Of a DNA stretch of 64,000 bases, positions 1 through 64,000 are shown piece after piece; within the stretch, counting starts at the first letter, position 1; every line of letters begins with the position of its first letter. The notes below the pieces were generated by a model that worked only from the letters and a program-made list of their open reading frames with translations, did no database searches and was not told the DNA's origin. A program made the position numbers and the translations under genes. Source of the DNA: Sandaracinaceae bacterium (GTDB lineage: Bacteria > Myxococcota_A > Polyangia > Polyangiales > Sandaracinaceae). The stretch covers positions 1 to 64,000 of the forward strand of contig JAHBWG010000004.1 of NCBI GenBank assembly GCA_019637095.1. The letters run 5' to 3'.

Positions 1-1214
1 ATCTGCGCGGGCCCGGCGCGCCCCGCCGCGCGGACCGGACGCGCGGCGCTCGCCGCGTCGACGCGCTCGACGAGCGCCTCCTCGTCGAGCCCGTCGTCCC
101 ACGGGAAGTGCTCCAGCCCGTGGGGGGGCGCGCCGCCCGCGCGCATCGCCGCGAGGATCGCGTCGGCGAGGTCCTCGCCCGCGAACGCGCCGCGATCGCG
201 CGTGAGCCGCTTCGCCACGCCGGGGGTGATCCCGGCGACGAGGCCGCCCGCGAGCCCGGCGAGCAAGCCGCTGCCGGTGAGCGCGCCGACGGCGACCTGC
301 GCGCCCATCGCGCCGACGCTGCCCGCCGCGGCCGCGCCGCCGCCGCCCGGCGGCGCCTTCGGGACCGCGCGCAGATCCACCGCGCCGTGCTCGCCCGGGT
401 CGAACGCCTCGCGCGCCGTGAGGCGCAGCGCCCAGCACCCGCTCGTCCACTCGCGGTTCAGCACGTACGCGTACGGCATGTAGACGTAGCCGCGATCGCC
501 CCACGCCGCGCCCCAGCTGTTGCGCACGACGAACACGCGGCGCGCGTCGTCGTAGCCGACGGCCAAGAGCGCGTGGCGGCCGTGCCGCGGGTCGAGCGCG
601 CCCTCGGGCATCCCGCACTCGCCGCGCGCGCTCGTGCGCACGAAGCTCTCGGTGACGCGGGTCGCGAACGCGATCGGGAAGCCCGCGGCGAGGCAGCCGC
701 GGAACGCGTCCGCGTCGACGGGCACCGCCCACCAGTCGACGAGCTTCAGCGCCGCCGCCTCGCGCAGCACGAGCCGCGGCGGCTGCACCGCGAAGAGGTC
801 GGGGTGGTAGGGCCAGCTCGCCTCCGTCGGCACGCCGAGGCGGGCGAGCACCCGCACGCCGTCGACCATCGAGGCGCCGACGTCCTCGCGCACCGAGCCG
901 TCCCAGAGGCGCTGGCAGAAGTAGACGAACGAGCGGCTCAGGTCGACGTGCCGGCCGGTCTCGCGGCGCACGAGGTACTCCACGCCGCCGACGAGCGCGT
1001 TGGCCGCGCAGCTCCCGAGCTGGCCTTGATCTTCGACGGGCGTCATCCACGGACGCAGATCGACGGCGCCCGGCAACCGCGCGATGCGCGGCGTGAACGG
1101 GCGCCGGTCGAAGTCGTCCGCGCGATCGTCGCGGCACGCGCCGAGCGCGATCTGCCGCCCGAGGTAGGTCCCGAACTGCCGCCCGATCAGGTGGCCGACG
1201 TGCGCGCCGATCAT
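1..1214 (-). CDS. C1 (papain-like) cysteine protease, partial at left edge
   Basis: Reading the minus strand from ATG 1214 gives an uninterrupted frame to the window edge, so the C-terminus is missing. Papain-family landmarks are clear: the oxyanion Gln and catalytic Cys in EDQGQLGSCAANA (Cys about residue 69), the catalytic His in GRHALLAVGYDD (about 214) and the Asn in VVRNSWGAAWGDRGY (about 232). These residues define C1A peptidases. No signal peptide is visible. After the catalytic domain comes a glycine/alanine-rich hydrophobic stretch (about residues 270-315) that could insert in a membrane, then an acidic tail. A GTG at 1235 in the same frame is an alternative start. Substrate is unknown. 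Confidence 0.85.
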   Translation of the reverse strand, partial: MIGAHVGHLIGRQFGTYLGRQIALGACRDDRADDFDRRPFTPRIARLPGAVDLRPWMTPVEDQGQLGSCAANALVGGVEYLVRRETGRHVDLSRSFVYFCQRLWDGSVREDVGASMVDGVRVLARLGVPTEASWPYHPDLFAVQPPRLVLREAAALKLVDWWAVPVDADAFRGCLAAGFPIAFATRVTESFVRTSARGECGMPEGALDPRHGRHALLAVGYDDARRVFVVRNSWGAAWGDRGYVYMPYAYVLNREWTSGCWALRLTAREAFDPGEHGAVDLRAVPKAPPGGGGAAAAGSVGAMGAQVAVGALTGSGLLAGLAGGLVAGITPGVAKRLTRDRGAFAGEDLADAILAAMRAGGAPPHGLEHFPWDDGLDEEALVERVDAASAARPVRAAGRAGPAQ

Positions 1215-1341
1215 CGGCGCCAGAGTGTAGGCCACGCGCGCGATGGCGCGAGCGGCGCGTTCGCGGGAGCCCCGCCCGCGCCCGGCACGGGAACGCGAGC
1301 TCGGCCGGGAGCTTCGCGCGCGGTGGGCGTAGGATGGCGCG

Positions 1342-2751
1342 ATGACGCGACCCCGTTCCTTCGCCGCGTGCTCCGTGCTCGCCCTGTGGCTCGCGGCCTG
1401 CGGGTCGGAGACCGATTTCGACGCGGGCGGCGCGGACGGCGGCGCACGAGACGCGGGCGGCGCGAGCGACGCCGGGGCGAGCGACGCCGGGGCGAGCGAC
1501 GCCGGGGCGAGCGACGCCGGGGCGAGCGACGCGGGCGCGCTCGACGCGGGCGCGATGGACGCCGGCGAGCTCGACGCGGGCGCGATGGACGCCGGCGAGC
1601 TCGACGCCGGCGAGCTCGACGCGGGCGCGATGGACGCCGGCGAGCTCGACGCGGGGCCGCCGCCGCCCAGGGTCTGCGCGGGGGACGGCGACTGCACGAC
1701 GGGCCTCTGCCTCGCGGGCGTCTGTCGCGTGGTCACCGAGACGACGCACTCCGAGGAGGGCCTCGGGTCGATCCGCCGCATGGTCGCGGGGACGGACCGC
1801 GACGGGACGCTCCGCCTGCTCACCGACACGGGCACGCGCACCTACGACGTCGTCGGCGCGCCGGGCGCGTTCGGCGTGACCGCGGGCGGCGCCGCGACGG
1901 ACGTGTACCCGCTGCGCGGCGGCGGCCGGCAGGGCACGGCGAGCTCGCACGCCTCGTACACCGCGCCCGCGTACCGGTGGGTCGTCGTCGACCAGCGCGC
2001 GACCGTCAACGAGGATCGCGTGATCGAGTACCAGACGACCGCGCACGCGCCCGACGGCACGCTCTACGTGCTCACCCTGCCGCGCTACCCGCGCGGACCG
2101 AGCGACCTCATCGACGTCTTCCCGCTGCGCGTCTGGTCGCCCGGCCCGAGCGGCTACGAGCGCGAAGACCTCACGCGCACCGTCGGGACGCGCCGCGACT
2201 TCCACTTGCGCGTCGACGCGAGCGGGCAGTTCGAGGTGATGGAGACGGACGCGTTCCGCGTGTTCCGCTGGCACCTCGAGCTCGCCGGCTGGGAGCGCTC
2301 GATCGAGCACACGTTCGAGCCCGTCGCCACGCGCGACGGTCCCTCGCGCTGGGTGAACGACGCGGCCGGCCACACGCACCTCGTGCGCGTCCTGCCGACC
2401 GGCGCCGCCACCGACGCGCTGACCTACGTCGAGCTCGACGACACCGGCGTCGTGCGCTCGCGGCGGCTCACGTTCGGCGACGGGCACGTCGTGTCGAGCC
2501 AGGTCGGCTTCGACGACGACGGCCACGTCTACTTCCTCAGCGTCGGCACGGTCACCTCGCCCAACCGCCGCCCGTACTACTTGCACCGCGTGCGCGCGGA
2601 GGGCGGCGACGACCGCACGCTCCTGGGCACCCTGCGGACCGACTTCGGCGAGGCGCTCGCGCTGGCCGTGCGCCCCGACGGCGACGTCTTCGTGTTCGTG
2701 TTCTCGCCGACGCGCGACATGGTGGTCCGCGCGCTGGCGATCGGGCGCTGA
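1342..2751 (+). CDS. DAG-repeat lipoprotein, unknown C-terminal domain
   Basis: 469 aa. The N-terminus is a lipoprotein signal peptide with lipobox LAAC (Cys20). Residues 41-105 are thirteen pentapeptides of the form (A/E)-(S/L/M)-D-A-G, a disordered linker type common in myxobacterial lipoproteins. A small Cys-rich patch (CAGDGDCTTGLCLAGVC) follows at about 111-127. The remaining ~340 residues have repeated beta-strand-like blocks with WRV/YEL patterns and may form a propeller or jelly-roll fold, but I recognise no family. Probably anchored in the outer membrane and surface exposed. It stands alone on its strand, divergent from the papain-like protease. Confidence 0.8.
   Translation: MTRPRSFAACSVLALWLAACGSETDFDAGGADGGARDAGGASDAGASDAGASDAGASDAGASDAGALDAGAMDAGELDAGAMDAGELDAGELDAGAMDAGELDAGPPPPRVCAGDGDCTTGLCLAGVCRVVTETTHSEEGLGSIRRMVAGTDRDGTLRLLTDTGTRTYDVVGAPGAFGVTAGGAATDVYPLRGGGRQGTASSHASYTAPAYRWVVVDQRATVNEDRVIEYQTTAHAPDGTLYVLTLPRYPRGPSDLIDVFPLRVWSPGPSGYEREDLTRTVGTRRDFHLRVDASGQFEVMETDAFRVFRWHLELAGWERSIEHTFEPVATRDGPSRWVNDAAGHTHLVRVLPTGAATDALTYVELDDTGVVRSRRLTFGDGHVVSSQVGFDDDGHVYFLSVGTVTSPNRRPYYLHRVRAEGGDDRTLLGTLRTDFGEALALAVRPDGDVFVFVFSPTRDMVVRALAIGR
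1462..1656 (+). repeat. 15-bp coding minisatellite (13 units)
   Basis: Thirteen tandem 15-bp units. The first five are near-identical GCGAGCGACGCCGGG and the later ones diverge to GCGCTCGACGCGGGC and GCGATGGACGCCGGC types. Each encodes one x-x-D-A-G pentapeptide. The near-identity of the first five suggests recent expansion by slippage, so copy number could vary between strains. Confidence 0.9.
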
Positions 2752-2815
2752 GGAGCGCCGGCCCGCGGCGGCGGGGGAGGTGGACGCGGGAGACGAGATG
2801 GGGCACATCACGCGG

Positions 2816-3421
2816 ATGCACCGCGCTGCCTTGCTTCTCTCCGTCACGCTCCTCTACACCGGCTGCGACGCCGACACGGGGGGCGCCGACGCGTCCACGC
2901 TCGACGCCGGCGCGGACGCGGGCGCGCTCGCGTCGGACGGCGGCGCGACGGACGGCGGCGCGGGAAGCGACGCGGGAGCGTTGGATGGTGGGCGGGCCGA
3001 CAGCGGCGCGACCGACAGCGGCGCGACCGACGGCGGCGCGACCGACAGCGGCGCCGGCCTCGACGCGGGCGGGGCGAGCGACGCGAGCGCCGGCGCGGAC
3101 GCCGGAGAGCGCGACGCGTGCGTCCCGCCGCCCTGCGCGCGACCGCCGGAGGGCTGCCACTACGCGGGCGCCGACGAGTGCACGTGCGGCACGCTGGTCT
3201 GTCCGGGCGGCTGCATCCCGCCGTGCGGCGAGGGCCACTACTGCGATCAGTGCGCGTCGTCGCCGACGTGCGCCGAGCGCCCCGAGGACATGGGCAACAT
3301 CTGCCCCGCCATCTACATGCCGGTGTGCGGCTGCGACGGGCGCACGTACTCGAACGGCTGCGCGATCGCGTCGGCCGGCATCCCGGCCCTGCACGACGGC
3401 GAGTGCGCGCCGACGCCGTGA
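2816..3421 (+). CDS. Lipoprotein with C-terminal Kazal-type domain
   Basis: 201 aa from ATG 2816, chosen because it gives a compact lipoprotein signal peptide ending in LLYTGC (Cys17). In-frame starts also exist at 2780 (GTG) and 2798 (ATG). A DAG/DSGATDGG low-complexity linker spans about residues 20-100. A Cys-rich segment (CTCGTLVCPGGCIPPCGEG) follows, and the C-terminus is a Kazal-like module with the typical PVCGCDGRTYSNGCA core and a closing Cys near residue 197. Kazal modules usually inhibit serine proteases. That activity is inferred here, and inhibition of the nearby cysteine protease should not be assumed. Confidence 0.8.
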   Translation: MHRAALLLSVTLLYTGCDADTGGADASTLDAGADAGALASDGGATDGGAGSDAGALDGGRADSGATDSGATDGGATDSGAGLDAGGASDASAGADAGERDACVPPPCARPPEGCHYAGADECTCGTLVCPGGCIPPCGEGHYCDQCASSPTCAERPEDMGNICPAIYMPVCGCDGRTYSNGCAIASAGIPALHDGECAPTP

Positions 3422-3447
3422 CGCGACGGTGAGCGCCCGCGGCGCCC

Positions 3448-3477
3448 TTGACGCCCGACGGCGGCGTGTTCAATAGT
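3448..3477 (+). promoter_or_regulatory. Putative promoter of the pncB operon
   Basis: TTGACG at 3448-3453 (5 of 6 to the -35 consensus) lies 18 nt from AATAGT at 3472-3477 (4 of 6 to the -10 consensus). It sits just upstream of pncB and partly under the palindrome at 3476-3490. Inferred from sequence only. Confidence 0.5.
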
Positions 3478-3490
3478 GTCTATAGGACAC
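3476..3490. promoter_or_regulatory. Putative NrtR operator
   Basis: GTGTCTATAGGACAC is an inverted repeat, GTGTC and GACAC around TATAG. Within it GTCTATAGGAC fits the GT-N7-AC core that I recall for NrtR operators. It overlaps the putative -10 element and extends over the AGGA ribosome-binding site of pncB, so a bound repressor would block both. The likely regulator is the nrtR gene at the end of the same operon. Confidence 0.65.
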
Positions 3491-3493
3491 GAA

Positions 3494-4891
3494 ATGACCA
3501 CCTCGCACGACCCGCCGCGCCTCGAGCCGCTCCTCCTCGGCGAGGACGACTACGCGCTCGCGACCGACCTCTACCAGCTCACCATGATGGCCGCGTACCG
3601 CGCGCGGACCGACCTCGCGCCCGACGCCACCGCGACGTTCGAGCTGTTCGTGCGGCGGCTCCCGAGGGGGCGCGCCTTCCTCGTCGCCGCCGGGCTCGAG
3701 CAGGCGCTCGCGTACCTCTCCTCGCTGCGCTTCTCGGGAGCGGACGTCGCGTACCTGCGCACGCTCCCCGTCTTCGCGAAGACCGACCCGGGCTTCTTCG
3801 AGTGGCTGCGAGACTTCCGCTTCCGCGGCGACGTCGACGCGATCCCGGAGGGCACGCTCGTCTACCCGAACGAGCCGCTCGTGCGGATCCGCGCGCCGCT
3901 CGCCGAGGCGCAGCTCGTCGAGACGTACCTCCTCGCCACGATCAACGCGCAGACGCTCATCGCGTCCAAGGCCGCACGCGTGCGTCTCGCCGCCGGCGAG
4001 CGCCCCTTCATCGACTTCGGCGCGCGGCGCGCGCACGGCTTCGGCGCCGCGCTCCTCGCGACCCGCGCCGCGTGGATCGCGGGCGCCAACGGCACCTCCA
4101 ACGTCGCCGCCGCCAAGAAGCTCGACATCCCCGTGCGCGGCACCGCGGCGCACGCCTTCATCATGAGCTTCGAGCGCGAGGAGGACGCCTTCCGCGCCTA
4201 CCACGACGCCTATCCCGAGCACACCGTCTTGCTCGTCGACACCTACGACACCCGCGAGGGGTGCCGCCGCGCGGCGGCGCTCGGCCCGTCGCTGCGGGGC
4301 GTGCGGCTCGACAGCGGGGACCTCGGCCAGCTCGCGCGCGAGTGCCGCGCCATCCTCGACGAGCGCGGCCTGACGCAGACGACGATCGTCGCGTCCGGCG
4401 ACCTCGACGAGGACAAGATCACCGCGCTGCTCGCGCAGGGCGCGCCGATCGACAGCTTCGGCGTCGGCACCGAGATGGTCACCTCGCGCGACCAACCCGC
4501 GCTCGGCGGGGTCTTCAAGCTCGTCGAGCGCACCGACGGCGCGCGGCGCCTGCCGGTGATGAAGCTCTCCGAGGGCAAGATCACCTGGCCTGGCCCCAAG
4601 CAGGTGTGGCGCGTCCACGACCCAGAGGGGCGCTTCACCGAGGACGTGATCGAGCTCGACGGCGCGCCAGGGCCCCAAGGATCGCGAGCCCTCTTGCGCC
4701 CCGTGATGCGCGCCGGCGCCCTCTTGCCGGCCGCGTACGAGCCGCTCGCCGCGATGCGCGCGCGCTGCGCCGAGGGCCTCGCGGCGCTGCCTGAGGAGCT
4801 GCGGCGCCTCCACGACTTCGCCGACGCCCCCATCCGCTTCGGGCCGGCGCTGAGAGCCCTCACCGATTCGCTGAAAGGAGCCGCAAAATGA
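3494..4891 (+). CDS. pncB: Nicotinate phosphoribosyltransferase
   Basis: 465 aa. It converts nicotinate, PRPP and ATP to nicotinate mononucleotide, the entry step of Preiss-Handler NAD salvage. Family features are the N-terminal ATDLYQLTMM segment, FELFVRRLP, FGARRAHG, GVGTEMVTS and KLSEGKITWPG. ATG 3494 was chosen because AGGA (3484-3487) sits six nt upstream. An upstream GTG at 3476 lies inside the operator palindrome and is unlikely to be used. The stop overlaps the pncA start by four nt (ATGA), which suggests translational coupling. Confidence 0.93.
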   Translation: MTTSHDPPRLEPLLLGEDDYALATDLYQLTMMAAYRARTDLAPDATATFELFVRRLPRGRAFLVAAGLEQALAYLSSLRFSGADVAYLRTLPVFAKTDPGFFEWLRDFRFRGDVDAIPEGTLVYPNEPLVRIRAPLAEAQLVETYLLATINAQTLIASKAARVRLAAGERPFIDFGARRAHGFGAALLATRAAWIAGANGTSNVAAAKKLDIPVRGTAAHAFIMSFEREEDAFRAYHDAYPEHTVLLVDTYDTREGCRRAAALGPSLRGVRLDSGDLGQLARECRAILDERGLTQTTIVASGDLDEDKITALLAQGAPIDSFGVGTEMVTSRDQPALGGVFKLVERTDGARRLPVMKLSEGKITWPGPKQVWRVHDPEGRFTEDVIELDGAPGPQGSRALLRPVMRAGALLPAAYEPLAAMRARCAEGLAALPEELRRLHDFADAPIRFGPALRALTDSLKGAAK

Positions 4892-5493
4892 CCGACCTCG
4901 AGCCGACCGACACCGTCTTCGTCGACGTGGACACGCAGGTCGACTTCGTCGAGCCCGACGGCGCCCTCTACGTGCCCGGCGCGGAGCGGCTCAAGCCCGC
5001 GTTCGCGCGCCTCGTCGCGATCGCGCGCGCGCACGCGCGCCCGGTCGTCGCCTCGAGCGACGCGCACCCCGAGGACGACCCCGAGTTCGCGACGTTCCCG
5101 CCGCACTGCCTCGCCGGCACGCCCGGCCAGCGCCGCGTCGCGGAGACCGAGCCCGCGCGCGCGCGCGTCATCGCGGCCGACGGCACCGACCGCGGCGGCG
5201 AGGGACAGACGATCGTGCTCGAGAAGGTCGCGTTCGACCTCTTCACCAACCCCGCCGCCGAGGCCACGCTCGCTGCGAGCGGCGCCCGCACCGCGATCGT
5301 GTTCGGCGTCGCGCTCGACTACTGCGTGCGCGCCGCGGCGCTCGGCTTGGCCGCGCGCGGCTACGAGACGGTGCTCGTGCGCGACGCGACCGCGCCGGTC
5401 ACCGCGGAGGGCGGCGCCCGCGTCGAGGAGGAGCTCCGCGCCGCCGGCGTCCGCTTCGCCTCGACCGACGAGATCGCCGCGGCGTTCGCGTGA
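4888..5493 (+). CDS. pncA: Nicotinamidase (isochorismatase-like hydrolase)
   Basis: 201 aa. It deamidates nicotinamide to nicotinate, the substrate of the upstream pncB product. The catalytic triad is visible: Asp15 in DVDTQVDF, Lys113 in LEKVAFD and Cys146 in ALDYCVRAA. The metal-site region DAHPEDDPEF...PPHCLAGTPG matches nicotinamidases better than generic isochorismatases. AAAGGAG lies just before the ATG, and the start overlaps the pncB stop. The stop overlaps the next gene, so the three genes form one tightly coupled operon. Confidence 0.92.
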   Translation: MTDLEPTDTVFVDVDTQVDFVEPDGALYVPGAERLKPAFARLVAIARAHARPVVASSDAHPEDDPEFATFPPHCLAGTPGQRRVAETEPARARVIAADGTDRGGEGQTIVLEKVAFDLFTNPAAEATLAASGARTAIVFGVALDYCVRAAALGLAARGYETVLVRDATAPVTAEGGARVEEELRAAGVRFASTDEIAAAFA

Positions 5494-6236
5494 GCGCCGA
5501 GCGCAGCTCGCGGCGCTCTCCACCGCGCGCCCGCGGCGCGCGCGTCGAGGCCTTCGACCCGTTCGGGCAGCCGCACCCGGCGGTCGCCGTCGACGTGATC
5601 CTCTTCACGATCGCGGGCCGCGAGCTGCGCGTCCTGTTGATCGATCGGCAGCTCCCGCCGTTCGCCGGCCACAAGGCGCTGCCCGGCGGGTTCGTGCGCG
5701 TCGACGAGAGCCTCGACGAGGCCGCCGCGCGAGAGCTCGAGGAGGAGGCCGGCGTGCGCGTGCGCTGGCTCGAGCAGCTCTACACCTTCGGCGCGCTCGA
5801 GCGCGACCCTGCGCGCCGCGTCATCAGCGTCGCGTACTTCGCGCTGATCGACGCGGCCGGGCTCGCGCCTCGCGCGGGCACGGACGCGACCGCGGTCGGC
5901 TGGTTCGACGTGCGGCGCCTCCCGAAGCTCGCGTTCGACCACGCGCAGATGATCGCGTACGCGCACGAGCGCCTGCGCTACAAGACCGAGTACGCGCCCG
6001 TCGCGTTCCAGCTCCTGCCCAACGACCTCACGCTGGGCCAGCTGCAGGCGGTCTACGAGGTCATCCTCGGCAAGCCGCTCGACAAGCGGAACTTCCGCCG
6101 CAAGGTCCTGGGCCTCGACATCCTCGAGCCCACCGGCGAGCTGCGGCAGGAGGGCCGCGGGCGCCCCGCGGCGCTCTACCGCTTCCGCGCGCGCCGCTTC
6201 GCCGACCTCGGCGGCGGCGTGGTCCTCGACTTCTAG
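5490..6236 (+). CDS. nrtR: NrtR-type Nudix regulator of NAD metabolism
   Basis: 248 aa. Residues about 28-160 form a Nudix domain with an intact signature (GFVRVDESLDEAAARELEEE followed by AGV), so ADP-ribose binding and perhaps hydrolysis are possible. The C-terminal part (NDLTLGQLQAVYEVILGKPLD, FRRKVLGL, GRPAALYRF) is the winged-helix domain typical of NrtR repressors. The GTG start overlaps the pncA stop. The position at the end of the pncB-pncA operon and a matching palindrome at the promoter argue for feedback control by NAD-derived ADP-ribose. NUDIX hydrolase without regulatory role is the alternative. Confidence 0.85.
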   Translation: MSAERSSRRSPPRARGARVEAFDPFGQPHPAVAVDVILFTIAGRELRVLLIDRQLPPFAGHKALPGGFVRVDESLDEAAARELEEEAGVRVRWLEQLYTFGALERDPARRVISVAYFALIDAAGLAPRAGTDATAVGWFDVRRLPKLAFDHAQMIAYAHERLRYKTEYAPVAFQLLPNDLTLGQLQAVYEVILGKPLDKRNFRRKVLGLDILEPTGELRQEGRGRPAALYRFRARRFADLGGGVVLDF

Positions 6237-6301
6237 ACGCGGCCGCGTAACCGGCGCGAAGTGGATCCGCGCGCGCGTCCGGTCCTACCCTGATCCCACG
6301 G

Positions 6302-7465
6302 GTGGGGAACCGAGACTCCGACTTCGATCCGCTCAGTCCCTTCGCGAACGATCGCGGGGTGGAGCTCGAGCTCGACACGCGCGCGCTCGACGCGGCGCGG
6401 GCGGCGGCGCCGCCGCGCGGGCGCCCGGCGCGGACGGCGACCGCGGGGACGGTGACCCTGTACGAGCCGGAGGTGCCGGTCGAGCAGGCGATCCCGGCCC
6501 GGGCGATCGAGCTCGCGGGCCATGGTCCGGCGCCACCGTTCGTGCTCGAGGCGCCGTACGCGATCCGCGCGTGGCTGCGCGATCGAGCCCTGCGCGCGAG
6601 GCTCCCGGAGCTGCGGCGCGTGCGCGACGCGGCAGAGGCGGACGTCGCGAGCTCGGCGCTCGAGCTCGGGCGGGCGCTCTTCGCGGCCCGCGAGCACCCG
6701 CGCGCGCGCGAGCTCGGCGCGCCGCTGCGCATGGCGAGCGCGGCCGCGAAGCTGACCGCGGAGCACGACGAGGCGCTCGCACGCGCACGGGAGGCGGCGC
6801 GGCGCAGCACGGCCCGCGTCGAGGCGTCGATCGCCGAGGCGACACAGTCGATGCGGCCGCTGCGCGCCCGCGCGCGCGAGCTGCAGGCGGAGGTCGTCGT
6901 CCACCAGCAGCGCTACGAGGCGGCGCAGACCGCCGTCCACGAGGCGAGCGGCGCGCTCGAGGCGCTCGAGCGCGCGCGACCGGACGACGCGGACGGGCGC
7001 ATCGCGCTCGAGGCGCAACGTACCTTGCGTCGAGTGGAGGCGGAGGAGGCGGTGCGCGAGATCGGCGCGCGCACGCCCGAGCTGAGCCGCGTCGAGGCGG
7101 AGGCGCTCGAGCTCGAGCGGCTGTGCGCGAAGGGCGCGGCGGAGATCGCCGAGCTCGGCGCGTCGCTCGCGCGCACCGAGGAGCGCATCGAGCGCGAGGC
7201 GGCGGACGGGCGCGCCGCGTTCGAGCGCGCGCTCGTCGGGCTCGCCGACGAGGGGCTGCGCCTGCGGCTCGAAGCGGAGCTCGCGCCGCTCGCCGCGCGT
7301 CGCGCCCGCGCGCACCACGACGCGTGGGTCGCCCACGGGCGCGAGCTCGAGATGCACGAGCTGGCGCTCACGCTCGTGCACGAGCGCGCGCGGCGGCGCG
7401 GCTGGGCGCAGCTCGCCCTCGCCGTGCTCGCGCTCGTCGCGCTCGTTGCGTGGCGCCTCGCGTGA
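6302..7465 (+). CDS. Coiled-coil protein with C-terminal membrane anchor
   Basis: 387 aa from GTG 6302. No family recognised. Residues about 90-365 are almost entirely charged, Ala-rich helix with heptad-like spacing (for example LRRVDAAEAD-type and RVEAEALELERL blocks), consistent with a long coiled coil. The last ~20 residues (WAQLALAVLALVALVAWRLA) form one hydrophobic helix, so the protein is probably tail-anchored with the coiled coil in the cytoplasm. No signal peptide. It follows the nrtR operon by 65 bp but has no functional link to it that I can see. Confidence 0.7.
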   Translation: MGNRDSDFDPLSPFANDRGVELELDTRALDAARAAAPPRGRPARTATAGTVTLYEPEVPVEQAIPARAIELAGHGPAPPFVLEAPYAIRAWLRDRALRARLPELRRVRDAAEADVASSALELGRALFAAREHPRARELGAPLRMASAAAKLTAEHDEALARAREAARRSTARVEASIAEATQSMRPLRARARELQAEVVVHQQRYEAAQTAVHEASGALEALERARPDDADGRIALEAQRTLRRVEAEEAVREIGARTPELSRVEAEALELERLCAKGAAEIAELGASLARTEERIEREAADGRAAFERALVGLADEGLRLRLEAELAPLAARRARAHHDAWVAHGRELEMHELALTLVHERARRRGWAQLALAVLALVALVAWRLA

Positions 7466-7475
7466 GCGCGCCAAC

Positions 7476-8966
7476 TCACAACCGCGTGATGCGAACCGCG
7501 CCGAGGTAGGCGAAGCGCGAGCTGCCGTCCGGGGCGACGGTGACGCGCACGAGCAGCTCGTCGCGCGCGTCGGGCGCGACGTCCTCGAACGCGGCGACGC
7601 GCTCGCGGTTGTCGGCGACGTCGAGGTCGCGGTGCTCGGCCCCGAGCGTGAAGCGAGTGACGCGGCCTCGGCCGCCGTCGTTCCCGTCGCGCGAGGCGAA
7701 CAGCTCCACCCGGTAGCGGCCGGGCGGCAGCCCCCGCACGACGAGGCGCGCCTCGCGGCGCAGCGCCGCGGCGTGGCCATCGAAGCTCCCGATCCAGAGC
7801 GTGTCGCGGCTGACCGCGCCGGGCAGCCCGAGCGCGTTGTCGGCGCGGCCGCCCTCCTGCGTGCCATCGAACGCCCACGCGGTCGCGCGCGCGCTGCTCG
7901 GCGCGCCACCGACCGTGGCGAGCGGCCCGATCGTGCCGCGCGTCGCCGTGAGCGCGGGCCAGCCGTCGACGAAGTCCGGCCCGAGGTCCACGCGCAGCTC
8001 GTCGCCGGCCTCGAGCGCCGTCGCCATCCCGAACGCCGGCCCGCGACCGCGCGCGCCCGTCACGCGGTCCGCGCTCGCCTGCAGCATCGCCGCGGTCGCC
8101 GCGTCGAGCCCGCGCAGCGGCACCAGCCCCTCGGTGAGGCTCTGGTAGATCGTGCCGTAGAGCACCAGCGCGTTGAGGTATTGCCCGGGCGCCGCCGCGT
8201 GCCAGCTGTCCTCCGCGTGCAGGCGCGGCGGCTCGCCGCCCGCGAGCTGGAGCTCCCACGCGTCGCCGCAGGGCGCGACGCGCACGTCGCTCGTGACCGC
8301 GGCGGCGGAGAACGCGGGGATGTAGCGCTCGGCCGCGTCGTAGTAGTGGAACCGCAGCTCGGCTTGCATCATCGCGGGGTCCGAGAAGCTGCCCGGGTAG
8401 TACGCGTGGTCGAAGCGGCGCGCCCACGTCTCGAACAACACGACGCGCGCCCGCGCGTTGACGGACTTGGCGAGGTCGTAGAACCACGTCGCGTCGGCTT
8501 TGAAGCGATCGGGGTCGCCGAGCTGATCGGTCGGTCGGGTGCTCTGCTCCTGCAAGACGACGACGTCCCAGCCCTCGCGGATCCGATCGGGGGCGTTGGC
8601 CGGATCGGTGTCGGCGCGATGGAACGCGAGCGTCTGGCCGGGGACGGCGCGGTAGTCGACCTCGGGCTCCGGCCAGCCCGCGTACGCCGCGAGGTCCTCG
8701 ACGATCGTCGGGATGGGACCGCCGAAGGTGAAGCTGTTGCCGACGAAGAAGATCGAGGCCGGCGGCTCGAACGGAGGGCCCGCGTCGGGCGCGGACGCGT
8801 CGGGCGGCGACGCGTCGGGATGCGCGGACGCATCGAGCGGCGACGCGTCGAGCGCGGCGCTCGCGTCCGCGACGAGCGCGGCGTCGTCCGGCGCGCCGCC
8901 GTCGCTCGCGGGCGCGATGGGCGCGTCGCACGCCGACAGGACGAGGAGCGCGAGGGCGAGGCGCAC
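7476..8966 (-). CDS. SGNH/DUF4886-like lipoprotein hydrolase
   Basis: 496 aa from GTG 8966, selected because it gives the lipoprotein signal RLALALLVLSAC. A D-A-S linker follows (about residues 25-60). The next domain opens with SIFFVGNSFTFGGP, carrying the block-I Ser of SGNH hydrolases, and has a late EDSWHAAAPGQYLNA element supplying the Asp-x-x-His pair. This arrangement resembles DUF4886/SGNH proteins. The C-terminal ~150 residues (LWIGSFDGHAAALRREARL, GRYRVELFASRD, YLGAVRITRL) look like a carbohydrate-binding beta-sandwich. A role in deacylating a surface glycan is plausible but inferred. Confidence 0.8.
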   Translation of the reverse strand: MRLALALLVLSACDAPIAPASDGGAPDDAALVADASAALDASPLDASAHPDASPPDASAPDAGPPFEPPASIFFVGNSFTFGGPIPTIVEDLAAYAGWPEPEVDYRAVPGQTLAFHRADTDPANAPDRIREGWDVVVLQEQSTRPTDQLGDPDRFKADATWFYDLAKSVNARARVVLFETWARRFDHAYYPGSFSDPAMMQAELRFHYYDAAERYIPAFSAAAVTSDVRVAPCGDAWELQLAGGEPPRLHAEDSWHAAAPGQYLNALVLYGTIYQSLTEGLVPLRGLDAATAAMLQASADRVTGARGRGPAFGMATALEAGDELRVDLGPDFVDGWPALTATRGTIGPLATVGGAPSSARATAWAFDGTQEGGRADNALGLPGAVSRDTLWIGSFDGHAAALRREARLVVRGLPPGRYRVELFASRDGNDGGRGRVTRFTLGAEHRDLDVADNRERVAAFEDVAPDARDELLVRVTVAPDGSSRFAYLGAVRITRL

Positions 8967-8998
8967 CGCGCCACGGTAGAGCGCCTGCGCGGCGAGGG

Positions 8999-9030
8999 CC
9001 AGCCGTGACGACAACCAGCCGTGACGACAA
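8999..9030. repeat. 16-bp perfect tandem duplication between divergent genes
   Basis: CCAGCCGTGACGACAA occurs twice back to back, at 8999-9014 and 9015-9030, in the ~100-bp gap between the SGNH lipoprotein and the DUF2723 gene. It may be a paired protein-binding site or a simple duplication. Confidence 0.85.
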
Positions 9031-9069
9031 TGCGTCGCGTGCGTGGGGGCCCGCGTATCATCGCGCCCC

Positions 9070-11016
9070 GTGAGCCTTCTCCCCCGCGGCGGAGCGCGCG
9101 ATCCGAACGTGCGCGTGATCGCGCTCGCGCTCGCGTCGGGCGTGCCGTTCGCGGCGTTCCTCGCGACGGCCTCCGCGCACGACTTCTGGCTCGACGCGGG
9201 CGAGCTCACCGCGCAGGGGATCCACCTCGACATCGCGCACCCGCCGGGGCACCCGCTCGCGGGGCTCGTCGCGAAGCTGTTCTCGTTCCTGCCGGTCGGG
9301 CCGCTCCCGCTGCGCGTCGCGGTGGGACAGGCCGCGTGCGCCGCCGCCGCGGCGGGGTTCTTGTTCGCGGCGCTCGACACGACGGTGCGCGCGCTCGGCG
9401 TGCGCCACGACCGGGTCGCCGTGCCGCTCGCGCTCGGCGGCACCTGGTGGGTCGCGTGCTCGTCCGCGTGGTGGCTCCAGGCCGTGCGCCCCGAGGTGTA
9501 CGCGCTCCAGGCGCTGCTCGTGATGATCGCCGTCGAGCGGCTCGTCGCGCTCGAGGCCGCGTGGCCGACCGTCGACGTGCGGCCGCTCTACGTGGCGTGC
9601 CTCGCGCTCGGCCTCGGGCTCGCCAACCACCACCTCGTCGGGTTCCTGGCGCTGCCCGCGTTCGCGCCGACGCTCGCGCGCGTCTACCGCGCCAAGGGCG
9701 CGCGGCCGCTCTGGCTCGGCGCGCTCGCGCTCGCGACCGGCCTCGCGAGCTACGTGTACCTGCCCGTGCGCGCCGCGACCGATCCGCCCGCGAACCTCGG
9801 CGATCCGACCGAGCCGGGGCGCCTCTTCTGGGTGGTCAGCGCGGAGGTCTACGCGCGCGGCGCGGGCACGAGCCCGGTGCAGCCGGTGGGCGAGCGCTTC
9901 GCGGATCTGCTCGCGATCCTCGGCCACGAGCTCGGCGGCCCCTTCGGCGCGGACTCCGACGCGGTCGCCGTCGCGGTGCGCTCGCTCGCGGTGCTCGGGC
10001 TCTTGGTCGTCGCGCTCTACGCGCTCGCGCGCACCCCCGGCGCGCGGCGGCTCGACGCGATCTGGGGGCTGCTCTTCGCGGTGAACGTCTGCGCGGTCGC
10101 GTGGCTGGTGAGCGTGCGCTCGAACCCCGACGTGCTCGGCTACCTCATGCCCGGCCTCGCCGCGGGCGCGGCGCTGCTGATCGGGCTCTTCGCGCTCGTG
10201 CTCGCGCGCATCGGGCACCGGGACGACGGCCGGCCGCGGCTCGTCGCGACCGCGGTCGCGGTCGCGGTCGGCGCGCTCGGGCTCGCGCAGACGTACGCGA
10301 CCGCGTCGAGCGCATCGCTCGCCGGCTTCCGCGCGACGGATGCGTTCGACGAGGAGCGGGTGCGCCGCCTGCCGCCCGACGCCGTCGTCGTGGCCCACGA
10401 CCCGCAAACCGTCTTCCGCCACTGGTCGGTCGCCGCGAGCGAGCGCGGCCGACCGGACGTGACGATCGTGCCGATGCCCTTCCTCGGCTATCCCGGCGTG
10501 ATCGACGCGCTCGTCGCGCGCGACCCGGACGTGACCGAGCTGCTGCGCGGCTACCTGCTCGAGGGCGAGCTGCGGCAGCCCGACCTGCAGAGCCTCGCGA
10601 TGCGCCGGCCGCTGCTGATCGAGATGGACGTGCGCGTGCCGCCCGAGCTCTACGAGACGATGGTCCCCTCCGGGCTCTACTACGAGGTGCTCGACGCGGG
10701 CGCGACGGACACCGACGTCGAGCAGGCGATCGGGCCGCACGAGGCGGTGCTCGACCGGCTCTACGCGCACCTCGGAGACGAGGCGCGCGGGCACCTCGAG
10801 ACGAGGAACCAGCTCCTGTGGCTCCACTACGTGGACGCGCTCTACTACGCCGGCGTCGGCGCGCGCGAGGCGGCGCGCGGCGCGGTCCGGCGCGGGCTCG
10901 CGATCCAGCCCGAGGCGCAGGAGCTGCGGGGGCTCGAGCGCGCGCTCGAGGGCGCGGCGAGCGGGCGCCTCGACGTGCGCCCGTTCATCGCCGGGCCGCG
11001 CGCTCAGACCCAGTAG
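9070..11016 (+). CDS. DUF2723 polytopic membrane protein (glycosyltransferase-like)
   Basis: About 648 aa from GTG 9070; another in-frame start lies at 9043. The diagnostic DUF2723 segment DAGELTAQGIHLDIAHPPGH is near the N-terminus. It resembles the Asp-containing first loop of protein O-mannosyltransferase-like GT-C enzymes. About ten hydrophobic helices follow, up to about residue 430. The C-terminal ~200 residues are soluble and end in a TPR-like helical stretch. Likely an inner-membrane sugar transferase using a lipid-linked donor; substrate unknown. Its 3' end overlaps the convergent toxin-like gene by 13 nt. Confidence 0.82.
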   Translation: MSLLPRGGARDPNVRVIALALASGVPFAAFLATASAHDFWLDAGELTAQGIHLDIAHPPGHPLAGLVAKLFSFLPVGPLPLRVAVGQAACAAAAAGFLFAALDTTVRALGVRHDRVAVPLALGGTWWVACSSAWWLQAVRPEVYALQALLVMIAVERLVALEAAWPTVDVRPLYVACLALGLGLANHHLVGFLALPAFAPTLARVYRAKGARPLWLGALALATGLASYVYLPVRAATDPPANLGDPTEPGRLFWVVSAEVYARGAGTSPVQPVGERFADLLAILGHELGGPFGADSDAVAVAVRSLAVLGLLVVALYALARTPGARRLDAIWGLLFAVNVCAVAWLVSVRSNPDVLGYLMPGLAAGAALLIGLFALVLARIGHRDDGRPRLVATAVAVAVGALGLAQTYATASSASLAGFRATDAFDEERVRRLPPDAVVVAHDPQTVFRHWSVAASERGRPDVTIVPMPFLGYPGVIDALVARDPDVTELLRGYLLEGELRQPDLQSLAMRRPLLIEMDVRVPPELYETMVPSGLYYEVLDAGATDTDVEQAIGPHEAVLDRLYAHLGDEARGHLETRNQLLWLHYVDALYYAGVGAREAARGAVRRGLAIQPEAQELRGLERALEGAASGRLDVRPFIAGPRAQTQ

Positions 11017-11342
11017 GCGCCCACGTAGGGCTCCGGGTGCTCGGCGGCCCACGCGTCGAGCGCGCGCGCGAGGTGGTCGGCGAGCCGGCCGCGCCGCGGG
11101 AACGAGGCCTCGCGCACGAACACGACCGGCGCCGAGGGTTGCGCCGCGGCGAGGCGGCGCTCCAACAGCAGCGAGAAGTCGCCGAAGTTCTCGGTGACGA
11201 CGACGCGGCGCTGCGCCACGGCGTGCTCGTACACCACCTCGTCGTCGGCGCCCGCGAGGCCCGCGTCCTCGACGCACAGGGCGTCGTGTCCGAGCTCGAC
11301 GAGCTTCTCCGACGTCGCCGGCGGCCACATCTCGTCGAGCAG
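11004..11342 (-). CDS. DUF5615 PIN-like toxin homologue (start uncertain)
   Basis: The frame encodes LLDEMWPPATSEKLVELGHD..., then AGLAGADDEVVYEHAVAQ and VVVTENFGDF, which match the DUF5615 PIN-like family of toxin components. Family members normally begin with a few residues followed by FLLDE, whose Asp belongs to the acidic active site. The first ATG (11330) lies after this Asp. I therefore propose CTG 11342 as start, because AGGAG (11353-11349 on the minus strand) lies six nt upstream. The preceding residues ERF are also family-like but have no start codon. It is downstream of, and overlaps, the antitoxin-like frame. Confidence 0.65.
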   Translation of the reverse strand: MLDEMWPPATSEKLVELGHDALCVEDAGLAGADDEVVYEHAVAQRRVVVTENFGDFSLLLERRLAAAQPSAPVVFVREASFPRRGRLADHLARALDAWAAEHPEPYVGAYWV

Positions 11343-11343
11343 G

Positions 11344-11769
11344 AATCTCTCCTGCGAGGAGGTCCTCGCGCCGACGGATCTCCGCCTCGAGGCGCTGCGC
11401 CGCGCGCTCGTTGGCCTCGATCCGCGCGTCGATCTCCGCGGGGAACGCGGCGTAGAAGTCGACCGCCGTCCGAAGGCGCGCGAGCGGTTGTCCGACCTCT
11501 TCCGCGAGACGCCGGAGCCGCCGCTCGCCGCGGCCGGGCGTCGAGCGCAGCGCCGCGACGACCTCCCAGACGTCCGGTCCTCCGATCAGCGCGGCGCGCC
11601 GGCCCGCAGGGCCGTCGCGGTAGACCACGCCGGGGAAGCGCCGAGTCTCGAGCCCCTCGTCGAGCAGCGCCGTGACGAACGACGTGATGGAGACCTGTCG
11701 CTCCGCGGCCTCCTCGTCGAGGCGGGCCAACAACTCCTCCGGGAGGCGGTACGAGGCGGGACGAGGCAT
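11344..11769 (-). CDS. Ribbon-helix-helix (CopG-like) antitoxin, no proper stop
   Basis: From ATG 11769 the protein begins MPRPASYRLPEELLARLDEE, an RHH-type DNA-binding start. It continues with FPGVVYRDGPAGRRAALIGG and PDVWEVVAALRS, then FYAAFPAEIDARIEANE. That is the usual composition of antitoxins paired with DUF5615 toxins. Recognisable similarity ends about residue 140, just where the toxin begins, but there is no in-frame stop there. The frame stays open far into unrelated antisense sequence. I have set the end at the loss of similarity. A lost stop, a frameshift or a fusion through frameshifting are possible. Confidence 0.6.
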
Positions 11770-11880
11770 CTCGAGATTCGTCTAGCGATCGTGTACGCCG
11801 TAGCGCAACCAGCGCTGGCGAAACGCCATCCGCGGGCGCGGGGCCGGGGCGCCGGCGAGCTGCGTGCGCGATGCGCGCGG

Positions 11881-13647
11881 CTACTCGAGCCAGCGCGCGA
11901 GCGCGACCACGGGGGTGAGCAGCGTCCGCGCGGCGGCGCGGAGCGCCGGCTCTTCGCGGATGGCGTCGGCGAGGTGCGGGCCGACCGCCTCGTAGAGCGC
12001 CACGAGGGCGCGGCCCGGCGCGTGGCTCGCGAGGTGCCGGTCGCGCAGGCGGCGCAGCGCCCCGATCTCGGCGGCGAGCGGGGTGCCGTACGCGGCGGTC
12101 GCGACGAAGCACGGCGAGACCGTCGTGAAGTGGATCGCCGGCGTCGTGTGCTCGACGACCGCGATCGGGCCGGCCGCGTTGCACCGGTCGAGCGCGCGCA
12201 CGGCGACGTAGTAGTGCGTCTGCTGCGTGAGCCCGCCGAGGTCGACGTCGATGCGCTCGCCCGGCCGCGGGTTGACCGGGACCACCAGCGCCTCGTGCTC
12301 GAGCGTCGCGGCCCGCGCCGGCAGCGCGCGCATGAACGACTCGAGGTCGACGATCGGCTCCTGGCCGACCCGCACCTCGTAGCGCGTGACCGCGACGTCG
12401 TCGGACGCCGCGAGGAACGAGAGGTGCGCGAAGCGGTGCGCGTGGCGCTGCTCGGCGTGCTCGCTCATCGTGAGCCCCTCGACCGCGCTCGGCGGCGCGT
12501 TGGCCTCGCAGACCTCCGGCCCGATCACGCCGACGCGCACGCGCTGCCCGTCGACGAGGAAGAGGCGGTCGGCGCCGCTGCCCGGCGCGCGGGTCGGGTC
12601 GTTCGAGATGTTGCCGTCCATCGCGACGACGTCGCCGTGGTCACCGTCGAGCGCGCCGTAGCCGGCGGGCTCGCGCGCGCCCGTGTCGAGGGCGCCGCCG
12701 CCGATCGTGAGCGGCACGCGGAACACCACCGACGGCTGCCCGCGGTAGGGGTAGCCGTAGGTCATCGCCCAGAAGTCCCACTCCCCCGACGGGTTGCGCG
12801 GCGTGGGCAGCGTCGCGGCGTTGAACACCTCGTTGTAGTCGCCCTCGGTGTTCACCTCGACCCAGATGACGTAGTCGCCGTCCGCCCAGTCCTCGGGGAC
12901 GGTGAAGGGCAACGTCACGCGCACACCCTCGGGCGGCGTCGCCATCGTCACGGCGTCGATCTCCGGCATCGCCGCGCGCGCGTCGCGCGCGAACAGCTCG
13001 ACGTCGGCGTGATCGTAACAGCCGCCGCTCGTGCAGCGCGTCACGTCGCGGCGCGGGGGGTAGATCGAGGTGGTGTCGAGCGGGCGCATCATCGCGGCGC
13101 CCGGTCCCGTCTCGTAGGGCTCCGCGTACCCGCGCGCCAGGTCGGCCTCGCGCAGGTAGCGGCCCTTGTCGCTGTTGAACACGCTCGGGCAGGTCACCGC
13201 GTCGAGGTTGTCGCGCCCCGACACCGACTGCGTGAACGAGAGGCAGTAGTAGTCGTCGCGCGAGAAGTCGTTCGAGCTGCGCGAGGCCCAGCCCTCGCTC
13301 GTGCGGTCCTGGAAGATCACGCGCGAGAACGGCGTCGCGCCGGGCGCGGCGGCGCGGCGGTGGCCCCAGACCGGCAAGACGCCTTCGCGCCGCCCGTACG
13401 GCCAGTTGTAGCCGCTGTTCATCTGCGAGGCGCCCGGCCGGTTGCCGACGCCGCGCACCGCGGTCGCCTGCGTCAGCGCGAGCGTGCGCAGGTAGGTCCC
13501 GTCGGCGCGCTCGATCCACACCGCGATCTGCGCGCGGCGCACCGGGGTGAGCTCGACCTCGACGACCCGCGGCGCCGCGTCCTGCGCGGAGGCGGGCTGC
13601 GCCGTGACGAGGAGCCCTGCGACGAGCGCGAGGAGAGCGCGGCTCAT
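11881..13647 (-). CDS. Secreted CFI-box C-terminal protein
   Basis: 588 aa. An N-terminal signal peptide (MSRALLALVAGLLVTAQPAS) is followed by a region of ~370 residues with no recognised family, rich in Trp/Tyr and Cys pairs (RCTSGGCYDHADVELFARD). Residues about 405-510 look like a fibronectin-III-type domain (YEVRVGQEPI ... HYYVAVRALDRCN). The C-terminus carries CFVATAAYGTPLAAEIGALR, the CFI-box signature found at the C-terminus of many secreted deltaproteobacterial and spirochaete proteins, with a trailing hydrophobic-basic helix. Probably exported; surface retention through the CFI-box is inferred. Confidence 0.82.
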   Translation of the reverse strand: MSRALLALVAGLLVTAQPASAQDAAPRVVEVELTPVRRAQIAVWIERADGTYLRTLALTQATAVRGVGNRPGASQMNSGYNWPYGRREGVLPVWGHRRAAAPGATPFSRVIFQDRTSEGWASRSSNDFSRDDYYCLSFTQSVSGRDNLDAVTCPSVFNSDKGRYLREADLARGYAEPYETGPGAAMMRPLDTTSIYPPRRDVTRCTSGGCYDHADVELFARDARAAMPEIDAVTMATPPEGVRVTLPFTVPEDWADGDYVIWVEVNTEGDYNEVFNAATLPTPRNPSGEWDFWAMTYGYPYRGQPSVVFRVPLTIGGGALDTGAREPAGYGALDGDHGDVVAMDGNISNDPTRAPGSGADRLFLVDGQRVRVGVIGPEVCEANAPPSAVEGLTMSEHAEQRHAHRFAHLSFLAASDDVAVTRYEVRVGQEPIVDLESFMRALPARAATLEHEALVVPVNPRPGERIDVDLGGLTQQTHYYVAVRALDRCNAAGPIAVVEHTTPAIHFTTVSPCFVATAAYGTPLAAEIGALRRLRDRHLASHAPGRALVALYEAVGPHLADAIREEPALRAAARTLLTPVVALARWLE

Positions 13648-13694
13648 GGCGCAAACCTACCCGCCGCCCCGCGCGCCGACAAGGCGGCCACCCC

Positions 13695-14708
13695 TCACTC
13701 GGGCACCTCGCCCGTGAGCGCGATCACCTCGTTGGTGTCCCAGCTCGTCGCGTAGAGCCGCAAGCCGGGCCCCGGGTGCATCGCGAGCCCCACGATCCGC
13801 CGCGCGCCGGGCACCTCCACGTTGCGGTGGGTGCGGCGCACGGTGTCGATGATCGTCACGTCGCTCGAGGTGAAGTTGGCCACGCCGACGAAGCGGCCGT
13901 CGGCGGTGCGGCCGATGCTGCGCGGGTTGCGCCCGGTCGCCGCGAGCACGAACGGGCGGCCGCCGCCGTCGAGCCGGTAGAAGCCGATCGTGCCGAGCGA
14001 GCACGTCAGGTAGAAGCCGTGGCCGTCGGGGAACGGGAGGATGTCGCGCGGGTAGCGGCACACGTCCCAGTGCGCGCGCTCCTCGCTCGCGCCCTCGGCG
14101 AAGTGGTGGATGCGATCGCCGTGGAACGCGGCCGCGAGCAGCGAACCGTCGCCCATGACGCCGAGCCCGCGCGGGCGCGCCCCGGTCCGCAGCCGCCGCA
14201 CCTCGCGGCCCTCGGCGAGGTCGACCACGGAGACGGAGCGATCGAAGTAGTTCGCGACGTAGAGCGTGCGCCCGTCGGCCGAGACCGCGACGGTCTTCGG
14301 GTTGGTGCCGACGGCGATCTCCTGGCGCACCTCGAGGCTCTCGAAGTCGATCACCTCGACGCGGTGGCGACGGAAGTTCGAGACGTAGAGCGTCGCGCCG
14401 TCCGGCGAGAACGCGCTCTCGACCGCGTTGCCCTCGAAGGTGACGGCGCCGGTGCGCGCGAGCGTGATCGCGTCGTAGACGAACACCGAGTCGCGATCGG
14501 GCCGGCCGAAGTTGCAGACGACGACGCGCCTGCCGTCGGGGCTGACGTTCACGCTCTTGGGCTGCACGCCGGTGGCCGCGCGCGCCGCGACGGCCATCGT
14601 CGGACCTCCGCGCTCGGTGCGCGAAGGCGGCTGCGCCGACGCCACCGCGGGGAGCGCCGCGAGCGCGAACGTGAGCGGGACCGACACGAGCGCGAGCCAC
14701 CAGCGCAT
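13695..14708 (-). CDS. Exported YVTN/YncE-type beta-propeller protein
   Basis: 337 aa with a signal peptide (MRWWLALVSVPLTFALAALP). It contains repeated blades such as PKSVNVSPDGRRVVVCNFG, ESAFSPDGATLYVSNFRRHR and PKTVAVSADGRTLYVANYFD, the consensus of YVTN-family seven-bladed propellers. Such proteins act as periplasmic or surface scaffolds, and no catalytic residue is evident. It starts 48 bp upstream of the CFI-box gene on the same strand, so the two may be co-transcribed. Confidence 0.88.
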   Translation of the reverse strand: MRWWLALVSVPLTFALAALPAVASAQPPSRTERGGPTMAVAARAATGVQPKSVNVSPDGRRVVVCNFGRPDRDSVFVYDAITLARTGAVTFEGNAVESAFSPDGATLYVSNFRRHRVEVIDFESLEVRQEIAVGTNPKTVAVSADGRTLYVANYFDRSVSVVDLAEGREVRRLRTGARPRGLGVMGDGSLLAAAFHGDRIHHFAEGASEERAHWDVCRYPRDILPFPDGHGFYLTCSLGTIGFYRLDGGGRPFVLAATGRNPRSIGRTADGRFVGVANFTSSDVTIIDTVRRTHRNVEVPGARRIVGLAMHPGPGLRLYATSWDTNEVIALTGEVPE

Positions 14709-14815
14709 GACCGGGACCCCTACCCGCGGGCCGGCGCCGAGGCAAGTTCTCGAGGCCGCGCCGCCGGCGCGCGAATCGGATCCATCCGCGCGTGGGCCGA
14801 GGTAGAACCGGGGGC

Positions 14816-16414
14816 GTGGAGCTGCAGTGGATCGGCGTCGCCTTCGTCTTCGGGCTGATCGCGCGCCGGCTCGGGCAGCCGCCGCTCGTCGGCTACCTGG
14901 TGGCCGGCCTCGCGCTCGAGCTCGTCGGCTTCCGGATGGACGCGTCGCTCGAGGAGCTCACGACGATCGGCGTGCAGCTCCTGCTCTTCACGATCGGGCT
15001 CAAGCTCGACCTCGCGAGCGTCGCGCGGCGGGAGGTGTGGGGGGTCACGCTCGCGCACATGGTCTTGACGACCGCGGCGCTCGGCGGGGTCGCGCTCGCG
15101 CTCGCCGCGCTCGAGGTCCCGCTCTTCGCGGGGCTCGAGGCGCCGCAGGCGGCGCTCGTCGGCTTCGCGCTCAGCTTCTCGAGCACGGTCTTCGCGGTGA
15201 AGCTCCTCGAGGAGCGCGACGACGTGCGCTCCGTCTATGGCCGCGTCGCGATCGGCGTGCTCGTCGTGCAGGACCTCGTGGCCGTGGTGTTCCTCGCGGC
15301 GTCGGACGGCAAGCTCCCGAGCCCGTTCGCGCTCGGGCTCGTCGGGCTCGTGCTCGCGCGGCCCGTGCTGCACCGCTTCCTGCGGTGGTGCGGCCACGGC
15401 GAGCTGCTCGTGCTCGGCGGCTTCGCGCTCGCGCTCGGCGGCGTGAGCCTGTTCGAGCTCGTCGACATGAAGGGCGACCTCGGCGCGCTCGTCGCCGGGG
15501 TCGTCGCGGCAGGCCACCCGAAGTCGACCGAGCTCGCGAAGTCGCTCGGCGGCTTCAAGGACGTGTTCCTCGTCGGCTTCTTCCTCTCGGTCGGGCTCAC
15601 CGGCCTGCCCACCGGGCCGACGCTCGCGCTCGCGAGCGGACTGCTCCTGTTCGCGCTCCTCAAGGGCGCGCTCTTCCTGCGCCTCTTCGCGCGCTTCGAC
15701 CTGCGCGCGCGCAGCTCGTTCTTCGCGGGCGCGGCCCTCGCCAACTACAGCGAGTTCGGCCTCATCGTCGGCGCCCTCGCCGTACAGAAGGGCTGGCTCG
15801 GGAGCGAGTGGCTCGTCGGCTTCGCGCTCGCGCTCGCGTTCAGCTTCATCCTCGGCGCGCCCTTCAACGCGCGCCTCTATCACCTCTACGACCGGCTGCG
15901 CGATCGGCTGCGCGCGCTCGAGCGCCCGCACCGCCTCCCCGACGAGCGCCCCGTGCAGGCGCGCGGCGCCAAGGTCCTCATCTTCGGGATGGGCCGCATC
16001 GGCACCGCCGCCTACGACGTCGTGAAGGAGCGCTACGGAGACACCGTCGTCGGCTTCGACATCGACGCCAAGCACGTCGCGGCGCACCAGGCGCAGGGCC
16101 GCCGGTGCGTGCTCGCGAGCGCCACCGACGCCGACATCTGGGAGCGCCTCGAGGTCGACCGCGACGACATCGAGCTCGTCCTCTTGGCGATGTCGAGCCA
16201 CGTCGAGAACCGCACCGCCGTCGAGCAGCTCCGCAAGGAGCACTTCCCCGGCCTCATCGCGGCGACCGCGCGCTTCCCCGACGAGGTCGACGCGCTGCGC
16301 GCCCGCGGCGCCGACCTCGCCGTGCACGTGATGGCCGAGGCCGGGATGGGCTTCGCGCGCGACGCGCTCGAGCGCCTCGACCGGCGCAGCGCCCCGCCGC
16401 CCGCGCCCGCGTGA
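14816..16414 (+). CDS. CPA2-family cation:proton antiporter with RCK domain
   Basis: 532 aa from GTG 14816 (the protein then begins ELQWIGVAFVFGLIARRLGQ). Residues 1-360 form about twelve hydrophobic segments, including LVGYLVAGLALE, LLLFTIGLKLDL and FALSFSSTVFAVK, characteristic of KefB/RosB-like CPA2 antiporters. Residues about 385-510 form a TrkA-N/RCK nucleotide-binding domain starting with VLIFGMGRIGTAAYD (GxGxxG). Predicted inner-membrane K+/Na+-H+ exchange gated by NAD(H). No KefF-like partner is adjacent. Confidence 0.88.
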   Translation: MELQWIGVAFVFGLIARRLGQPPLVGYLVAGLALELVGFRMDASLEELTTIGVQLLLFTIGLKLDLASVARREVWGVTLAHMVLTTAALGGVALALAALEVPLFAGLEAPQAALVGFALSFSSTVFAVKLLEERDDVRSVYGRVAIGVLVVQDLVAVVFLAASDGKLPSPFALGLVGLVLARPVLHRFLRWCGHGELLVLGGFALALGGVSLFELVDMKGDLGALVAGVVAAGHPKSTELAKSLGGFKDVFLVGFFLSVGLTGLPTGPTLALASGLLLFALLKGALFLRLFARFDLRARSSFFAGAALANYSEFGLIVGALAVQKGWLGSEWLVGFALALAFSFILGAPFNARLYHLYDRLRDRLRALERPHRLPDERPVQARGAKVLIFGMGRIGTAAYDVVKERYGDTVVGFDIDAKHVAAHQAQGRRCVLASATDADIWERLEVDRDDIELVLLAMSSHVENRTAVEQLRKEHFPGLIAATARFPDEVDALRARGADLAVHVMAEAGMGFARDALERLDRRSAPPPAPA

Positions 16415-16504
16415 GCGACGGCGGACACGCGGCTCCGGGGGCGGGCGATCTCACCGAGCGGTCACGCGCCCGCGCGCGCGGCGCGGTATCCTCGCGGGGC
16501 GCGC

Positions 16505-17494
16505 ATGGACCGGCCCGACCCGCTCGAGACGTTGCTCGGCCTCACGCGGCTGCTCTCGACGGAGCGCTCGCTCGAGGAGGCGCTCGCCGCGACGACCGAC
16601 GCCGCGATGCTGCTGCTCCCCTGCGACCACGCGTCGCTGCGCACCTTCGACGACGAGCGCCGCTTCCTGCTCTCGAGCGCGCGCTCCGGGCTCGGCCAAG
16701 GCCACCGGCCGGCGAGCTTTCGGCGCGGCGAGGGCGTCGTCGGCATCGTCGCGGACACCGGCCGCCCCGCCCTCGTCGCCGACGCGCGCACCGACGCCCG
16801 CTTCGTCGCGCGCCCGGACGCCGGCTTCGAGGTGCGCTCGCTCATCGCCGTGCCGCTCTTCGCGGGCGGGAACGTGGTCGGCGTGCTCAGCGTCTCGCAC
16901 GCCGCGCCCGACGTCTTCGGCGCGCGCGACCGCGACCTCGCGCAGCTCCTCGCCAACTGCACCGCGCCCGCGATCGAGACGGCCCGCCTCGCGCGGCTCG
17001 CCGTCACCGACGAGCTCACCCGCGCGTTCAACTACCGCTACCACCACCTGCGCCTCGCCGAGGAGGTCGGCCGCGCGCGCCGCTACGGCGACGCGTTCTC
17101 CGTGCTGATGATGGACCTCGACCACTTCAAGGACGTCAACGACCGTCACGGGCACCAGATCGGCGACGAGGTCCTGCGCGGCTTCGTCGAGCGCCTGCGC
17201 GAGGAGGTCCGCGAGCCCGACGTGGTGATCCGCCGCGGTGGCGAGGAATTCGTCTTGCTCATGCCGTCGACCGACGCAGGCGACGCAGCGCAGGTCGCGG
17301 AGCGCATCCGCGCCCACGTCGCCGCGGCGCCGATCGCGACGAGCGGCGGCGGCGTCCCGCTCACCGTCTCGATCGGCGTCGCGACGTGGCGCGCCGACGA
17401 GAGCGGCGGCGCGCTCGAGGGCCGGGCCGACGAGGCGCTCTACCGCGCGAAGGCCGCCGGCCGCGACCGCGTCGAGGTCGCCGACCCCGCTTGA
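16505..17494 (+). CDS. GAF-GGDEF diguanylate cyclase
   Basis: 329 aa. Residues about 20-165 form a GAF sensor domain (RRGEGVVGIVADTGRPALVA ... VRSLIAVPLFAGG). Residues about 170-329 form a GGDEF domain with active-site RGGEEF and upstream DLDHFKDVND metal/substrate motif. The inhibitory I-site is intact, REPD five residues before GGEEF, so product feedback is expected. Makes cyclic di-GMP in the cytoplasm in response to an unknown ligand or redox state. Confidence 0.92.
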   Translation: MDRPDPLETLLGLTRLLSTERSLEEALAATTDAAMLLLPCDHASLRTFDDERRFLLSSARSGLGQGHRPASFRRGEGVVGIVADTGRPALVADARTDARFVARPDAGFEVRSLIAVPLFAGGNVVGVLSVSHAAPDVFGARDRDLAQLLANCTAPAIETARLARLAVTDELTRAFNYRYHHLRLAEEVGRARRYGDAFSVLMMDLDHFKDVNDRHGHQIGDEVLRGFVERLREEVREPDVVIRRGGEEFVLLMPSTDAGDAAQVAERIRAHVAAAPIATSGGGVPLTVSIGVATWRADESGGALEGRADEALYRAKAAGRDRVEVADPA

Positions 17495-17513
17495 CTGCGC
17501 GGCGCCGAGGGGG

Positions 17514-18632
17514 CTACTCGAACGGGTCGGCGAACGCGGGGTTGGTCAGGAACGTCTCGTCGGTGAGCGAGCGCAAGAGCTCGAGCACGTCGGCGCGCTC
17601 CTCGGTCGTCAGCGTGAAGCCGTGGATGAAGATGTTCTTGAACGGGCTCTCGGCGCCGACGCCGACGTAGGGGCCCTCGGTGATCGTGCGCCCGCCGGCG
17701 GCGTAGTGGTCGAGCACGTCCTCGAGGGTCGCCGCGCTTCCGTCGTGCATGTAGGGCGCGGTGACGGCGATGTTGCGCAGGCTCGGCGAGCGGAAACGCC
17801 CCATGTCGCGGCGCTCGCCGGTGTGCTCGAAGAGGCCGCGGTTGGGCGCGGGATAACCGCCGCGTCCGTCGATGTTGTAGAGGCCCGTGTTGTGGAAGCC
17901 GATCTCTTCGGTCTGGCTCCGATCCTCGGCGAGGCTGTCGGTGAAGTTGAAGCCGCCGTGGCAGTGGAAGCACTCGAGGCGCTCGCTGTTGAACAGCTCG
18001 AGCCCGCGCAGCGCCGAGGCGCTCAGCGCGGCGTCCTCGCCGCGGTAGACGTAGCGGTCGAACGGCGAGTCGCCGCTGATCAGCGCGCGCTGGAACGACG
18101 CGAGCGCGCGCACCACGTTGCCGAGCGTGATCGGGTCGGCCGCGTCGGGGAACGCCGCCGCGAAGAGCTCGACGTAGAGCGGGTCGGCCGCGAGGCGCGC
18201 GCGCAGCTCCGGCTCCTCGGGCGTGCCGAGCTCGATCGGATCCTCCCCGAACATCGGCACGAGCGCCTGATCCTCGAGGCGCGACAGGACCGGGTTCGCC
18301 CACGTGAGCCGCGGGTGGTACGCGGCGTTGGCGAGCGACATCGAGCCGCGGGGCGTCGCCTCGCCCGTCGCGCCGATGGAGACGCCGAGCCCATCGGTGA
18401 ACGAGAGCTCTTGGCGGTGGCAGCTCGCGCACGACTGCGTCTGGTTCCCGCTCAGCCGCGGGTCGTAGAAGAGGTGGCGGCCGAGCTCGACCTTCTCCGC
18501 GCTCATCGGGTTGTCCGCGGGCACACGCGGAGGCGGGAAGCCGGGCGGGAGGTTCCAGTCGTAGGTCGGCCCGTCGTCCGGGTCGCACGCGACGAGCGCG
18601 AGCAGGGCCAAGGCGATGTGCGCGAGCCTCAC
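17514..18632 (-). CDS. Di-heme MauG/MbnH-like peroxidase lipoprotein
   Basis: 372 aa with lipobox LVAC (Cys16). Two haem c sites are present, CASCH (about residue 69) and CFHCH (about 241). The signature stretches NPMSAEKVELGRHLFYDPRL, NAAYHPRLTWANPVLSRLE and TAPYMHDGSAATLEDVLDHY belong to the bacterial cytochrome c peroxidase/MauG superfamily, MbnH branch. Reaction is either H2O2 reduction or MauG-like oxidation of a protein partner. MbnH proteins often sit next to an MbnP partner, which is absent here. Anchored in the periplasm. Confidence 0.88.
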   Translation of the reverse strand: MRLAHIALALLALVACDPDDGPTYDWNLPPGFPPPRVPADNPMSAEKVELGRHLFYDPRLSGNQTQSCASCHRQELSFTDGLGVSIGATGEATPRGSMSLANAAYHPRLTWANPVLSRLEDQALVPMFGEDPIELGTPEEPELRARLAADPLYVELFAAAFPDAADPITLGNVVRALASFQRALISGDSPFDRYVYRGEDAALSASALRGLELFNSERLECFHCHGGFNFTDSLAEDRSQTEEIGFHNTGLYNIDGRGGYPAPNRGLFEHTGERRDMGRFRSPSLRNIAVTAPYMHDGSAATLEDVLDHYAAGGRTITEGPYVGVGAESPFKNIFIHGFTLTTEERADVLELLRSLTDETFLTNPAFADPFE

Positions 18633-18659
18633 CGCCGAGAAGATACTCGCCCCGCGCGA

Positions 18660-19493
18660 TCACGCACGCGCGCGCGGTGCGGCGAGCTGCCGCTCGCGCA
18701 TCCAGCGCGCGCCGGGCAGGAAGAGCAGGCGCTTGAGCCAGCGCGGTGACGCGGCGCCCGCCCACATCACGAGGCGGATCACGAAGCCGGGGACGACGAG
18801 CGCGCGCCCGCGGCGGAAGCCCGCGAGCGCTTGGCGCGCGCACTTCACGGCGCCGATGCGCACGAGCGCGGGCGGCGGCCGCCCGGTGACGTTGCCCATC
18901 ACCCCTTCGAACTCGGTGTCGACCGGGCCGGGGCACACCTGCGTGACGGTGACGCCGAGCGGCCGGCCCTCGCAGTGCAGGCTCTCGGTGAGCCCGGTCA
19001 CGAAGTGCTTGGTCGCCACGTACGTCGCGAGGCTCGGCATGAACTCGAGCCCGAAGCCGCTCGACACGTTGAGGATCCCGCCGTGCCCCATCGCGACCAT
19101 GTCCGGCATCACGCGGTGACAGAGGTACGCGAGCGCGGTCACGTTGAGCTGGATCATGGAGTGGAGCCGGTCCCACGGCGCGAGGTCGAACGCGCTCATG
19201 TCGCCGAACCCGGCGTTGTTGACGAGCACGCCGATGCGGCCGAAGCGCGCCTTCACCTCGTCGATCATCGCGCCGCACGCCTCGAGGTCCGTGAGATCGG
19301 TCGGGCGCACGAGCACCTCGAGGCGCGGGTGCCGCTCGCGCAGCTCCGCGGCGAGCTCCTCGAGGCGATCCGCGCGGCGCGCGACGAGCGCGAGCGCGCG
19401 CGCCTCGGGCGCCATCTGCCGGGCGAGCTCGCGGCCGATGCCGGAGCTCGCGCCGCTCACCACGACCACCGCGTCCTTCCAAGGGCTCGTCAT
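18660..19493 (-). CDS. Short-chain dehydrogenase/reductase
   Basis: 277 aa, classical SDR length. The cofactor motif is SGASSGIG near the N-terminus, NNAG at about residue 92, catalytic Ser in LNVSSGFG and YVATK giving Tyr-x-x-x-Lys. An Arg after the second strand (ARRADRLEEL) favours NADP(H). Substrate unknown. The C-terminal hydrophobic helix and basic end (RWLKRLLFLPGARWMRERQL) resemble lipid-metabolising SDRs. It lies 28 bp upstream of the di-heme lipoprotein gene on the same strand. Confidence 0.9.
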   Translation of the reverse strand: MTSPWKDAVVVVSGASSGIGRELARQMAPEARALALVARRADRLEELAAELRERHPRLEVLVRPTDLTDLEACGAMIDEVKARFGRIGVLVNNAGFGDMSAFDLAPWDRLHSMIQLNVTALAYLCHRVMPDMVAMGHGGILNVSSGFGLEFMPSLATYVATKHFVTGLTESLHCEGRPLGVTVTQVCPGPVDTEFEGVMGNVTGRPPPALVRIGAVKCARQALAGFRRGRALVVPGFVIRLVMWAGAASPRWLKRLLFLPGARWMRERQLAAPRARA

Positions 19494-19554
19494 GCGCGGC
19501 AGCGTACCGCGCTCCGGTTGGCGCCGTTCGCCCGCGAACGCTCGAGGTCTCTGG

Positions 19555-19998
19555 CTAGGTCTCGCAGCGCGTCTCGTCGACGCAGTAGCCGTCGGCGCAC
19601 CGGCCGGGCGCGCAGGTCGCGTCGCTCGTGCACAGCCGGCCCGCCTCGAGGCAGGCGCCGCACACGACCTCGTTGACGAAGCAGAAGGTCCCGCCCGCGC
19701 AGTCGAGGTCGTCGGCGCACCCGCACGTGCGCTCCTCGGCCTCGCAGCGACCCGCGGCGCTGCACCGGAAGCCCGCGCCGCAGTCGGCGTCGGCGCAGCA
19801 CGAGCGCGCCTCGAAGCAGCGCCCGAGCTCGACGATCCGGACGACCTCGCCCGGCCGGCACGCGGCGGCGTCGCCGGCTCGCGCGTCGAGCGCGACGTGC
19901 GCGTCGAGCCCGCCCGCGTCGCCCTCCGCCGGAGGCTCCCCGCACGCCCCGAGCAGCAGCGGGATCAGCGCGAGCGACGCGAGCCGGCGGAGATCCAT
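19555..19998 (-). CDS. Cys-rich lipoprotein of unknown function
   Basis: 147 aa from ATG 19998, chosen because MDLRRLASLALIPLLLGAC is a typical lipoprotein signal; the frame is open 35 codons further upstream. A short Asp/Ala linker precedes a disulfide-rich domain with repeated Cys-x-x-D-x-D-C units (CCADADCGAGFRC, CADDLDCAGGTFC, CTSDATCAPGRC) of the kind common in myxobacterial surface proteins. No enzymatic motif. Confidence 0.75.
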   Translation of the reverse strand: MDLRRLASLALIPLLLGACGEPPAEGDAGGLDAHVALDARAGDAAACRPGEVVRIVELGRCFEARSCCADADCGAGFRCSAAGRCEAEERTCGCADDLDCAGGTFCFVNEVVCGACLEAGRLCTSDATCAPGRCADGYCVDETRCET

Positions 19999-20156
19999 CC
20001 GCAGAGGATAGCGAGCCCCGCGCCGCCGAAAACCCCACCCGATTGGTGCTCCTGATGGAACAGCATGTCCACAACCGAACGACTGTTGCTGCCGATGGTC
20101 CATTACTACGTTCTCTTCGAGCTCGAGCCCAACCCCTCGAGCCGAGGAGACCCGCC

Positions 20157-20702
20157 ATGACGACCCGCCTGACGATCGACCCCGCGCACTCGGCCATCCA
20201 CTTCAGCGTCCGCCACATGATGTTCGCCAAGGTCCGCGGCCGCTTCGCCGCGTGGACCGGCGCGCTCGCCTTCGACGAGGCCGACCCGGCCGCGTTCTCG
20301 GTCGACGTCGCGATCGAGGCGGCGAGCATCGACACCGGCGTCGCCGATCGCGACGCGCACCTGCGCTCCGCCGACTTCCTCGACGTCGCCCGCTTCGACA
20401 CGATCCGCTTCGTGGGGCGCGCGCTCGAGCCGATCGGCGGCGGGCGCTACCGCGTCCACGGCGAGCTCACGATCCGCGACGTGACGCGCCCGGTCGCGCT
20501 CGAGACCGAGTACGCAGGCGCCGCGACGGACCCGTGGGGCAACACGCGCGTCGCCTTCACCGCGACCGCGTCGCTCGACCGCCGCGAGTTCGGGCTCCAG
20601 TGGAACCAGGTGCTCGAGGCCGGCGGCGTGCTCGTCGGCGAGCGCATCGACGTCGAGCTCGAGGTGCAGGCGATCCGCGCCGCCGCGGCGAGCGCCGCGT
20701 GA
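20157..20702 (+). CDS. YceI-family lipid/isoprenoid-binding protein
   Basis: 181 aa beginning MTTRLTIDPAHSAIHFSVRH, the YceI hallmark, with IRFVGRALEPI, VHGELTIRDVTRPV and GLQWNQVLEAGG following. The family folds as a lipocalin-like barrel binding polyisoprenoid or other amphiphiles. No signal peptide, unlike E. coli YceI, so cytoplasmic. GAGGAGA lies before the ATG. The ~150 bp upstream are unusually AT-rich for this genome and include TTGCTG and TACGTT-like elements, a likely promoter. Confidence 0.9.
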   Translation: MTTRLTIDPAHSAIHFSVRHMMFAKVRGRFAAWTGALAFDEADPAAFSVDVAIEAASIDTGVADRDAHLRSADFLDVARFDTIRFVGRALEPIGGGRYRVHGELTIRDVTRPVALETEYAGAATDPWGNTRVAFTATASLDRREFGLQWNQVLEAGGVLVGERIDVELEVQAIRAAAASAA

Positions 20703-20788
20703 GGCACGCCGGGCCGCGCACGCCCGCGTGGGACCTCGTCGCGCCGAGCGCTCGAAGCGGACGCGGCGACGTCCTACGCTGCACGGCG

Positions 20789-21763
20789 ATGAGGTCGGCG
20801 CACGAGCCCGACGGCGCGAGCCCCGCTCGCGAGCGCGAGGCGGGGCGGCGCGCCTTCGTGAAGATGCTGACCGCGGGCGCCGCCGCCGCGCTCGCCGCGG
20901 CGTGCGAGCCCGCGAGCGCCCGCCGCAGAGGAAGGGAGAGCGCGACGATGAGCACCGACCCGATCGAGACCACCGACCGCCCGGCTCGCATGCCGGTCGT
21001 GTTCGCGGGCCACGGCTCGCCGATGAACGTGATCGAGGACAACGAGTGGAGCCGCGGCTTCTCCGCGCTCGGCGGCCTCGTCCCGCGCCCCAGCGCGATC
21101 CTCGCGATCTCGGCGCATTGGTTCGTGGACGGCACGTTCCTCACCGCCAACCCGGCGCCGCGCACGATCCACGACTTCTCCGGCTTCCCGCCCGCGCTCT
21201 ACGAGATCGATTACCCCGCGCCGACGCGCGTGGACCTCGCGGCGCGCGTGCGCACGCTCCTGGGCGAGGCGCGCGCGGGCTTGCGCGAGGACTGGGGGCT
21301 CGACCACGGCACGTGGAGCGTGCTGCGCTGGATGTACCCGGCCGCCGACGTGCCGGTGATCCAGCTCAGCCTCGATCGCCGGCTCGCCGCTTCGGGGCAC
21401 CTCGCCCTCGCCCGCTCGCTCGCGCCGCTGCGCGAGGAGGGCGTGCTGATCATGGGGAGCGGCAACGTGGTGCACAACCTGCGCGACGCGTTCGGCCGCA
21501 TGCGCGGCGGCGACACGAGCACGCCAGCCTGGGCGCAGCGCTTCGACGAGGCCGTGAAGGAGGCGCTCCTCGCGCGCGACGCCGCGCGCCTCACCTCGCT
21601 CGTCCCGGACACCGACGACGGACGGCTCGCCCACCCCTCGCCCGACCACTGGCTCCCGCTCCTCTACGCGTTCGGCGCCACCGACGCGTCGGACGCCGTC
21701 CGCTTCCCCACCGAGGGCTTCGATCTCGGCTCGATCTCGATGCGCAACGCGGTCTTCGGGTAG
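20789..21763 (+). CDS. DODA-type class III extradiol dioxygenase, possible Tat signal
   Basis: 324 aa. The domain from about residue 65 has the signature residues of the 4,5-DOPA extradiol dioxygenase/YgiD family: GHGSPMN, SAHWF, LDHGTWSVL and GSGNVVHNLR, providing the metal-binding His residues. The N-terminus carries GRRAFVKMLTAGAAAALAAAC, a twin-arginine-like motif ending in a lipobox. A second in-frame ATG at 20948, preceded by AGGAAGGGAG, would give a normal-length cytoplasmic enzyme starting MSTDPIETTD. Either exported or cytosolic forms, or both, are possible. Aromatic ring cleavage is inferred. Confidence 0.87.
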   Translation: MRSAHEPDGASPAREREAGRRAFVKMLTAGAAAALAAACEPASARRRGRESATMSTDPIETTDRPARMPVVFAGHGSPMNVIEDNEWSRGFSALGGLVPRPSAILAISAHWFVDGTFLTANPAPRTIHDFSGFPPALYEIDYPAPTRVDLAARVRTLLGEARAGLREDWGLDHGTWSVLRWMYPAADVPVIQLSLDRRLAASGHLALARSLAPLREEGVLIMGSGNVVHNLRDAFGRMRGGDTSTPAWAQRFDEAVKEALLARDAARLTSLVPDTDDGRLAHPSPDHWLPLLYAFGATDASDAVRFPTEGFDLGSISMRNAVFG

Positions 21764-21766
21764 GGG

Positions 21767-22396
21767 CTACTTGGTGCCGAACATCCGATCGCCCGCGTCG
21801 CCGAGGCCCGGCAGGATGTAGCCGTGGTCGTTCAGCCGCTCGTCGATCGCGGCGGTGTAGATCGGCACGTCCGGGTGCACCTCGTGGAACGCGGCGACGC
21901 CCTCCGGCGCCGTGAGTAAGCAACAGAACTTGACGCTCTTGGGCCCGGTCGCCTTGATGCGCGTGACGGCCGCGGCGGCGCTGTTCCCCGTCGCGAGCAT
22001 CGGGTCGACGACGATCGCGTCGCGGTCCGTCATGTCGCCGGGCATCTTGAAGTAGTACTCGACCGGCTCGAGCGTCGCCGGGTCGCGGTAGAGCCCGATG
22101 TGCCCGATCCGCGCGGACGGGAGGAGCTTCATGATCCCGTTCAGGATCCCGTCGCCCGCGCGCAAGATCGAGATCACCACGAGCTTCTTGCCCTCGAGGA
22201 CGGGCGCGTCCATCGCCATGAGCGGCGTCTCGATGCGCTCGCGCGAGAGCGGCATGTCGCGGGTGAGCTCGTAGCCCATCAGCATGCTGATCTCTTCGAG
22301 GAGCGTTCGGAACTTGGCGACCGACGTCTCCTTGTTCCGCATGATGGTGAGCTTGTGCTGGACGAGCGGGTGCTCGACGACGTGGACCTCGCGCAT
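21767..22396 (-). CDS. upp: Uracil phosphoribosyltransferase
   Basis: 209 aa, the usual size. Uracil plus PRPP gives UMP (pyrimidine salvage). Family features are the start [30 protein letters not shown], the PRPP loop [15 protein letters not shown] and the C-terminal [10 protein letters not shown] that contacts uracil. Converges with the dioxygenase gene with only three bp between stops. Confidence 0.96.
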
Positions 22397-22413
22397 GGTG
22401 GCGCGACTCTAGA

Positions 22414-24066
22414 TCAGTTCGCGCGCGGGCGGCGCCGCGTCGTGAGCGCGAGGAGGGCGAGGGCGCCGAGGGCGCCGGGGCCACCGCGCGACGGAGCGGC
22501 CGCGCGGCACGCGCAGCCGTCGCCGCCCGCGCCGTCGCCCGCGTCGAGGGCGACGGACGCGTCGAGCGCAGACGCGCCGCCGTCGTCCCCGGGGACCCCC
22601 GCGTCGGGCGCGGGGCACCCGGCGAGCTCGGCGCGCACGCGCAGCGCGACCCAGCCCTTGGGCTTCCAGACGTAGCGCTCCTCGGGGTCCGCGGCGGCGC
22701 GCGCGACGATCAACAGGTGCCGCTCCGGGCCGCCCGCGGCGCCCGGGGCGAGGCAGAGCGTGAGCGCGTCGCCCTCCTCGCGCGCGACCTCGACGCCGTC
22801 GAGCAACGCCGCGACCGACTCGACGCCGTAGCCGGAGGGGTCCGTCGCTCCGACCTCGACGCGCACCGGCGCGGCGAGCGGCGCGCCGTCGGCGACCCCG
22901 TCGACGGTGAGCGCCGGTCGCCGCGCGTAGGGCGCCGCCATCGGGTCGCCCAGGACGAGGTTCTGCCAATAGACGAAGGGCATCATCGACAGGTACGCCT
23001 CGGCGAGCGTCGCGCCGAGCGCGTACTCGACGAAGAAGCGCCGGTTCGGGAAGCAGTTGTTGAGCGGCTCGGCCACCGTCCCGTGCGCCCCCGCGACGCC
23101 CTGCGCGACCCAGCGCGCGATCGAGACCTGCTGCTCACCGCTGGCGCGGAAGTTCGCCGGCACCGCGCCGAAGCTCGTCAGGTTGTCGGTGAGCGCGCCC
23201 GGGGAGAAGGTGTTGCCCTCGATCGTCTCGCCGAGGCTCGCCGTGCCGGTCACGAAGCCCGCGAGCGTGCGGCCGGTGAGGTTCGCGTCGAACGGCGCGC
23301 GCGTCGCCGTGAGGTCGAGCCCGGCGAGCGCGGCGATCACCGCGTCGTACTGCGCGTCGAGGGCGCCGCGCGCCGGGTCGGCGCCGTCCATGAAGAGGAG
23401 CTCGCCGGCCGGCGGGCGCGCCTCGGCGGCGAGCGCGCTCTCGAGCAGGCGCGCGGCGTCCTCGAAGGAGCGGCCGTGCAGCATCGTCACGAGCAGCGGC
23501 CGCCACGTGACGCCGCTCCGCTCGAGGCTCCAGCCCGGCTCGAACGGGAAGCCGCGGTACGGGTTCGGCCACGCCGCCGCGTAGCACGGCGTCGCGCCGC
23601 ACATCGCGCTCATCCCGGGCGGCGCGCCCAGGAGCGGTCGCCCCATCGCGGTCGTCTCCCACAGCCCGAGCGCCGCCGCGAGCGAGACGACGTCCGGGCT
23701 CGCGCCCGTCGCGACGCGCACGCGCAGCGGCATCCCGCGGATCAGGACCGCCGCCTCCATGCGCGCGCGCGCGCCCACCGTCCGATCGAGGCACGCGCGC
23801 AGCGGCCCGAGCACCTGGGCCTCGTACGCCTCGAGCTCGAGGTCCTCGACGTCCTCGACGTCGAGCAAGCAGACTTGCGCGTCGGGGACGCCGCGCGCGC
23901 CGGCGTAGCGCCGCGCGAGCGCGACCGATTCGGGGACGTTCGCGTTGGCGACGACGACCGTCGTGTCCGGGCCCGGGGTCGCGCGCGCCACGCTCGCGGC
24001 GAGCGAGAGCACGAGCCCGAGCGTGGTGGCGGCGCGCATGGGGCGCATGGGGCGATGGAAGCGCAT
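22414..24066 (-). CDS. TIGR03790-like exported protein with MYXO-CTERM tail
   Basis: About 550 aa. Starts at 24066, 24048 and 24039 all precede a signal peptide ([20 protein letters not shown]). The body resembles the uncharacterised TIGR03790 family: [20 protein letters not shown] near the N-terminus, PNPYRGF, and [16 protein letters not shown] near the end. The C-terminal ~45 residues have a Cys pair ([11 protein letters not shown]), one hydrophobic helix ([11 protein letters not shown]) and Arg-rich end, the MYXO-CTERM sorting signal that is processed and lipid-anchored in myxobacteria. Head-to-head with the dikinase-like lipoprotein. Confidence 0.82.
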
Positions 24067-24103
24067 GCGCGAGGCGCTGCCAAGGGGCGTATCCTCGGAG
24101 GCG

Positions 24104-26125
24104 ATGGACCGCGTGGGGCAAGGCAGCGCGTGGGCGTGGCTGGCGCTGGCGTCGATCGCGCTCGCGTGCGGCGGGCCGGCGAGCGCGCCGCCAAGCGTCG
24201 GGCCCGGGGGCGCGCTCGGCGTCCCGGACGACGGCTCGGGTCGGCTCGTCGCCGCGCCCCGCGTGGACGATCCCGCGACCTGGGCCCGGCTCGCGGCGCG
24301 CCCCGAGAACCACGTCGTCGCGCGCACCGAGGTCGTCAAGTTCGTCATCGACCTCGGCGACGCGCGGCGCCTCTGGCTCTTCGACACCGAGCGCTGGGAC
24401 ACGCACTACTACTTCGTGCGCGACCACCTCGCGCCCGCGCAGTACCGGGGCCTCTCGGAGTACGAAGCGCACGGCCGCTTCAACCGCGTCGAGTATCGCT
24501 CGCCGGATCGCCGCTTCGTGTGCGGCTCGCTCGTCCACTACCTCGACGCCGACCAGTGGACGTTCGAGATGATCGCGGGCGACCAGCTCGAGGGCCCCGA
24601 GGTCCTGCGCGCGCTCGAGCAGCTCCAGGCGGCGACGTTCTTCGGCGAGCGCCTGCGCTACCGGCCGATCTCGATCCTGCACGAGCAGCAGATCGCGGGC
24701 GTGCGCGATCGGCTCCCGACGGTCGGCCCGGACGAGGTGTTCCGCGGCGTGCGCTACCAGCCGCTCACGCACGGCGTCGCGTTCGGGACCCTGCGCTTCG
24801 TGCGCGGCCCGCTCGATGGCGCGAGCGTGCGGCCCGACCAGATCCTCGTGCTCGAGCAGCTGCCCGACGAGATCCCCGTCTCCGCCGGCGTGATCAGCCA
24901 GTCGCTGCAGGCGCCGCTCGGGCACCTCGCGATCTTGTGCGCCACGCGCGGCACCCCGAACGCGGGGCTGCGCGGCGCGCTCTCCGACCCGCGCCTGAGC
25001 GCGCTCGAGGGCCAGCTCGTGCGGCTCGAGATCGCCACGCAGGACTTCTCGATCGCCACCGCGACGCGCGAAGAGGCGGAGGCCGCGTGGGCGAGCCGCC
25101 GGCCCGCGCAGCCGCACGCGCCGCGCATCGATCGGCGCGACGCGGGCCTACCCGAGCTGTGCTCGCTCGACTACGGCGCGGTCTCGCTCGTCGGCGCGAA
25201 GGCGGCGCAGCTCGCGGAGGCGTGCCGCATCGGCCCGCCCGTCGTGACGCCGGCGGGCTTCGCCATCCCGTTCGTGCACTACCTCCGGCACGTCGAGCGC
25301 ACCGGGCTCGCGCGCGGCATCCCCTCGATGCTCGAGGACGGCGCGTTCCGCGCGGACGCGCGCGTTCGCGAGGCGCGCCTGCGCGAGCTGCGCACCGCGA
25401 TCGAGCGCGCCTCGGTCGACCCGGCGCTCCTGCGCGCGCTGCGCGCCCGCATCGCGGCGTTCCCCGGCGCGCCGCGCGTGATCTTGCGCTCGAGCACGAA
25501 CGCGGAGGACCTGCCGGGCTTCACGGGCGCCGGCCTCTACCGCTCGATCGTGGTCGGCCCGAGCGCGCCCGAGGCGGAGCTCGCGCGCGCGCTGCGCGAG
25601 GTTTGGTCGAGCGTGTGGCTGCCGGGCGCGTACGAGGAGCGCGAGTGGTACCGGATCGACCACCGCGAGGTCGGCATGGCGGTGATCGTCCAGCCCTTCG
25701 TCGACGGCGCGGTCGCGAACGGCGTCGCGATCACCGCGAACCCGTACTACCAGAACCGGCCCGGCTTCTTCGTCAACGCGCAGTCGCTCGGCGGGTCCGT
25801 GACCGGCGCGGCCGGCGAAGAGATCCCGGAGCAGCACCTCGTCTACACCTACCAGGGGATCGAGCCGGAGCTGGTGTCGCGCTCGTCGCGCGACGGCGGC
25901 GCGCCGATCCTGGGCCCGCAAGACATCTTGCGATTGGCCGAGGTACTTCGCGCGCTCCACGACCACTTCGTGCCGCGCTGGGGCGACCGCGTCGGCTTCG
26001 TGCCCGAGGGCTCGGTCGCGCACATCGCGGCCGACGTGGAGTTCCTCGTCGCGGGACCGGACCGCGCGGTGGTGATCGTGCAGGCGCGGCCGTTCGTGGT
26101 GGTCTACGGTCCGGGCCAGCGATGA
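24104..26125 (+). CDS. Lipoprotein with glucan-dikinase-like His and ATP-binding domains
   Basis: 673 aa. N-terminal lipoprotein signal [11 protein letters not shown]. Residues ~25-240 match no family I know. At ~255-300 comes a swivelling phosphohistidine-like segment, [20 protein letters not shown], with candidate His274. From ~360 to the end is a PPDK/PEP-synthase nucleotide-binding domain ([49 protein letters not shown]). This His-then-ATP-domain order is that of glucan water dikinase, and the PEP-binding TIM barrel is absent. A predicted lipoprotein carrying an ATP-dependent domain is unexpected. The stop overlaps the next gene by four nt. Confidence 0.78.
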
Positions 26126-26661
26126 AGCGACTGTGCGTGTTCTGCGGCTCGGCGCCCGGCGCGAGCGAGCGCTACGCGGAGGCCGCCGCGGAGGTCGGGC
26201 GCGCGCTCGCCCGGCGCGGGGTCGGGCTCGTCTATGGCGGCGCCTCGATCGGCACGATGGGGATCGTGGCGGACGCCGCCCTCACGGCGGGCGGCGAGGT
26301 GATCGGCGTCGTGCCGGTCGCGCTCGTGGAGCGCGAGGTCGCCCACCGGGGGCTGACCGAGCTGATCGTCGTCGACGGGATGCACGCGCGCAAGGCGCGC
26401 ATGACGGAGCTGAGCGACGCGTTCCTCGCGCTGCCCGGCGGATACGGGACGCTCGACGAGCTCTTCGAAGCGCTCACCTGGTCCCAGCTCGGGATCCACG
26501 CGCACCCGGTCGGGCTCTGGGACGTGGGCGGCTACTGGTCGCCGCTGCTGACGCTGCTCGACGCGATGGTGCGCGAGGGGTTCCTCCATCCCGCGAACCG
26601 CGCGCGGCTCACGAGCGGCGATGCGCTCGAGCCGCTGCTCGACGCCCTCCTCGCGGGGTGA
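26122..26661 (+). CDS. LOG-family nucleoside-5'-monophosphate phosphoribohydrolase
   Basis: 179 aa. Begins [18 protein letters not shown] and contains the catalytic [13 protein letters not shown] motif plus [11 protein letters not shown]. These define TIGR00730/LOG proteins, which release the base from nucleoside monophosphates (AMP or cytokinin riboside phosphates). Cytoplasmic. Its ATG overlaps the stop of the dikinase-like lipoprotein gene (ATGA), so they are co-translated, an odd pairing of a predicted exported and a cytosolic protein. Confidence 0.93.
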
Positions 26662-26666
26662 CGCGA

Positions 26667-26924
26667 TCAGGCCGCGCGCGCGGCGCGCACGGGCGAGCTC
26701 GCCGCAGCGAGCGCGGTGGCGAGCGCGAGCCCGGCCATCGTGAGGCGACACCGCGGCCGCTCGACGAGGCCTTTGTCGTCGAGCACCGCGAGCACCCGCA
26801 CGACGCGGCCGACCCCCCAGCCGAGCCGCCCGGCGAGCATGCCGAGATCGGTCGGCCCGTCGAGGCGGGCCTGGTGGTACATGGCGAGCAGCAGGGCGAG
26901 GCGTTCTTCGGTGGCGTGGGTCAT
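26667..26924 (-). CDS. Small winged-helix-like protein
   Basis: 85 aa from ATG 26924, with GAGG eight nt upstream. Residues about 5-65 (LALLLAMYHQARLDG, LGMLAGRLGWGVGRVVRVLA, LDDKGLVERPRCRLTMAG) read as a helix-turn-helix followed by a wing, typical of small MarR/ArsR-like DNA-binding proteins, but I cannot name the family. A longer in-frame version could start at 27035. Divergent from the next gene. Confidence 0.6.
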   Translation of the reverse strand: MTHATEERLALLLAMYHQARLDGPTDLGMLAGRLGWGVGRVVRVLAVLDDKGLVERPRCRLTMAGLALATALAAASSPVRAARAA

Positions 26925-27058
26925 GCGCCGAACCTCGCACGACACCTGAACACGAGTCCAGTTTCCGACGTTCAGTCCTGGGCGCATGATGCCGATCGCC
27001 TGAGATAACTCACACTCGCGCCGGGAACCGCCCATTCGCGCCCTATGTTCGCCGCGCG

Positions 27059-27538
27059 ATGGACGCGCTGCCCCCTTGCGGGATCTATGTCACGACCGCG
27101 CCGATCGGGGGCATCCCGGCGGGCCGGTTCGTCTACTTCCACAACCACGGCGACCCGGGGCCGGGGATCTACCTGCCCTCGACGTGGCGCGGGAACCGCG
27201 CGCGCTTCGAGGCGCGCGGCCACCTGCTCGGCTCCCCCGCCGACGCGGCCTCGCTCGCGGCGTTGCCGCGCGAGGGGCTCTACCGCGTCGCGGAGGTGTT
27301 CCACTGCTGCGACCGGCAGTGCCGCCGCTTCGAGCCGGACTCGCTGGTGCAGCTCGGCTACGACGCGGCGGCGGAGGCGATCCTGTTCACGCCGGAGTGG
27401 GTCGACGGGCGGCTCGCGATCCCCGAGCGCGGCACGCGCATCGAGCGCGACCGGATCGGCTCGCTGCGCTACCTGCACGTGGCCGTCGCCGACACGCCGG
27501 TCCACGACGACGGCGCAGAGGACGTGCTCCTGCATTGA
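27059..27538 (+). CDS. Hypothetical protein
   Basis: 159 aa, not recognised. No signal peptide or membrane segment. Conserved-looking features are GGIPAGRFVYFHNHGDPGPG near the N-terminus, HCCDRQCRRFEP in the middle, which could bind metal, and RYLHVAVADTPVHDD near the end. Codon use is normal for the window. Its stop is four bp from the convergent lipoprotein stop. Confidence 0.65.
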   Translation: MDALPPCGIYVTTAPIGGIPAGRFVYFHNHGDPGPGIYLPSTWRGNRARFEARGHLLGSPADAASLAALPREGLYRVAEVFHCCDRQCRRFEPDSLVQLGYDAAAEAILFTPEWVDGRLAIPERGTRIERDRIGSLRYLHVAVADTPVHDDGAEDVLLH

Positions 27539-27541
27539 GCG

Positions 27542-28270
27542 TCAGACGCACCCGCCCTCGGGCACGCACCACACGCCGGTGCGCAGCTGCGTGCCGGGCG
27601 GCACCACGACGAGCAGGTAGCGCGTGAGCCCGAGGGTCACGCCGTCCTCGCGCTTGACCTGGTAGAAGAACGGGAAGGCGGTCATGCACGCACGCGGCGT
27701 GGCGCCGCCGTAGGCGAAGCGCACCTCGAACGTGAGCTCGGTGCGGCCGAAGACGCCGAGGAACTGCTGCGCTTCGGCGCGCACCTCGAAGACGTTCTCC
27801 ATCGGGTAGGCGCCGACCGCGTGGGCGAGCTCGAGGAACGTCGCCGCGTCGTAGCCGAGGCGGTCGACGACGGCATCGGGCGCGAAGCCGCCGACGAAGC
27901 TCTCGCCGTTGCCGCGCACGACGCGCTGGATCGCGAGCTGCGCCGTCGACACCTCGGTCTCCGTGAGGAGCGTGAGGATCGCGGGGCTCGGCGAGTCGGC
28001 GCGGAGCGGCGCGTAGCCCAGGTCCCACTCGACGCGATCGCTGAACCCGTCGCGGTCGGTGTCGGGATCGTTCGGGTCGGTGCCCCACGCGAGCTCCGTC
28101 TCGTCGCACAGCCCGTCCCCGTCGGAGTCGAGCCCCGGCGTGCCCGCGTCGAGCCGCACGATCGGCCCGCCGTCCCGGGGCGGCGGAGGAGGAGGCGGAC
28201 CGCCATCGCACGCGCCGAGGAGCGCGGCCGCGACGAGCAGGCAGAGCGAGGCCATCTTGCTCACCGGCAC
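27542..28270 (-). CDS. Lipoprotein with calcium-binding type-3 repeats
   Basis: 242 aa. Lipoprotein signal ending LLGAC (Cys21), then a Pro-rich linker. Residues about 48-80 hold two thrombospondin type-3-like Asp-rich loops (DSDGDGLCDETE, DPDTDRDGFSDRVE), which bind calcium in the family. The C-terminal ~160 residues (GGFAPDAVVDRLGYDAATFL, FEVRFAYGGATPRAC) are unassigned. Surface or periplasmic location inferred. Confidence 0.78.
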   Translation of the reverse strand: MPVSKMASLCLLVAAALLGACDGGPPPPPPPRDGGPIVRLDAGTPGLDSDGDGLCDETELAWGTDPNDPDTDRDGFSDRVEWDLGYAPLRADSPSPAILTLLTETEVSTAQLAIQRVVRGNGESFVGGFAPDAVVDRLGYDAATFLELAHAVGAYPMENVFEVRAEAQQFLGVFGRTELTFEVRFAYGGATPRACMTAFPFFYQVKREDGVTLGLTRYLLVVVPPGTQLRTGVWCVPEGGCV

Positions 28271-28373
28271 GTGCGGAGCAGTCTAGCGAAGTTCGGGGGC
28301 GCCTCCACCCGCAGGCGGCGCGCGCGAGATCCATCACGGCCCGCGCGGCGCCGGGCTGCTAAGCACGCCCCGG

Positions 28374-29224
28374 ATGGGACTCGACCCGAAGGCCGCGGGG
28401 CAGAAGACGCGCCCGATCGCGCACAGCTACCGCTGGCAGGACGTCGCGCTCTACGCGCTCGGCATCGGCACGCCGGCCGACGACCTCGACTTCCTCTACG
28501 AGGCGCGCGGGCCGAAGGTCCACCCGACCTACGCGGTCGTGCCCGCGTACGAAGGGTGTCGGCAGCTCTTCGACGTCGTCGCGGGCGACCTGAGCGGCGT
28601 CGTGCACGGCAGCCAGAAGATCGCCCTGCACCGCCCGTTCGCGCCGTCGGGGACGCTCACCACGATCGGGATCGTCGAGGGCGTCTACGACCTCAAGCGC
28701 ATGGCGCAGTCCACGATCCGCACCGAGACCCGCGACGAGTCGGGCGCGCTCGTGTGCGAGACCGAGTGGGTCATCATGTACCTCAAGGACGGCGGCTTCG
28801 GCGGCGAGGCGCCGCCGCGCACCCCGAAGTACCGCCCGCCGGATCGGGACCCGGACTGGGCGGTGGTCGCGAAGACCTCGCCCGAGCAGGCGCACGTCTA
28901 CCGGCTCGGCGGGCACGACTACAACCCCCTACACGTCGACCCCGAGGCGGCGATGCAGGCCGAGAAGGTGACGGGCGGCCGCCCGATCCTGCACGGCCTC
29001 TGCACCTACGGGTACATCGCGCGCGCGATCCTCGCACAGGAGTGCGGCGGCGAGCCGTCGCGCCTGCGCACCTTCTACGGCCGCTTCTCGAAGCCGATCT
29101 GGCCGGGAGAGACGATCGTGACCAAGGGCTGGCGCACGGACGATCGGCTGATCGTCCAGGCCTCGACCCTCGAGCGGCCCGAAGAGCCGATCTTCACCAA
29201 CGCCTACGCAGAGCTGGAGACGCC

Positions 29225-29228
<4 letters not shown>
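28374..29228 (+). CDS. MaoC-like (R)-specific enoyl-CoA hydratase, double hot-dog
   Basis: 284 aa, the length of two-hot-dog hydratase-2 proteins. The C-terminal half contains the hydratase-2 motif YRLGGHDYNPLHVDPEAA with catalytic Asp/His, followed by GRPILHGLCTYG. The N-terminal half is the non-catalytic hot-dog. Likely hydrates trans-2-enoyl-CoA to (R)-3-hydroxyacyl-CoA. The ATGA overlap with the thiolase gene marks a fatty-acyl-CoA operon. Confidence 0.9.
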
Positions 29229-30418
<1,190 letters not shown>

Positions 30419-30427
30419 GCTGAAGGC

Positions 30428-31687
30428 ATGGCGGACGAAGCGAGCGCGGGCGACGACATCGCCCGCCTGATCTACGACTGGAACTCGAAGCGCTACCGCG
30501 GCCGGGTGATCCTCAACCGCGACTTCGAGCTGCACGACGAGACGCTGCGCGACGGGATCCAGAACCCGTCGGTCGTCGACCCGGACATCGGCGACAAGCT
30601 CGAGATCCTGCACATGCTGAACGACATCGGCGTGGACACCGTCGACGTCGGGCTGCCGGGCGCGGGGCCGCGCGCGTACGAGGACGTGCTCCGGCTGTGT
30701 CGCGAGATCGTCGATCAGAAGCTCGCGATCCGGCCGACCTGCGCCGGCCGCACCCTCGTCGCGGACATCGCGCCGATGGCGCAGGTCAGCCAGCGCGCCG
30801 GGATCTCCATCGAGGTCATGACCTTCATCGGCTCCTCGCCGATCCGCGCGCTCGCGGAGGACTGGTCGGTCGAGACGATCCGCACCCGCTCGGTCGAGGC
30901 GATCGCGTTCGCGGTGAAGGAAGGGCTGCCCGTCAACTACGTCACCGAGGACACGACGCGCGCGCGGCCGGACGTCCTCTGGGAGCTGTTCCGCGCGGTG
31001 ATCGAGCACGGCGCGAGCCGCCTCACGCTGTGCGACACGGTCGGGCACGTCACCCCCGACGGCGTGCGCAACCTCGTTCAGTTCACGCGCAACACGGTCG
31101 AGGCGACCGGCTGCGACGTGGGGATCGACTGGCACGGCCACAACGACCGCGGGCTCGCGGTGGTCAACGCGATCTGGGCGCTCGAGTACGGCGCCGACCG
31201 CGCGCACGGCACGATCCTCGGGATCGGCGAGCGGGTCGGCAACGCGTCGCTCGATCAGATCCTCGTGAACCTGAAGCTCCTCGGCGAGCTCGGCGACCGC
31301 AACCTCGAGAAGCTCGCCCCGCTCTGCAAGAAGGTCTCCGAGGCGACGCAGTTCCCCATCCCCATCAACTACCCGGTCTTCGGGGAGGACGCGTTCCGCA
31401 CCGGGACGGGCGTGCACGCCGCGGCGATCATCAAGGCGATGGAGAAGGGCGACGCCGCCCTCGCCGACCGCGTCTACTCGGGCGTCCCCGCCGGCGAGTT
31501 CGGGCGCGAGCAGGAGATCTGCATCGGCCCCATGTCAGGCATCAGCAACGTCCGCTACTGGTGCCGCAAGCGCGACATCGAGCCGACCGAAGAGCTCGCC
31601 CGCGCGATCCTCGCCCGCGCCAAGCAGTCCAAGCGCCTCATGACCGACGACGAGGTCATGGAGGTCGTACGCGCCGCGCGCAGTTAG
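30428..31687 (+). CDS. LeuA-family acyltransferase/lyase (HMGL-like)
   Basis: 419 aa. The TIM barrel of the HMGL-like superfamily has HDETLRDGIQNP (substrate Arg and metal Asp), DIGVDTVDVGLPGAG, TLCDTVGHVTP and the metal-binding DWHGHNDRG, with GIGERVGNA as the second signature. It lacks the ~120-residue LeuA allosteric domain, so it is closer to homocitrate synthase-like or short IPMS enzymes. Substrate pair unknown. The place after hydratase and thiolase suggests an acetyl-CoA-dependent step in acid or acyl-CoA metabolism. Confidence 0.82.
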   Translation: MADEASAGDDIARLIYDWNSKRYRGRVILNRDFELHDETLRDGIQNPSVVDPDIGDKLEILHMLNDIGVDTVDVGLPGAGPRAYEDVLRLCREIVDQKLAIRPTCAGRTLVADIAPMAQVSQRAGISIEVMTFIGSSPIRALAEDWSVETIRTRSVEAIAFAVKEGLPVNYVTEDTTRARPDVLWELFRAVIEHGASRLTLCDTVGHVTPDGVRNLVQFTRNTVEATGCDVGIDWHGHNDRGLAVVNAIWALEYGADRAHGTILGIGERVGNASLDQILVNLKLLGELGDRNLEKLAPLCKKVSEATQFPIPINYPVFGEDAFRTGTGVHAAAIIKAMEKGDAALADRVYSGVPAGEFGREQEICIGPMSGISNVRYWCRKRDIEPTEELARAILARAKQSKRLMTDDEVMEVVRAARS

Positions 31688-31781
31688 CCGGGCTTTCGGA
31701 TCTGCAAGCGGACCTTTCAGGTTCGACAGCCGGCGGAGCCTTTCGAGCGCCAAACCCCTGCGAATCTACGCGCCACACACC

Positions 31782-31938
31782 TGGCACGCCCATCGCAGAA
31801 GGGGAACTTCGACATGACAACATAGCGGCGTATCAGCCCCCCCGATCGCCGCGTCGTCATGTCAATCTTCGGCGGCCCCTTCGCGACCCCCCCCCCAACG
31901 CGAAGTGGGCCGCCATTTTATTCCGTCCGCGCGTCGCG
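31782..31938 (+). repeat. C-loop repeat, copy 1
   Basis: Opens with TGGCACGCCCATCGCA (31782-31797). H1: outer stem GACATGAC/GTCATGTC (31811-31818, 31856-31863), internal loop, inner stem GCGGCG/CGCCGC (31825-31830, 31847-31852), loop with C7. H2: GGCGGCCCCTTCGCG (31871-31885) against 31899-31914 with one bulged T, loop A-C10-AA. Closes with an ATTTTATT tract and TTCCGTCCGCGCG. The T-rich tract right after H2 would also allow intrinsic termination. Confidence 0.8.
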
Positions 31939-32044
31939 CCGCGACGGCGTCCCCGCTTTCGCGAGTGAAAGGCCGGCTTTCACCGATGGGGGCTGGCGAG
32001 GGTGATCGCGCGCGAGACCACCCGACAAACCGCGGCGAGCGAGT

Positions 32045-32204
32045 TGGCACGCCGATCGCAAGGTACGCTGCCGAGTACGGAGCGACGAAACGCCGGCGGA
32101 TTCCCCCCCAACGCTGGCGCGTCGCACCGAACATCCGGCGGCCCGCTTCGTGAACCCCCCCCAACACGACGCGGGCCGCCGCCCCTTTCCGTCGCGGCGC
32201 GTTG
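32045..32204 (+). repeat. C-loop repeat, copy 2
   Basis: Opens with TGGCACGCCGATCGCA (32045-32060), one mismatch from copy 1. H3: GCGACG (32082-32087), AAA bulge, CGCCGGCG (32091-32098), loop GATT-C7-AA, then CGCTGGCG and CGTCGC (32112-32125), with one G-T pair. H4: GGCGGCCCGCTTCGTG (32137-32152) against 32165-32180 with one mismatch, loop AA-C8-AA. Closes with TTTCCGTCGCGGCGCG, matching the end of copy 1. Confidence 0.8.
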
Positions 32205-32240
32205 ACGCGGAACCCGCGGCGACCTAGGGAAGCGTCGCGG

Positions 32241-33341
32241 ATGCTCCGCCTGCTCGCGATCGTGGCGCTCCTCGCCGGCTGCGGCGCGCGGACCGAGGCG
32301 GTCGAAGAGCCCGCGCCTCCGCCGGTCCACGTCGACACCGCCGTCGTGACGTCGCGCGTCCCGCTCGCGTCGGGCACGGCGGAGCTCGAGGCGCTCCGCC
32401 GCGCGACCCTCTCGGTCGAGGCCCCGGGCCGGGTCGTCGCGCTCGACTTCGAGGCCGGCCAGCGCGTGAGCGCGGGCGACGTGCTCCTGCGGCTCGACGT
32501 CGGCCGCACCGCCGTCGCGGCGTCGGCGGCGACCGCGGCGGTCGCGCAGGCCGAGGCCGCGGTCGCGCAGGCGGAGCGGGAGCGCGCGATCGCCGCGCAG
32601 CTCGCCGCGAGCGGCAGCGGGTCGCGCCGTAACCTCGAACAGGCCGATGACGCGGCGGCGATCGCGAGCGCCGCGCTCGCGACGGCGCGCGCGCAGTCGC
32701 AGGTCGCGCGGCGCGGCCTCACCGAGGCGGTCCTGCGCGCGCCGTTCGGCGGCACGATCATCGAGCGCCGCGTCGAGATGGGCGAGTACCTCGGCCCCGG
32801 CTCGCCCGTCGCCGTCCTCATGGACACGAGCGCGCTGCGCGCCCGGGTGCTGCTCGACCCGCGCGAGGCGCTCGACGTGCGCCCGGGCGCGGCGGTGAGC
32901 GCGCGCGTGTTCGCGCGACCCGACGAGCAGTTCGACGGTGAGGTGCTCCGGGTCGGCGAGGCGGTCGACTCGGCCACGCGGCGGCTCCCCGTCGAGGTCG
33001 AGGTCCGCGATCCGTCGCGGCGCGTGCGGCCGGGGCTCGTCGCGCGCTTCGAGGTGGTCGTCGGCGAGCCGGCGTCCGTGCTCACCATCGACGCCGACTG
33101 CCCCTTCGTGCGCTTCGAGCTCACGCAGGTCTACGTCGTCGACGCGGAGGGCGTCGCGCACCGGCGCGCGGTCACGCTCGGCGCGGTCCGCGACGGACGC
33201 GTCGCCGTGCTCACGGGCCTGAACGCCGGAGACCGCGTCGTCCGCGAGGGGCAAGACCGCGTGCTCGATGGACAGCCCGTGCGGGTCGTCGAGCCCGACC
33301 GCGGCGAGGGCGGCGCGCGCGCCGACCGGATCGATGGCTGA
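32241..33341 (+). CDS. RND efflux periplasmic adaptor (membrane fusion protein) lipoprotein
   Basis: 366 aa. Lipoprotein signal MLRLLAIVALLAGC (Cys14). The adaptor layout is clear: barrel strand VEAPGRVVALDFEAGQRVSA (lipoyl half 1), Ala/Glu/Gln-rich helical hairpin about residues 90-155, lipoyl half 2 VLRAPFGGTIIERRVEMGEY, beta-barrel and membrane-proximal domain (VLTGLNAGDRVVREGQDRVL). Bridges the inner-membrane pump to a TolC-like channel. The 3' end overlaps the permease start. Lies 36 bp after the C-loop hairpin array. Confidence 0.9.
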   Translation: MLRLLAIVALLAGCGARTEAVEEPAPPPVHVDTAVVTSRVPLASGTAELEALRRATLSVEAPGRVVALDFEAGQRVSAGDVLLRLDVGRTAVAASAATAAVAQAEAAVAQAERERAIAAQLAASGSGSRRNLEQADDAAAIASAALATARAQSQVARRGLTEAVLRAPFGGTIIERRVEMGEYLGPGSPVAVLMDTSALRARVLLDPREALDVRPGAAVSARVFARPDEQFDGEVLRVGEAVDSATRRLPVEVEVRDPSRRVRPGLVARFEVVVGEPASVLTIDADCPFVRFELTQVYVVDAEGVAHRRAVTLGAVRDGRVAVLTGLNAGDRVVREGQDRVLDGQPVRVVEPDRGEGGARADRIDG

Positions 33342-36300
33342 GCCGGGCGCGGGCGAGGGCGCGTCCATCGCGCGCTTCAGCGCGCGCCAGCCCGTCCTCG
33401 TGAACCTGATCGCCCTCGCGATGGTGGTGACCGGAGGCTACCTGCTGTCGGGGATGACTCGGGAGGTCTATCCGAGCGTGCCCGTCGGCGGCGCGAGCAT
33501 CGTCACGGTCGTCCCGGGCGCCTCGGCCGAGGAGGTCGAGCAGCTCGTCACCGCCCCCCTCGAGGACGAGCTGTCGGACATCGAGGACGTCGACGTCATC
33601 TCCTCGACTTCGAGCGACGGGCTCAGCTTCATCTGGGTCGAGATGGACGCGTCCGTCGAGGACACCGGCCGCAAGGTCCTCGAGATCACCAACGAGGTGA
33701 ACCGGGTCACGAACCTGCCGGCGGGCGCGCAGGCGCCCGTCGTACGCGAGGCCGCGGTGCGGATCCCGACGATCGCGGTGACGGTCGGCGGTGACGCGCC
33801 GGAGGCGGTGCTGCGCGCGGTGGCGCGCGAGATGGAAGAGCGGCTCGGCCGCATCGACGGCGTCGGGCAGGTCACGACGACGGGGATCCGCGATCGCGAG
33901 CTGCACGTCGACGTCGACCCGGATCGGCTCGAGGCGTACGGCGTCCCGCTCGCCGCGGTCGCCGGCGCGCTCTCGGGCCGCGGGAGCAACATCCCCGCCG
34001 GGCACATGGACTCCGGCCGTCACAGCCGGATGGTCCGCGGGATGGCGCGGACGGTGACCGCGGCGCAGGTCGAGCGCGTCGTCGTGCGCCCGAGCCCGCA
34101 GGGCGGCTCGCTCACGGTGGGCGACCTCGCGCGGGTCGAGGCGGGCTACGAGCGCGCGCTCACGGTGGCGCGCGTCGACGGCGAGCCGGGCATCGTCTTC
34201 ATCCTGCTCAAGGACGATCGAGCGGACGCGCTCCGCATCAGCGAGGACGCGCGGGCCGTCGTGCGCGCGATGCAGGCGGAGGCGCCGCCGGGCGTGCGCA
34301 TCGGCGTGTTCGGCGACACCGCGTTCTGGGTGCGCGCGAACCTCGACACGCTCTACGCGAACGCGGCGATGGGCCTCGGGCTCGTGCTCGCGATCCTCTG
34401 GCTGTTCGTCGGGTTCCGCAACGGGATGATGGCCGCGCTCGGCATCCCGGTCGCGATCGCGGGCGGCGTCGTCGTGATGCACCTGCTCGGCATCACGATC
34501 AACCTCATCTCGCTGATGGCGCTGATCCTGTCGCTCGGGATCATCGTCGACGACGCGATCATCATCATCGAGAACGTCCACCGTCACGTCGAGGAGGGCA
34601 CGCCGCGCGTGCGCGCCGCGATCGTCGGGACGATGGAGGTGTTCTGGCCCGTCGTGTCGTCGACGGCGACGACGTGCTCGGCGTTCCTGCCGCTGCTCCT
34701 GATGACGGGCGTGCTCGGCGAGTTCTTCGCGATCATCCCGAAGGTGATCGCGGCGGCGCTGATCGCGTCGCTCATCGAGGCGTTCCTGATCCTGCCGAGC
34801 CACCTCGCGGAGATGGGCGGCGAGGCGACCAAGAGCGAGCGCGGCTGGCTCGCACGCAAGGTCGAGCGCGTGGAGGAGCTCTACGCGCGCGTGCTCCGCG
34901 TCGCGCTCCGCTGGCGGCTGACCGTCGTCCTCGTCACGTACGCGATCTGCATCGGGTTGATCACGACGGCGGCGATGGTCAAGAGCGTCACGCTGTTCAC
35001 CGAGGGGGACGTCGAGGCCTTCGACGTGCGCGTGCGGATGCCGACCGACGCGGCGCCCGAGGAGACCGACCGCGTGCTCGCCGAGATCGAGCGGCGAATC
35101 CTCGCGCTCGAGGAGCGCGACGTGGAGGCCGTGATCTCGTCGCGCGGCTACTCGCGGACGCGGACGTGGAACGTGACCGGCGACCACGTGGGGATGGTCA
35201 ACGTGTACATGCGCCGCCGCGATCAGCGCGCGCGCCAGGACGCGGGCACCCGGCTGATGGAGCGCGTGGCGCACCTCTTCGACGACCTGGTCGGGCCGGC
35301 GAGCGTCGAGGTCGTGAAGTTCGAGGACGGCCCCCCGCGCGGCGCGCCGGTCGCGGTGCGGATCAGCGGCGACGACCTCGAGCAGCTCGCCGACCTGAGC
35401 GAGCGCGTGCAAGCCGAGCTGCGCGCGGTACGCGGCGTGCGCGACGTGAGCGACGACCACGAGCTCGGCAAGCAGGAGCTGCGCGTCCACGTCGACGAGG
35501 AGCGGGCCGCGCTCCACGGGCTGACGAGCGACGCGATCCATCGCTGGCTCGCGCTGGCGTTCGGCGCGAGCCCGGTCGCGACCGCGCGCGAGGGCGGCGA
35601 GGAGGTCGACCTCGTCGTGCGGCTGCGCGAGGACGCGCGGCAGAACCCGGAGCGGCTCGCGGAGCTGACGCTCGTGACGCCGGCGGGGGCGAGCGTCGCG
35701 CTCGGCGAGGTCGCGACGATCGAGCGCGGGCGCGGGATCTCCAGCATCCGGCGGCGCGACCGGCGGCGCGTGATCACGGTGACCGCCGAGCTCGTCGAGG
35801 GCTCGGGGGTCCAGAGCGCCGACGCGAACGCGGCGCTCGCGGCGCGCATCGCGCCCTTGATCGCGGCGAGCTCGAACGTGCGCTTCGAGCTCGGCGGCGA
35901 GTTCGAGGAGACGCAGGAGTCGCTCGACTCGCTCTTCCTCGCGTTCCTCGTCGCGGCGCTCCTGATCTACACCATCCTCGCGACGCAGTTCCGCTCGTTC
36001 CTGCAGCCGCTCGTGGTGATGACGGCCATCCCGCTCAGCCTGATCGGCGTGAGCATCGGGTTCTTGGCCAGCGGGGAGGCGGTGGGGCTGATCGGGCTGA
36101 TCGGCGTCGTGGGCCTCGCCGGGATCGTGGTGAACGACTCGCTCGTGCTCGTGGACTTCATCAACACGCGGCGCGCGCGCGGGGCGCCGCTCGACGAGGC
36201 GATCGTCGAGGCGGGGCGGCTGCGGCTGCGGCCGATCTTCCTGACGAGCATCACGACGATCGCCGGGCTCGGCCCGCTCGCGCTCGGGATCGGTGGGCGC

Positions 36301-36501
36301 TCCGAGCTACTCGCGCCGATGGCGACCGCGATCGCGTGGGGCCTGACGTTCTCGACGGTGCTCATCCTCGTGATCGTGCCGTGCCTCTACCGCAGCGTGG
36401 ACTCGATGGCGCAGGGCGCGCGGCGCCTGCTCGGGCCCCTGCTGCGGCTCGCCGCGGGCACGCGCGCCGGCCCCGAGGGAGATCCGAGCGCGGCCGAGTA
36501 G
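33334..36501 (+). CDS. RND efflux permease
   Basis: 1055 aa, the size of AcrB/MexB/HAE1-type pumps. Starts with a cytoplasmic segment and TM1 (LVNLIALAMVVTGGYLL), then a large periplasmic loop (EVYPSVPVGGASIVTVVPGA, SAEEVEQLVTAPLE), TM2-6 with LGIIVDDAIIIIENVHRHVEEG, a second loop and TM7-12 (LIGVVGLAGIVVNDSLVLVDFIN). The charged Asp pair of the proton relay is seen in TM4 (IVDDAI). Works with the adaptor encoded just upstream. No outer-membrane channel is encoded nearby. Substrate unknown. Confidence 0.93.
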   Translation: MAEPGAGEGASIARFSARQPVLVNLIALAMVVTGGYLLSGMTREVYPSVPVGGASIVTVVPGASAEEVEQLVTAPLEDELSDIEDVDVISSTSSDGLSFIWVEMDASVEDTGRKVLEITNEVNRVTNLPAGAQAPVVREAAVRIPTIAVTVGGDAPEAVLRAVAREMEERLGRIDGVGQVTTTGIRDRELHVDVDPDRLEAYGVPLAAVAGALSGRGSNIPAGHMDSGRHSRMVRGMARTVTAAQVERVVVRPSPQGGSLTVGDLARVEAGYERALTVARVDGEPGIVFILLKDDRADALRISEDARAVVRAMQAEAPPGVRIGVFGDTAFWVRANLDTLYANAAMGLGLVLAILWLFVGFRNGMMAALGIPVAIAGGVVVMHLLGITINLISLMALILSLGIIVDDAIIIIENVHRHVEEGTPRVRAAIVGTMEVFWPVVSSTATTCSAFLPLLLMTGVLGEFFAIIPKVIAAALIASLIEAFLILPSHLAEMGGEATKSERGWLARKVERVEELYARVLRVALRWRLTVVLVTYAICIGLITTAAMVKSVTLFTEGDVEAFDVRVRMPTDAAPEETDRVLAEIERRILALEERDVEAVISSRGYSRTRTWNVTGDHVGMVNVYMRRRDQRARQDAGTRLMERVAHLFDDLVGPASVEVVKFEDGPPRGAPVAVRISGDDLEQLADLSERVQAELRAVRGVRDVSDDHELGKQELRVHVDEERAALHGLTSDAIHRWLALAFGASPVATAREGGEEVDLVVRLREDARQNPERLAELTLVTPAGASVALGEVATIERGRGISSIRRRDRRRVITVTAELVEGSGVQSADANAALAARIAPLIAASSNVRFELGGEFEETQESLDSLFLAFLVAALLIYTILATQFRSFLQPLVVMTAIPLSLIGVSIGFLASGEAVGLIGLIGVVGLAGIVVNDSLVLVDFINTRRARGAPLDEAIVEAGRLRLRPIFLTSITTIAGLGPLALGIGGRSELLAPMATAIAWGLTFSTVLILVIVPCLYRSVDSMAQGARRLLGPLLRLAAGTRAGPEGDPSAAE

Positions 36502-36514
36502 TACGCTCTGTGGC

Positions 36515-37618
36515 GTGCGCCTCGTGGCGACCGCGTTCGCGCTCTGGCTCTCGGCCTGCTCCTGCGAGGCGCCGCGCGGGATGATCGTCCAGCTGCGGTC
36601 GAACTTCGTCCCTGGCATCGAGTTCGACGAGGCGCGGACGGAGGTCTGGTCGGACGGGCAGCGGGCGCCCTACCTCGACACGTCGCGCGCGATGCGCTGG
36701 CGCGACCCCGTCGAGCGCGGGGTACAGATCGCCGACGCCGCCGAGCTCGCGCCGGGGACCTACACGGTGATCGTGACGCTGCGGCGTGCGGGCTCGGCGG
36801 TCGCGCAGCGGCGGGTGCGGGTCTCGTACGAGGGCACGTGGGCGGTCACCGTGCTGGTCACGCGCGACTGCGCGAACGTGACCTGCGAGGACGGGCTCAC
36901 GTGCCTCGCCGGAGTCTGTGTTCCGCAAGATTGCTTGACGGGCTCCGCCTTCGACGGCTGCCCGACGGTGGTCTGCCGGCAGGACGCCGACTGCGAGGCG
37001 CCGCCGATCGACTGCACCGACGTGATGTGCCTCGACGGGCTCTGTCATCCCTTCCCCGTCCACGACGAGTGCGGCGACGAGGAGTGGTGCAACCCCGACG
37101 AGGGCTGCCGCGTGCGCCCCGACGAGGTGCGCGACGCGGGCGTCGCGCCGGGCGACGCCGGCGTGCCGCGCTGCGACGAGGGCTGCGACGACGCCAACCC
37201 CTGCACCGACGACGACTGCGTCGCAGGCCGCTGCGTGTTCGCGCACAACAGCGAGCCCTGCGACGATGGGCGCTTCTGCAACGGCCCGGATCGCTGCGGC
37301 GGCGGCCGCTGCGTCCCCGGCACCACGAGCCCCTGCCCCGGCGCGTCCGTCTGCGAGGAGACGGTCGGCGCATGCACGGGCTGCGCGACCGACGCGGACT
37401 GCCCGGCCGAGACGGTCGGGGGCTGGGGCCAGTGCAGCTTCGGCGACACGTGCGCGGCCGACGGGACGCGCAGCCGGACGGTCACGCGCTACCGCTGCGA
37501 CGCGGGCACGTGCGCCGAGTCGCGGTCGACCGAGATGGGCGCGTGCGCGCGGGCGAGCCGCGACGGAGTGAGGGCCGGGGACCACCGCCTAAAGGCGGTG
37601 GCTTCATCCGCCGGCTAA
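36515..37618 (+). CDS. 5' fragment of the split Cys-rich lipoprotein
   Basis: 367 codons in this frame, of which about the last 16 come from the IS. It keeps the signal peptide and the first Cys modules, so a truncated secreted product is possible. GTG 36515 is the start; it follows the RND permease by 13 bp and may share its transcript. Confidence 0.75.
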   Translation: MRLVATAFALWLSACSCEAPRGMIVQLRSNFVPGIEFDEARTEVWSDGQRAPYLDTSRAMRWRDPVERGVQIADAAELAPGTYTVIVTLRRAGSAVAQRRVRVSYEGTWAVTVLVTRDCANVTCEDGLTCLAGVCVPQDCLTGSAFDGCPTVVCRQDADCEAPPIDCTDVMCLDGLCHPFPVHDECGDEEWCNPDEGCRVRPDEVRDAGVAPGDAGVPRCDEGCDDANPCTDDDCVAGRCVFAHNSEPCDDGRFCNGPDRCGGGRCVPGTTSPCPGASVCEETVGACTGCATDADCPAETVGGWGQCSFGDTCAADGTRSRTVTRYRCDAGTCAESRSTEMGACARASRDGVRAGDHRLKAVASSAG

Positions 37619-38162
37619 AGCCGGCTAAAGGCCCCGACCCGCACGATGCAGGCCGTTGAACTACCCGCTGACCTTGAAGTCCTCGTCCTCCTCCGCGACG
37701 TCCTGGTTCGCGACGTACTGCGCGATCACCTCGTCCGTCACGTTCCCGCTCGTGCACACAAAATACCCCCGCGACCACAAGTGCTTGCCCCAGCACTCGC
37801 GACGCAGGCGTCGGAAATCGCGAAGCATGTGATGCGACGTCTTGCCCTTGATCGCCTGCATCGCGCGGCTCGGGGCAAGATGCGGCGGCAGGCTCAGGAA
37901 GAGGTGCACATGATCCGGACGGACATGACCCTTCAGGATTCGGATGTCGTTCTTCTCACAGATCGCTCGTATCAGATCCCGCACAGCCACCCCGCTCTCG
38001 CCGCGCAGAAGCGGCTTGCGGTACTTCGTCGTGAACACGAAGTGGTAGTGCAGCTCGTAGACCGTGTGGGGGCCCCGGCGATAAGTACGCGACACTCCGC
38101 AAGCCTGCTAAAGCCTTCGCCTAAAGGCGAGGGCTTCAACCCTCCCCGAGTGGGACAGTGAG
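37573..38162 (-). mobile_element. IS200/IS605-family insertion sequence (tnpA only)
   Basis: 590 bp with one tnpA on the minus strand and no tnpB. It is flanked by GTGAG on the left (37568-37572) and ends with GTGAG on the right (38158-38162), fitting the family rule that a short pentamer precedes the element and recurs at the other end without a true target duplication. Subterminal hairpins with a TAAA loop occur on both sides: CCACCGCC/GGCGGTGG (37582-37601), GCCGGC/GCCGGC (37610-37625) and AGCCTTCGCC/GGCGAGGGCT (38112-38135). The right and left hairpins share the trailing GGCTTCA. Confidence 0.85.
37661..38095 (-). CDS. tnpA: IS200-type TnpA, Y1 HUH transposase
   Basis: 144 aa. Starts MSRTYRRGPHTVYELHYHFVF, with the HUH metal-binding motif in DHVHLFLSLP and the nucleophilic Tyr in DEVIAQYVANQD near the C-terminus. 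This length and layout match IS200/IS605 TnpA, which cuts and joins single-stranded DNA at subterminal hairpins during replication. Reading frame is intact, so the element may be active. Confidence 0.93.
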   Translation of the reverse strand: MSRTYRRGPHTVYELHYHFVFTTKYRKPLLRGESGVAVRDLIRAICEKNDIRILKGHVRPDHVHLFLSLPPHLAPSRAMQAIKGKTSHHMLRDFRRLRRECWGKHLWSRGYFVCTSGNVTDEVIAQYVANQDVAEEDEDFKVSG

Positions 38163-38745
38163 CTGCGGCACGCGGACGTGCCCCGACTTCGGCCCGTGCG
38201 GCGGGTTCGCCACCGAGTGCGCGACCGACGGGACGCGCTCGCGCACGTGCACCGATCGCGTCTGTCAGGCGGGCGCGTGCCGCGACGTGGCCGCGCCCGA
38301 GTCGAGCGGCTGCGCGCGCGCGACGAACGGCAACGCGTGCGGCGGCGGCGCGTACTGCGATGGGTGGGGCGACTGCGCCTACGACGACGAGTGCGACCAG
38401 GACGGCTGGCAGACGCGCACCTGCCACGACTTCCGCTGCGGCAGCGGCGCCTGTCGCGACGCGCCGTCGACGGACGGCAGGGGATGCTCGAGGAGCACCG
38501 AGAACCAGCGCTGCGGCGTCAACCCGACGTACTGCGGGCGGCGGGTGGACTGCCACGTGTGTCGCTCCGGGTCGTGCGCGCTCAACGCCGGCCACTACGA
38601 CGCGGCGTGCAACCCGAGCTGCGGGGTGGCGATCGCGCTCTGCGGGCAGGCGGGGTTCTGCTGCCCGAGCGGGAGCTGCCCATCCGTCGGCCCCGGTCCG
38701 TTCGCGGACTGCGAGACCTGCTGCCAAGGCGACACCTGCTTCTGA
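38163..38745 (+). CDS. 3' fragment of the split Cys-rich lipoprotein
   Basis: Continues the Cys modules (CGTRTCPDFGPCGGF, DGTRSRTCTDRVCQ, CGGGAYCDGWGDCAY, CCPSGSCPSVG) to the normal stop. Within this fragment a GTG at 38158 could allow translation, but there is no signal peptide and no obvious ribosome-binding site. It is only meaningful as part of the uninterrupted gene. Confidence 0.7.
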
Positions 38746-38751
38746 CTCTTC

Positions 38752-38869
38752 GGAGGGGCTGTTCCAGCCCCTCCCCCCAATCGCGGCAAAGCCGCGATGG
38801 GGCCCCCCTCCCGAGGCGAACGCGGCGGCGCCGCGTTCGACCCCATCGCGGGGCGATGGGGCGATGGGG
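38752..38869. repeat. Cluster of four perfect hairpins after the split gene
   Basis: GGAGGGGCTG/CAGCCCCTCC with a TTC loop (38752-38774), ATCGCGGC/GCCGCGAT with AAA (38780-38798), GAACGCGGC/GCCGCGTTC with GGC (38818-38838) and CCCCATCGC/GCGATGGGG with a three-G loop (38841-38861), then a second GCGATGGGG to 38869. The first may be a terminator. The rest resemble REP-type palindrome clusters. The remainder of the gap to 39015 shows no gene. Confidence 0.75.
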
Positions 38870-39015
38870 CCCCCTCGACCGACGCCCGCCGCTGCGCGAC
38901 GGGCTGGTCTCGATGGCGGGTCGGCCGCCTGGTCGCTCGATCAATCGACAATCTTCGAGTCGGCGCAGGGATGATTCCGACCTCGCGTCTTTCACTCGAG
39001 CTCACCCGCTCGTGC

Positions 39016-39426
39016 TCACGGAGCCGCGTCGCTTGCCGGCGCGCGAGACCCGGGGTCGTCCTCGAGCAGGATCGTCGTCGAGAGCGCGAACCACACGACG
39101 CCGAGCATCAGGATCACCGCGACCGCGGCGACGACGGGCATCGCCCAGCCGGGCCCGCCCGAGCGGCGCGAGAAGCGATCGCGGTAGTAGCGGCCGCCGC
39201 TGCGGCGCCGGATCCGCTCCTGGATGCGTGGCAACAGGTTCGGAGCCTGGACCGTTTCGGGCTCGCCGAGCCGTCCGACGATGCGGAACGTGTCGACGAA
39301 GTCCTCGTACTCCGCGGCGAGCGCCGGGTCGTCTCTCAGCGCGGCCTCGAACGCGCGCTTCTGCGCCTCGTCGAGGTCTCCCTCGAGCGCTTCGCTGAAC
39401 AGGTCGCGGGCTTGGTCCGGGCTCAC
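39016..39426 (-). CDS. Membrane anti-sigma factor (no zinc finger seen)
   Basis: 136 aa from GTG 39426, overlapping the sigma gene stop (GTGA). N-terminal ~75 residues are helical and acidic (SPDQARDLFSEALEGDLDEA, DDPALAAEYEDFVDTFRIVG), followed by a basic linker and one membrane helix (MPVVAAVAVILMLGVVWFAL), then a short outer tail. The His-Cys-Cys zinc motif of ZAS anti-sigma factors is missing. Translational coupling with the ECF sigma gene supports an anti-sigma role. Confidence 0.75.
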   Translation of the reverse strand: MSPDQARDLFSEALEGDLDEAQKRAFEAALRDDPALAAEYEDFVDTFRIVGRLGEPETVQAPNLLPRIQERIRRRSGGRYYRDRFSRRSGGPGWAMPVVAAVAVILMLGVVWFALSTTILLEDDPGSRAPASDAAP

Positions 39427-40124
39427 GGGGTCTTCTTCTTCTTCGGCGCTTGCTCGGGGGAGGGGACGCTCGAGCGCCGCCCGTCGCTCAGGCGGATCAC
39501 CTTCTCCCGCAGCGCGTGCCGCGCCCGGTGCAGGCGGCTCTTGACCGTCCCCTCGGCGAGGCCGGTGATGTCCTGGATCTCTTCGTACGTGAGGTTCTCG
39601 ATGTCTCGCAAGACGATCAAGGTGCGGTGCTCTTCCTCGAGCTCGCCGATCGCGGTCTTGAGGATGCGCTCCTTCTCGTACGCCTCGACGAGGTGATCGG
39701 GCCGCGCGATGTGGGATGTGGTGTCCATCGTGGCGCTCTCGAGGGCGCTGGCCTCGGCGATCTCGTCGAACTCCTTCTTCTTCCCGCGCGCGCGGCGCTG
39801 GAGGTACTTCAGGCGGTTCTTGCAGTGGTTGGTCGCCACCCGATAGAGCCACGTCGAGAGCTTGCTGTCGCCGCGGAAGCCGTCGATCGACTTGAACACG
39901 GTGACGAAGACCTCCTGCGCGAGATCTTCGGCCTCCTCGCGGTCGTCGAGCATGCGCAGGACCAGCCGGAAGATCCGGCCCTGGTACATCGTGATCAGCT
40001 CGTTGAACGCGGCCTCGTCACGCCTCTTCAGGCGCTCGACCAGCCTCTCTTCGTAGCCGTCGGGCATGTGGACGTGGAAGCCTGCCGCCGCCGCCGCGCG
40101 CTCGATGTCGATCGCGACGCTCAC
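39423..40124 (-). CDS. ECF-type RNA polymerase sigma factor
   Basis: 233 aa. Region 2: NELITMYQGRIFRLVLRMLD, AEDLAQEVFVTVFKSIDGFR and STWLYRVATNHCKNRLKY. Region 4: LEEEHRTLIVLRDIENLTYE, EEIQDITGLAEGTVKSRLHR. No regions 1 or 3, so an ECF (RpoE-like) factor. The N-terminal ~20 residues before MPDGYEERL may reflect an over-long start. A Lys-rich tail ends the protein. Expected to be held at the membrane by the following gene product. Confidence 0.9.
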   Translation of the reverse strand: MSVAIDIERAAAAAGFHVHMPDGYEERLVERLKRRDEAAFNELITMYQGRIFRLVLRMLDDREEAEDLAQEVFVTVFKSIDGFRGDSKLSTWLYRVATNHCKNRLKYLQRRARGKKKEFDEIAEASALESATMDTTSHIARPDHLVEAYEKERILKTAIGELEEEHRTLIVLRDIENLTYEEIQDITGLAEGTVKSRLHRARHALREKVIRLSDGRRSSVPSPEQAPKKKKTP

Positions 40125-40236
40125 CCCTCACGCGACACCACGCGCGCGGTGGGGTTCCGCGACGATATCGAGATGGGTGCGCGCCGGCTAGTGATCTCGG
40201 GTGGTCCGCGCCGGAGGCGGGCCCTATACGTCGGAG

Positions 40237-40599
40237 GTGCGCGCGGTCCTGCTCGTCGACCACGGCTCGCGAAGCGCCGCCGCGAACCGCGTCGTCGAGG
40301 ACGTCGCGTGCGCGCTGCGCGAGCGCTACGGCGCGTACGTGGCGGTCGCGCACATGGAGCTCGCACCTCCGACGGTGGCGGAGGCGGTCGCGACGTGCGT
40401 GGCGGCCGGCGCGACCCACGTCGTCGCCGTGCCGTACTTCCTCGGCCCCGGCCGGCACACGACGCGCGACCTGCCCCGGCTCGTCGGCGAGGCGGTCGCC
40501 GGGCACCCGGGGCTCACCTACGAGCTCGCCGACCCGTTCGGCGCCGACGCGCGGATCGTCGCGCTCGTCGCAGCGCGCGCTGGGCTCGACGAAGCCTGA
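40237..40599 (+). CDS. cbiX: CbiX-type sirohydrochlorin chelatase, single domain
   Basis: 120 aa from GTG 40237, giving RAVLLVDHGSRSAAANRVVE; GTG 40201 is an in-frame alternative. HGSR and VPYFLGPGRHTTRDLP match the short archaeal-type CbiX/SirB chelatases that insert Co2+ or Fe2+ into sirohydrochlorin, with the His of LVDHGS as metal ligand. Half-length proteins act as homodimers. No other tetrapyrrole genes are nearby. Confidence 0.85.
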   Translation: MRAVLLVDHGSRSAAANRVVEDVACALRERYGAYVAVAHMELAPPTVAEAVATCVAAGATHVVAVPYFLGPGRHTTRDLPRLVGEAVAGHPGLTYELADPFGADARIVALVAARAGLDEA

Positions 40600-40609
40600 T
40601 GAGCGCGCG

Positions 40610-41386
40610 TCAATCCGCGAAGACCTGCGTCCAGTAGGGGCGCCCTCCGCACGCGGAATAGCCGACGCCGATCCGGCCGAAGCTCGAGCTCATGATGTTG
40701 GCGCGGTGGCCGGAGCTGTTCATCCACGCCTGGTGGACCGAGGCCGGCGTGCTCTGACCCCAGGCGACGTTCTCTCCCGCCGTCCGGTAGCTCACGCCGG
40801 CGCGCGTCATGCGCTGGAACGGGCTCGATCCGTCGCTGCCGGTGTGGCTCATGCGACCGGTGCGGCACATGTCCTCGCTGTGCTCGCGCGCGACGCGCGC
40901 CATCAGCTCGTCGCATCGAAAGGGCGAGCTGCGCGCGCCGTTCGCGAGATCGATCACCTGCTGCTCCTCGGGACCAGCGCACGTCGTCGGCGACGGGCCG
41001 GGGCCGGGGCCGGGATCCGGGGTGGGGCCGGGGCCCGGACCGGGCGCGTCCGCGGCGACGCAGCTCGCGCGACCGCCGACGATCTTGCAGGTCTGCCCGA
41101 GCGCGCCGCAGTTCGTGAAGAGCTGCGTCGCGCCCTCGCACCACCGCGCGATGTCGCCGTCGCAGACACCCTCGGCAGGCAAGCCGCAGCCGGGCGGCGC
41201 GCCGGGCCCCGCGTCCCACGGCCGCGCGCCGCCGTCGAGCGTGACGCCAGGCCCGGCGTCGTACGTGACGCGCGGCCCGCCCCCACCACCACCGCCGCCG
41301 CCGCCGCGCGTGTCGATGACGAGCGCGCCCTCGCAGCCCACGCAGAGCGCGACGGAGAAGGCGAGGCCTGAGAGCCGGTACTTCAT
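40610..41386 (-). CDS. CAP/SCP-domain lipoprotein
   Basis: 258 aa from ATG 41386, four nt after AGGAG. Lipobox VALCVGC (about Cys19), Gly-rich and Gly-Pro linkers, a small Cys patch (GVCDGDIARWCEG), then a CAP domain at about 140-258: NGARSSPFRCDELMARVARE, HSEDMCRTGRMSHTGSDGSS, ENVAWGQSTPASVHQAWMNS, SGHRANIMS. The His/Glu cavity residues of CAP proteins are present (H in RMSHTG, E in GENVAWG, H in SGHRANI). Function of bacterial CAP lipoproteins is mostly unknown. Confidence 0.88.
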   Translation of the reverse strand: MKYRLSGLAFSVALCVGCEGALVIDTRGGGGGGGGGGPRVTYDAGPGVTLDGGARPWDAGPGAPPGCGLPAEGVCDGDIARWCEGATQLFTNCGALGQTCKIVGGRASCVAADAPGPGPGPTPDPGPGPGPSPTTCAGPEEQQVIDLANGARSSPFRCDELMARVAREHSEDMCRTGRMSHTGSDGSSPFQRMTRAGVSYRTAGENVAWGQSTPASVHQAWMNSSGHRANIMSSSFGRIGVGYSACGGRPYWTQVFAD

Positions 41387-41449
41387 CACGCTCCTACGCG
41401 ATCCAAGGTTCGTGCCGCGCGCGCTGGGGCCTCGCGCGCCCCGCCGCTG

Positions 41450-43279
41450 TCATCGGAGAGGTGACAGGCGCGCGCGCCGGCGCAGGGCGGCCACGGCGCA
41501 GCCGAAGAGCAGCCCCCCGAGCGGGAGCGGCGCGCCGCCGGGACCGGCCGCGGCGCTGCATCCCTCGACGCGGCGGCGGCCCTGCCCGCCGCGCGGGTCC
41601 TCGCCCGGCCGCGGCTGGCAGACCTCGAGCCCCGGCGTCCCGCTCGCGACGCACTGCATGTGCGACGGGCACGGCGAGGCGGGATCGCAGATGCGCGTGC
41701 AGTACGCGCGGTCCTCCTCGAACGCGCAGATCCCAGTCGCGCAATCCTCGTTGCGGGCGCAGTCGCCCCCGAGCGCGCCACCATTCGGGACGCACACGTT
41801 CACCGCGCCCGCGGACGTGCATCCGTAGCCCTCGGGGCACGGGCTGCTCGGATCGCAGAGCTGGGTGCAGAAGCGATCGTCGCCGCTCGCCGCGCACATG
41901 CCGGAGGCGCAGGCGGCGTTCGCGTCGCACGGATCGCCGAGGCTCCCCGCCGGGCCGCACGCGCCGCGGCACGCGAGCGCGCCGACCTGGCAGGCGCCGC
42001 CGCCCGGGCAGGCGCCTACCTGCTCGGGGTTGCACGGGACCTCGCAGCGGCCGAGGAAGCAGTAGTGGTTCTCGCAATCCGCGTTGTCACTACAGTGCTC
42101 GCCGACGGCGCGCGGGCCCGGCGATCCCGCGAGGCACACGCCGGCGCCGCACGCGCCGGTCGCGAGGCCGTCGCAGTAGAAGCCAGTCGGGCAACCGCCC
42201 GCGGGCCAATCGCACGTCTGCGTGCAGACGCCGGAGAAGCACGTGCCGCTCGCGCACTCGCCGTGCGCCGCGCACGCGCCGCCGAGCGGCACGCTGCCGC
42301 CGCCGCCGGGTACGCACGCGCCTCGATCGCAGCGCTCGCCCGCCGCGCACTGCGAGTCCGTCGTGCACCCGCCCGGGCTCGGGCCGCCCGCCGCGCACGA
42401 CGGCGTCGAGCCGCTGTAGCGCACGCACTGGCGCGCCCCGTTCGACAGCGTCTGGCAGCGGTCGCCCGCGCAGTCGCCGTCGCTCGCGCACGCGCGGCCG
42501 CAGTAGCCGTTGCCGTCGGGGTACGAGAGGCAGTAGTCCTCCGCGCCGCCGCAGCCCGAGTGCGCCGAGCACGGCGCGCACACGCCGCCGCCCGGCGGTG
42601 GCGGCGGCGGCGGCGGCGTGTCGTCGGCGACGCACGCGCCGCCGACGCAGCGCTGGCCGGCGGGGCACCCGGTCACCGAGCAGTCGGCGGGCGCGCCGCC
42701 CCCGCCCGGGTAGAGCGTGCAGACGCCGGCCTCGTCGTCGCTGCCGAGGCGCGAGAGGCCACCCGAGTATGCGTAGTACATCGCGGCCGACTGCGTGCTC
42801 GAGTGCCCGAGGCCGATGTAGTGCCCGCCCTCGTGCAGGGCGATCGAGTACGCGTTCACGCGGTTGCCGCTGCCCGGGTCGGTGGTCCACTGGAAGTGGA
42901 CGCCGTTCATCTCCATGTCGGCCTCGATGATCCGCGAGCTCGTGTAGCGCGTGCCCGTCACGCCGATCGCGCTCGAGCTGTGGCGCCACCCGCTCTCGAT
43001 CCAGCCGATCACCGACTCGCCCTCGTAGGTCCCGGGCTGCCGGCTCGTCATCCCGCCGTAGCTCGTGCTCAGGCCCGAACAGGCGGGCGTCGTCCAGTCG
43101 TCCATCCCGCGGCGCACCTCGGCCTCGGTCACCGAGACGCCGAGGTCGGCCGAGCCGGCCTGGTTGAGCTGGTAGGGCGCGGGCCCCGACCACACCGGGC
43201 GCGAGCCCGCGATCGGCTCCCACGCGAGCGCGGCGCTCGGCACCGCGAGCACCAGGACCATGGCGAGCGCGCGCGTCAT
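41450..43279 (-). CDS. Matrixin-like metalloprotease with Cys modules and MYXO-CTERM
   Basis: 609 aa from ATG 43279 with GGGAGG upstream. Signal peptide MTRALAMVLVLAVPSAALAW. Catalytic zinc motif HEGGHYIGLGH (His-Glu-x-x-His-x-x-Gly-x-x-His) in ALHEGGHYIGLGHSSTQSAA, and a Met-turn at SAAMYYAY, define a metzincin of matrixin type. From about residue 230 there are many Cys-rich repeats (CTTDSQCAAGERC, CARNEDCATGIC and others). The tail GCSAAAGPG, a hydrophobic helix and an Arg-rich end is a MYXO-CTERM signal. Likely a surface-anchored protease. Confidence 0.9.
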   Translation of the reverse strand: MTRALAMVLVLAVPSAALAWEPIAGSRPVWSGPAPYQLNQAGSADLGVSVTEAEVRRGMDDWTTPACSGLSTSYGGMTSRQPGTYEGESVIGWIESGWRHSSSAIGVTGTRYTSSRIIEADMEMNGVHFQWTTDPGSGNRVNAYSIALHEGGHYIGLGHSSTQSAAMYYAYSGGLSRLGSDDEAGVCTLYPGGGGAPADCSVTGCPAGQRCVGGACVADDTPPPPPPPPGGGVCAPCSAHSGCGGAEDYCLSYPDGNGYCGRACASDGDCAGDRCQTLSNGARQCVRYSGSTPSCAAGGPSPGGCTTDSQCAAGERCDRGACVPGGGGSVPLGGACAAHGECASGTCFSGVCTQTCDWPAGGCPTGFYCDGLATGACGAGVCLAGSPGPRAVGEHCSDNADCENHYCFLGRCEVPCNPEQVGACPGGGACQVGALACRGACGPAGSLGDPCDANAACASGMCAASGDDRFCTQLCDPSSPCPEGYGCTSAGAVNVCVPNGGALGGDCARNEDCATGICAFEEDRAYCTRICDPASPCPSHMQCVASGTPGLEVCQPRPGEDPRGGQGRRRVEGCSAAAGPGGAPLPLGGLLFGCAVAALRRRARLSPLR

Positions 43280-43881
43280 CGGGACACCTCCCGACCACCG
43301 GCCCCACCGGGCGACGCGGGCAGCGTCACGCGAGGCGCCGCGAGCCGGCGCACGTGCTCGATGAACACCTCGAGGGCGACCGGGACGTCGTGGCCGTGAT
43401 CGACCGTCATCCCGCCCGCGCCCCAGCGCACGAACGCGACGTCGGAGAGGTCCCGCGTCACGTAGTCCGGCACACCGCCGACGCCTCGCCGGATCTCGAA
43501 GCGACCCTGCGCCATCGCGAAGGTGCGCAGGCGCCCGTCCGCGCGCTCGAGGAACACGACGACCTCCTCGCCGGGCCGGTAGACCGGCGTGCCCGCGATC
43601 GCGAGGCCCTGCCCGGCGAGCTCGCCGCCGAGCTCGTCGATCACCACCGCCGCGCCTCCCGCGCCGGCGATCCACTCGGTCACGCGCAGCTCGGTGAGGG
43701 TGTGCGGCTCGGCGCCACGGACCGGGTCGAGCACGACGCGGACCTCGCTCGCGACGACGCGGCCGACCACGATCGCGTCCGCGCGGCGCGCCATGTCGTC
43801 GAGTGGGACCTCGACCATCACGGTCGCGGCGGCCGGCGAGGCGAGCAGGGTGAGCAGAGCGGCGAGCGACAGCGAGCGCAT
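43276..43881 (-). CDS. Small secreted protein coupled to the metalloprotease
   Basis: 201 aa from ATG 43881 with a perfect AGGAGG eight nt upstream. Signal peptide MRSLSLAALLTLLASPAAA. Mature part begins TVMVEVPLDDMARRADAIVV and reads as beta-rich (GRVVASEVRVV, VTEWIAGAGGAAVVIDELGG, YRPGEEVVVFLERADGRLRT). I recognise no family by name. Its stop overlaps the metalloprotease start (ATGA), so the pair is translationally coupled and this protein may be a propeptide-like inhibitor, chaperone or partner of the protease. Confidence 0.75.
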   Translation of the reverse strand: MRSLSLAALLTLLASPAAATVMVEVPLDDMARRADAIVVGRVVASEVRVVLDPVRGAEPHTLTELRVTEWIAGAGGAAVVIDELGGELAGQGLAIAGTPVYRPGEEVVVFLERADGRLRTFAMAQGRFEIRRGVGGVPDYVTRDLSDVAFVRWGAGGMTVDHGHDVPVALEVFIEHVRRLAAPRVTLPASPGGAGGREVSR

Positions 43882-43992
43882 CGTTCCTCCTGGGTCCCAG
43901 GCAGGAGCAAGGGCCGATCCAAGGGCTGTCCCGCGACTGCGCAGCGCGAGCGTCACCCCCGAGGAGACGCCCGCGCGGTGCTTTCGGAGCGC

Positions 43993-44877
43993 TCAGCGCG
44001 CCACGCTGTAGCCCACCCACGTCAGGTACGGGAGCTCGCTGCCCGGATCGCTCGTGATCACCCCTCCGGAGACGGTCCCCGTCCCGTAGGGCGCGAACAC
44101 GCCCTCCTCGAGGTGGCGGCCGTCGGCGAGGGTCGTGTACGTCCCGCCGACGAGCCAGAGCGCGACGCGCGTTCCGTCCGCGAGGCCGGTGGTCTCGGGG
44201 ATGCGCAGCCGCACGCCCGGGAGCGAGCCGGACTCGGGGCCGAGCGCCCACAGGCCGAGCAGGCCCGGGGCCTGCTCGACGAAGCAGGGAGCCTCGTCGA
44301 GCGGGACGGGCCCCGCGCCGAGCCGGTCGTACACGTCGGGGAACTCGAACGCGCCGGGCGTCACGTCGAGCTCGAGCCCGCTCGGGAAGCGCACCGTGCG
44401 CATGGAACCCTCGTCTCCCATGGGCGGGCGTGTCGCGGGCACCTCGAGCGGGTGCAGGACGAGGTCGTCCCACACGTCGAGGACGCCGTACGAGGGCGTC
44501 ATCGCGGTGCGGCAGAAGGTGGTCGAGACGGGCCGCCCGATCTGCGAGGCGCGCAAGGTGACTTGCTGGAGGCAGCGCGTCTCCTCGGGCATCACGACCG
44601 TGTACCAGCCGTCCGGGCGGATCGGCGTCGGCGCCTGGCAGAGCTGCGAGCCGTTCTCGAGGCGCAGACACATCTGCACGATGCCCTCGGAGACGGGCGC
44701 GCCGCGCGGGTCTACGACGCGGCCGCGCACGCCGGCGACCCAGTGCGCACGGCACGAGTCGTCCGGGACGCGATCCTCGAGGCGCAGATCGAGCGCGGGG
44801 CGGCTCGACGCGTCGCCGCCAGGGCTCGCACACCCGGCCATGGCCACGAAGAGGGTGAGGGAAAGCGCGTACTTCAT
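43993..44877 (-). CDS. Lipoprotein with carboxypeptidase-regulatory-like domain
   Basis: 294 aa. Signal MKYALSLTLFVAMAGC (Cys16). Residues about 48-110 (VRGRVVDPRGAPVSEGIVQM, YTVVMPEETRCLQQVTLR) look like a CarboxypepD_reg/transthyretin-like beta-sandwich. The rest is unassigned beta-rich sequence. GGAG precedes the ATG. Twelve bp separate it from the upstream thioredoxin-like lipoprotein gene; likely same operon. Confidence 0.72.
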   Translation of the reverse strand: MKYALSLTLFVAMAGCASPGGDASSRPALDLRLEDRVPDDSCRAHWVAGVRGRVVDPRGAPVSEGIVQMCLRLENGSQLCQAPTPIRPDGWYTVVMPEETRCLQQVTLRASQIGRPVSTTFCRTAMTPSYGVLDVWDDLVLHPLEVPATRPPMGDEGSMRTVRFPSGLELDVTPGAFEFPDVYDRLGAGPVPLDEAPCFVEQAPGLLGLWALGPESGSLPGVRLRIPETTGLADGTRVALWLVGGTYTTLADGRHLEEGVFAPYGTGTVSGGVITSDPGSELPYLTWVGYSVAR

Positions 44878-44889
44878 CTCCGGTCTCCT

Positions 44890-45702
44890 TCAGCGAAGCG
44901 CGACGGATCGGACCGTCGAGTCGTCGAGCGTGCCCACCCGGCGGGCGAGCTCGTTGCCTTCGATCATGAGCAACTTGACTTGCGGTCCCGTCGTGAAGCC
45001 GGCGCGCCGGAACTGGCTCGCGTCCTCCCAGCCGACGATCACCGGGGCGCTCAGGCCGTACTGGTCGCGGATGCGGCGCGCGTCGGCCTGTGTACCGGGC
45101 CCGTAGGAGTTGGTCTCGCCGACCAGCACCACGAGCACGAACCCGCGGCTCTCGAGCTCGCGCTGGAGCGGCATCGCGTTGCGGCGGAGCCAGTCGCGGC
45201 AGTAGCCGCACCACTCGGCGAGCCAGTAGAAGAGCACGGTGCGGTGCGCGCAGAGCTCGCGGATCGAGGTGCGGCCGCCGTCGGCGAGCGGGAAGTCGAA
45301 GTCGGGCACGACGCTGCCCTGGCTCGTGCCGGGCGTGCCGCGCGGCGGACAGAGCTCGCTCTGGGGCCCTGCGCCGGCGCACGCGCCGGCGACGCACTCT
45401 TCGCCCTGCGGGCAGCTCCCGCAGACGCCCCCGCAGCCGTCGGCGCCGCACGCGCGCCCAGCACACATCGGGACGCACTGCGGCGCGGACGGAGCGCCGG
45501 CGTCGGGCGCGACGGGCGGGAGCCCGCCATCGTCGCCGAGGATCTGGACCCCACCGCCGCCCTGATCGACCCGCGGCGGCGCGGGCGGCGCGGCGCGCTC
45601 GAGCGAGCGCGAGTCGATCGCGAGCGCGCCCTCGCACGCGGGCAGCGCGAGGAGCAACGCACCGAGCGCGAGACACCACGAAGTACGGAGCGGTCCGGTC
45701 AT
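44890..45702 (-). CDS. Thioredoxin-fold lipoprotein (TlpA-like)
   Basis: 270 aa from ATG 45702. Lipobox LLALPAC followed by a linker and a disulfide-rich patch (CAGRACGADGCGGVCGSC). From about residue 125 comes a TlpA/AhpC-type fold: SVVPDFDFPLADGGRTSIRE, FYWLAEWCGYCRDWLRR with the redox CGYC, LVVLVGETNSYGPG, and the closing strand LLMIEGNELARRVG. Probable periplasmic thiol-disulfide oxidoreductase, anchored to a membrane, perhaps serving the many Cys-rich exported proteins here. The cis-Pro usual before the last strands is not obvious. Confidence 0.82.
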   Translation of the reverse strand: MTGPLRTSWCLALGALLLALPACEGALAIDSRSLERAAPPAPPRVDQGGGGVQILGDDGGLPPVAPDAGAPSAPQCVPMCAGRACGADGCGGVCGSCPQGEECVAGACAGAGPQSELCPPRGTPGTSQGSVVPDFDFPLADGGRTSIRELCAHRTVLFYWLAEWCGYCRDWLRRNAMPLQRELESRGFVLVVLVGETNSYGPGTQADARRIRDQYGLSAPVIVGWEDASQFRRAGFTTGPQVKLLMIEGNELARRVGTLDDSTVRSVALR

Positions 45703-45884
45703 GGGAGGACCCACACAGCAACGCCCGTACCGCCAGCGCGCGGCGGGTCGCGCACGATCCCCCTGTCACCTGCCGAGCGCGGCGCCGCGGCGATGCCGGC
45801 CGCGCCGTCACTTCCGCGGTGACATCGCCCGAGAGGACCATCGCGGCCACGCGGTGGTCCGGATCTTTCAATGGGAGGCGGGTC

Positions 45885-47054
45885 ATGGTGTACCAGGCCC
45901 GATCCGCGCTCCCCCTCTCTTTCGCTCTGTTCTTGATCGCGAGCCCCGCGCACGCAGACGCGCCGCATGGGACCGAGGCGGCCGCGACGCGTCCGCTCAC
46001 CGGCGATCCGTTCGCGCGCGCGCTCACCGAGTCGGGGGAGGTCGTGCTCGAGGACGACGACGGAGAGATCGCGCAGCGCTCTCGTCGCTCGCGCGCCCGA
46101 GCGCGGGCACGCGCCCGGCGGCGCGCCGAAGAGCGCGGCCGCCGCGACCCGGTCGAGCGCACGTCGCGCTACGAGGACGACGAGGACGACGACGCGTTCG
46201 GTGACGACGAGGACGACGACGACGCGTACCGTCGCAGGGCGCGCGAGCGGCGGCGGGTCACCCGCGAGCCCGAGGAGCGCGCGCGCGAGTCGCGTGAGGA
46301 TCGCGCGGCGCGGCGGCGCCTCGAGCGGCGCTTCTCGGACCCCGACGTGCGCCCGCCGCCGACCGTCGACGTGCACGTCGGCGCGCGCGTCGAGGGACGC
46401 CTCGCCCGCTTCGAGACGGGCGACGGCAACGTCCACCGCAACGACGTCGCCTACCCGACGCTCGGCGGCGTGATCCGCGCGCGGCCGCTGAACCACCAGC
46501 CGGGGATCGAGCGTGGGCTCGAGCTGCGCGGCTCGTTCCATCACGCGGTCGGGCTGCGCTCGCGCAACACGCTGACCGACGAGGCGGTCGAGACGTCGTT
46601 CTGGCACCTCTACCTCGACGTCGGGATGTCCTTCGAGGTCGACGCGACGGTGCAGCTCGGGCTCGGCTTCGGGTTCGGCTTCGACTCGTTCGGGTTCGGC
46701 GCGCAGTCGCTCGTCGTCGTGCCGTCGGCGGAGTACCCGTACTTGCGGCCGCACCTGCGGGGGCGCTTCCAGCTCTCCGACGAGCTCGCGGTGCTCGAGA
46801 TCGAGATCGGCTACCGCGGCACGCTCGGGCGCGGCGCGCTCTCCGAGCACTTCGGTCGCGACGGCGAGACGCAGGGCTTCGACCTCGTCGGCCGGCTCGG
46901 CGGCTCGTTCGACATCGGGTTGTCGTACGCGATCGAGGCGGGGCTCGGCGCGTACTTCCACTTCTTCCAAGGGGAGGCGTCCACCGCGCCGGCGCGCTCG
47001 GGCACCGACGTCGGGCTCTACCTCGGCGCGCAGTTCGGCTACGCGTTCCGCTGA
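45885..47054 (+). CDS. Outer-membrane beta-barrel protein with acidic/basic block
   Basis: 389 aa from ATG 45885, preceded by GGGAGGCGGG. Signal peptide MVYQARSALPLSFALFLIAS. Residues about 68-140 are a striking polyelectrolyte: an Arg/Ala stretch ([20 protein letters not shown]), two Asp/Glu runs (YEDDEDDDAFGDDEDDDDAY) and more Arg. The remaining ~240 residues alternate in the way of a transmembrane barrel (VQLGLGFGFGFDSFGFGAQS, LELRGSFHHAVGLRS) and end in GAQFGYAFR, a normal C-terminal Phe-containing barrel signal. Function unknown. Confidence 0.75.
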   Translation: MVYQARSALPLSFALFLIASPAHADAPHGTEAAATRPLTGDPFARALTESGEVVLEDDDGEIAQRSRRSRARARARARRRAEERGRRDPVERTSRYEDDEDDDAFGDDEDDDDAYRRRARERRRVTREPEERARESREDRAARRRLERRFSDPDVRPPPTVDVHVGARVEGRLARFETGDGNVHRNDVAYPTLGGVIRARPLNHQPGIERGLELRGSFHHAVGLRSRNTLTDEAVETSFWHLYLDVGMSFEVDATVQLGLGFGFGFDSFGFGAQSLVVVPSAEYPYLRPHLRGRFQLSDELAVLEIEIGYRGTLGRGALSEHFGRDGETQGFDLVGRLGGSFDIGLSYAIEAGLGAYFHFFQGEASTAPARSGTDVGLYLGAQFGYAFR

Positions 47055-47126
47055 CTCGGAGGCGACCGCGTCGTAGGCGCATTCCCCTCGCCTCCAGGTC
47101 TCGTCGCCTCCCGTTCTTCAGCCAAC

Positions 47127-48818
47127 TCACCGGACGGTGACGGGGGTCACCTGTCCGGCGCGGACGTCGACCTCGCGGCGGATCGGCGCCTGACCGTTCG
47201 CGCGGATCTCGATCGTCTGGCGGCCGAGCGGGAGCTGCACCGTGCCGGGGAGCGTGCCGAGGCGCCGGCCGCGAAAGACGATCGGCGCATCCCAGAGCTC
47301 GGGAGGACCGCTCACGCGCACCTCTCCGGTCGCCGTCGGCGCGACGGGCGCGGGCGCGACGCGGCGCGACGCGCGACGGCGGGGCGACGCGGGGTCCTCC
47401 TCGCCCGCGGCGTCGAGCGACGGATCCACTGGCTCGTCGAACACGAGATCCGCGGGCTCCTCGAGCACCGCCTCGTCGAACGCGAGGTCGACCGCGTCGT
47501 CGGGCTCGGGCGCGGCGGGCTCGGGCGGTGCCGTGGGGGTGCGCGGCGGGACGACGTCCTCGCGGACCGGATCCACGAGCGACGCGGGCAGCATCGCGGT
47601 CGGGCTGTCGGGCTGCGTGAGCCGCGCGATCGCGAACGCGCCGGCGGCGGCCACCACCGAGAGCGAGACCGCGAGCACCGCCGGCACGCCGCGGCGGCCC
47701 TTGCGATCGAGCAGGCTCGCCGGCGTCGCCTTCGCGCGGAAGCCCGTCACCTCGGCAGGCCGCCGGTCGCTGTCGGCGGCGTGCGTCTCGAGCAGGTTCT
47801 GCGAGCGCTCCGGCGCGCCGGGGAACAGCTGCTCCATGAACTCGGCGATGTCACCGGCGGTCACCGGCGGCCCGATCGCCGCCGCCGCGCGGGCGAGCGC
47901 GCGCCCCATCTGACGCGCCGTCGGGTAGCGCTCGTCGGGGTCCTTCGCGAGCGCGCGCATGGCGATCCGCTCGAGCTCGGGCGGCACGTCGGCGACGCGC
48001 TCGGTCGGCCGCGGCGTCGTCTCGTGCACGAGGTTGAGCACGGTCTCGGCGGGCGAGTCCCGCTTGAAGAGGCGCTCGAGCGTGCACAGCTCCCAGAGCA
48101 CGACGCCGACCGAGAAGACGTCCGCGCGCCGATCGACGGGGCGTCCGAGCGCCTGCTCGGGCGCCATGTACGCGAACTTCCCCTTCACGCGGCCCGTCGT
48201 GCTCTCCGAGATCCGATCGACCGCGCGCGCGATGCCGAAGTCGAGCACGCGCAGCGTGCCGTCGAAGCCGACGAAGAGGTTGTGCGGCGAGACGTCGCGG
48301 TGGACGACCTGCAGGAGCTTGCCGTCCGAGTCGCGCAGCTCGTGCGCGGCGTGCAGCCCCTCGCACGCCTGCGAGAGCAGGTGCGCCGCGATCGCGTAGC
48401 GCTGCGTCGACGCGGACGGCGGCCGCGTGCCCAGCTCGCGCAGCACCTCCGAGAGCGGCAGCCCGCGCAGGTACTCCATCGCGATGAAGTACGCGTCGTC
48501 CGCGCGGCCGAAGTCGAACACGGTGCAAACGTGCGGGTGCTGGATCCGCGAGGCGATGCGCGCCTCGTCGAGGAACATGTGGACGAACGCCTTCTCGCGC
48601 GCGAGGTGATCGTGGATCCGCTTGAGCGCGACGAGCCGCGTGAAGCCGCTCTCGCCGCGCTCGCGCGCGAGGTAGACGCGCCCCATCCCTCCCTGCGCGA
48701 GCTCCGTCAAGAGCTCGTACGGGCCGACGTCGCCGAGCGGCCCGGCCGGCGGACGCGGCTCCGGCGCGTCCCCGAGCGCGGGGATCGTGTCGTCGGGCCG
48801 TACTGAAGCCGTCGACAT
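47127..48818 (-). CDS. Ser/Thr protein kinase with C-terminal PEGA-like domain
   Basis: 563 aa. Hanks-type kinase at about 30-310: Gly-loop LAQGGMGRVYLARE, VALKR Lys, HRDVSPHN catalytic loop, DFGIARA, APEQALGRPVDRRADVFSVG. Then a linker, one TM helix (VPAVLAVSLSVVAAAGAFAI, about residue 380-400), an acidic/Pro region and a PEGA-like beta domain (GEVRVSGPPELWDAPIVFRG, TIEIRANGQAPIRREVDV). The kinase domain is cytoplasmic and the PEGA is predicted periplasmic, so it could sense the envelope. Last gene of a four-gene run with the FHA-sigma54 activator. Confidence 0.93.
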   Translation of the reverse strand: MSTASVRPDDTIPALGDAPEPRPPAGPLGDVGPYELLTELAQGGMGRVYLARERGESGFTRLVALKRIHDHLAREKAFVHMFLDEARIASRIQHPHVCTVFDFGRADDAYFIAMEYLRGLPLSEVLRELGTRPPSASTQRYAIAAHLLSQACEGLHAAHELRDSDGKLLQVVHRDVSPHNLFVGFDGTLRVLDFGIARAVDRISESTTGRVKGKFAYMAPEQALGRPVDRRADVFSVGVVLWELCTLERLFKRDSPAETVLNLVHETTPRPTERVADVPPELERIAMRALAKDPDERYPTARQMGRALARAAAAIGPPVTAGDIAEFMEQLFPGAPERSQNLLETHAADSDRRPAEVTGFRAKATPASLLDRKGRRGVPAVLAVSLSVVAAAGAFAIARLTQPDSPTAMLPASLVDPVREDVVPPRTPTAPPEPAAPEPDDAVDLAFDEAVLEEPADLVFDEPVDPSLDAAGEEDPASPRRRASRRVAPAPVAPTATGEVRVSGPPELWDAPIVFRGRRLGTLPGTVQLPLGRQTIEIRANGQAPIRREVDVRAGQVTPVTVR

Positions 48819-48877
48819 GGGCGCCGCCCCAACCTATCAACCCCGCGCGCGCGGGGAAAGTCGGCGGCGCGGTCGCG

Positions 48878-50227
<1,350 letters not shown>

Positions 50228-50252
50228 ACCCGAGGTCCGCCCCGGGCGGAGA

Positions 50253-51029
50253 TCACTCGCGCGGGACCCAGACCGGGCCGCCCACGCCCGTCTCGGACGC
50301 GGCGAACGCGACGACACCGATCAGCACGCCGACGAGCACCGCGGCGCCCGCGCCGCCGAGCACCCAGAGGAGCGTCTCGTCGATGCCGCCTACACCGCCG
50401 CCGCCCTCGTCGCCGCCCGCCTCGGGATCGCCCGAGCGCCAGCGCGCGACCGAGCGATCGATCTCCCACCCGCCGGGCCCGAACGCGCGGCCCTCGCACT
50501 CGAGCTCGCTCTCCCCGCGCACCGTCACGGTGCCCGCGTCCGACGAGGCGACCTCGCGGCGGCCCGCGCGGCACGTGAGCTCGGTGCGCTCGACCACCCC
50601 GCTGTCCGCGTCGTCGGCCGCGACGCTCGCCCGCACCTCGTCGGCGCCCAGCGGCCGGATCTCCACGCGGACCCGCAACGTGTCTTGCCCATGTGCGATG
50701 CGCATGCGGTCGAAGCGGCGGCGCAGCGCCTGCGGCAGGGCGCCCGGCTCGCGGCCCTCGAGCACCAAGACGAGCGCGGTGAGGTCGCGGTTCGCCTCGC
50801 GCTCGCGCCCGAGCGCCGCGCGCACCACCGCGCGCAGGCGGAAGAGGCGCGCGACGGCGGCGCGGTCGAGGCGCGCGCCCGTGTCGTCGGCGATCTCCTC
50901 GAGCAGGCGGGCGGCCTCCTCGAACTCCGCGAGCTCGAGCTGCTCCTCGGCGCGGTCGAGCGTGGCCTGTGCCTCGACGCGCGTCGCGCACAGCGCGACG
51001 AGCCCCAGGAGCGCGATCGCCGTCCGCAC
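50253..51029 (-). CDS. Exported TPR-like membrane protein
   Basis: 258 aa. Signal peptide MRTAIALLGLVALCATRVEA. Residues about 22-100 are two or three helical repeats with TPR-like spacing (QLELAEFEEAARLLEEIADD, RLFRLRAVVRAALGREREAN). A beta domain follows, and a C-terminal TM helix at about 218-245 (WVLGGAGAAVLVGVLIGVVA). Proteins of this build occur beside Ser/Thr kinases in myxobacteria; function unknown. 25 bp before the FHA-sigma54 gene. Confidence 0.75.
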   Translation of the reverse strand: MRTAIALLGLVALCATRVEAQATLDRAEEQLELAEFEEAARLLEEIADDTGARLDRAAVARLFRLRAVVRAALGREREANRDLTALVLVLEGREPGALPQALRRRFDRMRIAHGQDTLRVRVEIRPLGADEVRASVAADDADSGVVERTELTCRAGRREVASSDAGTVTVRGESELECEGRAFGPGGWEIDRSVARWRSGDPEAGGDEGGGGVGGIDETLLWVLGGAGAAVLVGVLIGVVAFAASETGVGGPVWVPRE

Positions 51030-51051
51030 CGTGCCGAAGGGTATCAGGCGG

Positions 51052-51996
51052 TCAGTGGATGAAGTAGCGGAAGCTCGCGAGCAGCCACGTGTCGAGGGTC
51101 GGGCCGGTGATCTGCTGTCGGACCGCGACGTCGACGCCGACCTCCTGGTTCATCCAGCCGCCGCCGGCGGTCAGGTAGTGGAGGTCGCGGCCGGTGTCGA
51201 ACATCCAGCCGGCGCGGATCGGCACCTCGCCGGTGAAGAGCTCGGCGGCGCCGCCGAACAGGGCCTCCGGCCGGATGTTGCCGTCGATGTCGCGGAAGGT
51301 CCCGAGGTCGGCGAGGCCGTCGAAGGCGAGCGTGAACACGTTGTCGATCGTGTAGCTGATCGAGCCGCCGACCTGCAGCGGCGCGAGCGAGGAGCCGACG
51401 TCGACGAGGTTGTAGCCGAGCGCCGCGATGTGGAAGCCGGGCAGCGGCGAGACGCGGACCGCGGCGTCGAACGTGACGTGCTCCGCGTACGGGTTGGCGC
51501 CCTCTTGGCCCTCGCGCCAGAAGCTCACGTAGCGACCCGTCGCGCCGATCGCGAAGTAGTCGCCGAGCGGCAGGCCGAGCGCGACGCGCCCGTCGTAGCC
51601 CCCGTGGCCGTTCTCGCCGTTGCCGTGCACGTAGCGGAACGAGACGCCCATGTTGACCGGGCCGCTGTAGCTGTCGATGAGCGCGCCGCCGCTCGAGAAG
51701 CGCGCGTTCTGCGGCTCGTACACGAACGCGCTCTCGACGTGGTAGTGCCGCCCGATCGAGAGCCCCGCCGGGTTGTACGCGAGGCCGCTCGTGCTCGTCG
51801 CGGACGCGCGCGCGCCGAGCCCCATCGCCATCCCGCGGGCGGTCTCCATCGTCTCCGGCAGCATCGCGTGACGGGGACGACCCGCCTCGGTGGGTGTCGC
51901 GGGGACGACCGCCTGCGCGGACACGATCGACGAGCCGACGAGCCAGGTGGCCCCGACGACGAGACATGAACGGACGTACCAGGAACTGACGGTCAT
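51052..51996 (-). CDS. Outer-membrane beta-barrel protein (FadL/PorV-like)
   Basis: 314 aa from ATG 51996. Signal peptide MTVSSWYVRSCLVVGATWLV plus Ala cleavage region. An NPAGLSI motif near residue 90 and amphipathic strands (VSFRYVHGNGENGHGGYDGR, VALGLPLGDYFAIGATGRYV) ending in WLLASFRYFIH suggest a 14-strand-type barrel. Likely transport or scaffolding in the outer membrane. First gene of the co-directional set with the TPR, FHA-sigma54 and kinase genes (22-nt gap). Confidence 0.8.
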   Translation of the reverse strand: MTVSSWYVRSCLVVGATWLVGSSIVSAQAVVPATPTEAGRPRHAMLPETMETARGMAMGLGARASATSTSGLAYNPAGLSIGRHYHVESAFVYEPQNARFSSGGALIDSYSGPVNMGVSFRYVHGNGENGHGGYDGRVALGLPLGDYFAIGATGRYVSFWREGQEGANPYAEHVTFDAAVRVSPLPGFHIAALGYNLVDVGSSLAPLQVGGSISYTIDNVFTLAFDGLADLGTFRDIDGNIRPEALFGGAAELFTGEVPIRAGWMFDTGRDLHYLTAGGGWMNQEVGVDVAVRQQITGPTLDTWLLASFRYFIH

Positions 51997-52406
51997 GTGG
52001 GTGCGCTCTCCCGCGGCTCTCCCCTCGTACCAGCGCCCCGCGCGAAATCCAAGAAACCAACGTGCGATCACCCCCGCTCGCTTCCCGGTCTCGCGATCGA
52101 TCCGGGCTCGCGAGGGGATCGATCGCGAAAACCTCACTCGATCCGATGGGTTGTGGACAGGGGCCGAATTCGGTCCCCCCGGGGAGCCGCGGAGCCGCTG
52201 GGGACACGCGGCGAAGATCGTCATGATCTCGAACGGTTACGAATCCCTCCGATCTCGGTCGTAGACGAGCGCAGATGGGTTTGCTAGCGTCGTCGGTCCT
52301 TGCTCGAACGGGGTGTGGCTAGACGAAGCAGGCCGTTGATCGGCGGGTGGTGAAGCCCGCGAAGAGGCCCTCGGGCGGCGCGTTTCATCGGACCGTCCAA
52401 CCCGAG

Positions 52407-52415
52407 TAATCCACA
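52407..52415 (+). promoter_or_regulatory. DnaA box-like site
   Basis: TAATCCACA, one mismatch to TTATCCACA, 83 bp upstream of the dnaA start. Confidence 0.5.
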
Positions 52416-52440
52416 AGCTGACCCCAGTCGCGTCCCACCC

Positions 52441-52449
52441 TGTGGATAG
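52441..52449 (-). promoter_or_regulatory. DnaA box-like site
   Basis: TGTGGATAG (CTATCCACA on the minus strand), one mismatch to the consensus, inverted relative to the box at 52407. Confidence 0.5.
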
Positions 52450-52497
52450 GGTGTGGAGCAGGTGCCCAACTCCGTCCCTTCGTTCGGAAAATCCAGC

Positions 52498-53898
52498 ATG
52501 TCTCACCTGTGGGAATCGGCGCTCCTCGCGCTCCGACCGCGCCTGTCGGAGGAGAACTTCCGGACCTGGCTCGAGCCGCTCGCGCTCGAGCGCTTCGAGG
52601 ACGGCGTCGTCACCCTACGCATCCCCAACCGCTTCTACGCCGACTGGATCAGCAGCCAGTACCTCCCGCTGATCCTCGACGCGCTCACGCAGGAGTCGGG
52701 CACCACCGATCTGCAGGTCGAGTGGGTGGTCGACGAGTCACTGCAGAAGAGCCTCGACGAGCAGGCGGAGGAGGCGCGCCGCGTCGCGAGCGCGACGCGC
52801 CCCCCGACGCCGAGCGCGCCGCCGCCGCCGCCGCTCGAGAGCGGCGCCCCGGCGGAGAGCGGCCTCAACCCGAAGTACCGCTTCGACAACTTCATCGTCG
52901 GGCCCTCGAACCAGCTCGCGCACGCCGCGTCGGTCGCCGCGGCCTCGAGCCCGGGCGCTCGGTACAACCCGCTCTTCATCTACGGCGGCGTCGGGCTCGG
53001 CAAGACGCACCTCGTCAACGCGATCGGCCACCGTATCCGGCAGGAGAAGGCGGACGCGCGGGTCCTGTTCGTGAGCGCCGAGCGCTTCACCAACGAGTTC
53101 ATCTGGGCGCTGCAGAACCACCGCATCAGCGAGTTCCGCGAGCGCTACCGGCGCCGCTGCGACGTGCTCTGCATCGACGACATCCAGTTCCTCGCCGGGC
53201 GCGAGCAGACGCAGGAAGAGTTCTTCCACACGTTCAACGCGCTCTACCACGCGGACCGCCAGATCGTGGTCACCTCCGACGTGTACCCGCAGCAGATCCG
53301 CGAGATGGAGGAGCGGCTGGTGTCGCGCTTCCAGTGGGGCCTCGTCGCCGACATCCAGGCGCCGGCGATCGACACGCGCATCGCGATCCTCAAGAAGAAG
53401 GCGGAGCAGGAGCAGATCGCGCTCGACGACGAGGTCGCCCTGCTGATCGCGCAGCACGTGCAGTCGAACGTGCGCGAGCTCGAGGGCACGCTCCTGCGCC
53501 TCGCGGTCAAGGCGGAGCTGGTCAACAAGCGGGTCATCGACGTCGAGCTCGCCACGAGCGCGCTCGGCGCCATCGCGCCGCGCGTGCCGGAGAAGCAGAC
53601 GACGGTCGAGGACATCCAGCGCGCGGCCTGCGAGTACTTCGGCATCCGGCTCGCCGAGCTGAAGTCGCACCGGCGCCATCGCGCGGTGAGCTTCCCGCGC
53701 ATGGTGGCGATGTTCGTGTGCCGCCAGCACCTGAACACGAGCTACCCGAGCCTCGGCGACCTCTTCGGGGGCAAGGACCACACGACGGTGCTCAGCGCGT
53801 GCCGCAAGATCGGCGGGCTGTACGACTCGGAGGACCGAGAGGTCCTGCAAGCGGTCGCGGCCATCGAGCGCAAGGTCGGGCTCCCGCCGCTGGAGTGA
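52498..53898 (+). CDS. dnaA: Chromosomal replication initiator DnaA
   Basis: 466 aa from ATG 52498 (MSHLWESALLAL). Domain I at 1-80 (LSEENFRTWLEPLALERFED), a Pro-rich domain II, AAA+ domain III with Walker A YGGVGLGKTHL, Walker B VLCIDDIQFLAG and arginine-finger region, and domain IV with the DnaA signature GGKDHTTVLSACRKI. Binds DnaA boxes and melts the origin. Two DnaA-box-like sites lie in the 100 bp upstream. Confidence 0.97.
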   Translation: MSHLWESALLALRPRLSEENFRTWLEPLALERFEDGVVTLRIPNRFYADWISSQYLPLILDALTQESGTTDLQVEWVVDESLQKSLDEQAEEARRVASATRPPTPSAPPPPPLESGAPAESGLNPKYRFDNFIVGPSNQLAHAASVAAASSPGARYNPLFIYGGVGLGKTHLVNAIGHRIRQEKADARVLFVSAERFTNEFIWALQNHRISEFRERYRRRCDVLCIDDIQFLAGREQTQEEFFHTFNALYHADRQIVVTSDVYPQQIREMEERLVSRFQWGLVADIQAPAIDTRIAILKKKAEQEQIALDDEVALLIAQHVQSNVRELEGTLLRLAVKAELVNKRVIDVELATSALGAIAPRVPEKQTTVEDIQRAACEYFGIRLAELKSHRRHRAVSFPRMVAMFVCRQHLNTSYPSLGDLFGGKDHTTVLSACRKIGGLYDSEDREVLQAVAAIERKVGLPPLE

Positions 53899-53947
53899 GC
53901 CGTCTGCGAGATGACGCGGCGCGGACGCGCTGCTACCGTCGCGGTCG

Positions 53948-54256
53948 ATGAACGATCGACTCGCGCGGTGTCTGCTCATCGCGAAGGTGCTCGCCGCCGA
54001 CGGGATCATGACCGACGGCGAGCGGGACTTCCTCGAGGGGGCGATGGAGGAGCTCGGGCTGACCAGCGAAGAGCGCGCGCGCTGCCGCGACTTCGACGGC
54101 TGGGACGAGGCCGAGCCCATCGTCGCGGCGCTCAGCGTCGACGAGAAGCGGGCGCTCATGGACCGCCTCGTCCTCGCGGTGCTCGCCGACGGCAAGGTCA
54201 GCCCCCACGAGATGAGCACGGTCGAGAAGCTGTCGGCCGCGCTCGGGCTCGGATGA
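53948..54256 (+). CDS. TerB-like small protein between dnaA and dnaN
   Basis: 102 aa. ARCLLIAKVLAADGIMTDGE at the start and VLAVLADGKVSPHEMSTVEK near the end are two TerB-type helical units with Asp-Gly-x-hydrophobic-x-x-x-Glu pattern. TerB-like proteins are small helical, often metal- or membrane-associated, and none is known as part of the replication machinery. The position inside the classical dnaA-dnaN interval is notable. Likely independently start-selected at ATG 53948. Confidence 0.7.
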   Translation: MNDRLARCLLIAKVLAADGIMTDGERDFLEGAMEELGLTSEERARCRDFDGWDEAEPIVAALSVDEKRALMDRLVLAVLADGKVSPHEMSTVEKLSAALGLG

Positions 54257-54489
54257 GCGGCCCGAAGCCCCTGGGGATCACTCCGGGGCCAACCTGGGGA
54301 TGAAGACGCGAACAACCCGTGGACGCGCACCATCCACGACGGATCCCCGGATCGACCCACCGCCGAATTTCATGGATTTCATCAATGATCCAGAGTAGTT
54401 CCCGAGCCGGATCCCCAACCCACAGCCGTTAAGACGAAGACGGAATTAAATTCTAGGGATCTAAGATCTCTCAGTAGGTGGTAGTGGAC
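54257..54489. other. terB-dnaN gap with AT-rich stretch, oriC/DUE candidate
   Basis: Sequence 54430-54475 (AAGACGGAATTAAATTC and neighbours) is far more AT-rich than the genome average and is followed by AGATCTCTCAGTAGG. CCGTGGACG, CCATCCACG and ACCCACAG in 54310-54430 are poor DnaA-box-like matches. This could be the duplex-unwinding element of oriC or the dnaN promoter. Confidence 0.45.
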
Positions 54490-55635
54490 ATGCCCATGGA
54501 GCTGACGATCGACAAGCGGAGCTTCTTGCGCGGATTGGCGCGGACCCACAGCGTGGCCGACCGCAAGAGCTCGATGCCGATTCTCTCGAACGTCCTCTTG
54601 AGCACCGAGAGCACGAGCACGCTCCGTCTCGCCGCGACCGACCTGTACCTCGGCGTCAGCGCCACGGTCCCCGCGACCGTGAGCGCGGGCGGCTCGGTGG
54701 CCGTGTCGGCGCGCACGCTGTTCGAGATCGTGAAGAACCTCCCCGAGGGTGAGGTGCGCTGGCGCGTCGAGCCGAACGGCGCGGCCAAGATCGAGTGCGG
54801 CAAGGTCGAGTACACGATCCCCGGGATGTCCGGCGACGACTTCCCGCCGCTGCCGAGCCTCGGTCGCGCGGAGTTCGTCGAGCTCGACGCGGAGCGCGTC
54901 GGCGAGCTGATCGCGAAGACGAGCTACTCGATGAGCACCGACGACACGCGGCCGCACCTCGCGGGCGCGCTGTTCGAGGGCGAGGGCAAGACCCTGCGGA
55001 TGGTCACGACCGACGGCCACCGGCTCTCGAAGGCCGAGCACAAGATCGATGGCGACGCGATGCTGAGCTTCTCGATGCTCGTGCCCAACAAGGGCATCGG
55101 CGAGCTCAAGCGCCTGATCGAGGACCTCAAGGCCGACCGCAAGCGCGGCGAGGAGGACGCGCGGCCCACGCTCGGCGTCGCGACGACGGGAGGCAACGCC
55201 TTCTTCCGCGGCCACGAGGTGCTCTTGAGCGTGAAGCTCGCGGATGAGAGCTTCCCGCCCTACGCGAAGGTCATCCCGCAGCAGCAGAGCCGGCGCGTCG
55301 TCACCTCCCGGCAGTCGCTCGTGGACTCGCTGCGCCGCATCAGCCTGGTCTCGAACGACAAGAGCGGCGGCGTACGGCTCTCGGTCGACGCGGGCGTCTT
55401 GCGCATCGTCAGCGAGAACCCCGACGTCGGCGCGGGGAGCGAGCAGCTCGACGTCGACTACGCGGGCGGCCCGGTGACCATCGGCTTCAACGCGAAGTAC
55501 CTCCTCGACGTGCTCGGCGCGCTGACCGAGGACTCGGTCGCGCTCGAGCTGTCGGGCGAGCTCGATCCCGGCGTGATCAAGCCGGTCGGCGACACCGCGG
55601 ACTTCGTCGGGGTCGTCATGCCGATGCGCATTTGA
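54490..55635 (+). CDS. dnaN: DNA polymerase III sliding clamp (beta subunit)
   Basis: 381 aa from ATG 54490; ATG 54496 is equally possible. Opens MELTIDKRSFLRGLARTHSV, with KSSMPILSNVLL, FEIVKNLPEGEV, MVTTDGHRLSK and the C-terminal strand-closing DFVGVVMPMRI, as in all beta clamps. Forms the ring that tethers polymerase to DNA. Stop overlaps the recF TTG start. Confidence 0.96.
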   Translation: MPMELTIDKRSFLRGLARTHSVADRKSSMPILSNVLLSTESTSTLRLAATDLYLGVSATVPATVSAGGSVAVSARTLFEIVKNLPEGEVRWRVEPNGAAKIECGKVEYTIPGMSGDDFPPLPSLGRAEFVELDAERVGELIAKTSYSMSTDDTRPHLAGALFEGEGKTLRMVTTDGHRLSKAEHKIDGDAMLSFSMLVPNKGIGELKRLIEDLKADRKRGEEDARPTLGVATTGGNAFFRGHEVLLSVKLADESFPPYAKVIPQQQSRRVVTSRQSLVDSLRRISLVSNDKSGGVRLSVDAGVLRIVSENPDVGAGSEQLDVDYAGGPVTIGFNAKYLLDVLGALTEDSVALELSGELDPGVIKPVGDTADFVGVVMPMRI

Positions 55636-56750
55636 CTGCGCCTTCTACCGGCGCCCCGCCCGCGCTGCGGCTCGAGCGGCTCGTGCTGCGCGGGTTCCGC
55701 AACCTCGCCGACGTCGACCTCGCGCCCGGCCCGCGCTTCAACGTGCTCAGCGGCGACAACGGGCAGGGCAAGAGCAACCTGCTCGAGGCGATCTACTACC
55801 TCGGCGCGCTCGAGAGCTTCCGGCTCGCCGCCAAGGACGCGCTGATCGCGCACGACGCCGCGCGCGCGCTGCTCGCGGCCAAGCTCGCCGGCGGCGTCGC
55901 GCCGCGCACCGCCAAGATCTGGCTCGACCGCGCCGCGCCCCGCCGCCTCGCGCTCGACGACAAGCGCCCGCGTACGCGCGCGGACTGGCTCGCGGCCACG
56001 CCGATGGTCTTGTTCCACCCGGGCGACCTCGCGCTCGCGAGCGGCCCGCCGAGCGGCCGGCGAGCCCTGCTCGACCACGTCGCCGCGCGCCTCGCCCCCG
56101 AGTACGCGCGTGCGCTCGCCGACTACGAGACGGCGCTGAAGAGCCGCAACCGGCTCCTGCGGCAGGAGCACGCCGACCGGCGCTCCATCACGAGCTACGA
56201 CCCGCTGCTCGCCGCGCACGGCGCGGTGCTCGGCCTCGCGCGCGCGGCGCTCGTCGAGGAGCTCGAGCCGGCCACGCGCGAGGCGTTCGCGCGCATCGCG
56301 GGCGAGGAGCTCCCCCTCGAGGTGCGTTACCAGCCGCGCGTCCCGCCGCGCGAGGACGCGCTGCGGACCGCGCTCGCCCGCTCGCTCGACAAGGACCTCG
56401 CGCGCGGTTTCACGGCCGAGGGCCCGCACGCGGACGACCTCGCGCTCACCGTCCGGGAGCGGCGCGCGCGCCACCACGCCTCGCAGGGTCAGCACCGTAT
56501 GATCGTGCTCGCGCTCAAGGCGGCGGAGCTCACGGTGCTCGCGCGCCGGCTCGGGCTCGTGCCGATCCTGCTGCTCGACGACGTCTCGAGCGAGCTCGAT
56601 CCGACGCGCAATGCGCGCCTGATGGGCCTGCTCGACGAGCTCGGTGCGCAGGTGTTCGTCACGACGACGCAACCCGAGCTCATCCGCGTCGCGCACGACC
56701 GCGCCGACTACCGCGTCGTCGCCGGTCGCGTCGAGGCTCAGGCCCCGTAG
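55632..56750 (+). CDS. recF: DNA repair/recombination protein RecF
   Basis: 372 aa from TTG 55632, overlapping the dnaN stop. Walker A GDNGQGKSNLLEAIYYLGAL, the conserved LERLVLRGFRNLADVDL start, signature SQGQHRMIVLALKAAEL and Walker B ILLLDDVSSELDPTRNARL. ABC-type ATPase acting with RecO/RecR at gaps. Ends 13 nt beyond the start of the convergent FHA-GGDEF coding end. Confidence 0.95.
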   Translation: MTAPSTGAPPALRLERLVLRGFRNLADVDLAPGPRFNVLSGDNGQGKSNLLEAIYYLGALESFRLAAKDALIAHDAARALLAAKLAGGVAPRTAKIWLDRAAPRRLALDDKRPRTRADWLAATPMVLFHPGDLALASGPPSGRRALLDHVAARLAPEYARALADYETALKSRNRLLRQEHADRRSITSYDPLLAAHGAVLGLARAALVEELEPATREAFARIAGEELPLEVRYQPRVPPREDALRTALARSLDKDLARGFTAEGPHADDLALTVRERRARHHASQGQHRMIVLALKAAELTVLARRLGLVPILLLDDVSSELDPTRNARLMGLLDELGAQVFVTTTQPELIRVAHDRADYRVVAGRVEAQAP

Positions 56751-57703
56751 ACGCACACGCGATCGCGGCCCGCGTGCTTGGCCGCGTAGAGCGCGCGGTC
56801 GCCGGCCGTGAAGAGCGACTCGCGGCTTTGCCCGTGCATCGGCGCGCACGCGACCCCGATCGAGATCCCGGGCCGCAGCGCCACGCCACGGTGGTCGAAG
56901 TCGAACCCGCGCACTGCGGCGTGGATCTGCTCGGCCACCTGGCGCGACGCCTCGAGGTCGTGACCGGGCAGCGCGACGACGAACTCGTCCCCCCCGAAGC
57001 GCGCGGCGATCGCGTCCGCCGGCAGCACGCGCCCGATGAGCTTGCCGGTCTGCGCGATCACGTGCGCGCCGAAGAGGTGCCCGTGGGTGTCGTTGATCGT
57101 CTTGAGCCCGTCGAGGTCGAGGACCAACAGCCCGACCGGCGCCCCGCCGTGGCGGGCGAGCAGCTCGTCGAGCTCGCGGTCGAAGCGCCGCCGCTGGTAG
57201 AGGCCGGTCAGCTCGTCGACGTGGATCAGCCGCTGGAGCGCCTCGTCGTACGCCTCGTCGAGCGCGTCCTGCAGCTCGAAGCGGATCACCGTGTCGCCGA
57301 GCTCGATGCGGTCGCTGGGCGCGAGCACCTGCTCGCCCGCGACGCGCACCCCGTTGACGTGCGTGCCGTTGGTCGAGCCGAGGTCGATCAGCGCGAACCC
57401 GTCGCCGCGATCCTCGATGCGGAAGTGACGCGAAGACACGCGCGGGTCGCGCAGCACGAGGTCCGCGCGCGAGCTGCGCCCGACGACGAAGGTCGAGCCT
57501 GTGATGCGCTGGCGCTCCCCGACGTCCTCGCCGAGGATCACGACGCAGGTCGGCCGCCGCTTGCGCTCCTCGGCCGCCGCGAGCGCCCGGTGGCGGAGCT
57601 CGTCTCCGTCTCCGACCTGAAGCGTTCGCGCCACGTCGTCGGACGATTCGGTGCTCGATCCCCGCTTGCCCACGGACCCCCACGATACCAGGCTCTGCGC
57701 CAT
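56738..57703 (-). CDS. FHA-GGDEF diguanylate cyclase
   Basis: 321 aa from ATG 57703. Residues about 45-125 form an FHA domain (VVGRSSRADLVLRDPRVSSR, LGSTNGTHVNGVRV). Residues about 155-321 form a GGDEF domain with intact AARFGGDEFVVALP. The I-site is not conserved (PADA in place of RxxD), so no product inhibition at that site. Phosphothreonine recognition thus appears tied to c-di-GMP synthesis. The start codon overlaps the crtI start on the other strand. Confidence 0.9.
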   Translation of the reverse strand: MAQSLVSWGSVGKRGSSTESSDDVARTLQVGDGDELRHRALAAAEERKRRPTCVVILGEDVGERQRITGSTFVVGRSSRADLVLRDPRVSSRHFRIEDRGDGFALIDLGSTNGTHVNGVRVAGEQVLAPSDRIELGDTVIRFELQDALDEAYDEALQRLIHVDELTGLYQRRRFDRELDELLARHGGAPVGLLVLDLDGLKTINDTHGHLFGAHVIAQTGKLIGRVLPADAIAARFGGDEFVVALPGHDLEASRQVAEQIHAAVRGFDFDHRGVALRPGISIGVACAPMHGQSRESLFTAGDRALYAAKHAGRDRVCVYGA

Positions 57704-59282
57704 GCCGATGCCCCCGTCGTGGTCGGACAAGGTGCGCGCGCTCGCCCGTCGACCGGACCGGCTGCGGACCGGCGGACCTCCGGTCCCGGTCACCGAGCGC
57801 TCCCCGCACGCGGTGGTGATCGGGGCGGGCCTCGGTGGCCTCGCCGCCGCGGTCCGGCTCGGCGCGCGCGGCTATCGGGTCACCGTGCTCGACCGGCTCG
57901 ACCAGCCGGGCGGCCGCGCCCGCGTGTTTCGCGAGGGCGGCTTCGTGTTCGACGCGGGCCCGACCGTGATCACCGCGCCGTTCTTGCTCGAGGAGCTCTT
58001 CCGTCTCGCGGGCGAGGAGCTCTCTTCGCGGATCGATCTGCGCGAGGTCACGCCTTTCTATCGGATCCGCTTCCACGACGGGTCGGTGTTCGATTACACG
58101 GGCGACGCCGACGCGATGCGCGCCCAGATCCGCGCGCTCAGCCCGGGCGACGTCGAGGGCTACGAGCGGTTCCTCGCGCACTCGGAGCGCATCTACGAGG
58201 TCGGCTTCTCGATGCTCGCGCACGTGCCGTTCGACTCACCGATCGACATGGCGCGGATCCTCCCCGCGATGATGGAGCTCGAGAGCCTGCGCACCGTCTG
58301 GCAGCTCGTCGGCAAGTACGTGAAGCACGACAAGTTGCGGCAGGTGCTCTCGTTCCACACGCTGCTCGTCGGGGGCAACCCGTTCGCGACGAGCTCGATC
58401 TACGCGCTCATCGCCTTCCTCGAACGCGACCTGCGCGTCTGGTTCGCGATGGGCGGCACGGGAGAGATCGTGCGCGCGCTCGTCGGGCTCGTCGAGGAGC
58501 GCCTCGGCGGACGCGTGCGGCTCGGTGAGGAGGTGCGGCGCATCGTGGTCGAGGGCGGGCGCGCGCGCGGCGTCGAGCTCGCGAGCGGGGAGCGCCTCGA
58601 CGCCTCGGTCGTCGTCTCGAACGCGGACGCCGCGTGGACCTACCGTCACCTCGTCGCGCCCGAAGATCGGCCGCGCTGGTCCGATCGCCGCATCGAGCGC
58701 GCGCGCTACTCGATGGGCTTGTTCGTCTGGTACTTCGGGACGGATCGCGTCTACGCCGACGTCGCCCACCACACGATCCTGCTCGGCCCGCGCTACGAGG
58801 GCCTCTTGTCGGACATCTTCTCGCGCAAGGTGCTCTCCGAGGACTTCAGCCTCTACCTGCACCGCCCCACGGCGACCGATCCGTCGATGGCGCCCGCGGG
58901 TTGCGACACCTTCTACGTGCTCTCGCCGGTCCCGCACCTCGACGCGGGCGTCGACTGGGGCGTCGAGGCCGAGCGCTACCGCGAGAAGATCCAGCGCTAC
59001 CTCGCGGACACGATCCTGCCCGGGCTCGACGCGCACGTCGTCGCGTCGCGCCTCTTGACGCCGCAGCACTTCCGCGACGAGTACCTCTCGCTCAAGGGCG
59101 CGGCGTTCAGCCTCGAGCCGGTGCTGCACCAGAGCGCGTACTTCCGGCCGCACAACCGGAGCGAGGACGTCGCCGGGCTCTACCTCGTCGGCGCGGGCAC
59201 GCACCCGGGCGCGGGCTTGCCCGGCGTGCTCTCGAGCGCGCGCGTGCTCGACACGGTGGTGCCCGATCCCGAGGTGCGTTGA
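57702..59282 (+). CDS. crtI: Phytoene desaturase
   Basis: 526 aa from ATG 57702 (MPMPPSWSDKV). FAD-binding dinucleotide fold VVIGAGLGGLAAAVRLGARG, then DRLDQPGGRARVFREGGFVFD, and the C-terminal carotenoid signature LVGAGTHPGAGLPGVLSSAR. Desaturates phytoene toward lycopene, membrane associated. Followed by crtB with a TTGA overlap. Alternative start ATG 57708 gives nearly the same protein. Confidence 0.95.
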   Translation: MPMPPSWSDKVRALARRPDRLRTGGPPVPVTERSPHAVVIGAGLGGLAAAVRLGARGYRVTVLDRLDQPGGRARVFREGGFVFDAGPTVITAPFLLEELFRLAGEELSSRIDLREVTPFYRIRFHDGSVFDYTGDADAMRAQIRALSPGDVEGYERFLAHSERIYEVGFSMLAHVPFDSPIDMARILPAMMELESLRTVWQLVGKYVKHDKLRQVLSFHTLLVGGNPFATSSIYALIAFLERDLRVWFAMGGTGEIVRALVGLVEERLGGRVRLGEEVRRIVVEGGRARGVELASGERLDASVVVSNADAAWTYRHLVAPEDRPRWSDRRIERARYSMGLFVWYFGTDRVYADVAHHTILLGPRYEGLLSDIFSRKVLSEDFSLYLHRPTATDPSMAPAGCDTFYVLSPVPHLDAGVDWGVEAERYREKIQRYLADTILPGLDAHVVASRLLTPQHFRDEYLSLKGAAFSLEPVLHQSAYFRPHNRSEDVAGLYLVGAGTHPGAGLPGVLSSARVLDTVVPDPEVR

Positions 59283-60205
59283 GCGCGCCCCCCGATCCCG
59301 GCGTCCTCGCCGAGTGCCGGGCGACGCTCGCGCGGGGCAGCAAGAGCTTCCGCGCCGCCTCGATCGTGCTGCCGCGCCGGCTGCGCGATCCGGTCGCGGC
59401 CTACTACGCGTTCTGTCGCGTGAGCGACGACGCGGTGGACGCGAGCGACGATCCTGCGCGCGCGCTCGCCCTGCTGCGCGGGCGGCTCGACGCGATCGCC
59501 GCCGGCGCGCCGGGCCCGGACGCGGCCGACCGCGGCCTCGCGTGGGTGATGCAGGCGTACGCGATCCCGCGCACGCCGCTCGACGCGCTGCTCGAGGGCT
59601 ACGCGTGGGACGCGGCCGGCCGTCGCTACGAGACGCTCGGCGACGTCCGCGCGTACGGCGCCCGCGTCGCGGGCAGCGTCGGTGTGGTGATGAGCCTGAT
59701 CATGGGTCGCCGCGCGCCGGCCGTGCTCGCACGCGCGGCGGAGCTCGGCGTGGCGATGCAGCTCACGAACATCGCGCGCGACGTGGGCGAGGACGCCCGC
59801 GCGGGTCGCGTCTACCTCCCGCTCGCGTGGCTGCGCGAGGAGGGGATCTCCGCTCAGGCGCTGCTCGCGCAGCCAGGCTTCACCGCGGGGCTCGGCGTCT
59901 GCGTCGCGCGCCTGCTCGAGCACGCCGACGTGCTCTACCGCCGCGCCGCGCCCGGGATCGCGGCGCTCCCGCGCGATTGCCGCTGGGCGATCGCGAGCGC
60001 GAGCGCGATCTACGCCGACATCGGCCGCGCCGTGCGTGAGCGCGGGTACGACTCGGTGAGCGCGCGCGCGTTCACCCGCTCACGCGACAAGGTCTGGCGC
60101 ATCGCGGCGGCGGCGGCGCGGGCCCTTCCCGAGCGCGCGGCGAGCTGTCACGATGCGCCGCCCCTGCCGGAGGTTCGGTTCCTCCTCTCGGGGGTCGCGT
60201 CGTGA
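59279..60205 (+). CDS. crtB: Phytoene synthase
   Basis: 308 aa from TTG 59279. Two Asp-rich motifs for prenyl diphosphate binding: YAFCRVSDDAVDASDD (first DxxxD) and QLTNIARDVGEDARAGRVYL (second). Begins GSKSFRAASIVLPRRLRDPV as in CrtB enzymes. Condenses two GGPP to phytoene; no GGPP synthase gene lies in the window. TTG and overlap starts suggest coupling to crtI. Confidence 0.95.
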   Translation: MSAPPDPGVLAECRATLARGSKSFRAASIVLPRRLRDPVAAYYAFCRVSDDAVDASDDPARALALLRGRLDAIAAGAPGPDAADRGLAWVMQAYAIPRTPLDALLEGYAWDAAGRRYETLGDVRAYGARVAGSVGVVMSLIMGRRAPAVLARAAELGVAMQLTNIARDVGEDARAGRVYLPLAWLREEGISAQALLAQPGFTAGLGVCVARLLEHADVLYRRAAPGIAALPRDCRWAIASASAIYADIGRAVRERGYDSVSARAFTRSRDKVWRIAAAAARALPERAASCHDAPPLPEVRFLLSGVAS

Positions 60206-60921
60206 CCGAGCCTCCGATCGAGCCCTTGGCCAAGCCCAGCGTCCCGCGCGCGTTCGACCGCGTCGCCGCGACGTACGATCGGCTGACGTCGCTCAACCCG
60301 GGCTACCACCGCCACCTCGCGGCGAGCGCCGCGCGCCTCACGATCCGCACCGCGCGCCCGCGGCTGCTCGACCTCTGCTGCGGGACGGGCGCGAGCACCG
60401 AGGCGCTCCGCGGCGCGTTCCCCGACGCGTCGATCGTCGGGCTCGACGCGTCGGCGGGGATGCTCGCGATCGCCCGCGCGAAGCCGTCTCTGCACGGCGT
60501 GCGCTTCGTCGAGGCGGACGCGGTCGAGCCGGGCGCCGTCGTCGAGGGCCCGTTCGACGGAGCGCTGATGGCGTACGGGATCCGCAACCTCGCCGAGCCG
60601 GATCGCGCGCTCGCGAACCTGCGCGCCCTCCTCGCGCCGGGCGCGTCGGTGGTGTTCCACGAGTACTCCGTGGCGGACGCGAGCCGGGCGCGCCGGCTCC
60701 TCTGGGACGCGGTGTGCTGGGGTGTGATCGTGCCCGGCGGGCTCCTCACCGCGCGCGACGCGGCGCTCTACCGCTACCTCCACCGCAGCGTGCGCGACTT
60801 CGATGGGGTGCGCGCGTTCGAGGAGCGCCTGCGCCGCGCCGGCTTCGTCGACGTGTGGACCGGCGCGATGGACGGCTGGCAGCGCGGCATCGTCCACTCG
60901 TTCGTCGCGAGGACCCCGTGA
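60202..60921 (+). CDS. SAM-dependent methyltransferase (UbiE/CrtT-like)
   Basis: 239 aa from GTG 60202, overlapping the crtB stop. SAM-binding motif LLDLCCGTGASTEALRG, then GLDASAGMLAIARAK and GALMAYGIRNLAEPDRAL as in UbiE/COQ5. The carotenoid operon location parallels CrtT-like genes in actinobacterial isorenieratene clusters, so a carotenoid is the likely acceptor, but a quinone methyltransferase cannot be excluded. Confidence 0.85.
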   Translation: MTEPPIEPLAKPSVPRAFDRVAATYDRLTSLNPGYHRHLAASAARLTIRTARPRLLDLCCGTGASTEALRGAFPDASIVGLDASAGMLAIARAKPSLHGVRFVEADAVEPGAVVEGPFDGALMAYGIRNLAEPDRALANLRALLAPGASVVFHEYSVADASRARRLLWDAVCWGVIVPGGLLTARDAALYRYLHRSVRDFDGVRAFEERLRRAGFVDVWTGAMDGWQRGIVHSFVARTP

Positions 60922-62444
60922 GCCTGCTCGACGGGCTCGGCCTCGGGCCGCGCGAGCTGCGCGGCATGAGCCGCGGGACGCGCGAGCGCGTCGACACGGG
61001 CACGCGCGCGATCGTGGTCGGCGGCGGGCTCGCGGGGGTCGCGGCGGCGTGCGTGCTCGCGGAGCGCGGCGTGAAGGTGACGCTCTGTGAGAAGGAGCCG
61101 CACCTCGGCGGTCGTGTGAGCGCGTGGACGGAGCGGCTCCCGGACGGGACGCCCTACCAGATGGAGCGCGGCTTCCACGCGTTCTTCCGGCAGTACTACA
61201 ACCTCCGCAACCTCCTGCGGCGGGTCGATCCTCGGCTCGAGCGGCTGCGCCCGCTCGACGACTACCCGATCCTCGGGCCCGACGGGCTCGTCGAGTCCTT
61301 CAAGGGGCTGCCGCGCACGCCGCCGCTCAACCTGATGGCGCTCCTGCGCCGGACGCGCTTCGTCACGCTCGCGGATCTGCGCGGCGTCGACGTACCGGCG
61401 GCGCAACGAATGTTGCGATTCGACATGTCGAAGACCTACGCGACGTTCGATGACACGACCGCCGCCGACTACCTCGCCTCGCTCCGCTTCCCCGAGCGCG
61501 GCCGGCAGATGCTCTTCGATGTCTTCGCCCACTCGTTCTTCAACCCCGAGGACGAGATGAGCGCGGCGGAGATGTTGATGATGTTCCACTTCTACTTCCT
61601 CGGGAACCCGGAGGGCCTCGTCTTCGACGTGCTCGACGAGCCGTTCTCCGACGCGCTGTGGAAGCCGATGGAGCGCTACCTCGAGGGCCTCGGGGTCGAG
61701 CTGCGCCTGGGCCAGCCCGTCGAGCGGGTGGAGCGCCTCAAGAACGGCAGCGCGTGGCGCGCCGAGCTCGTCGGCGCGCACGTCGAGGGCGACGCGCTGG
61801 TGCTCGCGGTGACCGTGCCGGCGCTCCGCGCGCTCTTCGGGGCGTCCGACGCGCTGCGGGTCGACGCCGAGCTCGCGGGCGCCATCGACGCGCTCGACGT
61901 CACGCGCCCCTTCGCGGTGTGGAGGCAGTACCTCGATCGCGCGGCGGAGCCCTCGCGCGCGCCGTTCGCGGGGACGGCCGGGATGGGCCTGCTCGACAAC
62001 GTCTCGCTGTTCGAGCGCTTCGAGGGCGAGAGCCGGCGCTGGTCTCTGCGCACCGGCGGCTCCGTCGTCGAGCTGCACGCGTACGCCTGCCCGCACGCCG
62101 ACGCCGACGCGATCCGCGCCGAGCTGCGCGCCGGGCTCGAGACGCTCTACCCCGAGCTGGCCGGCGCGCGCGTGATCCACGAGTCATGGCTCTTCTCGCA
62201 GGACTGTCCGGCGTTCGGGCCGGGCACCCACGCCCGCCGCCCGCGCGTGTCGACGCCGTACGGCAACGTCGTGCTCGCCGGCGACTTCGTGAAGCTCCCG
62301 TTCCCGACCGCGCTGATGGAGCGCGCGACGAGCGCGGGGATGCTCGCCGCCAACCACCTCCTCGATCGCTGGGACGTGCGCGGCGAGCCGCTCTACTCGA
62401 TCCCGCCGCGCGGCTTCATGGCGAGCCTGCCGCTCGGGAGCTGA
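60918..62444 (+). CDS. crtU: CrtU-like carotenoid desaturase/methyltransferase
   Basis: 508 aa from GTG 60918. FAD motif IVVGGGLAGVAAACVLAERG, EKEPHLGGRVSAW, and the family-like MERGFHAFFRQYYNLRNLLR, DYPILGPDGLVESF and LVLAGDFVKLPFPTALMERA. I recall CrtU, which makes aromatic end groups from beta-carotene, having this RGFHAFFRQYYNLR sequence. A plain CrtI-like desaturase is the alternative. Its end overlaps the convergent Rieske gene by 52 nt. No lycopene cyclase gene is in the window. Confidence 0.75.
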   Translation: MSLLDGLGLGPRELRGMSRGTRERVDTGTRAIVVGGGLAGVAAACVLAERGVKVTLCEKEPHLGGRVSAWTERLPDGTPYQMERGFHAFFRQYYNLRNLLRRVDPRLERLRPLDDYPILGPDGLVESFKGLPRTPPLNLMALLRRTRFVTLADLRGVDVPAAQRMLRFDMSKTYATFDDTTAADYLASLRFPERGRQMLFDVFAHSFFNPEDEMSAAEMLMMFHFYFLGNPEGLVFDVLDEPFSDALWKPMERYLEGLGVELRLGQPVERVERLKNGSAWRAELVGAHVEGDALVLAVTVPALRALFGASDALRVDAELAGAIDALDVTRPFAVWRQYLDRAAEPSRAPFAGTAGMGLLDNVSLFERFEGESRRWSLRTGGSVVELHAYACPHADADAIRAELRAGLETLYPELAGARVIHESWLFSQDCPAFGPGTHARRPRVSTPYGNVVLAGDFVKLPFPTALMERATSAGMLAANHLLDRWDVRGEPLYSIPPRGFMASLPLGS

Positions 62445-63424
62445 GCGGCGGGTTGAGCCGTCGGGCCCGTGAGCGCCTCGCGCAGCGCGTACGTGCGCTC
62501 GGCGTAGGCGCGGTCGTCGACCCAGAGCCGCGCGGCGCGCGCCTCGATCAGCGGCCGCGCCACGCGGCCCAGGCGCGACAAGAGCGGGAAGAGCGCGCGG
62601 TCGCTCGTCGCGAGCGTCGCCTCGATCACCGCCGTGCGCCCCGGCTCGAGCGGCGTCGCGTGCGTCTCGACCACCGAGCCCACGCCGTCGCCTCGCACGA
62701 TGGTCATCACGATGGTGCGCGGGTCGGGGCAGTGGAAGCGCGCGTCGACCTCCATCGCGAGGGGGCCGAGCACCTTGTAGACGACGCGCACGGTGATCTG
62801 CGCCTCGTCCTCGTCCACGACGCGCAAGCGCAAGAAGCTGTGCGGGTGGAAGTGCACGCCGTGCCACGGGTCGAGCCGGTTCGCGAGCACGTCGCGCGGC
62901 GCGCACCGCGCCTCCATGCGGATCACGCCGCGCAGCGAGCGCGCCGGTCGCGCCGCCAGGATCGGCGCGTCGGTCGCGCGCTCGCCCGGCGCGAGCAGCT
63001 CGGGCAGGCGCACCCACGCGAGGACTCCATCGTCGTGCGTAGGGAAGGGCGCCCACGCGCCGCGGCGTCCCGCCCCGAGCGCGAGGCCGTGCCACGGGCA
63101 CACGATCCGGCCCTCGGGGTCGACGCGCCCCTCACAGAGCGACGCGCCCATGTGAGGGCACGCCTCCGGCGCGGCGCGCGGCCCGTCCGGGCCCTGCCAC
63201 ACCACCATCGCGCGGCCGGCCACGACGATTCGCCGCGGCGCGCGCGTGACGCGGTCGCTCGCGTCGAGCACCGCCCAGCCGCCCGAGGGCAGCGCGAGCG
63301 CCCGCGCGAGGGCGCGCTCGATGCGCGCCGGATCGGCCGCGGCCCAGTCCGGTACGCCGTCGCGCGGGCGGGCGTCGGGGGCCTCGCGCGCGGGGTCCCG
63401 TCCGAAGAGGACGAAGCGGGCCAT
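62393..63424 (-). CDS. Rieske 2Fe-2S protein of carotenoid cluster (DUF5914-like)
   Basis: 343 aa. Rieske ligands in CPHMGASLCEG and CPWHGLALGAG (Cys-x-His, Cys-x-x-His) at about 88 and 107. The ~200-residue C-terminal part (LDPWHGVHFHPHSFLRLRVV, VDARFHCPDPRTIVMTIVRG) resembles the long oxygenase-like tail of DUF5914 proteins found with actinobacterial carotenoid genes, with a His-rich WHGVHFHPH possible iron site. Probably an oxygenase acting on carotenoids. Converges with and overlaps crtU by 52 nt. Confidence 0.8.
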   Translation of the reverse strand: MARFVLFGRDPAREAPDARPRDGVPDWAAADPARIERALARALALPSGGWAVLDASDRVTRAPRRIVVAGRAMVVWQGPDGPRAAPEACPHMGASLCEGRVDPEGRIVCPWHGLALGAGRRGAWAPFPTHDDGVLAWVRLPELLAPGERATDAPILAARPARSLRGVIRMEARCAPRDVLANRLDPWHGVHFHPHSFLRLRVVDEDEAQITVRVVYKVLGPLAMEVDARFHCPDPRTIVMTIVRGDGVGSVVETHATPLEPGRTAVIEATLATSDRALFPLLSRLGRVARPLIEARAARLWVDDRAYAERTYALREALTGPTAQPAAQLPSGRLAMKPRGGIE

Positions 63425-63484
63425 GGGGCCTCATGTAGCACTCATTCGTCCTCCGGCCCGAGGCCGGGTATGATGGCGAGGCCC

Positions 63485-64000
63485 ATGAGCGCATCGCCTC
63501 ACAGCGAGCCCTCGTTGACCACGTCGGGGGAGATGGCGCGCGTCGCGCCCGCCGGTCTCGCGCCTGGCATGCGCGAGGTCGTCGCGGGCCGTTACCGCTT
63601 GCTGCAGAAGCTCGCCGAGGGCGGCATGGGCTCGGTGTTCATCGCCGAGCACACGCTCAGCCAGAAGCGCATGGCGCTCAAGGTCGTGCACCCGTACCTC
63701 TGCCGCGGCCGGCAAGGGGTCGAGCGCTTCAAACGCGAGGTGAGCGCGGCGGCGCAGATCGATCACCCCGGCATCGTCCAGGTCTTCGACGCGGGCGTCG
63801 ACGACGACGGCGGCTTCTTCATGGCGATGGAGCTGCTCACGGGCGAGAGCATCGGCGATCGGCTCCGCCGCGAGTGGCCGGGGATGGCGACCGCCGTGCG
63901 CTGGATCGAGCAGATGCTCGAGCCGCTCGCGAAGGCGCACGAGAAGGGCTTCGTCCACCGGGACCTCAAGCCCGACAACGTCTTTCTCTCGATCGACGCC
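63485..64000 (+). CDS. Ser/Thr protein kinase, partial at right edge
   Basis: First 172 codons from ATG 63485; the gene runs off the window. Gly-loop LAEGGMGSVFIAEH, catalytic Lys in MALKVVHP, IDHPGIVQVFDAGVDDDGGF, and the catalytic loop FVHRDLKPDNVFLS. Hanks-type kinase with a short unstructured N-terminus. Divergent from the Rieske gene (60 bp apart). Confidence 0.93.
   Translation, partial: MSASPHSEPSLTTSGEMARVAPAGLAPGMREVVAGRYRLLQKLAEGGMGSVFIAEHTLSQKRMALKVVHPYLCRGRQGVERFKREVSAAAQIDHPGIVQVFDAGVDDDGGFFMAMELLTGESIGDRLRREWPGMATAVRWIEQMLEPLAKAHEKGFVHRDLKPDNVFLSIDA

Follow-up and report, generated by a model that had tools for sequence, protein, structure and literature searches.

Two tandem predicted small RNA genes with poly-C loops and sigma-54-type promoters in a Sandaracinaceae genome

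Upstream of the membrane-fusion and RND transporter genes of a Sandaracinaceae bacterium lie two copies of an element composed of hairpins with poly-C loops, raising the question of whether the element is a leader of the efflux operon or a pair of genes in their own right. A sequence-only reading of the window, the 64-kb stretch of DNA analyzed here, had reported four such hairpins, and direct reading together with folding recovered them where it had placed them, with loops of C7 (31837-31843) and C10 (31887-31896) in the first copy and C7 (32103-32109) and C8 (32155-32162) in the second. AA directly follows the C10 loop and both loops of the second copy, that is, three loops out of four, as had been described. 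The + strand of the window holds five C-runs of seven or more, four of which are these loops; in order, the single hairpins fold with z of -6.2, -6.7, -2.8, and -7.3, at a GC content of 74%, which lets hairpins form easily. The 16-mer TGGCACGCC(C/G)ATCGCA that opens both copies and the H2/H4 stem, both said to be shared, correspond to repeat families D4 and D1 within the window, and the exchange of the pair C31884-G31900 in copy 1 for T32151-A32166 in copy 2, interpreted earlier as compensatory, is correct on direct reading. The features of the locus are as follows.

30428..31687, + strand: HMGL-like (PF00682) gene, neighbor, given for context
31694..31707, + strand: first upstream site of copy 1, TTTCGGATCTGCAA, putative target of an enhancer-binding protein (family motif, 20.5 bits)
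31715..31728, + strand: second upstream site of copy 1, TTTCAGGTTCGACA, 21 bp downstream of the first (13.3 bits)
31782..31797, + strand: predicted sigma-54 promoter of copy 1, TGGCACG-N4-TCGCA, -24 GG at 31783-31784 and -12 GC at 31795-31796 (direct reading; conservation)
31808..31921, + strand: predicted small RNA 1, start inferred ~12 nt past the -12 GC (covariance model 109 bits, rough E 2e-26; fold z -10.5)
31811..31863, + strand: hairpin A of RNA 1, with C7 in its loop (fold; outer stem covaries)
31871..31914, + strand: hairpin B of RNA 1, with C10 in its loop and ATTTTATT behind it, terminator-like (fold; double changes in 11 of 14 pairs)
31957..31970, + strand: upstream site of copy 2, TTTCGCGAGTGAAA (13.4 bits)
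31978-31991, + strand: second upstream site of copy 2, poor (1.8 bits)
32045..32060, + strand: predicted sigma-54 promoter of copy 2, TGGCACG-N4-TCGCA (direct reading; conservation)
32071..32192, + strand: predicted small RNA 2, start inferred, tail CCCCTTTCC poor in T (covariance model 63 bits, rough E 2e-14; fold z -6.8)
32078..32129, + strand: hairpin A of RNA 2, loop with C7 (fold)
32136..32181, + strand: hairpin B of RNA 2, loop with C8 (fold; repeat comparison)
32241..33341, + strand: HlyD/CusB-type membrane-fusion gene, neighbor, given for context
33268-36501: RND transporter gene, after the membrane-fusion gene

Both copies open with TGGCACG-N4-TCGCA, in which GG and GC stand ten bases apart. 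By the established consensus, we take this arrangement to be a sigma-54 (-24 GG/-12 GC) promoter; on that assignment, the 16-mer at the start of each copy is a promoter that the earlier reading overlooked. It is kept before every family member found by pattern search, the pattern itself consisting of the promoter and two C-runs, and the genome contains the gene for RpoN. The expected transcription starts (31808 for copy 1 and 32071 for copy 2) fall just before the first hairpin, which would give an RNA of ~112-120 nt laid out as hairpin A, a short linker, and hairpin B, with hairpin B of copy 1 appearing to have the form of an intrinsic terminator. A scan of the element for sigma-70 promoters and simple terminators returned nothing, since the promoter is of the sigma-54 type and the C-loops exceed the loop length that the scan allows. 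The presence of a sigma-54 promoter and a terminator-like end in each unit argues that each copy is a stand-alone gene and not a leader of the efflux operon. In copy 2, the second upstream site is weak and the tail is poor in T, compared with copy 1, suggesting that this copy may be poorly expressed or decaying.

The sequence-only reading had taken the C-G to T-A exchange as a sign of structural selection, and covariation bears this out. In an alignment of 13 sequences, both partners have changed in 15 of the 22 pairs, with 95.4% of cells paired, a result that none of 500 shuffles equaled. When 35 sequences were aligned to the resulting model, an alignment that is fitted to the model and leans towards structure, all 22 pairs were doubly changed and 97.0% were paired, vs. 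29-52% for slid partners. Both hairpin stems thus covary strongly. Among the findings that had been named as speaking against the element were a lack of homologues with compensatory changes, and a terminator in H2 with H1, H3, and H4 unconserved; instead, the covariance search found homologues in 49 genomes, with both hairpins covarying. No reading frame is conserved among the members, and a small-ORF explanation was rejected on this ground. Across 1.27 Mb, many loci of which had been fetched by the C-run pattern, 43 strong C-loop hairpins were found, 38 of them with a sigma-54-like element at most 130 nt upstream (background 5.5%); two of the five that lack the element are third hairpins of small RNA (sRNA) members. 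In a less biased set of 764 kb, whose loci (L001, the copy of the element itself, included) came from an unrelated protein query, strong C-loop hairpins occur at the element and its orthologues L002 and L005, with one more at an unrelated place and lacking a T tail.

How far this design extends was examined with two kinds of search. The pattern of promoter plus two C-runs matched in 23 of 183 genomes of Polyangiales, while the reversed control pattern gave 0 matches; nearly all of the matches, when folded, show the same design on differing stem sequences, a few (e.g., L109) being doubtful. A plain MAFFT alignment of 28 divergent members was not structurally sound, and the covariance model R1 was therefore built from 13 closer sequences, with a short calibration that leaves its E-values rough. 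R1 found members in 49 of 177 genomes of Polyangiales, spanning 37 of 79 genera and mostly at unrelated loci. Across the phylum (377 genomes), it matched 21 genomes of Polyangiales, the own genome included, and gave one weak match among the ~306 genomes outside the order; within the own 9.25-Mb draft genome it finds just the two tandem copies. Phylum-level pattern matches outside the order (L113-L133) mostly lack hairpins and are probably chance. At L127 and L128 (~1501-1626, minus strand; G325 and G277, of another family), a sigma-54-like promoter is followed by a different, strongly structured sequence that lacks C-loop pairs of the present type.

Members vary in loop number and length. The C-run ranges from C6 to C11, there are one to three such loops per RNA, and tandem genes occur. 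L205, L208, and L212 have just one C-loop hairpin, with a T-run behind it, L140 and L141 have three C-loops, and the second hairpin of L191 is without a C-run. The short single-C-loop members (these three and L161) come from large-genome families of Polyangiales. L204 holds, besides two other sRNA members, a strong hairpin with a C9 loop and a tail that contains T (5095, minus strand), with no sigma-54-like element detected upstream. In G026, G046, and G047, an sRNA member lies within about 1 kb of a tmRNA gene (1501-1633 and 1733-2097 in L087; ~1607 and 2471-2854 in L090 and L108). Taken on their sequences, the poly-C-loop sRNAs appear to be a real, structurally conserved family that is absent from Rfam 15 and from the papers searched.

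The region upstream of the promoters contains a further shared feature, also passed over by the earlier reading. A 14-bp palindrome, TTKCRGATCYGMAA, often occurs twice, with starts 21-22 bp apart, near positions -88 and -67 relative to the TGG of the promoter. At 10 bits or above, the motif is present in 38 of 44 family members, vs. 4.7% of stretches drawn at random from the same loci, a comparison that alone is not independent, the motif having been fitted on those same members. The independent test is a pair pattern that names neither promoter nor C-run: run on 14 genomes, it gave nine matches, all nine in front of poly-C-loop sRNAs. This confinement suggests that one enhancer-binding protein probably controls the family, and a protein largely dedicated to it is probably the simplest reading of the paired sites. 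No sigma-54 activator motif was found within the flanks around any member, and the lack of a neighboring activator gene weakens the case for sRNA genes. The sole activator motifs detected in the window, GAFTGA and GETGTGKE, lie at 49576-49717 on the minus strand.

We propose that the element consists of two tandem, independently transcribed genes for trans-acting sRNAs whose C-loops most likely pair with G-rich start regions, a reading to which we give a probability of about 0.78. A putative enhancer-binding protein would bind the twin palindromes, which lie 67-88 bp ahead of the -24/-12 promoter, and allow the sigma-54 polymerase to make an RNA of ~112-120 nt, almost wholly occupied by two hairpins, each presenting a C-run in its apical loop; the second hairpin would double as the transcription terminator. 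Folding and alignment place the C-runs in exposed apical loops of the predicted structured RNA in family members as well, and the loops stay poly-C while the stems drift, indicating that the loop is the likely functional part. The stems would then be scaffolds in which pairing is kept and sequence is free, and the C-loops would most likely repress translation by pairing with G-rich stretches in or close to ribosome-binding sites. The sequence-only reading had already offered G-rich Shine-Dalgarno regions as partners; they are retained as candidates, with precedents in sX13 and NfeR1. A screen for G7-N4-10-ATG in 7 genomes and in fetched leaders yielded an excess over the reversed control in some carriers (63 vs. 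17, 52 vs. 15, and 20 vs. 5) that was hardly seen in other carriers (18 vs. 13 in the own genome), and among 38 candidate target reading frames, one pair was common to two genera (L241 and L311). The restriction of the G7 excess to some genomes and the single shared candidate weaken the pairing reading. We read the shared frame, in which G7 stands just before the ATG in two sRNA-carrying genera, as a putative dihydropteroate synthase (folP-like) gene and as a candidate target only.

The main rival to pairing between C-loop and mRNA is a protein sponge, in which the C-loops titrate a C-binding protein and loop number, not antisense pairing, sets activity. CsrB and RsmZ titrate CsrA in this manner, and the sigma-54-driven CrcZ and CrcY titrate Hfq/Crc. 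The gene and promoter evidence fits a sponge equally well, the target evidence for pairing is weak, and near-homopolymeric loops of C6-C11, present one to three per RNA and in tandem genes, are what such an RNA could look like; however, no C-binding protein is known here, and sX13 and NfeR1, the closest C-rich-loop RNAs to have been tested, act by pairing. The single C-to-A change that kills the myxobacterial sRNA Pxr is somewhat easier to reconcile with a seed than with a tolerant protein site, although it is not decisive. On balance, we regard the sponge as unlikely and the pairing sRNA as the preferred reading.

It is far less probable that the element acts in cis on the efflux operon, as a riboswitch or attenuator in its leader. 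The orthologous places in G177 (L002/L152), G178 (L005/L160), and G179 (L155) hold either one copy or two, close to the same HMGL-like and RND genes, and the element lies directly upstream of the membrane-fusion and RND genes in the own genome, G178, and G179; in G177, however, another stretch separates it from the operon, and each unit has the promoter and terminator-like end described above. HMGL-MFP-RND genes are near the unit in 3 of 47 related loci and not nearby in the other 44, so the association is not conserved and the element is better explained as a trans-acting gene. Of the earlier suggestion of a tandem, riboswitch-like RNA in front of the operon, the tandem regulatory RNA stands and the leader role does not. 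Least credible of all are ordinary terminators in tandem or GC-rich repeats with C-tracts that arose by chance: hairpin B is terminator-like in placement and hairpins form readily at this GC content, but promoter, upstream sites, and C-loops recur jointly at near-fixed spacing in many genera, both hairpins covary, and C-loop hairpins are nearly absent elsewhere.

To place the two predicted sRNA genes among known RNAs, we searched Rfam with the window and 20 members; no sRNA family reached its gathering threshold on the element, in agreement with the earlier statement that no known family fits. The best match below threshold was ar7 (RF02342; 35.3 bits vs. 60), with lower scores for atoC RNA (RF01733; 21.1 bits vs. 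50) and sX13 (RF02232; 20.3 bits vs. 50), all three of which show C-rich loops in their Rfam alignments or descriptions. ar7 shares the plan of a pair of C-rich-loop hairpins plus a terminator but comes from Alphaproteobacteria, and atoC RNA resembles the element in a terminator-like hairpin with a C-rich loop, again at a score below threshold. sX13 of Xanthomonas is likewise a structured RNA whose C-rich loops, acting independently of Hfq, repress mRNAs that have G-rich motifs close to the start (PMC3771888), although it has three loops with C4-C5. NfeR1 (alphar14) of rhizobia carries an identical anti-Shine-Dalgarno loop, CCUCCUCCC, on the divergent stems of three hairpins, and its promoter, without a sigma-54 signature, is activated by LsrB (PMC10746234). 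It thus shares with the poly-C-loop sRNAs one loop type on stems of differing sequence and differs in the loop itself, in hairpin number, and in its LsrB-activated promoter; no alphar14/NfeR1 match in Rfam was found on the element. The poly-C-loop sRNAs add a clear case of an sRNA with a conserved loop on freely drifting stems.

Closest in design is Pxr, the development-blocking sRNA of M. xanthus, also present in other Cystobacterineae (PMC5568312, PMC5684412). Pxr is a stem-loop RNA of ~100 nt with a predicted sigma-54 promoter and an upstream enhancer region (PMC5568312), and tandem paralogues with their own sigma-54 promoters occur in Cystobacter (PMC5568312). Its SL1 loop, read from the published primers and probe as TTCCCCCC, contains C6, and function is lost when the fifth base is changed from C to A (PMC5684412); the RNA pieced together from published oligonucleotides folds as expected. 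The poly-C-loop sRNAs have the same order of sigma-54 promoter and stem-loop RNA, a C-run in the loop of the first stem-loop, tandem paralogues, and an upstream enhancer region, so that it is plausible, by analogy, that they work like Pxr. In contrast, Pxr has three stem-loops in most alleles, its terminal (SL3) loop is not C-rich, and pxr adjoins the activator gene pxrR, whereas the flanks of the poly-C members lack an activator motif. The conserved SL1/SL2 sequence of Pxr is absent from the poly-C-loop sRNAs, the best local alignments covering the terminator tail only, and a Pxr query gave no match in 188, 2, and 26 Myxococcota genomes, samples without any known pxr carrier.

Pxr, the myxobacterial sRNA that the searched papers contain, has been described as a recent invention of the Cystobacterineae, its direct targets being unconfirmed. 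Common descent of Pxr and the poly-C-loop sRNAs as one ancient family, with stems diverged beyond recognition, is a tentative alternative on which we would not bet: shared promoter class, enhancer region, tandem paralogues, and an essential C6 loop favor it, but similarity ends at the terminator tail, the SL3 loop is not C-rich, and only pxr sits beside its activator gene. Somewhat more doubtful still is the wider proposal that one dedicated enhancer-binding protein of Polyangiales controls essentially only poly-C sRNAs with one to three loops, with Pxr as a derived member. If it were true, the conserved effector would be the C-loop rather than any longer sequence, whether as a reader of G-runs or as a sponge for a C-binding protein, and it would tie sigma-54 signaling to translation in myxobacteria. 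A Polyangiales family that has the promoter class and the critical kind of loop of Pxr, together with a conserved enhancer of its own, supplies many natural variants and makes the origin and the seed of Pxr testable.
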